Below are positions 1 to 32,611 of a stretch of DNA of 32,611 nucleotides, piece after piece; positions within the stretch are counted from its first letter, which is position 1, and every line of letters begins with the position of its first letter. A model generated the notes under the pieces. That model saw nothing but the letters and a program-made list of their open reading frames with translations, had not been told where the DNA came from and did not search any database. The position numbers were made by a program, and so were the translations under genes. Source of the stretch: an uncultured Elusimicrobiales bacterium (GTDB taxonomy: Bacteria; Elusimicrobiota; Elusimicrobia; Elusimicrobiales; Elusimicrobiaceae); the NCBI GenBank assembly GCA_944324685.1, contig CALUXG010000003.1, forward strand, positions 1 through 32,611. Direction: 5' to 3'.

Positions 1-59
1 TTGGCGGCCGTAACAAACCATGCTATCCAAATGGCAGCTACGGGAGAGAATTTTTTCAT
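1..59 (-). CDS. 5' end of an unidentified membrane-type protein (partial)
   Basis: Only the first 19 codons lie in the window; the gene runs off the left edge. It starts at the ATG at 59-57, preceded at 6 nt by a perfect AGGAGG. The ATG overlaps the TGA stop of the upstream transporter in an ATGA arrangement, so the two are probably translationally coupled. The visible residues (Met-Lys-Lys-Phe, then a hydrophobic run rich in Ala, Ile and Trp) look like a first membrane segment or signal. The coupling suggests a role linked to the transporter, perhaps a second transporter subunit, but the family cannot be told. Confidence 0.6.
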   Translation of the reverse strand, partial: MKKFSPVAAIWIAWFVTAA

Positions 60-937
60 TTGGCCTCCTGTTGTTTTTTGACGATTATACTCATCCAATA
101 CGCTCCCGCCAAGGTTAATCCCAAACCGACAAACTGATACGGCAGCGGTTTTTCAAAACCTAACAGAAGCGAAAGAATAAATGACAAAACGGGATATGAC
201 AAATAAATGGCTGTTACTTTGCCCAGATCCAGCGCACGTATGGCTTGATACCATAAAATCATGGCCCATCCATACTTAAAAATGCCGGTATAAAGCAAAA
301 CGCCGGCGGATTGGAGATTTGGTTTGAGGGTTATTTCTCCTTGTAATGCCAGAACCGCCAGAAGAATGCCAAGCGCGGGAAGCGCGTAAATATTACGCGC
401 GGCGGCAATGGTGCGGTGGTCCATGCGTTTCGGCAATTTCTTTGCCACGCAGGAAGCGGCCTGTAGCATCCATGTGCAGCCGACCACCAAAAGATCTCCC
501 GTCCAGCGTATGCTGTATTGTTCTTTTAGTAAAATTAAAATGACGCCTGACAAAATTAATGCGCTGCCCGCCAATTGTTGTTTGGTGGGAATTTCGCGTA
601 AAAATACGGCCGCAAACAGCAGCGAGTAAAGCAATTCTGATTGTTGCAGGATGGCGGCATTGGCCGGTGTGGTATAGTGCAAAGCCCATAGTAAAACCGA
701 AAAAGGAAGCGCCGTGCCGAAAGTGCCGATAAATAAAAATTTCATGCGTGTTTCTTTGGCGAAGACGTCTTTCCATTTTTTATTCTTTGTCAGCCATGGG
801 GCAAAAAACGCTGCCGCTGCTATAGTCGCCAAAAAAACCAGCAGTACCGGACTGATGACACCTACGGCATAACGCCCCGCTATGGGCGAAAAACCTATAA
901 TCGCCCAGCATAACCACACGGCCAATAAAGGATTCAT
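56..937 (-). CDS. DMT-superfamily (EamA-type) transporter
   Basis: A 293-residue integral membrane protein that is almost wholly hydrophobic segments, about ten in number, arranged as two EamA-like halves. Near residues 88-95 is the typical TTPANAAIL stretch, and a YLSYPVLSF segment lies in the second half. Family members export or import small metabolites, amino acids or drugs across the inner membrane; the substrate cannot be inferred here. The start at 937 has an AGAGGTA-like ribosome site just upstream. The stop overlaps the start of the next minus-strand gene by 4 nt. Length is normal for the family. Confidence 0.85.
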   Translation of the reverse strand: MNPLLAVWLCWAIIGFSPIAGRYAVGVISPVLLVFLATIAAAAFFAPWLTKNKKWKDVFAKETRMKFLFIGTFGTALPFSVLLWALHYTTPANAAILQQSELLYSLLFAAVFLREIPTKQQLAGSALILSGVILILLKEQYSIRWTGDLLVVGCTWMLQAASCVAKKLPKRMDHRTIAAARNIYALPALGILLAVLALQGEITLKPNLQSAGVLLYTGIFKYGWAMILWYQAIRALDLGKVTAIYLSYPVLSFILSLLLGFEKPLPYQFVGLGLTLAGAYWMSIIVKKQQEAK

Positions 938-1100
938 GTTTACCTCTAAGAAAGAATAACAATTAAATTATACCAAATCAAAAGGGAAGTTACCGACGTA
1001 AAAATGAAAAGATTTTGTTTTCGTTATTTGCCGCCGCACCTTTATTTTGCTAAAATAAATAAAAGAAAAGAGAAGTTCCCTCGTTGTTGGACTTTTTTTC

Positions 1101-1182
1101 GCGCGGGTGGCGGAATTGGTATACGCGTGCGTTTGAGGGGCGCATGCCTCACGGCTTGGGGGTTCGAGTCCCCCCCCGCGCA
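1101..1182 (+). tRNA. tRNA-Leu(GAG)
   Basis: An 82-nt class II tRNA folds completely. The acceptor arms are 1101-1107 and 1175-1181. The anticodon stem is 1128-1132 with 1140-1144, around a loop whose positions 1135-1137 read GAG. A long variable arm follows, then a five-G/five-C T stem around TTCGAGT. The discriminator is A1182. CCA is not encoded, unlike the two tRNA-Pro genes later in the window. A Rho-independent terminator follows within 10 nt. Confidence 0.95.
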
Positions 1183-1219
1183 TAGATTGGAAATCCGGAC
1201 GAGAGTCCGGATTTTTCAT
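1175..1219 (+). repeat. 45-bp direct repeat, copy 1 (tRNA-Leu 3' end plus terminator)
   Basis: Holds the last 7 nt of the acceptor stem, the discriminator and the whole terminator hairpin. It is identical base for base to 1372-1416; the match ends on both sides at a mismatch. Confidence 0.95.
1191..1216 (+). terminator. Rho-independent terminator of tRNA-Leu
   Basis: A perfect 10-bp stem (1191-1200 with 1205-1214) closes a GAGA loop and runs into TTTTT. It sits directly behind the tRNA. An identical copy lies at 1388-1413. Confidence 0.85.
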
Positions 1220-1371
1220 GTGTAAAGCGGGGAGGATGCCAACTGCTTGGCATCCGTGGGGACGAGAAAGACGGAGCGATGTTTTTGTTTGCGCGGAGCG
1301 CAAGGCAAAAACCGCGAGTCCGGCCCGCAGGAAAATCCCGTCAGGGATTTTACCGGAGGGCGAGGCCTAGT
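1220..1371. other. 152-bp hairpin-rich insert between the two repeat copies
   Basis: No gene is supportable here. The stretch contains consecutive inverted repeats: a perfect 9-bp hairpin (1234-1242 with 1247-1255, loop CTGC), an imperfect GC-rich one centred near 1299, and a perfect 8-bp hairpin (1332-1339 with 1344-1351, loop GTCA). Being flanked by copies of a tRNA 3' end, it looks like a small insertion or the remnant of a larger one. It could also be a dispersed repeat of this genome, or a structured RNA continuing from the tRNA. Confidence 0.5.
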
Positions 1372-1416
1372 CCCGCGCATAGATTGGAAATCCGGACGAG
1401 AGTCCGGATTTTTCAT
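1372..1416 (+). repeat. 45-bp direct repeat, copy 2
   Basis: Exact second copy of the tRNA-Leu acceptor 3' arm, discriminator and terminator, without any tRNA body in front. Its hairpin (1388-1397 with 1402-1411) could still terminate transcription. Confidence 0.95.
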
Positions 1417-1446
1417 AAAAAACCCCGCTGTTCCGGCGGGGTTTTT
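1417..1446. terminator. Bidirectional terminator after secG
   Basis: A 10-bp stem (1419-1428 with 1436-1445) has an A tract on one side and a T tract on the other. It lies just beyond the secG stop on the minus strand and also backs up the tRNA-Leu terminators on the plus strand. Confidence 0.85.
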
Positions 1447-1458
1447 GTAAGAATTGAT

Positions 1459-1785
1459 TTAATTGGCGCCGTCTGCCGGAGCTTCTTGTGCCGGCGCCGG
1501 CGTAACCGGAGCGGCGGCCGCCGGAATTTTAACGGAGTCCAGTACGGAAGAAGAGGTGCGTTTGTTATAAGATACCGTCAGCAAAATGGAAGTTAAAAAC
1601 AGCGTAACGGCCAAAGCGGACGTTAATTTATTTACAGCATTAAAAGCGGTGGGACTGGCAAAAATATTGTCCGCACCTGAGGCGCCAAAAATGCCGGCGG
1701 CGGATCCTTTGCCGCTTTGCAACAGAACTAAAACAATCAGCAAAATACAAACAAGATAGTGAATAATAAGCAGAAAAGTTAACAT
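1459..1785 (-). CDS. secG: Preprotein translocase subunit SecG
   Basis: A 108-residue inner-membrane protein that assists SecYE in protein export. Two hydrophobic segments (about residues 3-22 and 53-70) flank the family's glycine/alanine-rich loop containing LLQSGKGSAAGIFG. The tail is rich in Ala and Pro. I chose the ATG at 1785, which puts the first membrane helix at the N-terminus as in other SecG proteins and has AGGAG about 11 nt upstream. A longer frame beginning at 1827 adds 14 residues not typical of the family. It is transcribed alone and ends at a strong terminator. Confidence 0.9.
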   Translation of the reverse strand: MLTFLLIIHYLVCILLIVLVLLQSGKGSAAGIFGASGADNIFASPTAFNAVNKLTSALAVTLFLTSILLTVSYNKRTSSSVLDSVKIPAAAAPVTPAPAQEAPADGAN

Positions 1786-1882
1786 AAATTTATCGTCTCC
1801 TATAAAAGTAACATAAACATTATACAATTTTTATTGTCGGATGTGTGTTTGTTGGTAAGTAATTTTAAAAGGCCTTGATTTG

Positions 1883-1908
1883 TTTTTTTTTTTTGATAAA
1901 TTTTGTTC
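1883..1908 (+). promoter_or_regulatory. T12 tract and extended -10 promoter of pilin gene 1
   Basis: Exactly twelve T (1883-1894) run into TGA-TAAATT (TGn extended -10, 1894-1902). Six nt follow, then ATG at 1909. The second pilin gene has the same layout with the same spacing. The homopolymer could slip and change promoter output. Confidence 0.55.
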
Positions 1909-1930
1909 ATGAACAAAATTTATCAAAAAA
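1889..1930. repeat. Perfect 42-bp AT-rich palindrome
   Basis: Two 21-nt arms meet at 1909/1910 with no loop. The arms run from TTTTTTGATAAA to TTTATCAAAAAA, so RNA from it lacks the A-stem/U-tail polarity of a terminator. It covers the -10 element and the first ATG of the pilin gene. Confidence 0.9.
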
Positions 1931-2520
1931 TGTATCCAAGAAACAAAAACTGCTCTAAAAGCGTTTTGGACGGCCTATTTTATCATTTCATTTTGGGAGA
2001 TACCTACTCAAAATCTTATCCAGATTTTATGAAACGGGTTGGATTTACGCTGATAGAACTTTTGGTTGTGGTCTTAATTATCGGTATTTTGGCCGCCGTT
2101 GCGTTGCCGCAATATCAGAAAACGGTTGAGCGCGCCCGTGCTTCGGAAGCCATGACCAATTTGCGCGCTTTGGTAAATGCGGAAAATATATATATCATGG
2201 CCAATGGAGAACCTACGAGAGATTTGACGCTTTTGGATATTCAATTAAGCGGAGAACTGACTAAGGACGGATTTATGAAACTGCCGCACTTTACCTATGA
2301 CATACGTAATTTGACAACGGGGACCAAAGTCCCTTTTGAAGCGGTAGCTACACGCAACAGCAGTGATGAAGATTTGTCTTATTATCTGTATTACAATTGG
2401 AACGGGACTTATCACTGCGTGGCTAAAACGGAAGCGGCAAAAAAGATTTGCTCTGCAGTGTGCGCACGCGCAAATTTTGACACGGGAAATTATGGATTTT
2501 TCTATTGCTTCGTGAAATAG
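1909..2520 (+). CDS. Type IV pilin-like protein (prepilin N-terminal motif), copy 1
   Basis: The prepilin peptidase signature is clear: KRVG then FTLIELLVVVLIIGILAAVA. Cleavage is expected after the Gly, with Glu at mature position 5, followed by a helical stem and a globular domain with several Cys. Such proteins are pseudopilins or minor pilins of type IV pilus or type II secretion machines. The start is uncertain. The promoter layout and ATG at 1909 give an unusual leader of about 45 residues. The ATG at 2029 gives a normal 5-residue leader and a 163-residue protein but has no ribosome site or obvious promoter. One reading is that a normal gene start was altered when the 42-bp palindrome formed. 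Confidence 0.8.
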   Translation: MNKIYQKMYPRNKNCSKSVLDGLFYHFILGDTYSKSYPDFMKRVGFTLIELLVVVLIIGILAAVALPQYQKTVERARASEAMTNLRALVNAENIYIMANGEPTRDLTLLDIQLSGELTKDGFMKLPHFTYDIRNLTTGTKVPFEAVATRNSSDEDLSYYLYYNWNGTYHCVAKTEAAKKICSAVCARANFDTGNYGFFYCFVK

Positions 2521-2537
2521 TTTTTCCTTTTTTCTGC

Positions 2538-2572
2538 AAAAAACCGGCTCTTTGCATTGGCAAAGAGCCGGT
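2538..2572 (-). terminator. Terminator of pgk
   Basis: A perfect 13-bp stem (2543-2555 with 2560-2572) has a 4-nt loop. On the minus strand it is followed by six T. It lies just downstream of the pgk stop. Confidence 0.9.
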
Positions 2573-2597
2573 ACTGTTAGTAGTCGGGAAAAGGAAT

Positions 2598-3794
2598 TTA
2601 TTTGTTTTCCAATGCCGTCAAGCCCGGCAATTCTTTTCCTTCCACAAACTCCATGCTCGCGCCGCCGCCCGTGGAAACATGCGAAAACGCTTTTTGATCA
2701 ATTTTGCCTTTTTTCAAGACGTTCACGCTGTCTCCTCCGCCGATGATGGAAATAGCGCCGTTTTTGGTCGCTTCTATCATGGCGTTGGCAATGGCATAGC
2801 TGCCTTTGGCAAAGTTGGGAAATTCAAACACGCCCATGGGACCGTTCCAAAAAATAGTTTTGCAGGTGAGGATTTCATCGGCAAACAACTTTTCGGTTTT
2901 AGGACCAATGTCCAAGGCTTCCATATCGGCGGGAATAGTGTCGGAATCCGTCGCTTCCGCCGTTTCAGAGAATTCTTTGGCCAAGCGGAAATCCACCGGC
3001 ATCAGCATTTTGACGCCTTTGGCCTGCGCTTTGTCCATGACTTGCTTGGCTTCTTCAATTTTGCTTTCGTCCAACAGGGATTTGCCCACTTCCATTCCTT
3101 TGGCTTTCAGAAAAGTATAAGCCATGCCGCCGCCAATAATCAGTACATTGACTTTATCCAGCAAGTTATTCAGGAGCATGATTTTATCAGACACTTTCGC
3201 TCCGCCGATAACGGCCGCAAACGGACGGGCCGGATTGTTGAGGGCTTTGCCTAAAAATTCCACTTCTTTTTGCACCAAGTAACCGATGCAGCCGGGCAAA
3301 TATTGCGCAACTGCGTTGGTGGAGGCGTGGGCACGGTGTACGGTGCCGAAGGCTTCCTGTACGAAAATTTCACCGTGTTTGGCCAGTTGTTTGGCAAATT
3401 CGGCGTCGTTTTTTTCTTCTTCAGGGTGAAAGCGCAAGTTTTCCAAAAGCACAATTTCTCCGTTTTTGGCGCTTTCCACGACTTTATCGGCTTGCGGACC
3501 GACGCAGTCTTTGGCAAAATGCACCGGTACACCGAACAAACGCTGTACTTCCTGCGCGACGGGGGCCAAGCTAAACTCCGGCATGACTTTGCCTTTGGGA
3601 CGGCCCAAGTGAGCCATCAAAACTACGCGGCAGTTGTTGTCCAACAGATATTTCACTGTTTTTTCGGTGGCGACGATGCGTTTGTTGTTGTCCACTTTGC
3701 CGTCTTTCAAAGGTACATTGTAGTCCACGCGTACCAATACTTTCTTATTTTTAATATCCACGTCCTGCACTCTTTTAATGCTGTCAAAATTCAT
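2598..3794 (-). CDS. pgk: Phosphoglycerate kinase
   Basis: A 398-residue cytosolic glycolytic enzyme that transfers phosphate between 1,3-bisphosphoglycerate and ADP to yield ATP. Family motifs are present in order: RVDYNVPL near the N-terminus, [10 protein letters not shown], the WNGPMGVFE loop and GGGDS near the C-terminus. The ATG at 3794 was chosen over a longer frame because it matches the usual start and has a GGGTGA-type ribosome site. It follows gapA, with a terminator-like hairpin in the gap. The two probably share a transcript that is partly attenuated between them. Length is standard. Confidence 0.97.
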
Positions 3795-3816
3795 TTTACT
3801 CACCCTTTCTGAAAAC

Positions 3817-3849
3817 TGAAAATAAAGGCGGCTTTTGCAAGCCGCCTTT
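3817..3849 (-). terminator. Hairpin between gapA and pgk (terminator or attenuator)
   Basis: A perfect 11-bp stem (3824-3834 with 3839-3849, loop of 4) is followed on the minus strand by an ATTTT tail. Because pgk starts about 20 nt beyond, it may be leaky and set the gapA:pgk ratio. Confidence 0.75.
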
Positions 3850-3864
3850 GCTTGTAAGAACAAT

Positions 3865-4905
<1,041 letters not shown>

Positions 4906-4946
4906 CTACTCGTCTTCTTTATTTTACAAAATTTTACGGCGCTTGA

Positions 4947-5669
4947 TTAGTTATCGCGCATGCGCCCCAGCAAGCGCAGGATTTCAAGATACAGCCATAT
5001 CAGCGTAACGATTAGCGAGAATGACGCATACCATTCCATATATTTCGGGACATCTATTCTGGCCGTTAAATCGTCAATGAATTTGAAATCCAGCAGGAAA
5101 TTGAAAGCCGCCACTGCACAGATGACTAAATTTATGCCGATGCTTAAAGGACTGGTGCTGCCAAAATAGGCCACATTCACTCCAAAAATGGACAGGAGCA
5201 TGGAAATGACATAGAACAAGGCAATCGCTCCGGTGGCTGCCGTAATGCCCACAATCAGGCCGTTGGTAACTTTAATGATGCGGGTTTTGTACAAGAAAAG
5301 CATGATGAAAAACACCAAAAACGTAATGCCGATCGCTTGGCCCACGATACCCTGATATTGTGCGTGATAGGCCGCCGAAATGATGCCCAGCACCGCCCCT
5401 TCTCCCACGGCGTACAAAGGGGCCAGAAAAGCGGCGGATTTTTTGGCAAAGCAGGCCATAACACCTATCACTGCCGTGATCGTAACGATTAACCATATAT
5501 GGCCGGCTATGGCCTGAATGTGGTGCCAACTGTACAAAGCGCCGACGGTGCATAACAGCAACAAGAAGAACGTTTTATTAATCGTTCCTTGCAGCGTCAT
5601 CACCCCTTCGGCGCGGCTCATGGCTTGGCGAAAAGCGTTTTCGTTAAAAAGCGGATTGCCGTTTTGCAT
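4947..5669 (-). CDS. Bax inhibitor-1/YccA-family membrane protein
   Basis: A 240-residue polytopic protein with about seven hydrophobic segments after a polar N-terminus of some 30 residues. The order of segments and the C-terminal part (ending YLEILRLLGRMRDN) match the bacterial YccA/YbhL-like branch of the Bax inhibitor-1 family. These inner-membrane proteins are linked to stress protection and, in some members, calcium leak; the function here is unknown. The ATG at 5669 has AGGAGA upstream. It lies upstream of gapA on the same strand with a gap of about 70 nt. Confidence 0.88.
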   Translation of the reverse strand: MQNGNPLFNENAFRQAMSRAEGVMTLQGTINKTFFLLLLCTVGALYSWHHIQAIAGHIWLIVTITAVIGVMACFAKKSAAFLAPLYAVGEGAVLGIISAAYHAQYQGIVGQAIGITFLVFFIMLFLYKTRIIKVTNGLIVGITAATGAIALFYVISMLLSIFGVNVAYFGSTSPLSIGINLVICAVAAFNFLLDFKFIDDLTARIDVPKYMEWYASFSLIVTLIWLYLEILRLLGRMRDN

Positions 5670-5761
5670 AAATTGTTCTCCTGTTTATGAGATAAAATTA
5701 TTTTATCAAATTTATGACTTATATGGATACGGGCTGTGCCGGATAACAAGCGTCTGCACAT

Positions 5762-5788
5762 AAAAAGCCCCGCCGTAAGCGGCGGGGC
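5762..5788 (-). terminator. Terminator after the 5808-6719 gene
   Basis: A perfect 9-bp GC stem (5767-5775 with 5780-5788, loop TAAG) runs into five T on the minus strand, 20 nt past the stop codon. Confidence 0.88.
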
Positions 5789-5807
5789 GTAGGTCATGGT
5801 GAGATAA

Positions 5808-6719
5808 TTAGTTAAGGAAATAGATTTCACTGACCATTTTTTTCTGTACCTGCTGCCAATCTTGCGGCGTTTCCGTTTCCATGACCGACTGCAGGAATTT
5901 TTGCAGTTGGGCGCGGTCAAAGAACGAATACGTGCGTCCGGCTTGGCGGGTGGCAGAAGAATGGGAGGTAATGACGTCGGTAATATTAAATCCCAGCAAG
6001 AATTCTTCCGTGGAATTTTCTCCGATCATGCCAAACAACGGGTCTCCGCTGTCTCCTCTGATTTTGGCGTTCCATGCCACTCTGAGGCAGGCGTTCTCCG
6101 CGCAAACGGAAACAATTTCCATCTCAGAACAGGTGCGGCTGGAGCTGCAAAGTTTTTCTCTGTTAAGCAACACTTCGGAAAAAGTTTTTTGCAGGCTTTG
6201 CGGTTCCAAGGGAGTAAAAATGTTTACCGCCGGTTTGTTCTGGACGGCCTTTCTCAGTTCCGGATTGGCGGGGTCAATGCGAATGAGGAAAATTTTATTT
6301 TCCTTGCTCAAAAAGATGTTTTCCTGCCCGATGGTTTGCCCGTTGATTTCGGCGCTTTGAATCCAACGCGTTACTTCGGGATGGGTCGTTTCAAAACCGG
6401 CAGTCCCCAGCGAATGCTGGATAGTGGCGGTTTCGGACAAACCGACGCAAGCCATGGATCCCATTAAATAGTGGGAGCTGATGCGTACAACGGGGCATTC
6501 TTTCATCAACGGCTTCGGATCGGCGTATTCGCTGTCTACTTGGGCCGCAACCAGAATGTTGATGGGGATGACCCCTTGTTCGTGGGCGTTGGCGGAGTGT
6601 TGCATTTTCAAAGGCTGCACCGCTTGTTGCAGGGCATTGTCAATATCCAACGCATTGACGGCGGCAAAAGCATAAGCGCCGCATAACATGCTGCAAAGCA
6701 GCAAAAGTATTTTTTTCAT
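5808..6719 (-). CDS. Exported trypsin-fold protein with degenerate triad, copy 1
   Basis: A 303-residue protein with a clear signal peptide (Met-Lys-Lys, a Leu-rich core, AFA cleavage region). It keeps the chymotrypsin framework. Two Cys exactly 16 residues apart (CPVVRISSHYLMGSMAC) match the Cys42-Cys58 pair, but the catalytic His position is Ala. The Asp102 segment reads NKIFLIRI, with Lys in place of Asp. GDSGDPLFG keeps the serine. It is therefore probably not a normal peptidase; it may bind peptides or be a structural or scavenging protein. The ATG at 6719 has AGGAGA 7 nt upstream. The C-terminus shares a P-x-x-W-Q-x-x-x-K-K motif with the neighbour at 6823-8001, so the two are paralogues in one transcript. 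Confidence 0.65.
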   Translation of the reverse strand: MKKILLLLCSMLCGAYAFAAVNALDIDNALQQAVQPLKMQHSANAHEQGVIPINILVAAQVDSEYADPKPLMKECPVVRISSHYLMGSMACVGLSETATIQHSLGTAGFETTHPEVTRWIQSAEINGQTIGQENIFLSKENKIFLIRIDPANPELRKAVQNKPAVNIFTPLEPQSLQKTFSEVLLNREKLCSSSRTCSEMEIVSVCAENACLRVAWNAKIRGDSGDPLFGMIGENSTEEFLLGFNITDVITSHSSATRQAGRTYSFFDRAQLQKFLQSVMETETPQDWQQVQKKMVSEIYFLN

Positions 6720-6822
6720 ATTATTTTCTCCTAAACACAGGATATTTCTTATATTATACATAGTGTAAAGCGTATAAAGCATTTTTGCAAGGGATGTTTT
6801 GCTCCCATGCGTTAAATATTTT

Positions 6823-8001
6823 TTATTTGTCTACAGACGTACGACTGAAATATGGCTTTTTCGGGGTATCCAGAAAAAATTGTTTTTTCATTCGTTGCCA
6901 CCCGAGCGGATCAACCGATTTAACCGTTTTTCGGATAAATTCCAGATCATCGGCGTTTAATAGATAATATGTATTTGAATTTTCTCCGTACCACGGTGCG
7001 TTGGAGATGATGCCGTTTGGTATCAAATCCAAATTATATTTTTCTTCGGCTGTGCTGTAAGCCATTAAATATTCTCTTCCGTTTTCCGCAAAGAAGAAAG
7101 GATCCGTAGCCGTTCCGTTAAAGCGGCTGTATGCGGAGAACACATCCCCTTCCAGTGATTTCTTATACGGCACGGCGGAGGTTTTGTCTTTTAGAAGCCA
7201 GCCCCAGCGGGAAGTATGCACAAAGAAATGGCCCTTGCCGTTCAAAGCAGACAAATTTTCCGGCCGACTGAAAGCCAAAATATGTAATTTTTTGGCCTTT
7301 CCGGTTAGATATTTCATGAACGGATTATCTTCCAACGGAACAAAAATCAAAAGAACATGGTCGTTGGCTTTATAAAACACATTGTACAAAGGCATGTCAT
7401 TGGCCCTTATTTGGAGAATTTTGCGGTCCGTGCGCTGGCGGAATACGCTCCCATTGGAATACAAAGGACTGTTGTCATAAGCGACGAGAGGACACGTAGC
7501 GGAAGTAAGCAGCCATTGTTCTGACAAGGCGTAGGTTTTGCAGCCGGCGAGCGCTTTCATGGCATGGGTTTTTTCTTTGCCGGTAAACCACAAACGGCCC
7601 GAAACGGGCGTACGTCCTTCCAAAAGTTCATTGGTCGTCGTGTAAAAAAAACCGTTTTTCTCATAGGCCAAGCCGTTCATTCTTTCTTGGGGGGTTGCCT
7701 CGTACGTAAAAATCTCTTTGTATTCATAATTGGGGTGTTGTTCTTTGGCAAAGCAACTCCAAGACGGGGCGTGTAATTCAAAGATCTCAGACATAAGATA
7801 TTCGTCTTTTTCCGAAATAGGGCGTATGCCTTTTTCCGTAAATGAAACCGTCAGCAGGATATTGTCATTCATGACGTTTTTGTTGGAAACGGCCGCTTGG
7901 GCTGCCGCCCTCTCCAATTCGGTTTCCAGTTGTTCTTGCGTCAGCGCGTATCCCCATGGATTTAAGAGTAACAAGGCCGCCGCAACAAAAGTTTTATACA
8001 T
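6823..8001 (-). CDS. Exported trypsin-fold protein with degenerate triad, copy 2
   Basis: A 392-residue protein with a signal peptide (cleavage likely after GYA). The Cys pair is again exactly 16 apart (CKTYALSEQWLLTSATC) and resembles the WVLTAAHC motif, but His is Thr. The Asp102-like segment (NDHVLLIFV) is intact. The serine motif has become NGTATDPFFF, with Ala at the Ser position. This copy keeps only Asp, while its downstream paralogue keeps only Ser. It is larger than a bare protease domain, with about 100 extra N-terminal residues. The start at 8001 has GGAGA 5 nt upstream, and a strong promoter lies at 8034-8063. It is likely cotranscribed with 5808-6719. Confidence 0.62.
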   Translation of the reverse strand: MYKTFVAAALLLLNPWGYALTQEQLETELERAAAQAAVSNKNVMNDNILLTVSFTEKGIRPISEKDEYLMSEIFELHAPSWSCFAKEQHPNYEYKEIFTYEATPQERMNGLAYEKNGFFYTTTNELLEGRTPVSGRLWFTGKEKTHAMKALAGCKTYALSEQWLLTSATCPLVAYDNSPLYSNGSVFRQRTDRKILQIRANDMPLYNVFYKANDHVLLIFVPLEDNPFMKYLTGKAKKLHILAFSRPENLSALNGKGHFFVHTSRWGWLLKDKTSAVPYKKSLEGDVFSAYSRFNGTATDPFFFAENGREYLMAYSTAEEKYNLDLIPNGIISNAPWYGENSNTYYLLNADDLEFIRKTVKSVDPLGWQRMKKQFFLDTPKKPYFSRTSVDK

Positions 8002-8033
8002 ATGTTCTCCTTGCCTTATCCGGCTTCTTTTGT

Positions 8034-8063
8034 AGTATAGAAGTTTGTATTGCCGGCTTCAAG
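8034..8063 (-). promoter_or_regulatory. Sigma-70-type promoter for the protease-like pair
   Basis: On the minus strand, TTGAAG (8063-8058), an 18-bp spacer and TATACT (8039-8034) lie about 35 nt upstream of the start codon at 8001. Confidence 0.6.
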
Positions 8064-8247
8064 GGACTTTGGACCTAGATGTTCAGGTTTAAAAGACCCA
8101 TGTGTTCAATAAACGAGGAATGGAGACACGGACATCTTTTATGGCATGCATTTTTCTTTTCTTCCATGAGTTTCTCCATCAGCATAAGCCTTAGGGGTTT
8201 TCAGAATTTATGTGTATTGCGGCAATTTCGGCAGTTTGGAGATGGGT

Positions 8248-8901
8248 TTAGAACAAAAATGACACGTACAAAGCCCATTCGTGTCTGAAAGAAGAATCGG
8301 CTTCCATAATAAAATTGCGCCACGGTTTAGGCTCATAAAAGAAGCGGTATTCTCCCCCCATTTCCCAGCGTCTGGCCAAAGGCCATTCTATGCCGACGCC
8401 CGCCGTCCACATGATGGCGCCGTCATGTATTTTATTTTCCGCCACGGGCAAGGATAAATCAACGCGGCGAAAATTCCATCCTCCGCCTAACAAGATATAT
8501 AAGAACGGACGTGTTTGCGGAGTAAGGTTATAACGGAGTATACCCGCAAGCGAATACTGCTGCAGCTTGTCAAAAAATTCTTGGGGCATATCTTCCGCTT
8601 GCAGCCACTGTCCTTCCGCTCCTATGGATATTTGTTCGGACAAGAGGGACAATAAACGTATACGCGGCCCCATCATGCGGCGGGAAATGGTCTGTCCGCT
8701 CAGATCGTTTAATTTCCCCATCGTCCATACTGCCGAAGCGGACGCTTCAAAATTCAGCGGTCCGTCCGTTTTTTCTTTTTCTTCCGTTGCCGGCTGCGGC
8801 CGATAGACGCGGTATATTTGGGCGTATCCGGCAGAAGGCAGACATAAATAAAGCAAAAGAATAAGCAGAACAGGCTTAAAAGCGGCAAATAATATATGCA
8901 T
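8248..8901 (-). CDS. Small outer-membrane beta-barrel protein (OmpW/porin-like fold)
   Basis: 217 residues with a long signal peptide ending near AGYA. The mature part is built of short alternating strands rich in aromatic residues and glycine (for example LLGGGWNFRRV and GEYRFFYEP). The chain ends in Phe after YVSFLF, the usual C-terminal signal for assembly of outer-membrane barrels. This implies a diderm cell envelope. Function is unknown; size suits an eight-strand barrel. The start at 8901 has AAAGAGA upstream. It is convergent with nothing and divergent from rimP, and stands apart from the 8001-5808 pair by a 246-bp gap in which I see no gene or terminator. Confidence 0.7.
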   Translation of the reverse strand: MHILFAAFKPVLLILLLYLCLPSAGYAQIYRVYRPQPATEEKEKTDGPLNFEASASAVWTMGKLNDLSGQTISRRMMGPRIRLLSLLSEQISIGAEGQWLQAEDMPQEFFDKLQQYSLAGILRYNLTPQTRPFLYILLGGGWNFRRVDLSLPVAENKIHDGAIMWTAGVGIEWPLARRWEMGGEYRFFYEPKPWRNFIMEADSSFRHEWALYVSFLF

Positions 8902-9085
8902 GGAAAGTCTCTTTGGAGTTATTGTATAAAAAGCGTCATAGCTATTTATATACGCTGTTTTTAATGCATAAAATAGTGGTTTTTAACTATGTTACAAGGT
9001 GTATGCGGCTTCATGGAACGAGACGGAGCCTGTCCGGCAATTTGTACGGATACTTCTTGCCGGTTTTGTTTTGTCCGCGGCGGAT

Positions 9086-9114
9086 TTGACAGCGTGCTTA
9101 TATAATGTTAAGAT
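9086..9114 (+). promoter_or_regulatory. Promoter of the rimP-nusA-infB operon
   Basis: Consensus TTGACA at 9086-9091, a 17-bp spacer and TAAGAT at 9109-9114. The predicted transcription start is near 9121. An alternative TATAAT at 9101-9106 has no -35 box at proper spacing. Confidence 0.7.
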
Positions 9115-9127
9115 AAACTATCCGCTA

Positions 9128-9157
9128 AAAAAGCGACTTGGCAACAAGTCGCTTTTT
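9128..9157 (+). terminator. Terminator-like hairpin in the rimP leader (candidate attenuator)
   Basis: A perfect 13-bp stem (9128-9140 with 9145-9157, loop GCAA) ends in TTTTT. It begins only a few nt after the predicted start of transcription and ends 20 nt before the rimP ATG. No plus-strand gene precedes it, so it acts on this operon itself, as an attenuator or as a 5' stabilising hairpin. Confidence 0.7.
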
Positions 9158-9177
9158 ACTTAATAGGCAGGTGATTT

Positions 9178-9636
9178 ATGAAAGATCCGAAAACCATAGA
9201 ACAAACCGTAGCCGGCGCCTTGGAAAGCCAAGGCGTGGAACTGGTGGACTTGGTCATACAGAACCAAGGCCGGAAAAAGCTCTTGCAATTTTTCGTGGAC
9301 AAAGAGGGCGGTGTTACGCTGGACGACTGTTCCGCGCTGACCAATCAAATAGACGCTGTTTTGGAAATGGAAAATCTAATTGAAGGGGCTTATATTCTGG
9401 AGATATCTTCCCCGGGGGTGAAACGCGTATTAAAAAAACCCGCCCACTTTAAGAAATTTGTGGGTGAGCGCGTGCGCATCGTACTAAAGACCCCGCTGAA
9501 CGGCTGCGGCTTTTTTACCGGAGGGATTATCTCCGCCGATGATGACGGTTTTGTGCTGGCGGACGGCACAAATCAATATCGTTTTAAGTATGACGATGTT
9601 AAAAAAGCCAATTTGGACCCCGTGCTGGAATTTTAG
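9178..9636 (+). CDS. rimP: Ribosome maturation factor RimP
   Basis: A 152-residue cytosolic factor needed for assembly of the 30S subunit. The N-terminal alpha/beta domain contains VELVDLVIQNQGRKKLLQFFVD, shown here in part, and the characteristic LEISSPGVKRVLKKP motif at about residues 77-91. A small SH3-like C-terminal domain follows (FTGGIISADDDGFVL). The ATG at 9178 has AGGTGA upstream. It is the first gene of rimP-nusA-infB, an order conserved in many bacteria. Length is normal. Confidence 0.95.
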   Translation: MKDPKTIEQTVAGALESQGVELVDLVIQNQGRKKLLQFFVDKEGGVTLDDCSALTNQIDAVLEMENLIEGAYILEISSPGVKRVLKKPAHFKKFVGERVRIVLKTPLNGCGFFTGGIISADDDGFVLADGTNQYRFKYDDVKKANLDPVLEF

Positions 9637-9698
9637 CATTGCTGCGCGGGTCTATGGTTCATCCTGCGCAACATATTTTTACTTAAGGAGAAAAACAA

Positions 9699-11090
9699 AT
9701 GGAAGGAAATGCCAAAGATTTAATCATGGCTCTTGAGGGGCTGGAAAGAGAAAAAAACATCAAACGGGAAGACATTTTGAAAACGATAGAAGACGCCTTA
9801 GTGTCGGCGCTGCGCAAAAACTTGGGCAAAACCGCTCAAATCAGCGCAAAAATTGACGTGGAAACCGGAACGATTGAAGCGTTCCAAACGCTTAACGTCG
9901 TAGAGATTGTTACCAATCCCGAAATGGAAATAGACGTGGAAGAAGCCAAAAAATACCTGAAATCGCCCAAGGCCGGCGATGTGGTAACCTTGACGCGCAA
10001 TGTGGATGACTTTTCGCGCATCGCGGCACAAATCGCAAAACAAGTGCTTATTCAAAAAGTTCGCGGCATTGAGCGGGACAATTTTTATAAAGAGTTCAAA
10101 CCCCGCGAAGGAGAGGTCGTTACCGGTTCGGTGCGTCGTTTTTCCGACAGAGATTTAATTGTAGACTTGGGCAAAGTGGAAGCTATTTTGCCGTATTGCG
10201 AACAAATAAAAAAGGAGCGCTACAGCAACGGTTCCCGCGTGAAAGCCATCATCGCCAAAGTTCTTAACCAAACCGACTTGGCCAACGTGGGCGACGATCC
10301 CGTTTTGGGACGTTATAAATCCGCCGCGTATAAAATGGATAAAGGCCAGCGCGGACCCTATGTGATTCTTTCCCGCGCCAACGGCAAATTTTTAGAAGAA
10401 TTGTTCAAGGTGGAAGTTCCCGAGATCAGCGAAGGAATAGTGGAAATTAAAGCCGTACAGCGCGACCCGGGTTTCCGCGCCAAAGTGCTGGTGTCCAGCA
10501 TAGACCATAAAATTGATCCTATAGGCACCTGCGTGGGAATGCGCGGCATACGCATTCGCGCCGTCATGAATGAATTATCCGGAGAACGCATTGATTTGAT
10601 TAATTATTCAGATGACATTACCACCGTATTGGCCAATTCCATAGCGCCGGCAAGAGCCAGTTTTGTTAAAATCGTCAGCATGAGCGAAAAGAAAGCTTTG
10701 ATCATCGTGCCGGACGATCAGCTGCCTATCGCCATCGGTAAAGATTGGCAAAATATTAAGCTGGCTTCTCGCTTGACGGGATGGGATTTGGAAGTAAAGA
10801 GCGAAAGCCAGAAAAATAAAGAAGCCGAAGAAGCCGCCGCAGCCGCTCAGAATGCTTTGGCAGGAATAGAAGGCATTGGCCCCAAAACCGCTGAGATTTT
10901 GCAAAAAGCGGGATATGTGTCGGCGGAAAAAATCGCTTCCGTAGAACCGGAACATTTGGCCGCTTTGCAGGGCATCGGTGAAAAAACCGCCGCCAAAATT
11001 ATTGAAAGCGCCAAAAAACATTTAGAACAGCAGGTCCAAGAACCTGCCGCGGCGGAGGAGGCGGCCCATGACGACAAGGAAAACGACTAA
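9699..11090 (+). CDS. nusA: Transcription termination/antitermination protein NusA
   Basis: A 463-residue RNA polymerase-binding factor. The N-terminal RNAP-binding domain covers about 1-130, followed by S1 (EGEVVTGSVRRFSDRDLIVDL) and two KH domains. KH1 keeps the GMRG loop in CVGMRGIRIRAV. KH2 reads IGKDWQN, where most homologues have a GxxG, so its second Gly is Trp. After an Ala/Glu linker, a helix-hairpin-helix pair (ALAGIEGIGPKTAEIL, LAALQGIGEKTAAKI) forms the tail, then an acidic end. AAGGAG lies 7 nt before the ATG. The last 23 nt overlap infB. Confidence 0.95.
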   Translation: MEGNAKDLIMALEGLEREKNIKREDILKTIEDALVSALRKNLGKTAQISAKIDVETGTIEAFQTLNVVEIVTNPEMEIDVEEAKKYLKSPKAGDVVTLTRNVDDFSRIAAQIAKQVLIQKVRGIERDNFYKEFKPREGEVVTGSVRRFSDRDLIVDLGKVEAILPYCEQIKKERYSNGSRVKAIIAKVLNQTDLANVGDDPVLGRYKSAAYKMDKGQRGPYVILSRANGKFLEELFKVEVPEISEGIVEIKAVQRDPGFRAKVLVSSIDHKIDPIGTCVGMRGIRIRAVMNELSGERIDLINYSDDITTVLANSIAPARASFVKIVSMSEKKALIIVPDDQLPIAIGKDWQNIKLASRLTGWDLEVKSESQKNKEAEEAAAAAQNALAGIEGIGPKTAEILQKAGYVSAEKIASVEPEHLAALQGIGEKTAAKIIESAKKHLEQQVQEPAAAEEAAHDDKEND

Positions 11091-13359
11091 AGAAGGAGAA
11101 AGCTCCGAAGCCAAAAAGAAAACGACGGCCAAAAAAGCCCCCGCTAAAAAAACCGCGGCGAAAAAAGAAAAAACGGAGAAAAAAGTCGCCGTCAAAAAAA
11201 CGCCGGCCAAGACGGGCAAAAGAACCTCGGCCAAAAAAACGCCCGTCAAGAAAGCCGCCGAACCCAAACATGCGGAAAAAGAAAATATTTCCTCGGAACA
11301 AAACGTTTTAGTCGCCCAAACCGCGCCGGTTTCTGTCCCCCCCGAGGTGCCAGAAAAGCCGACGGCGCCGGCCGTTTCCGTACAAACGCCTAAACCGTCC
11401 GTTACAGAGCTGTCAAAAGAACAAGGTCTTTCTGAGCGTACCGCGCAGCCGTCGCAGCCGGTCAAACCGCCGCTTCGTCAGGAGCCGTCCCAAGCCCGCA
11501 CCCAAGGGCAGCCGTCTGCTCCGCAGCAAGGGGTAAACCGACACGGAAAACCCCAGCCGCCCCAACAGCAGACTTCCGCGCAAAATAATACCAAAACCGT
11601 GAAACTTATTGGTACGGAAACGGTTAAAGATTTGGCTGAAAAGATGAATTTCAAAATCAACGATTTCATCAAAAAGCTGATGACCATGGGCGTCTTTGCC
11701 ACCATCAATCAAAGACTGGAAAAAGATATGGTGGAGCTTATATGCTCTGAGTGCGGTTTTGCGGTGGAAGAAGCTCCGGCGGAGCTGGACGAAGAGACCT
11801 TGAATATTATGCAAGCGCAGGACGATCCTGCCAGCTTGCGGCCCCGCAGTCCCGTCATTACGATTATGGGCCATGTGGACCATGGCAAGACCTCTCTTTT
11901 GGACGCCATACGCAGTTCCAATGTCGTAGCCGGAGAAGAAGGCGCCATTACCCAGCACATCGGCGCTTACCGCGTACATACACCCAAAGGGGATTTGACT
12001 TTTTTGGACACCCCGGGGCACGAAGCGTTTACCGCCATGCGCGCGCGCGGCGCACAAGCGACGGACATTGTGGTTCTTGTCGTATCGGCTACGGACGGCA
12101 TTATGCCTCAGACCATCGAAGCGATGGAACACGCCAAGGCCGCCGGCGCGCCCATTATTGTAGCCGTCAATAAAATTGACCTGCCCGGCGCCAATGTGGA
12201 CCGCGTCAAACAGGATTTGGCGGCGCGCGGTTTAGTGCCGGAAGAATGGCAGGGAACGACCATATTTGTGGAAATTTCCGCCAAGAAAAAAATTAATATT
12301 GATAAACTCCTTGAAATGATTTCCCTGCAGGCGGAAATGATGGAACTCAAAGCCAATCCCGACCGCTTGGGCGTGGGAGTTATTTTGGAGTCCAAACGCG
12401 ACAATAAACGCGGCGTGGTCGCGACGGTGCTGGTGCAAAAAGGCACCATGAAAGTGGGAGATCCTTTTATCGTTGGCACCAGCTATGGCCGTATCCGTGC
12501 GCTGATTGACGAAAACGGTCAGCGTTACCAAAAAATAGGTCCCAGCGTGCCGGCCGAAATATTGGGCATCAGCGGAGAGCCGCCGCAAGTGGGCGATACG
12601 CTGTATATTATGGAAAGCGAAAAAGAAGCACGTTACGCCGCGGAAAAACGCAAACTGGCGCAAAAAGAAGACGTAAACGCCAGACGGACAAAACAAGTGT
12701 CCTTGATGAATTTGCGTAAAGACGAAAACGACGGCAACGGCGTCAAGCGTTTGCCTATTGTTCTGAAAGCCGACGTGCAGGGATCTATTGAAGCCATCAA
12801 AGACGCGCTGCTGCGCATTCCGTCAGACGAGGTGGAACTGGACATTATTCTGTCCGCTCCGGGCAATATTAACGAGTCGGACATTCTGTTGGCCAAAGCC
12901 AGCAATGCCGTAGTCATTGGTTTTCACATAGACGTGGAACACAAAGCCCAGAGCGAAGCCGAACGGGAAGGGATAGAAATACGTCTCTATACCATTATCT
13001 TTGAACTGCTGGAAGACATTAAAGCCGCCATGGAGGGCTTGCTGGAGCCGGACGTGGTGGAAGTGTCTTTGGGCAAGGCGACCATCAAAAAAGTCATGCG
13101 CCTAAGTTCTGGTCTCATTTCCGGTTCGCTGGTGGACAGCGGCAAAATGGTGCGCGGCGGTGAAGTAAAAATCTGGCGCGGCGCGGAAGTGGTCGGCACC
13201 GGACGCATTGGCGGACTCAAACGCTTCAAAGACGACGTTAAAGAAGTGGAAAAAGGCTTTGAATGCGGTATTTTGGTGGAAGGTTTTAAGGGCGTGCAGG
13301 AGGGCGACGTGATTGAATGCATTAAACATGAAAACGTTACCCGTCGCATAAAAATGTAA
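11068..13359 (+). CDS. infB: Translation initiation factor IF-2
   Basis: A 763-residue GTPase that places initiator tRNA on the 30S subunit. The first 70 residues are a Lys/Ala/Pro repeat region of the AKKTPAKK type, then a Pro/Gln-rich linker, the IF2-N domain at about 175-225, and the G domain with GHVDHGKTS from about residue 268, DTPGHEAF and NKID. Domains II to IV follow to the C-terminus. The start overlaps nusA by 23 nt and has GGAGGAGG in front, so translation is coupled. The N-terminal repeats are low-complexity and may vary in number. A strong terminator follows. Confidence 0.96.
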
Positions 13360-13375
13360 ACCGTTCCATGCACCT

Positions 13376-13410
13376 AAAACCCGCCAAGCCGCAGGCAAGG
13401 CGGGTTTTTT
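13376..13410 (+). terminator. Terminator of rimP-nusA-infB
   Basis: A 10-bp stem (13376-13385 with 13399-13408) with a partly paired interior, ending in six T, 17 nt after the infB stop. It separates infB from rbfA, which normally follows directly. Confidence 0.88.
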
Positions 13411-13432
13411 ACGGCGTTTTTATACAAAACGC

Positions 13433-13461
13433 TTGTTTCTGAGGCGGAAAGTGATTATAAT
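13433..13461 (+). promoter_or_regulatory. Promoter of the DUF190 gene
   Basis: TTGTTT (13433-13438), a 17-bp spacer and TATAAT (13456-13461). The short leader holds a CCGCC/GGCGG stem (about 13488-13502) before the ribosome site AGGGGA. Confidence 0.65.
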
Positions 13462-13522
13462 AAAAAGAACGGCGCGGCCGTTTCACCGCCTTAAAGGCGG
13501 CGTTTATATTCAGGGGATAATT

Positions 13523-13876
13523 ATGGAACCCAAAAAAATAAAACTGCTTAAGATTTTTGTCAGCAGCACCGACGTGGTGGAACACTCGTTGTTGTATGAG
13601 AGCATTTTGCGCAAAGCCAAAGCATACGGCGTTGCGGGAGGTACGGCCGTCAAAGGAGCTATGGGATACGGCATCAGCAGCGAACTGAGAAATACGCGCT
13701 TTTTTGAGCTGGTGGAAAAATTTCCCGTAGTGGTGGAATGTATAGATACGGCGGAAAAAATAGACGGTTTTATCGCCAGTATTCTTCCATGGCTGGAAAG
13801 CCAGCCTAAGGGCTGTTTGGTCAGCACGCAGGACGTAACGGTATATCTGGCCAAAAAAGGCGATACAAAAAAATAA
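13523..13876 (+). CDS. DUF190 (PII-like) family protein
   Basis: A 117-residue protein of the DUF190 family, whose fold resembles the PII signalling proteins. Family features seen: KIFVSSTDVVEHSLLYESIL near the start, then KAKAYGVAGGTAVKGAMGYG, and a PVVVECIDTAEKI strand. Family members may bind nucleotides or ions; no partner is visible here. The ATG at 13523 was chosen because AGGGGA precedes it and the family motif begins right after; a longer frame to 13433 would start inside the promoter. It stands alone between terminators, wedged between infB and rbfA. Confidence 0.88.
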   Translation: MEPKKIKLLKIFVSSTDVVEHSLLYESILRKAKAYGVAGGTAVKGAMGYGISSELRNTRFFELVEKFPVVVECIDTAEKIDGFIASILPWLESQPKGCLVSTQDVTVYLAKKGDTKK

Positions 13877-13891
13877 TTCTTTTATGCCATT

Positions 13892-13921
13892 AAAATCCCC
13901 GCTTTCAGGCGGGGATTTTTT
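13892..13921. terminator. Bidirectional terminator between convergent DUF190 and pilin genes
   Basis: An 11-bp stem (13892-13902 with 13909-13919) has A and T tracts on either side. It sits 16 nt after one stop codon and 2 nt before the end of the opposing gene. Confidence 0.88.
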
Positions 13922-13922
13922 A

Positions 13923-14420
13923 TTAGAATTTGACGGAATAAATAGGCTCTCCTTTTGCCGTGGTCTTTCCCGTAGGACGGCCCAGAGAGGCGCAAATCTT
14001 TTCCCCCGTTTTGCCGATTTCTTCTTGTTCTGGATAGCATTTCCACCTTGAAGCGTCATCATATAAATCAAGAATGAGTCCCGGGCCGGCCCAATACACC
14101 CCATATCCCAATGCAGACAGCCCCATCATGCCTATGGGAGTTCCTCTATAGCTGATTTTGGCTTCTTCTGTCGTGGACACGTAATCATATGCCACATGTA
14201 TATCCAAAACATTCATGTCAGCAGTATGTTGACCCGTTGTTATATAATAGCGTTTTTTAGCTTCCACCACGGCACGCAGCAGAGGCAGTGCCCGAGCCAC
14301 GCGCGCCCGCCCGACGGCTACTTTATATTTTGGCAAGGCCACCGCCGCAAAAATGCCGATAATCAAAACAACCACCAATAATTCTATCAGAGTAAAACCC
14401 CGTTTTTTAGCTTTTTTCAT
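13923..14420 (-). CDS. Type IV pilin-like protein (prepilin N-terminal motif), copy 2
   Basis: 165 residues. A basic leader MKKAKKRG is followed by FTLIELLVVVLIIGIFAAVA, so cleavage is expected after Gly8 with Glu at mature position 5. An amphipathic helix and a small C-terminal domain with two Cys (KCYPEQEE and KICASLG) follow. It is likely a minor pilin or pseudopilin exported through a type IV pilus or type II-like machine; none of the machine's other genes are in the window. The ATG at 14420 has no ribosome site, but a TGn extended -10 ends 6 nt upstream, implying a leaderless mRNA. It is divergent from rbfA. Confidence 0.88.
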   Translation of the reverse strand: MKKAKKRGFTLIELLVVVLIIGIFAAVALPKYKVAVGRARVARALPLLRAVVEAKKRYYITTGQHTADMNVLDIHVAYDYVSTTEEAKISYRGTPIGMMGLSALGYGVYWAGPGLILDLYDDASRWKCYPEQEEIGKTGEKICASLGRPTGKTTAKGEPIYSVKF

Positions 14421-14446
14421 AGCAAAATAATATCAAAAAAAAAAAA
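14421..14446 (-). promoter_or_regulatory. T12 tract and extended -10 promoter of pilin gene 2
   Basis: On the minus strand exactly twelve T (14446-14435) run into TGA-TATTAT (ending at 14427), then 6 nt, then ATG. Spacing is identical to the promoter of pilin gene 1. Confidence 0.6.
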
Positions 14447-14522
14447 CGATGCAAGAGAAAGCTCTCAGCCCCCCTTAAACGCGTGCTGGCATGACACGGC
14501 GTCCAAACAAGCCTGCGCAAAA

Positions 14523-14531
14523 TGGTATAAT
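14523..14531 (+). promoter_or_regulatory. Extended -10 promoter of rbfA, predicted leaderless
   Basis: TGG-TATAAT ends 6 nt before the rbfA ATG, which places the transcription start at or next to the A of the ATG. No Shine-Dalgarno and no clear -35 box are seen. Confidence 0.6.
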
Positions 14532-14537
14532 AAAAAT

Positions 14538-14897
14538 ATGATAGACAGAATAAAACGCCTTGAAAATTTATTTTTGCAGGAAATCAATGCCATTATTTCA
14601 CGCATGACGGCGGCGGGACACTTGGGCGGGTTTGTTACCATCACGTCTGTACACGTGGCCAAAGATTTGGCTTCGGCCAAAGTATATTTTTCCGTCTTTG
14701 GTAGTCCTGAGGATCGCAAAAAGACGCAAGAACAGCTCTCTCTTTTGCGAAAAGAACTCGGCGCGCTGCTGCGTCACCGGCTGCACTTGAAAAGGATTCC
14801 GTCTTTCAGCTTTGAATACGATGACACTCCGGAAAAGGCCAGCCGCGTGGAAAGTATTTTCAAAATTATTGAAAAAGAACACGACCATGAAAAATGA
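14538..14897 (+). CDS. rbfA: Ribosome-binding factor A
   Basis: A 119-residue KH-like factor for late 30S maturation and cold adaptation. Family features: an N-terminal helix ending in LQEINAIISR, the strand-loop VTITSVHVAKDLASAKVYFSV, and LLRHRLHLKRIPSFSFEYDD near the C-terminus. The ATG at 14538 has no ribosome site, and an extended -10 directly precedes it. It heads a compact operon with nrnA, truB and ribF. Its last 11 nt overlap nrnA. Usually rbfA follows infB; here a DUF190 gene and a pilin gene lie between. Confidence 0.95.
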   Translation: MIDRIKRLENLFLQEINAIISRMTAAGHLGGFVTITSVHVAKDLASAKVYFSVFGSPEDRKKTQEQLSLLRKELGALLRHRLHLKRIPSFSFEYDDTPEKASRVESIFKIIEKEHDHEK

Positions 14898-15882
14898 TCC
14901 TCATTCTTTTGAACAGATTTGGCAAGCCATACAGCAGGGGCAAAATTTTTTCGTCGCCGGACACTTAAATCCGGACGGGGATTCTTTGGGTTGTACGCTG
15001 GCTGTGTGTTCTTTGTTGGAGCGGTTGGGCAAAACGGCATACGCTTATGCTTCTCCTGCCATAGGAACAGATTTGTTGTTTCTGCCCGGGCTGGAAAAAA
15101 TACACGTTAATGAACTGCCGCCGAAACCTCAGTTTGACACGGTAATTTTGTTGGAATGTTCCGACCGAAAACGCGGCGGCGATTTGGAAAATGTACTGCA
15201 AAATGCCCAAACGTTGATCAATATAGACCATCATTTAGTCAGCGACGCCTACGGAGACGTCAATCATATTGATTCTGCGGCATCTTCCACCGCGGAAATT
15301 ATTTTCCAACTTTTTGAAGCCGCCGCGGACGGCCTGTTTCCTACGGCGGATGAAGCCACTTGTCTTTACACCGGCCTTGTTACCGATACGGGGCGTTTTC
15401 TGCATACCAATACGACGGCCGAAGCGCTGCGTGTGGCGTCGGCTTTGGTGGCCTTGGGAGCGGACGTAAATAAAATTAACCAAGTTATCTACTTTACCAA
15501 ATCTTATACGGAGCTTAAGCTGCTCGGCCGTGCGCTGGAAAAAATGCGTTTGCTTTTTCAAAATAAATACAGCGAAATCGTGCTGACACAGGCTGATTTT
15601 GAACCGTTCAACGCCGTACCCTCGCAAACTCAGGGCATTGTCAGCCAGCCCACCATGATCCCGGGGGTGGAGGTTTCCGCTTTGCTTAAGGAAGAGCCGG
15701 ATAAAATATCCGTCAATCTTCGCTCCCGCAATAAAATAGACGTCAGCTCTATCGCCCAGAAATTTGGCGGCGGCGGTCATGCACGTGCGGCGGGGTTTAA
15801 GGTAAACGGCAAAACCGTGCAGGCCGTGGCGGCGGAATTGGCCGAAGCGGTGCAGGAAGCTCTTTCCCATGTCAAACATTGA
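14887..15882 (+). CDS. nrnA: DHH-family phosphoesterase, NrnA-like (nanoRNase/pAp phosphatase)
   Basis: 331 residues with DHH and DHHA1 domains. Metal-binding motifs are present in order: GHLNPDGDSLG at about residues 24-34, ECSDR, the IDHH signature, TGLVTDTGRF, and the substrate-binding GGGGHARAAGF near the C-terminus. Such enzymes degrade very short RNAs and dephosphorylate pAp. The ATG at 14887 lies inside the end of rbfA and gives the expected N-terminus; a longer frame from 14812 would overlap more. It overlaps truB by 14 nt. Its place between rbfA and truB is a common gene order. Confidence 0.93.
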   Translation: MKNDPHSFEQIWQAIQQGQNFFVAGHLNPDGDSLGCTLAVCSLLERLGKTAYAYASPAIGTDLLFLPGLEKIHVNELPPKPQFDTVILLECSDRKRGGDLENVLQNAQTLINIDHHLVSDAYGDVNHIDSAASSTAEIIFQLFEAAADGLFPTADEATCLYTGLVTDTGRFLHTNTTAEALRVASALVALGADVNKINQVIYFTKSYTELKLLGRALEKMRLLFQNKYSEIVLTQADFEPFNAVPSQTQGIVSQPTMIPGVEVSALLKEEPDKISVNLRSRNKIDVSSIAQKFGGGGHARAAGFKVNGKTVQAVAAELAEAVQEALSHVKH

Positions 15883-16573
15883 ACCAAGCGGCTTGTTGTT
15901 GATAGACAAACCGCAGAATTTTACTTCCAACGATGTCGTGGCCGTGGCGCGCCGCGTGTTGGGCGTCAAACGCATGGGCCACAGCGGTACGCTCGATCCT
16001 ATGGCGACGGGACTTTTGATTTTGCTTGTCGGACGCAAAGCCACGCGCCTGCAGTCAAATTTTCTAAAATTGCCAAAAGTCTACCGCGCCCAACTTGTGC
16101 TGGGAGCAGAGACAGACACGTGGGACGCCCAAGGCCATGTCATACGGCGTCTGCCCGTTCCCGATATAGATGTAACCCGCATACAGGCCGCCGTCAAAAC
16201 ATTGAGCGGAGAAATACGCCAGCAAATCCCCCCCTTTAGCGCCAAAAAAATAAACGGCCGGAAAATGTATGAATTGGCCCGCCGCGGACAAGAGATGCAA
16301 GCGCGTTTTAATACGGTGCAAATTTCGGCGTGGGAAGATATTGTTTTTGACGGAAAAAACAATATTTCGTTTACTTTGCACTGTTCCTGCGGCACTTATG
16401 TGCGTGCCGTGGGGCTTATGCTGGCGCGCGCGTTGGGGACGACGGGGCATTTAAGCGCTCTGCGCCGCACGCGCATAGGAAATTTTGACGTGCAGGAAGC
16501 GTTTGACGGCGGAAAATTAAAAACGACGCCTAGGGAAGAACTGCTCGCGTTTATAAGGGAAGCGGTATGCTGA
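15869..16573 (+). CDS. truB: tRNA pseudouridine(55) synthase
   Basis: A 234-residue enzyme that makes pseudouridine 55 in the tRNA T loop. The catalytic Asp43 is in GHSGTLDPMATGLL. Other family motifs are YRAQLVLGAETDTWD, QQIPPFSAKKINGRKMYE and CSCGTYVRA. The C-terminal PUA domain found in the E. coli enzyme is missing, giving a short form common in several phyla. The start overlaps nrnA by 14 nt and the end overlaps ribF by 7 nt, so translation of the operon is coupled. Confidence 0.95.
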   Translation: MSNIEPSGLLLIDKPQNFTSNDVVAVARRVLGVKRMGHSGTLDPMATGLLILLVGRKATRLQSNFLKLPKVYRAQLVLGAETDTWDAQGHVIRRLPVPDIDVTRIQAAVKTLSGEIRQQIPPFSAKKINGRKMYELARRGQEMQARFNTVQISAWEDIVFDGKNNISFTLHCSCGTYVRAVGLMLARALGTTGHLSALRRTRIGNFDVQEAFDGGKLKTTPREELLAFIREAVC

Positions 16574-17481
16574 GGCAGAGAAATTTTATTACGCTGGGAA
16601 CCTTTGACGGAGTGCATTTGGGGCATCGCGCCCTGTTTTCCCGTTTGGAACAACTTTCCGTGCTGCACCGAATGCAGCCGCTGGTGCTTTATTTTTCCTA
16701 TCCTCCGAAAACGCTTTTGTCCCCCCGTCCGGAGATGACGGTGCTGAGTACTCCTCCTGAAAAGAAGCACTTGTTGTCCCAGTGTTTGGATTTTCGTCCG
16801 CTGTCGCTGGATTTTCAGGGTTATCGTGAATATTCGGCGGGGCAATTTTTCAAAAAAATACTTATGGAAAAATACCGTTGCGGCGGTATTTTGGCGGGGC
16901 CGGATTTTGCTTTTGGCAAAAACAGACAAGGCAATGATTCTTTCTTAAAAGAGGTGTGTGCGCAGGAGGGGCTGTCTTTTGAAATATTGCCTTTTTATGA
17001 CGCCGCAGACGGAACTAAAATATCTTCTTCTCTTATACGCAAAACATTGGCCGAGGGCAAAATACCCCAAGCCAACGCCATGTTGGGCCGCCTTTACAGT
17101 TTGCAAGGACGGGTAGTCAGCGGCAAAAGATTGGGCAGGAAACTGGGATTTCCGACGGCAAATTTAGACATTAATTTTTATAAACTTTTGCCGCTGGGCG
17201 TCTTTGCCGTCAAAGTGCGCGTAGGCAAGAAGTTTTACCGCGGCATATGCAACATCGGTTTTCGCCCGACGGTCAATCCCATTGATTCCGTCATTCCTCT
17301 GACAGAAGTGCATATTTTGGATTTTCACCAATCCATTTATGGACGGCGTATAGAAGTTTTCTTCTATGACAAAATACGCGGCGAAGTGAAATTCAACGGC
17401 CTAGATGAGCTGAAAGCCCAATTGGCACACGACAAACAAACGGCGAAAGAATGGATAAGCGATAAAGAATTGCAATCCTGA
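16567..17481 (+). CDS. ribF: Bifunctional riboflavin kinase/FAD synthetase
   Basis: A 304-residue enzyme that converts riboflavin to FMN and then FAD. The N-terminal nucleotidyltransferase half has GTFDGVHLGHRAL (residues 11-23) and ISSSLIRK (about 157-164). The kinase half has GRKLGFPTANLD and ends with the RIEVFFYDKIRGEVKF segment. Its ATG overlaps the truB stop, with AGGGAAG upstream. It is the last gene of rbfA-nrnA-truB-ribF. No clear terminator follows; the 142-nt gap to the convergent gene at 17624 holds only a weak 8-bp inverted repeat. Confidence 0.96.
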   Translation: MLRQRNFITLGTFDGVHLGHRALFSRLEQLSVLHRMQPLVLYFSYPPKTLLSPRPEMTVLSTPPEKKHLLSQCLDFRPLSLDFQGYREYSAGQFFKKILMEKYRCGGILAGPDFAFGKNRQGNDSFLKEVCAQEGLSFEILPFYDAADGTKISSSLIRKTLAEGKIPQANAMLGRLYSLQGRVVSGKRLGRKLGFPTANLDINFYKLLPLGVFAVKVRVGKKFYRGICNIGFRPTVNPIDSVIPLTEVHILDFHQSIYGRRIEVFFYDKIRGEVKFNGLDELKAQLAHDKQTAKEWISDKELQS

Positions 17482-17623
17482 AATATATGCTTTGTTGTTG
17501 GTTCGTTGCCGTCTGTGTCCTATCATCGTCCATGCGCAGACGGCAGTACGCCGAATCCCTTGTTTTGGAACTGTTTCCGCCGCATTTGACCTTGCACAAA
17601 ACAATACAACGAAAAACAGCCAA

Positions 17624-18109
17624 TTATTTCTTCTTCCATGGCGTCAGACGCGGCAGCCAGCGAGGCACGGCTTTTTTATATTCTTCGTATTCCATCCCAA
17701 ACCGCCGCGCCAGCCCTTTTTCTTCAGACAAAGGCAAATACACCATATTTACCGCTAAAAATACCACAAACCAGACAAACAAAACTCCGGAAGAAAGCAG
17801 CAGCGCTTCCGCCAACAGCATGGCCAGTACCGCCGTAATCATCGGATTGCGTACATATAAATAAGGTCCTTTCAGCACCAGTTTTTGAGGAGGATCCCAC
17901 GGCGCGGGGGTCCCGCGGCCGCATACGGCAAACAAAGACATGGTCCATACGGCCAAAGCCATGCCCGCCATAAAAAGCATGCCGCCGCAGAGCATGCGCC
18001 ACAAAGGAGGCGTATTCCAACGGTAACCGGAGAAATATAAAATAAACGCCGGCAATACGATCAGCACATTAAAAGGTAAAAAAACTATGGCTTTTATCCA
18101 ACGTTTCAT
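17624..18109 (-). CDS. Isoprenylcysteine carboxyl methyltransferase-like membrane protein
   Basis: About 161 residues with four to five hydrophobic segments. The C-terminal half matches the ICMT/phospholipid methyltransferase-like family: LKGPYLYVRNPM followed by a membrane helix, then SEEKGLARRFGMEYEEYKKAVPRWLPR. Bacterial members are mostly uncharacterised SAM-dependent methyltransferases of the inner membrane. The ATG at 18109 is used; an in-frame TTG two codons upstream is possible. Neither has a clear ribosome site. It follows the NHL gene by about 50 nt on the same strand, so the two may be cotranscribed. Confidence 0.8.
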   Translation of the reverse strand: MKRWIKAIVFLPFNVLIVLPAFILYFSGYRWNTPPLWRMLCGGMLFMAGMALAVWTMSLFAVCGRGTPAPWDPPQKLVLKGPYLYVRNPMITAVLAMLLAEALLLSSGVLFVWFVVFLAVNMVYLPLSEEKGLARRFGMEYEEYKKAVPRWLPRLTPWKKK

Positions 18110-18161
18110 ACGCAAAAAATTTAAGCTTCAAGAAGCGGAAAATCTGCCGTCGGTACGGGAA

Positions 18162-19397
18162 TTATTTTTTGGCGGTTTTTTCCGTTTCGGGAGCGAACAG
18201 CACTTCATAAAAACTTCGGCTGTCCACCTCCGTTTTTGGCTGGACGAAGGAGGTGTAACTCGTCGGAGCGCGTACGCGCGACACTCCTTGTACGCGACGC
18301 AAAAGGTTATTGCCCGTGTCCAGAAAATACAGCATGTCGTATGGATTAATTACCAAAGCGCCCGGGTAGGCCAAATCCGCATCCCACGCATTCATATTAT
18401 CGCCATTGTAGCCGCGTTTGCCCGTCCCTACTACGTTTTCCACGCCGGCGCGCCGGTTGGACAAATCTACGGTAATGCGGCGGATACGCTGATTATCGGT
18501 GTCTGAGACGTAAATGCGTCCAAAACGGTCCAGTGCCAAACCGGTGGGATCATTAAAGCGCGCGTCGGCGGCGCGGCCCGATCCGTCTCCTTCATAACCG
18601 GACGCCCCGCTGCCGGCCAGCGTAAAAATCAATCCACTGCGCCGGTCTACAAAGCGGATTTTATGGTTGCGCGTATCGGCTATATACAAATTGTCATATT
18701 TGTCAAATATAATAGCCGTCGGACGGTTCAAACTGGCGTGGGGAGCAAAGCCGCCATCTCCGTCGTCGCGTGCGTCGCCGTCTCCCGCCACGGTCGTCAG
18801 TTTGCCGGTAATGCGGTCCAGCATGCGGATGCGGTTGTTGCCCGTATCGGAAATAAACAGATTGCCTTTGGAATCCAACGCCACGCCTGCCGGATTGTTC
18901 AGCGACGTGTTTTTGGCGCGCAGGCCGTCCCCTTCATAGCCGAGCCGCCCGTTTCCGGCGACGGTATGCAAGTATCCTTTGACGTCCAGCAGCCGAATGC
19001 GCTGATTGCCCGTATCGGCGATATAGAGATTTCCCATGTTGTCAAAGGCCAGCGCCGTAGGACCGTTTAGTTCCGCCATATCGGCGTTGCCTCCGTCATT
19101 GGCAAAGCCCGCTTTTCCCGTGCCGGCTATGGTTTCTATATCACCGGTACGTACATTAATGCGGCGTATGCGGTGGTTGCGCGTGTCGGCTATGTAAATA
19201 TTATTCCAGCGGTCTATGGCCAACCCCAGCGGATTGGCAAAACGCGCATATTGCGCATTGCTGTTGTCCCCTGCATACGCCCGTTTACCGGCTATGCCGG
19301 CAATATCTTCAATAAATCCCATTTCGCTTAGACGTACGGCTCCGTAAACGCAAGCGGCCGCCAGCACCAAGAAACCGAGTAATAAAAAACGTTTCAT
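18162..19397 (-). CDS. NHL-repeat beta-propeller protein, exported
   Basis: 411 residues. A signal sequence (MKRFLLLGFLVLAAAC) has Cys after AAA, so a lipoprotein is possible although the lipobox is weak. The rest is about six NHL repeats of roughly 55 residues, each with a GNLYIADTGNQRIR-like core and an AGxGxxGYEGDG-like link. Such propellers bind proteins or ligands at the cell surface or periplasm; the ligand is unknown. The ATG at 19397 has AAGGAGA upstream; a longer frame to 19469 only adds a non-signal extension. It is divergent from ackA. Confidence 0.88.
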   Translation of the reverse strand: MKRFLLLGFLVLAAACVYGAVRLSEMGFIEDIAGIAGKRAYAGDNSNAQYARFANPLGLAIDRWNNIYIADTRNHRIRRINVRTGDIETIAGTGKAGFANDGGNADMAELNGPTALAFDNMGNLYIADTGNQRIRLLDVKGYLHTVAGNGRLGYEGDGLRAKNTSLNNPAGVALDSKGNLFISDTGNNRIRMLDRITGKLTTVAGDGDARDDGDGGFAPHASLNRPTAIIFDKYDNLYIADTRNHKIRFVDRRSGLIFTLAGSGASGYEGDGSGRAADARFNDPTGLALDRFGRIYVSDTDNQRIRRITVDLSNRRAGVENVVGTGKRGYNGDNMNAWDADLAYPGALVINPYDMLYFLDTGNNLLRRVQGVSRVRAPTSYTSFVQPKTEVDSRSFYEVLFAPETEKTAKK

Positions 19398-19543
19398 CTT
19401 TGTCTCCTTTCGTATTTTCAATCCTAACAAAATCCGGCTTTGCGCGCAAATATTACTTTTGCTTGTCAAAATAATTTGTTAAAATAAAAATAGGAAAATT
19501 TAGACTTTTATCCGCATTAAGCGTAAAACCAACAGAGGCATAC

Positions 19544-20902
19544 ATGATCATACTTTTCTTAAACTGCGGCAGTTCTTCCGTCAAATACAGCGTATATGAC
19601 TGGGACAAAAAACGCAGTCTGGCTGCCGGCAGCGTGGAACGCGTCGGCATTGCGGGATCGTTTATTACACACGAACGTCCGGGCAAAGAAGCTTTTGAGC
19701 TGACGCATGATTGCAAAAATCATAAAGACGCCATCAATCTGGTTATTGATACGTTGACCAGCAAAGAACACGGCGTCATTGAAAACACCAAAATGATTTC
19801 CGCCGTCGGCCACCGCATTGTACACGGCGGCAAATTTACCAAATCCGTAGTGGCGGACAAAGCCGTCATAGACGAGTTGAAAAATATTTCTGATTTAGCT
19901 CCGCTGCACAATCCGGCCCATATTATGGGTATTGAAGCCGCCATGTCCATCCTTCCCGACGTTATGCATGTTTGTGTGATGGATACGGCATTTCACCAGA
20001 CTATGCCGGCCTCTTCGTATATGTACGCTTTGCCGCGCAGCTGGTACACCGACTACAGTATGCGCCGTTTTGGCGCGCACGGATCTTCCGCCTTGTATTG
20101 TTCCCGCCGCGCCGCTGTATTGCTGGGTAAAAATGTAGAAGACACCAACACCATTATCTGCCACATCGGCAACGGAGCCAGCTGCACCGCCGTCAAAAAC
20201 GGCCAATGCTACGACACCAGCATGGGGTTGACCCCGCTGGAAGGGCTGATTATGGGAACGCGCAGCGGAGATATTGATCCGTCCATTTGTTTTCACATGA
20301 TGAAAAAGCTGAATATGAGTCCGGACGAAATGTACCGTATTTTGAACAGAGAAAGCGGCGTAAAAGCCATTACGGGCGGACGTTTCGCCGATCGCCGCGA
20401 CATCGTGGAAAACGCCAAAAAAGGCGATGAACTGTGCAAGTTGGCCATTGCCATGGAAAGCTACCGCATTAAAAAATATATAGGCGCATATATGGCCGCT
20501 TTGGGCCGCGTGGACGCTATTGTATTTACCGCGGGCGCCGGTGAAAGAAGCCCCGTTTTGCGTGAAAAAGCCGTGGAAGGATTGGAAAATTACGCCATTG
20601 TGCTTGATGAAGATAAAAACCGCGACGCCGTAACCAAAAACGCCGAAAGCTGTATTTCGGCCGATGAGTCCAAGGTAAAGATTTTCGTCATACCGACAGA
20701 TGAAGAAATTGTAGGCGTACAGGATATTGTCGCTTTACAGGCGGGCACGTATGACGTGTATACCAAGTTCCGTTATATTTTTGAGGATAAAGACTACCGG
20801 AACAGTTTGCGTGACGAAGCATTTATTGAAGAAGTGAAGAAAAAACCATTCCTTGTAAATGCTGCCGTAAATTTACCGGACGCTTTGAAACAAAAAAAAT
20901 AA
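19544..20902 (+). CDS. ackA: Acetate kinase with C-terminal extension
   Basis: A 452-residue enzyme that makes ATP from acetyl phosphate, the last step of fermentation to acetate. Motifs: LFLNCGSSSVKYSVYD at the N-terminus, GHRIVHGG, MDTAFHQTMP, CHIGNGASC, TPLEGLIMGTRSGDIDP and the adenine-binding FTAGAGERSP. Typical enzymes are about 400 residues and end soon after the TDEEI segment. Here some 54 extra residues follow, charged and aromatic at first (YDVYTKFRYIFEDKDYRN). The start has an AGAGG-like site. No phosphotransacetylase gene is in the window. A terminator follows. Confidence 0.95.
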   Translation: MIILFLNCGSSSVKYSVYDWDKKRSLAAGSVERVGIAGSFITHERPGKEAFELTHDCKNHKDAINLVIDTLTSKEHGVIENTKMISAVGHRIVHGGKFTKSVVADKAVIDELKNISDLAPLHNPAHIMGIEAAMSILPDVMHVCVMDTAFHQTMPASSYMYALPRSWYTDYSMRRFGAHGSSALYCSRRAAVLLGKNVEDTNTIICHIGNGASCTAVKNGQCYDTSMGLTPLEGLIMGTRSGDIDPSICFHMMKKLNMSPDEMYRILNRESGVKAITGGRFADRRDIVENAKKGDELCKLAIAMESYRIKKYIGAYMAALGRVDAIVFTAGAGERSPVLREKAVEGLENYAIVLDEDKNRDAVTKNAESCISADESKVKIFVIPTDEEIVGVQDIVALQAGTYDVYTKFRYIFEDKDYRNSLRDEAFIEEVKKKPFLVNAAVNLPDALKQKK

Positions 20903-20908
20903 TATCCG

Positions 20909-20940
20909 CCCCGTGCCGTACAGGCACGGGGTTTATTTTA
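20909..20940 (+). terminator. Terminator of ackA
   Basis: A perfect 9-bp GC stem (20909-20917 with 20923-20931, loop of 5) is followed by TTTATTTT. The gene at 20978 begins 38 nt later, so it either has its own promoter or depends on read-through. Confidence 0.88.
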
Positions 20941-20977
20941 GAAAACAAAAAACATCCTTATGGAGGAAAAATAAATT

Positions 20978-21595
20978 ATGTTCATGCCCAAAGAAGCAAA
21001 ATTCTTTGATTTGTTTGACAAACAGGCCGAAAATTTGGTGAATGCGGCCGAATTCTACAAAAAACTTGTAGATGAAGCGGCATTTACGGAAGAAAATGTA
21101 CGCGCTATGCACGAAAGAGAACATTATGGAGATGAATTGACGCATACCATTATCAATACCCTGAACGAAACTTTTATTACCCCCTTTGACCGTGAAGATA
21201 TTATGGCGCTGGCCAACCATATGGACGATATCGTGGACGGTATCTATATGATTACCAACCGCTTTAATCTGTATAAAATTCATACGCCGACGGAAGCTTC
21301 CAAAAAACTGGCCAATGTTTTGGCCCAATCCACCAAAGCCCTGCAAAAAGCTTTGGCTGCGCTGCGCAACAAAAAAATGATGAAAGAAACCCTGATACAA
21401 TGCGTGGAAATCAATCGCTTGGAAAACGAAGCAGACGTCATCCGCGATGAAGCCATTTCCGAATTGTTTGAAAAAGAAAAAGATCCCGTCATGATTATCA
21501 AACAAAAGGAACTTTATGAAGAGGCGGAAAATGTGGCCGATTATTGCGAACATACGGCCAATGTGGTGGAATCTATCTTGGTAAAGAACAATTAA
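20978..21595 (+). CDS. PhoU-like DUF47 protein (Pit accessory protein)
   Basis: A 205-residue all-helical cytosolic protein of the DUF47/PhoU-like family. Acidic/histidine helices that bind metal in the PhoU fold are visible: MHEREHYGDELTH, TPFDREDIMALANHMDDIVD and EAENVADYCEHTANVVE. In many bacteria this gene precedes a PiT phosphate carrier and modulates its activity, which is the case here (gap of 4 nt). The ATG at 20978 has GGAGG upstream. Confidence 0.92.
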   Translation: MFMPKEAKFFDLFDKQAENLVNAAEFYKKLVDEAAFTEENVRAMHEREHYGDELTHTIINTLNETFITPFDREDIMALANHMDDIVDGIYMITNRFNLYKIHTPTEASKKLANVLAQSTKALQKALAALRNKKMMKETLIQCVEINRLENEADVIRDEAISELFEKEKDPVMIIKQKELYEEAENVADYCEHTANVVESILVKNN

Positions 21596-21599
21596 GCCT

Positions 21600-22652
21600 A
21601 TGACATGGATTATCTTATTAATTCTGTTGGCGTTGTTTTTTGATTACCTCAACGGTTTCCATGACGCGGCCAACTCCGTGGCGACCGTTGTGTCTACGCG
21701 CGTGCTTTCGCCCAAAGCGGCGGTGGCATGGGCGGCGTTTTTCAACTTTGTCGCTTTTCTGGTCTTTCATACCGGCGTGGCGAAAACCATCGGAAGCGGC
21801 ATCGTGGACATCAGCATTGTGGACGCCAACTTGGTATTTGGCGCGCTCTGCGGCGCCTGTGCGTGGAATATCCTGACATGGTGGTGGGGCTTGCCGTCCA
21901 GCTCTTCTCATGCGCTAATCGGCGGGCTTATCGGCGCAGGGCTGGTAAAAGCCGGCGGTACGGGCGGTCTGGTGGCCAGCGGTATTATTAAAACCGTGCT
22001 GTTCATCTTTGTATCTCCGATGCTGGGCTTTCTCTTAAGCCTGACCATAGGTATTATCGTGTTCAATGCTTTCCGCCGCACCAATCCGTTTAAGGTGGAC
22101 CACATTTTCCGCGTCGGCCAATTGTTTTCGGCCGCGGCGTACAGCTTGGGTCACGGCGGAAACGATGCCCAAAAAACGATGGGTATTATCAGCATGTTGC
22201 TGCTCGGAGGTTTGGCGGGACAGGAAGCGGCCCCCATACGGGATTTTCTTTTGAGCCATGAAGAACTGCATCAAGTGGCGCAAGGGGAATTTATCGTTCC
22301 GCTCAGTGTGGTGCTTATGTGTCACTCGGCCATAGCTTTAGGTACTTTGTCCGGAGGATGGCGCATTGTGAAAACCATGGGACAGAAAATTACGCGCTTG
22401 CGTCCGGTGGACGGGTTTTGTGCGGAATCCGGTTCGGCCATTTCCCTGTTCATCGCTTCCACTTTGGGCGTACCCGTGAGTACTACGCACACCATTACCG
22501 GAGCCATCGTGGGCGTGGGTTCTCTGCGCCGCCTTTCCAGCGTACGCTGGGGAGTGGCCAACCGCATTGTCTGGGCATGGTTCATCACTATTCCCGCGGC
22601 GGCGGCCATTGCCGCAGCGGCCTATTGGCTGAAAGTGGCCATATTCGGATAA
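21600..22652 (+). CDS. Inorganic phosphate transporter, PiT family
   Basis: A 350-residue inner-membrane carrier that couples phosphate uptake to protons or sodium. The duplicated family signature is seen twice: DYLNGFHDAANSVATVVSTR near the N-terminus and SLGHGGNDAQKTMGII in the middle. About ten hydrophobic segments are present. PVSTTHTITGAIVGVG in the second half mirrors PSSSSHALIGGLIGAG in the first, reflecting the internal repeat. The start lies 4 nt after the DUF47 stop, so the pair is one translational unit. Confidence 0.94.
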   Translation: MTWIILLILLALFFDYLNGFHDAANSVATVVSTRVLSPKAAVAWAAFFNFVAFLVFHTGVAKTIGSGIVDISIVDANLVFGALCGACAWNILTWWWGLPSSSSHALIGGLIGAGLVKAGGTGGLVASGIIKTVLFIFVSPMLGFLLSLTIGIIVFNAFRRTNPFKVDHIFRVGQLFSAAAYSLGHGGNDAQKTMGIISMLLLGGLAGQEAAPIRDFLLSHEELHQVAQGEFIVPLSVVLMCHSAIALGTLSGGWRIVKTMGQKITRLRPVDGFCAESGSAISLFIASTLGVPVSTTHTITGAIVGVGSLRRLSSVRWGVANRIVWAWFITIPAAAAIAAAAYWLKVAIFG

Positions 22653-22667
22653 GTTTTTGCAAATGCA

Positions 22668-22697
22668 AACAGCCCCGCTCACAAAGGCGGGGCTGTT
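22668..22697 (+). terminator. Hairpin after the PiT gene
   Basis: A perfect 11-bp stem (22668-22678 with 22687-22697) has an 8-nt loop. The downstream side lacks a proper T tract, so termination efficiency is uncertain. Confidence 0.6.
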
Positions 22698-22820
22698 CAG
22701 ATGTACCAAATATTTTTGAGATTATTGGCCGATTGTTAAACACTTATTCTTATCAGCAGGCAGCAGCAAAATATTAAATCAAAATTGCTTTCAATAAGTG
22801 AAAAACAGAGAATATCTGTT

Positions 22821-22829
22821 TGCTATAAT
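22821..22829 (+). promoter_or_regulatory. Extended -10 promoter of the merR-type gene, predicted leaderless
   Basis: TGC-TATAAT ends 6 nt before the ATG at 22836. There is no Shine-Dalgarno. The layout is the same as for rbfA and the pilin genes. Confidence 0.6.
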
Positions 22830-22835
22830 ATATAC

Positions 22836-23180
22836 ATGGGACTGGAAGAACTGCAACAAAAAGATTATTTCAGCATAGGCGACGTCAAACGTATTACCGG
22901 CGTGCCGGAATATTCCATACGATATTGGGAGGCGGAATTTGGTTTAATTAAACCCATTCGTTTGGAGAGTGGACATCGCCGTTATACAAAGCAGGATGTG
23001 TACACGATTTTGCGCATTAAAGATTTGATATATAAGCATAAATTGACGTTGGAAGGAGCCAAAAAACAATTGACGCATAATGAGGGATTCGGCCGTGCCA
23101 AGCAAAATTCCCCCTCTGTGGATATAAAATTTCTCTCGGAAATAAAAGAAACTCTTTCCCAACTTCTCAAAGAATGCTAA
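22836..23180 (+). CDS. MerR-family transcriptional regulator
   Basis: A 114-residue DNA-binding protein. The winged HTH of the MerR family is clear: YFSIGDVKRITGVPEYSIRYWE, then RRYTKQDVYTILRIKDLIY. A short coiled-coil C-terminus with no Cys-rich or ligand-binding domain follows, as in small HspR/MlrA-type members. The target is unknown. The ATG at 22836 fits both the domain start and the extended -10 six nt upstream; a longer frame from 22785 would include the promoter. It ends 36 nt before tRNA-Pro(GGG). Confidence 0.88.
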   Translation: MGLEELQQKDYFSIGDVKRITGVPEYSIRYWEAEFGLIKPIRLESGHRRYTKQDVYTILRIKDLIYKHKLTLEGAKKQLTHNEGFGRAKQNSPSVDIKFLSEIKETLSQLLKEC

Positions 23181-23216
23181 AATATATACATAGCCGTAAA
23201 TAATTGACAATTTTTT

Positions 23217-23291
23217 CGGGGAATGGCTCAGTGGTAGAGTGCTCGCTTGGGGTGCGAGAGATCGCGGGTTCGATTCCCGCTTCCCCGACCA
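23217..23291 (+). tRNA. tRNA-Pro(GGG)
   Basis: Acceptor arms are 23217-23223 and 23281-23287, the anticodon loop is 23247-23253 with GGG at 23249-23251, the discriminator is A23288 and CCA is encoded. Its 3' end plus flank (CCCCGACCATTTAG, 23283-23296) is identical to that of the next tRNA. Confidence 0.95.
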
Positions 23292-23300
23292 TTTAGTTTA

Positions 23301-24917
23301 TTATACGGGGCGTAGCGCAGCTGGTAGCGCGCACGGTTCGGGACCGTGAGGTCGTGGGTTCAAATCCCGCCGCCCCGACCATTTAGATGATTCAAGCCCT
23401 TCCAGCATTAACTGGAAGGGTTTTTTCATTATAATTTCAAGCTTTTCCTCACTTAACAGACAGTTCGAATAAATACAGCGTAACAATGCATTCTTTTGTA
23501 TTGTATTCGAACCAGCATACAGATCTGCCGCTTGTGAGGCCAGTCTCAACAGCCGTTGTACAGTCCATGTAACCATTTCATGTTGGGAATCCTGATGAAC
23601 TAGCTTGGCTTTGATTTCTGCTTCTTCTGTTTTTAACTTGGCCAGTTCTGCACTCACAAATAATGTATCCAATTCCCCGCTGCTTTCCCGAGAAATCAAT
23701 ACAGATCGTGTCCTATTAATCTGCCCTAAACGCTGTTTTAGGTTTCTTTCTGTAGCATGTAAAGCTTCTGTTTCTTGTGCATCATCTTTATTCAAATTAT
23801 TTATTACATGTGAAAGGAGGCGAGGATCTATCTTTAATTTACGTAATGATGCAACAACCTCTTGTTCTGCCAGCATTTCATTGACCTGTTTTGCCTTGCA
23901 GCCACGTTTATTAATAACACCACTGCAGCGCAAATAATGATATGTATGAATATCTCCTGTACTTTTGATCTTCTTCTGCTTTTCATAACTGGTAATAACC
24001 GCCCCACAATATTTGCAACGCAATAACCCCCGAAAAACAAAAGGTTTTGTGCAATAATCAAAAGGATGGCTGGAAAGTCCTTTCCGAACGCGCTCACAGC
24101 GTTTAAAAAGTTCTTCGCTGACAATTGGCTCATATTTGTGTGGAAATAAATGCCCTTGAATATGCATCTGCCCATAGTAAAAGGGGTTTTCTAATATTCT
24201 GTGCACACTTGAAACAGAAAATGGTGTTTTATGGATGCTTTTCACTCCGGCATTCTGAAAATCACGTGCAGCTACTTTCAATGGATAATTGCCTGTTGCA
24301 TACTTCATAAAAAATTTACGCACAATGGGAGCAGTCTCCGGATCCTGTATAATGGTCTTCCTCCCATCAATTACGACATTTTTATAACCAACAGGAGCCT
24401 TGAAGGGATATTCTCCCTCTTTGATCTTTTGAGAGAACCCACGCAATACATTTTCCCTTAATTGATCCACATATGATTTAGCACCCATGACACCAAAGTC
24501 ATACATCATTCGTTCTGAACTGTGTGAATACTGATTAATAATCATGTTATTTGCAATAAAGTGAAGTTCAAACTTACCAGAAAGCAATAAAGGTTCAAAC
24601 TCCAAACTTTCCTTAAAACTACGTTGGAAACGATCCAATGTATCAGCTACAATTGCCAAAGGATGCGGACTATTTTTAACGTATTCCATCATTTTATGAA
24701 AAAACTTGCGATTGCCTTTGGTGGAAGATTCTGTAAACGAAAAGGTCTCTTCTACAATCATCTGCTTTCGCATACAGTATTCCTTGGCACTTGCTTCTTG
24801 GGCAGCCAAAGACTTTCCTTCCCGCTGTTCGGATGAAGATACCCTTGCCAAAATAATAGCATGTGTTGGAGTAATATATCGTGGATTTAATATCCTGTTT
24901 AATAATGCATTGGGCAT
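23301..24917 (-). CDS. Large serine recombinase, C-terminus replaced by host tRNA sequence
   Basis: 538 residues as integrated. The resolvase domain starts at about residue 20 with ARVSSSEQ (catalytic Ser about 27), followed by the recombinase domain (VGYKNVVIDGRKTIIQDPET, in part), a zinc ribbon (CKYCG then RCSG and GCKAKQV) and a coiled coil. It cuts and joins att sites for integration and excision. The ATG at 24917 has AGGAGA well placed; a start at 24971 adds 18 residues without a better site. The last 24 residues after Lys-Trp-Ser are read antisense through tRNA-Pro. The native tail appears to be at 32332-32484, giving 564 residues in the circular form. Confidence 0.9.
   Translation of the reverse strand: MPNALLNRILNPRYITPTHAIILARVSSSEQREGKSLAAQEASAKEYCMRKQMIVEETFSFTESSTKGNRKFFHKMMEYVKNSPHPLAIVADTLDRFQRSFKESLEFEPLLLSGKFELHFIANNMIINQYSHSSERMMYDFGVMGAKSYVDQLRENVLRGFSQKIKEGEYPFKAPVGYKNVVIDGRKTIIQDPETAPIVRKFFMKYATGNYPLKVAARDFQNAGVKSIHKTPFSVSSVHRILENPFYYGQMHIQGHLFPHKYEPIVSEELFKRCERVRKGLSSHPFDYCTKPFVFRGLLRCKYCGAVITSYEKQKKIKSTGDIHTYHYLRCSGVINKRGCKAKQVNEMLAEQEVVASLRKLKIDPRLLSHVINNLNKDDAQETEALHATERNLKQRLGQINRTRSVLISRESSGELDTLFVSAELAKLKTEEAEIKAKLVHQDSQHEMVTWTVQRLLRLASQAADLYAGSNTIQKNALLRCIYSNCLLSEEKLEIIMKKPFQLMLEGLESSKWSGRRDLNPRPHGPEPCALPAALRPV
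23306..23381 (+). tRNA. tRNA-Pro(CGG), integration target of the element
   Basis: Acceptor arms are CGGGGCG (23306-23312) and CGCCCCG (23371-23377). The anticodon stem is 23332-23336 with 23344-23348, and the anticodon CGG is at 23339-23341. CCA is encoded. The element begins at its 3' end, and the recombinase gene covers it antisense. The tRNA remains intact after integration because the att core supplies the same ACCA end. Confidence 0.95.
23376..23385. repeat. attL core of the element
   Basis: CGACCATTTA, overlapping the last 6 nt of tRNA-Pro(CGG). It is repeated exactly at 32485-32494. Confidence 0.75.
23397..23426 (+). terminator. Element-supplied terminator for tRNA-Pro, inside the recombinase gene
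   Basis: A perfect 9-bp stem (23397-23405 with 23412-23420, loop CATTAA) is followed by six T on the plus strand. It lies on the element side of attL, so it replaces the original tRNA terminator now stranded at 32494-32524. On the minus strand the same bases encode part of the recombinase C-terminal region. Confidence 0.8.
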
Positions 24918-25056
24918 TTGCGTTTCTCCTTGATTGGGGTTAGATATTGATTGCTTGTGGTTCTTAGACATATTCTTCTACTTGTATTCTACTTTTATTG
25001 TGCTTTATTGGTCAATAATGATCTTTTTTTACAAATTTATTTTGGTTTCTATAATA

Positions 25057-26352
25057 TTATTTAAGGCATCCGTCTAAATACATTGTTATATCTGTACGCT
25101 TGATCCTTAACGAGCGTTTACCAATTTTATATGCAGGAAGTTTATTTTTCTTAATAGCTTGATGCATTTGTTCTCTGCTTACATGTAGTTGATTCGCCAC
25201 TTCTTGAACAGTCAGCATAGATTCATATCGTTTAAACCATGCAGCAGATGTACGTTTTTTAAGCTTTCCCCACTTGGAAGGAATTAAACTAGTAAATATA
25301 CCCAGTGAATGATCTATAAACCTCCACACATCTAAACGCCAGGTAACTTGGGCCACGCGTCCAGTATTACGTTTAATAAAATCCGACGGATTGCTGAATC
25401 CAAGCCGCTTTAAACTTCGGACGGATTCCTGATAACCGGATCCACGCACTAGGTAGTTAGTACCCAATTTTGCTAATAAAGCTTGAGGTTTTAACTTTTT
25501 ACCGGCTCCGCGCGAAATCCGCCACAATTCAAATGCAGGGGCATATATATCCATTGGGACGCTCCGTATTGGGTCACTAACTTTATGCCAATAATCCAAC
25601 AGAACACGCCGTGCAAGTGCCTTCTGGAACACATCTCTAAAAGTAGCAAAACGGATCAAATTATTATACGGATAAAGTAACTTTTGCCATGATTTACGTT
25701 TATGAAAACGAATCTCTATCCGTAATATGTTGATCTTCTGTGTTTCAATATCAGTCTTAAGCTGTTGAGGTAGGATGCAATGAGGCTGTTTGATCTCCTT
25801 CTGTAGTTCTTTCGTTTTATCATAAAACACCAATTCATAGCCTTTGGAATAAAAAACCACTTTCTCCCCACCATTTTGGTACACTACATGTTGAATATCC
25901 ATATAATGCTGAAGTGGTTGTGCTCGACTCAATTCCGATAATACAAATGGCACAGGAATACGCCCCAATAAGATGTTTTTCCCATATTCAAAGCCACGAA
26001 CATCAGCATATCTAGAGACTTGCCCAGGCGTAACTCGAACACCCATTTGAAACAAAATATCCGACAATTTCCAACAACACGCTTGGAAATCTATATTCCT
26101 CAATTCCATCAAATTATTGCCATATATCAATTTTGGCAGAGAGACTTTGACTACTAACAAAGTGGTCAATTGCTTGGGATACGTAGCAATATACTGGCGC
26201 AGTTCCACATGTGGATAATATATGCTGTGTGACTTATAATTATACACATGCTGGTGTGTACCCAACTGATTGATATTGCCGTCAAATAGTGCGGGAGCAT
26301 AGATCTGATATGTTTTGGGATCCCAAAAGTACAAAGTTACCACATCAATCAT
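25057..26352 (-). CDS. Rolling-circle-type replication initiator (phage X/G2P-like) with C-terminal HTH
   Basis: 431 residues. The start MIDVVTLYFWD, the segment ELVFYDKTKELQKE in the middle and NILRIEIRFHKR are typical of the phage X family/gene II-type replication proteins, which nick the double-strand origin. The last 60 residues (LTVQEVANQLHVSREQMHQAIKKN, in part) form an excisionase-type HTH, an unusual fusion that may target the origin. The ATG at 26352 has GGAGG 6 nt upstream and overlaps the previous small gene by 8 nt; an upstream start at 26397 is less likely. Family assignment rests on motifs only. Confidence 0.6.
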   Translation of the reverse strand: MIDVVTLYFWDPKTYQIYAPALFDGNINQLGTHQHVYNYKSHSIYYPHVELRQYIATYPKQLTTLLVVKVSLPKLIYGNNLMELRNIDFQACCWKLSDILFQMGVRVTPGQVSRYADVRGFEYGKNILLGRIPVPFVLSELSRAQPLQHYMDIQHVVYQNGGEKVVFYSKGYELVFYDKTKELQKEIKQPHCILPQQLKTDIETQKINILRIEIRFHKRKSWQKLLYPYNNLIRFATFRDVFQKALARRVLLDYWHKVSDPIRSVPMDIYAPAFELWRISRGAGKKLKPQALLAKLGTNYLVRGSGYQESVRSLKRLGFSNPSDFIKRNTGRVAQVTWRLDVWRFIDHSLGIFTSLIPSKWGKLKKRTSAAWFKRYESMLTVQEVANQLHVSREQMHQAIKKNKLPAYKIGKRSLRIKRTDITMYLDGCLK

Positions 26353-26542
26353 GGCAATCCTCCAACTTTTGGGAATGTGCTTCCTGATCCAAATCACCTA
26401 ACAGCTTAAAAAATTCTGTTAATGAAAACAGAGCATCTGCTGCTTCTTGTTCCGTAATAGGATACCCGTAAACTGCTTCCAGGGTTTCCTTAAAAGAAAG
26501 CTTTTGATGGCCGCCTTGGGCTCGTTTTATATTCTGTATCAT
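26345..26542 (-). CDS. Small hypothetical protein upstream of rep
   Basis: 65 residues, hydrophilic and mostly helical (KLSFKETLEAVYGYPITEQE, then ALFSLTEFFKLLGDLDQEAH). I do not recognise the family. It overlaps the rep start by 8 nt, so the two are likely cotranslated. The position before a Rep gene suggests a copy-control or accessory role, which is a guess. The ATG at 26542 is used; an in-frame TTG at 26587 would add 15 residues. No strong ribosome site is seen for either. Confidence 0.55.
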   Translation of the reverse strand: MIQNIKRAQGGHQKLSFKETLEAVYGYPITEQEAADALFSLTEFFKLLGDLDQEAHSQKLEDCHD

Positions 26543-26661
26543 GCCCACAGACTGCAAATAACAATAACATAGATTCAGAGCCACCAAAATTTGCTTTTAT
26601 ATCGATAAAAAACATAGAAGACACATAGAAAAGAATGATTTAAAGGCAGAAATGTGCCAAG

Positions 26662-26693
26662 AAAAACGGGATCCTCCTGGAGGAGAATCCCGT
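26662..26693 (-). terminator. Terminator of the 27850-26716 transcript
   Basis: A 12-bp stem with one mismatch (26666-26677 with 26682-26693, 4-nt loop) is followed on the minus strand by TTTTC. It separates the 26716 gene from the rep unit. Confidence 0.75.
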
Positions 26694-26715
26694 CAGAAAT
26701 ACATTTTGATAACAC

Positions 26716-27669
26716 TTATTTTAGATCTTTCCACACAACATTCTTTTCAGTCAGCCCTAGCTGTTGAGGAAACCCCAACTGCCTCAAATGGGTGTTTGCT
26801 GATTCCCGCAAAATACTTTCCAATGCTTTTTTCCCATCTGAATCCTTTGCTTTTTTTTGGATCTTCAACATCTTAACAGCTTGGCTCCAGGGAAACCTAA
26901 CTTTATGCTGCATCATATGCAAAAGAAGCTGAACCCATTTACTGTTCATATTATGAACCTTGTATTCTTTTGCCCCATATACAAATTTACCAGAAGCAGC
27001 AAAAAACTGCAGCTTTCGATATTGACAATCTGGTTCAGGAGGTAGCAAGGCTTCTTCCATCTCCGATACTGACATCTTTAACTGAACTTCTACTTCTGGT
27101 ACACAACACGGAGAAGAAATCATAAACAAATCTGGAGTCTTTAGTTCCAGCATACCCCTTTGATGTAAATAAACCAAATCTGAGTAAAAACGAACATCTT
27201 TAGGGTGTGGGGGCAAACCATCTAAGCCGAATTTGCTCCCCTTGTCATTTTCTGCTTGTTGTAAAAAGTCAAGAGTAGCACGCAAGCTCTTCTCAAATGT
27301 TTTATAATGCTGCACAGGCAGAGAATCTTCTCGATAAGCTTGTAAATACAGGTCTAACAAATTCTGTTCTTCCCCTTCATCCACATAGATAAAACAAACA
27401 TTCTCAGGGGCATCTTCTTCCAAAACATCGGTTGCATAATATACGTGAAAGACAGGCATGTTATTTAAATCTTCTGGTAATACAGGAAGGCATAACGATG
27501 GCACCCGTCTTGGATATTGTACAAGATCAAACAGTACCAATGCGATCCAATCAGGTAGCTTGGCTGTTTCAAACGTCAAAAACTGCGGAACAAGAGGGAT
27601 AAAAAGGCCTTTATTATTTGACGGTTTTACAGTTGTTAAGGAAGGTTTTAAAGTCTTTTTCTTGGACAC
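26716..27669 (-). CDS. Hypothetical protein of the element (317 residues)
   Basis: A soluble protein with no signal or membrane segment, rich in acidic and proline residues in the middle (VDEGEEQNLLDLYLQAY, LLPPEPDCQYRK). The C-terminal 90 residues look helical and basic (NSKWVQLLLHMMQHKVRF, WSQAVKMLKIQKKAK) and could be a DNA-binding or replication-related domain. I do not recognise the family. The start is a GTG at 27669 that overlaps the HTH gene by 56 nt; no ATG occurs for the first 65 codons. It is cotranscribed with the HTH gene and ends at a terminator. Confidence 0.6.
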   Translation of the reverse strand: MSKKKTLKPSLTTVKPSNNKGLFIPLVPQFLTFETAKLPDWIALVLFDLVQYPRRVPSLCLPVLPEDLNNMPVFHVYYATDVLEEDAPENVCFIYVDEGEEQNLLDLYLQAYREDSLPVQHYKTFEKSLRATLDFLQQAENDKGSKFGLDGLPPHPKDVRFYSDLVYLHQRGMLELKTPDLFMISSPCCVPEVEVQLKMSVSEMEEALLPPEPDCQYRKLQFFAASGKFVYGAKEYKVHNMNSKWVQLLLHMMQHKVRFPWSQAVKMLKIQKKAKDSDGKKALESILRESANTHLRQLGFPQQLGLTEKNVVWKDLK

Positions 27670-27850
27670 GATAATCTTTCCCCAGTTTATAAGCGATCAA
27701 CTTTTTGCTGCGAATATAGCGATAAATGGTCAAAGGCTCAACCCGAAGCATGTCAGCAATTTCAGACACAGTTAAAAAAGCCCCAGATTGCCCTTTTGCG
27801 GGTTTTTTCTGAGTTTTAGGTGTTTGGATGCCTTTCTTAATGCTTTTCAT
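27614..27850 (-). CDS. Excisionase-type HTH protein
   Basis: 78 residues. After a basic N-terminus of 25 residues comes a compact excisionase/MerR-like HTH (FLTVSEIADMLRVEPLTIYR, then YKLGKDYRVQEKDFKTFL). It resembles the HTH tail of the Rep protein at 25057-26352. Proteins of this kind bend DNA at att sites to direct excision, or regulate element genes. The ATG at 27850 has AAAGG only 1 nt upstream. It is divergent from the nuclease-helicase gene, so it could also control that promoter. Confidence 0.75.
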   Translation of the reverse strand: MKSIKKGIQTPKTQKKPAKGQSGAFLTVSEIADMLRVEPLTIYRYIRSKKLIAYKLGKDYRVQEKDFKTFLNNCKTVK

Positions 27851-27981
27851 GCCTTTAGTGTACTATATTTACCAAATTACTGCACAAAATATAAACTAAC
27901 AGTTGATTTGTAAAAAAAGCATGCAGAAATCAAAAGAATCGACAAATAAAAATGTTAAAATGGACTTAATAATAACAGCCT

Positions 27982-29958
27982 ATGCGAAATTTAAGATCAT
28001 ATTATTCAGGGAATTTGGAAGATTTTCTGCATCAGTCAACAACAGAAATTCTGGGGATTATTCATGCCAATAATACAACTACGGACACTACTATTCAACA
28101 AAGCAATACTTGGGAACAAGAAATATCTATTTTAAAGGACCAGCTGGCCATATTTCAAGAAGGCCGTTTACTATTTGAATATACTATTCCACGAATGGGT
28201 AAGCGGATTGATGTAGTGTTTTTACATCAGAACATCGTATTTTTATTGGAATTTAAATGTGGCGCACATTTACATTACTCTACAGCCTACGACCAAGTAT
28301 ACGATTATGCTCTTGATTTACATAATTTCCACAAAGAAAGCCATGATAAGCTCTTGGTGCCGATTGCTATTTCCACATCAGCTCCTGTGGTTGAAAATAA
28401 GTTTGTTAACGATGATCACATCATTACACCACTATATTGCAATGCGCATAATATTACTCAAATTATCCAAAAGGTTGCAGATACTTACCATGAACAGCCT
28501 TTTGATTACGTGAAGTGGGAAGTATCAGAATATTTACCAACACCTACCATAATTGAAGCAGCACAAGCGCTATATAGAGGACATAATGTCCACGATATCA
28601 CCCGCAGTGACGCCGGAGCAACAAATTTAACATTAACAACTTCAGAGCTCAATCGGATTATTGAATACAGCAAACAAAAACACCGAAAATCTATTTGTTT
28701 TGTTACAGGGGTTCCAGGTGCAGGAAAAACTTTAGTAGGTTTAAATGTAGCTATTGACAGATCAGACGCCAAGCAAGGAGAGCATGCCGTTTTTCTATCG
28801 GGGAATTTTCCTTTAGTACAAGTATTACAAGAAGCATTAGCTCGTGATAAAGTAGAGCAGGAAAAACAACGCGGAAAACGTATTTCCAAGAAAGAAGCTT
28901 TACGTAGCACTGCAGCTTTTATCCAGATTATTCATAAATATAGGGATTCTTTTGTTGGGAACGACCAAATTCCCCCTGAAAGAATTGCCATTTTTGATGA
29001 AGCCCAACGCTCTTGGACAAAAGAGATGCTAGTTAAATTTATGGGCACAAAAAAGGGAATACACTCTTTCCAATATAGTGAACCTGAATTTTTGATCAGC
29101 ACTATGGATCGGCATCATGACTGGGCTGTCATTATCTGTCTTGTTGGTGGCGGCCAAGAAATTAATACTGGGGAAGCAGGTCTTCCCGAATGGTTTGATG
29201 CATTAAGACGCTCATTTAAGGATTGGGATATATATATTACACCTCAATTAAATGACGAAGAATACCGCAGAGAAAGAGCTTGGACTGATTTAGTACATGG
29301 TTTAAATGTCACTGAAAAGCCAGAGCTGCATTTAAATACATCTGTCAGATCATTCCGTACGCCTTATTTGGCTGCCTTTGTAAAAGCATTACTTGATGTA
29401 AATAGCGAGCAAGCACAAGCCCGCTATGAGCAGATTAAAACAAAATATCCTGTAGTAATTACCCGCCAATTAGATAAAGCGAAGAAATGGGTCCGAATGC
29501 AAGCCAAAGGGACCAATAAATACGGGATATTGGCCAGCAGTGGCGCCTTACGGCTCAAACCAGAAGGGATTTTTGTTAAAAATGAAATATCTGTAGCGAA
29601 TTGGTTTCTTAATGCTAAAGACGATGTTCGGTCCTGTTATGCATTAGAAGATGTAGTAACAGAATTTGATGTTCAAGGATTAGAAGTCGATTACTCTATT
29701 GTAGCATGGGATGCGGATTTCCGATTCGCTGACGGCGAATGGACATATAATAACTTTACTGGTACACGTTGGAATCATGTTGCAAGTCCGGAAAAGCGAC
29801 TTTACCTCAAAAATGCTTATCGTGTCCTGCTAACAAGAGCACGACAAGGAATGGTCATCTTCGTTCCTCGTGGCACTACAGAAGATCTGACCAGACACCC
29901 ATCATTTTACGATCACACGTTCAATTATCTGAAATCGCTGGGATTAAAAGAAATATAA
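27982..29958 (+). CDS. PD-(D/E)xK nuclease fused to DUF2075 superfamily 1 helicase
   Basis: 658 residues. The N-terminal 130 residues hold a PD-(D/E)xK-type site: FEYTIP, then RIDVVF, then LLEFKCG (Asp...Glu-x-Lys). After a linker, the DUF2075 helicase has Walker A VTGVPGAGKTLVGLN (about residue 240), Walker B IAIFDEAQRSW, NTSVRSFRTPYLAAF, TEFDVQGLEVDYSIV and motif VI RVLLTRARQGMVIFVP. The plan resembles single-protein nuclease-helicase immunity systems, so anti-phage defence is likely though inferred. The ATG at 27982 has no ribosome site. It is convergent with the ATPase gene and is the only large plus-strand gene of the element. Confidence 0.85.
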   Translation: MRNLRSYYSGNLEDFLHQSTTEILGIIHANNTTTDTTIQQSNTWEQEISILKDQLAIFQEGRLLFEYTIPRMGKRIDVVFLHQNIVFLLEFKCGAHLHYSTAYDQVYDYALDLHNFHKESHDKLLVPIAISTSAPVVENKFVNDDHIITPLYCNAHNITQIIQKVADTYHEQPFDYVKWEVSEYLPTPTIIEAAQALYRGHNVHDITRSDAGATNLTLTTSELNRIIEYSKQKHRKSICFVTGVPGAGKTLVGLNVAIDRSDAKQGEHAVFLSGNFPLVQVLQEALARDKVEQEKQRGKRISKKEALRSTAAFIQIIHKYRDSFVGNDQIPPERIAIFDEAQRSWTKEMLVKFMGTKKGIHSFQYSEPEFLISTMDRHHDWAVIICLVGGGQEINTGEAGLPEWFDALRRSFKDWDIYITPQLNDEEYRRERAWTDLVHGLNVTEKPELHLNTSVRSFRTPYLAAFVKALLDVNSEQAQARYEQIKTKYPVVITRQLDKAKKWVRMQAKGTNKYGILASSGALRLKPEGIFVKNEISVANWFLNAKDDVRSCYALEDVVTEFDVQGLEVDYSIVAWDADFRFADGEWTYNNFTGTRWNHVASPEKRLYLKNAYRVLLTRARQGMVIFVPRGTTEDLTRHPSFYDHTFNYLKSLGLKEI

Positions 29959-29995
29959 TACCGAGTAAGATGTTTCATGCAACTGCCTCACTTAA

Positions 29996-31465
29996 TCATA
30001 TAAAGATATCAACAGGGTGCTTGGGAGGTGAGGCCTTAAGTTGGGATAAAATATTTCTAATTTGTTGTATTGCTGTAGCTAATTGCTCAACCGAATACTG
30101 CTCATTATGTTTATTTTCCGGATGATGGATAAAATTCCTAATATATGTACATAAAGAACACTGCATATCTCGTGGCTTTCCTGAACGCATAGAAGTCCAC
30201 TTCTGATCTTTAGGAATTTGATAATTGTGGCACAAAATTTTATCAAAATCGGGAAGCTCCTTACAGTTCAGCCGTTCAAATAACCATCCATACAGCTCAT
30301 TAAAATATTCTTCGCTTGGTATATCAAAAGCCAAATAGTTGATTTCATCGGCGGAAGTATAAGGTAAAACTATTTCTTTAACGTTGTTACATTGAATATT
30401 TCCTTGGGCCTTTTTTAATACTTTAGCATTAACTGGGCAATACCTAAAAAGCTGCTTTAATAACAATGGGGAATGCGTTGTAAGAATAATCTGGGCTCTT
30501 TTAGAAAGCTCTAAAATTATTTTAACGAACTGCTCCTGTAACTTCGGGTGTAAATGCAACTCTGGCTCATCAATAAGTACAACTATTTCTTTATTAGTTG
30601 CTTGGATAGCAGACAAGGAATACAATAGAGAGAAAATCATCTCAAATCCACTCCCCATTTTATTAAGGGGCAAATGAATTCCCTTGTCTGTAACATGAGC
30701 TAAAAATGCTTTATCAAATGGACAAAATGGATCTATAATTTTTAAACTGACTGAAATATCTGTTGCCTTATGAAATCTTTGAATGCTATTTATCAGTATG
30801 TTACTGTTTAGATCGCTTTTAAGTTGCTCAAACTCATTATCAATACCCACTGTTGATTTTTCTTGTTGCAATACTTGTCTATTCAAGTCTTCCATAATGC
30901 GATCAAATTTTGTGTCATTAAACATTCCTGTCTTAATAGCATAAGGCCTATTTTTTTCAATGTAAGAAAGATTAATTTCTGAGAAGCGATTTCCTCTCCA
31001 AGGGTTTCGCACTGATACCCTTAGGTCGACTGAATCATTATCAGGTTTATCCCCCTCTCTGGCCTTAATAACAAGCAAATCATGGACGACACTAGAAGCT
31101 AGATAAGCAGTATTTTTACTCCGTACATGAGCTTCAAATAGGAATCCCTTTCCTTTATAACAACTGCGGGGCATTACACCTTGATAGGCAAACTCTTTTT
31201 CTGCAAATGCTTTAACAATCAAAGGTTGTGTCGGATCATTAAAATCAGCAATTTCAATTGAATCCCCCCTATATTCTGTTAAGCATAGTGCAATCGCATC
31301 CAATATTGAGGTTTTTCCTGTTCCATTATTGCCCAGAAATACATTTAATCCAGATCCTGCTTGTCCATTGGGAATCTTAAAACCATCTAATATAAAAGGT
31401 TGATCTTCGGTAGCAGAAAAAACACGAAAATTTCTTATTTCTAATTCTCTAATAAACATATTCAT
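29996..31465 (-). CDS. ABC-type AAA ATPase (AAA_15/21-like) with C-terminal HEPN-like motif
   Basis: 489 residues. Walker A FLGNNGTGKTSILDAI is at residues 44-58, a degenerate signature is in LNKMGSGFEMIFSL, Walker B is VVLIDEPELHLHP and the switch His is in LTTHSPLLL. This is the overlapping-ABC ATPase plan of many defence systems (OLD, Septu PtuA, AbiL-like). There is no TOPRIM domain. The C-terminal 70 residues carry CSLCTYIRNFIHHPEN, where R443-N-x-x-H-H fits the Rx4H pattern of HEPN RNases, but a Cys-pair metal site is an alternative. The ATG at 31465 lacks a ribosome site. It faces the nuclease-helicase gene tail to tail, 37 nt apart. Confidence 0.8.
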   Translation of the reverse strand: MNMFIRELEIRNFRVFSATEDQPFILDGFKIPNGQAGSGLNVFLGNNGTGKTSILDAIALCLTEYRGDSIEIADFNDPTQPLIVKAFAEKEFAYQGVMPRSCYKGKGFLFEAHVRSKNTAYLASSVVHDLLVIKAREGDKPDNDSVDLRVSVRNPWRGNRFSEINLSYIEKNRPYAIKTGMFNDTKFDRIMEDLNRQVLQQEKSTVGIDNEFEQLKSDLNSNILINSIQRFHKATDISVSLKIIDPFCPFDKAFLAHVTDKGIHLPLNKMGSGFEMIFSLLYSLSAIQATNKEIVVLIDEPELHLHPKLQEQFVKIILELSKRAQIILTTHSPLLLKQLFRYCPVNAKVLKKAQGNIQCNNVKEIVLPYTSADEINYLAFDIPSEEYFNELYGWLFERLNCKELPDFDKILCHNYQIPKDQKWTSMRSGKPRDMQCSLCTYIRNFIHHPENKHNEQYSVEQLATAIQQIRNILSQLKASPPKHPVDIFI

Positions 31466-31606
31466 CCAGTAGTATTGATAAGTGTAAAATATTAACTAAT
31501 ATATATTATAAATAGTTTAGCATTAAAAATATACCTTTCCACTAATCTTTATTCTTTGCGTTTAAATTGAACAGTCTGTATTATAAAACAAAAGTATAGC
31601 TTTTAT

Positions 31607-31689
31607 TGTGGCAGATGGCCTCCGCATGCTTCGCATGCTACGGCACGGGACACGTTCGCTCTGTTAGCTCACAGCCCTCATCTGCCACA
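31607..31689. other. GC-rich multi-arm inverted repeat (candidate replication origin or structured RNA)
   Basis: A perfect 11-bp outer stem (31607-31617 with 31679-31689) encloses a second hairpin of two GCATGC boxes (31624-31629 with 31633-31638) and a small CTGT/ACAG stem near 31660-31674. It stands out in AT-rich noncoding DNA. The 13-mer TCATCTGCCACAG of its right arm recurs at 32435-32447. With a rolling-circle Rep gene on the element, an origin is the leading idea; a small RNA is the other. Confidence 0.5.
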
Positions 31690-31709
31690 GAGGGATTTGT
31701 CCTATTAGG

Positions 31710-32138
31710 TTACTTATGAAACAAAACAAAGTGGGGTAATTGCAACAGTTTTGTATAGCGAAACATCTCGTAGTTAGCACGCCTTGCTGTAGGACTCAAT
31801 CTGTAGTGAGTTAAATGTTTACTTGGGACAAATGGGAAGAATAAGATAGATTGTTTAGGGGTATTTTGTTCCTTCCATTTAAAATTTACAATCAATGGTG
31901 GAGGTAAAAATCCTGCTTTTAACACTTTAGACATGATCTGCCATCCAGCCCCAAACACTTCGCTTTTCGGTTTACAATTATTTGTTTTTATTTGTGCACG
32001 AAAGGAACATGCAGTACATTGTACGTCATATAAAGGATAATTGGGAGGCAACAATATCAATTTTTTTCCCCAATTTGGGCACGCAACTAATTCTACAATC
32101 TCCTCTTATCCCAATGTACCTGTTTGTTTATTGGACAT
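31710..32138 (-). pseudogene. Decayed DpnI-like (PF06044-type) restriction protein
   Basis: The frame from ATG 32138 (good AGGAGGG upstream) reads 10 codons, meets TAA at 32108-32106, and then continues in frame for 131 codons as a convincing DpnI-family protein. The zinc ribbon begins ACPNWGKK, where the second Cys of CPxC is Trp, then PLYDVQCTAC and the nuclease strand FRAQIKTNN (Asp...Gln-x-Lys), and finally LSPTARRANYEMF, close to the PTARRAGW segment of DpnI. DpnI itself cuts methylated GATC. Two independent lesions argue for decay rather than sequencing error, though reinitiation at a non-ATG codon cannot be excluded. Confidence 0.75.
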
Positions 32139-32331
32139 GTTTCCCTCCTCTCTTTAGCACAATAAAAGCATTGCCTCTTTCCTTATCTTAACATATCCAT
32201 AACCAAATTCCCCTGCATTTTCAAACATTTAACACACCTGTCCGTTTGCATAAACCATCGGTTGCATGGTATTTTCTACCAACTAAGGTAGATTTTGGAA
32301 AACAACTTGGCGAATTATGGCAACCGGACCC

Positions 32332-32484
32332 TCATTTATGATCATTACACGATTCGGCAAAGGAATAATATGGGTTTAAATCTGTACGGTATTTATCATC
32401 CAAGTCTTCCAATATTGCCAACCATGCAGCCAGATCATCTGCCACAGCAAAGCGTAATTTGGTTCTATTACGGGAAACAACCTG
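32332..32484 (-). pseudogene. Detached native C-terminal tail of the serine recombinase
   Basis: Following the att core, read on the minus strand as Lys-Trp-Ser, are 50 codons (QVVSRNRTKL, then FAVADDLAAWLAILEDLDDK, ending SCNDHK) and a TGA at 32334-32332. It has no start codon or ribosome site of its own. The composition and helix pattern are protein-like. In the excised circle this frame would join exactly in phase to the recombinase at attL. In the integrated state it is presumably silent. Confidence 0.75.
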
Positions 32485-32494
32485 CGACCATTTA
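32485..32494. repeat. attR core of the element
   Basis: CGACCATTTA, identical to attL in the tRNA-Pro(CGG) 3' end. The terminator that probably once served the tRNA follows immediately. Confidence 0.75.
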
Positions 32495-32524
32495 AAAAGA
32501 CACCTTTTGCAAGGTGTCTTTTTT
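32494..32524 (+). terminator. Stranded original terminator of tRNA-Pro(CGG)
   Basis: A perfect 13-bp stem (32494-32506 with 32511-32523, loop TTGC) ends in six T. Its position directly beyond attR matches that of a tRNA terminator before the element inserted. Confidence 0.8.
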
Positions 32525-32611
32525 GTTGCCCTGTTAACTCATCAAAATCTTTTTCCCACATATAAACTTTTTCAAAAGTTTCTTCATATATCCTTCTTTC
32601 TGAAAACTTGA
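32525..32611 (-). other. Unresolved minus-strand coding-like end at the right edge
   Basis: One minus-strand frame entering from the edge is open and protein-like (KFSERRIYEETFEKVYMWEK, then DFDELTGQQ) until it runs into the hairpin and attR. A different frame has a short peptide (MKKLLKKFICGKKILMS) with an AAGGA site. The stretch is AT-rich, like the element rather than the chromosome. I cannot say which frame, if any, is real. Confidence 0.3.

Follow-up and report, generated by a model that had tools for sequence, protein, structure and literature searches.

The integrated element and its attachment sites

The window, the whole stretch of 32,611 nucleotides that was analysed, is the entire contig C3 of a 1.4 Mb assembly in 49 contigs. 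It contains a 9,109 bp element bounded by two copies of a 10 bp core, the second of which is followed by just 117 bp of contig. The features of the element and its flanks are these:

23217–23291, plus strand: tRNA-Pro(GGG), with a third core copy at its 3' end
23306–23381, plus strand: target tRNA-Pro(CGG), intact after integration
23376–23385: attL core, CGACCATTTA, made up of the tRNA-Pro(CGG) discriminator base, the encoded CCA and TTTA; Lys-Trp-Ser on the minus strand
23301–23375, minus strand: host-encoded C-terminal tail of the recombinase in its integrated form, 24 codons antisense to tRNA-Pro(CGG) and then TAA
23386–24971, minus strand: constant part of the large serine recombinase (LSR), with Resolvase (PF00239), Recombinase (PF07508) and Zn_ribbon_recom (PF13408) domains and a coiled coil, from Pfam, AF2 and alignment
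23394–23423, plus strand: terminator-like hairpin and T-run for the tRNA, within the final recombinase codons (KPFQLMLEG)
25057–26397, minus strand: replication protein with a Phage_CRI/G2P N-terminus and a C-terminal HTH_17 (Pfam)
26345–26587, minus strand: small ORF of a module common to related elements (counterparts L035 and L032)
26716–27669, minus strand: ORF of unknown function with a counterpart in the G022 and G071 elements
27614–27850, minus strand: HTH_17 excisionase-like protein, candidate recombination directionality factor (Pfam; excisionase matches in PHROGs)
27982–29958, plus strand: cargo, Schlafen group 3 helicase, candidate defence gene PDC-S41
29996–31465, minus strand: cargo, AAA ATPase of OLD/PtuA/AriA type
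31710–32060, minus strand: weak DpnI/Dam-replacing-like fragment, just under the Pfam cut-off
32332–32484, minus strand: element-encoded tail, 50 codons and TGA, fused to the recombinase only in the circular element, from homologues, codon analysis and helix prediction
32485–32494: attR core, CGACCATTTA, with the same minus-strand codon phase as attL, placed in part from the empty sites of relatives
32495–32525, plus strand: displaced host hairpin and T-run, originally after tRNA-Pro(CGG), identical in the empty sites of genomes G053 and G117

The repeats at 23376–23385 and 32485–32494 are those that the initial annotation had described as being read in one phase as Lys-Trp-Ser on the minus strand. 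The tRNA-Pro(GGG) next to the target has the third copy of the core as its 3' end (23286–23295); 0.14 copies would be expected by chance, and three copies were reached in 0 shuffles. The tRNA-Pro(CGG) at attL is called intact by ARAGORN, with attB being the 3' end of this tRNA, which is restored after integration. An empty site joining 23385 to 32495 had been predicted and is present exactly in G053 and G117, both of the same genus, where tRNA-Pro(CGG) is followed by CCATTTAAAAAGACACCTTTTGCAAGGTGTCTTTTTTGTTGCC and the 36 bp flank has 100% identity. Similar empty sites are found in many other relatives.

In all probability, this is an integrative element of 9.1 kb that encodes a G2P-type replication protein and an excisionase-like protein and carries defence-like cargo; its attP core falls, in frame, within the 3' end of the recombinase gene. 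No structural or Zot-like phage gene was matched in Pfam or PHROGs, which sets the element apart from filamentous phages of the phiRSM type, and the replication protein had no match in the phage collection.

The hairpin embedded in the recombinase gene is 13 nt from the end of the tRNA and on the tRNA strand, and it replaces the host hairpin that integration has pushed to attR, which itself gave no score in a simple terminator scan. A gene-embedded terminator is not universal in such elements: of the 32 LSRs next to a tRNA only 10 have one, compared with 46 of 640 control windows (7%), and it is strong mainly in the subclade of the window.

The recombinase gene and its displaced tail

The LSR ORF (23301–24971, minus strand) encodes 556 amino acids from the first ATG, or 538 from an internal ATG (M19). 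The three Pfam domains are above their cut-offs and the AF2 model has paired long helices at residues 383–487. In this model of the recombinase body, which was built from four sequences and is of moderate confidence, there are strands at 504–515 and a short helix to 524, with the core directly after. No solved structure was detectably related by sequence. With its 10 bp core and identified empty site, the enzyme resembles other serine integrases that act at short cores, its catalysis being putative.

Past the Lys-Trp-Ser of the core, the integrated recombinase ends in GRRDLNPRPHGPEPCALPAALRPV, which is antisense tRNA; the earlier reading of 24 such residues is found in the same form in this ORF. 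At attR, Lys-Trp-Ser opens in the same phase into the 50 codons QVVSRNRTKL...CNDHK (32335–32484, with TGA at 32334–32332), and there is no in-frame ATG, as would be expected of the segment without a start of its own that had been described there. Joining the ends as a circle gives a recombinase of 582 amino acids (564 from M19). The lengths first proposed, 564 circular and 538 integrated, are thus correct from M19 and have to be replaced by 582 and 556 if translation begins at the first ATG. The gene crosses the attP core, and its free and integrated forms would, judging from the sequence, differ in their C-termini, with a fusion of recombinase and tail presumably made by the circular form.

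In 66 genomes of the same genus, searched with the 53-residue attR peptide, the tail has four homologues outside the window's own genome, the match in G061 being insignificant (E 0.19). Homologous tails are 36–62% identical to that of the window. In G071, the tail is at the far end (attR) of an element in tRNA-Pro, where KWS is followed by QLVVSKRT... in the same codon phase. In G022, it is at the far end (attR) of an element in tRNA-Glu, where KIR is followed by QSVFSKRT..., again in phase despite the different core; in relatives of G022 the site is empty and tRNA-Glu directly adjoins the gene that flanks the attR of G022. The recombinases of the G071 and G022 elements are 53% and 64% identical to that of the window, respectively, and that of G071 is broken into two frames. 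In G089, the homologue marks an orphan element end, for which no recombinase was found. Conserved segments past the core had been anticipated, and they are seen here at two attR sites, one of them in a different tRNA. Unrelated tails, which would have spoken against the proposal, occur on the attL side, where they differ because they are host tRNA sequence, while those on the attR side are conserved. Searching 341 genomes of the phylum with a profile built from the four tails gave no further significant match and no free-standing gene for the 50 codons, the absence of which had also been foreseen.

Over 36 aligned codons, the differences between tails by codon position are 87, 47 and 131, such that 131 of 265 are at the third position, an excess reached in 0 of 10,000 column shuffles. 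The dN is 0.17–0.54, with dS either saturated or 2.2. A serine integrase needs roughly 25 bp on one side of the crossover. The conserved columns extend 20–120 bp beyond the core, far past such a half-site, and constraint on the site therefore does not explain the conservation of the tail. This pattern indicates that the 50 codons are real coding sequence under selection at the protein level. For the tail, a single long helix is predicted at residues 2–34, with a pLDDT of 88–97 over the first 30 (AlphaFold2, from two sequences only). Its residues W21, L25, D27 and L28 are invariant. Members of the tail family occur in four elements only, and other subclades carry unrelated or shorter tails, so this tail is not a universal requirement.

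Related recombinases at other tRNA genes

An antisense tRNA is found 7–202 bp past the conserved LSR C-terminus for 31 of 39 related recombinases, the tRNAs targeted in the clade being those for Pro, Glu, Leu, Asn, Gln, Ser, His, Asp and Tyr. Among the tRNA-adjacent relatives are those in an Alphaproteobacteria MAG, a Legionella adelaidensis plasmid, a Neochlamydia plasmid and two gut phage-like contigs. The tree places the window (Pro) beside G022 (Glu), with G071 (Pro) next, so the target changes from one tRNA to another as the layout persists. The Trp codon of the core, TGG, is the antisense of the encoded CCA and recurs as IWG at tRNA-His, where the core is TATGGGGT, and in several others. 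The layout with attP at the 3' end of the recombinase gene therefore appears, on comparison of these loci, to be general across the wider clade of tRNA-targeting serine integrases.

At tRNA-His there are tandem arrays. In G057, a recombinase 41% identical to that of the window crosses the core into the tail of the next element, the own recombinase of which terminates within tRNA-His. G049 has two recombinases in succession that run into SLLEYFYNFF... and ANQLPVPHFYPNPAKK..., and a third, distantly related recombinase, in G061, bears a ANQLPVPHFYPNPAKK... tail, with junctions similar to those in G057 and G049. Since these are contiguous ORFs, proteins made up of a recombinase and an element tail are encoded in real genomes, and the tails are exchangeable. 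The G049 locus was considered as an unintegrated attP form and is better explained by one element with a second in tandem, in a tentative order up to tRNA-His. At the single-element sites of G251 and G115, the attR side has TVVNAFYNFLITR or its TVVHAFYNFLITR variant after the core, and the attL side stops at once within the tRNA.

For the elements of G034 and G194 at tRNA-Leu, searches by core or by terminator did not locate attR, and no circular, unintegrated copy of the element was found. Among viral contigs, neither the window LSR nor its two-sequence alignment nor the tRNA-His LSR had a match; two further scans found one relative that stops at the edge of its contig (L116) and one weak match (L117). 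A literature search, which did not reach subscription papers, found no description of this clade.

Role of the tail and known systems

The explanation favoured, with considerable confidence, is that attP is within the gene, that integration swaps the tail of the recombinase and that the tail serves the circular form. The circular element would make the long enzyme of 582 amino acids, ending in the selectively maintained 50-residue helical tail. Integration at the CCA end of tRNA-Pro would cut the gene at the core, leaving the catalytic, zinc-ribbon and coiled-coil body whole; the 24-residue antisense-tRNA peptide would substitute for the tail in a shorter enzyme, and the tail would be left at the far end, silent for want of a start. 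The tRNA would be unharmed, with a new terminator supplied by the last codons of the recombinase. The tail would be restored on excision, in which the HTH_17 protein presumably acts as the directionality factor.

That the tail is under selection suggests that it matters in the circular state. It may raise attP x attB integration or adjust directionality or turnover, and integration would thereby weaken the element's own enzyme. An effect on integration or directionality is the leading guess, since the tail sits just after the zinc-ribbon and coiled-coil region; the chances that this rather than stability or some other role is the right one are about even, and control of directionality by the tail is plausible.

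The overlap of attP with the end of the gene could be passive, the outcome of co-evolution of site and gene at the tRNA, with a tail that has no regulatory role, serves only to maintain solubility or the reading frame of the protein and is lost harmlessly. That related LSRs stop a few codons into the tRNA at host stops, and presumably still work, would fit with this, as would the lack of relationship between the tails of different subclades. A dispensable extension would not, however, show the strong protein-level constraint seen in the window-type tail across four elements, and a passive overlap is considered possible though rather unlikely. It is improbable that the 50 codons are instead a separate small gene of the element, starting at an internal GTG or TTG in either state. 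The segment is open and conserved when integrated and does contain in-frame GTG and TTG codons, but it has no ATG, its conservation (Q.V..xRT) starts upstream of these codons and its phase matches that of the recombinase across cores in two different tRNAs. Nor was a promoter-like site found near attR or a free-standing copy in the 341 genomes, and at the tRNA-His loci LSR and tail are in one ORF.

Repeats and tail might also be the product of chance or of misassembly, given a core of just 10 bp so close to the end of a contig. Against this, the empty site is exact in two other genomes, and the same arrangement is present independently in G071 and G022, that of G022 also occurring in uncultured Elusimicrobium sp. 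RUG129 (contig ONAM01000028.1); an artefact is thus very improbable. The swap of a tail that serves the circular form is retained as the preferred reading.

The initial annotation compared the element with archaeal viruses of the SSV type. The 'suicidal' integrases of these do have attP in the integrase gene, tRNA targets and a gene split by integration, but they are tyrosine recombinases, the fragmented gene of which needs an intact copy for excision (PMC8371274). Here a serine recombinase keeps its complete catalytic and DNA-binding body when integrated, and SSV is therefore not the best analogue, rumA-type ICEs and phage Mx8 being closer. In the streptococcal ICEs that target rumA with a single serine integrase, integration alters the C-terminus of the integrase (PMC4701971). 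These and IME_Spy2096_SNF2 (PMC5357655) share with this element a serine integrase, an att site inside its gene, an excised form of different length and short direct repeats (2–21 bp). The target of the rumA ICEs is a protein gene, which is altered, and a change of reading frame is reported for both proteins, whereas here the tRNA target is left intact, the codon phase is preserved and the tail that is lost is conserved and under selection. In phage Mx8 of Myxococcus, attP is also inside the integrase gene and integration replaces 112 C-terminal residues by 13, the integrated form being less active (PMC4701971, PMC4383910); this is, however, a tyrosine recombinase unrelated in sequence to the LSR.

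Integration by a serine recombinase at the end of a tRNA gene is shared with the phiRSM phages of Ralstonia (PMC3218068) and the mycobacterial AICEs in tRNA-Leu (PMC4471427). phiRSM is a 9 kb filamentous phage with a 13 bp identity at the tRNA (PMC3218068), but its Int is described as of the resolvase/invertase type, attP is between int and the next gene, and a tail swap is not described. A paper of 2011 called serine integration into tRNA genes 'rare', the cases being phiRSM1 and the mycobacterial AICEs (PMC3218068), and according to one of 2014 it was not known (PMC4383910); the earlier paper contradicts the notion that such targeting is wholly unreported. The tail swap itself is already known for a few elements, and what is new is the wider clade of tRNA-targeting serine integrases built in this way.

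Serine integrases are in use as one-way DNA switches, and natural brakes on reversal matter for both biology and tool-making. An element that removes a conserved C-terminal helix from its enzyme by its own integration would allow a direct two-protein test of integration-coupled control. The clade contains many serine integrases with tRNA 3' ends as attB, the class described as rare or not known in those papers. Tentatively, from the comparison of sequences, it may be a widespread and little-recognised clade with attP across the 3' end of its own LSR genes, in which loss of the helix would be a built-in switch of directionality or activity and tandem neighbours might lend one another tails, re-activating or re-tuning each other's integrase.

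Cargo of the element and of its relatives

The cargo genes of the window element (27982-31465) look defence-like. One encodes a Schlafen group 3 helicase that matches the PADLOC candidate PDC-S41 (E 9.5e-279), and the product of a second is an ATPase resembling OLD, PtuA and AriA. In elements that carry the related C-terminal tail, an ORF for a zeta-toxin-like kinase (MKTLFILAGANGSGKST...) follows the tail in genomes G089 (locus L087 2639-3468, contig G089:C23) and G022 (locus L032 4667-5665). A search for the matching recombinase end of the G089 element found none.

Recombinase copies in related genomes

In genome G071 the relative of the window recombinase (locus L035 9240-10857, contig G071:C2) is in two frames, a split that has probably inactivated it; the attR tail of this element is intact. 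Contigs end directly upstream of the recombinase genes at L018-L031, in many genomes of a related family, as would be expected if each genome had several near-identical copies. Close to the recombinase 3' end in L045 (G225:C36) there is an N run, flanked on both sides by repeated recombinase C-terminal sequence, which marks a gap in the assembly at a junction of the same type.

Integration at tRNA genes

An identical copy of the 10 bp core is present at the 3' end of the adjoining tRNA-Pro(GGG) (23286-23295), which is therefore a second potential attB beside the occupied one. At tRNA-His, serine-recombinase elements are found in tandem at L118 (G049:C7), L120 (G057:C1), and L034/L121 (G061:C1), with an HsdR-like restriction enzyme in one element of the G049 array. 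The host tRNA-Leu terminators at L140-L152 (GACCCTTTGAC...GTCAAAGGGTTTTTT) closely resemble the hairpin within the recombinase genes of the tRNA-Leu elements, which suggests that this hairpin mimics the host terminator that it replaced.
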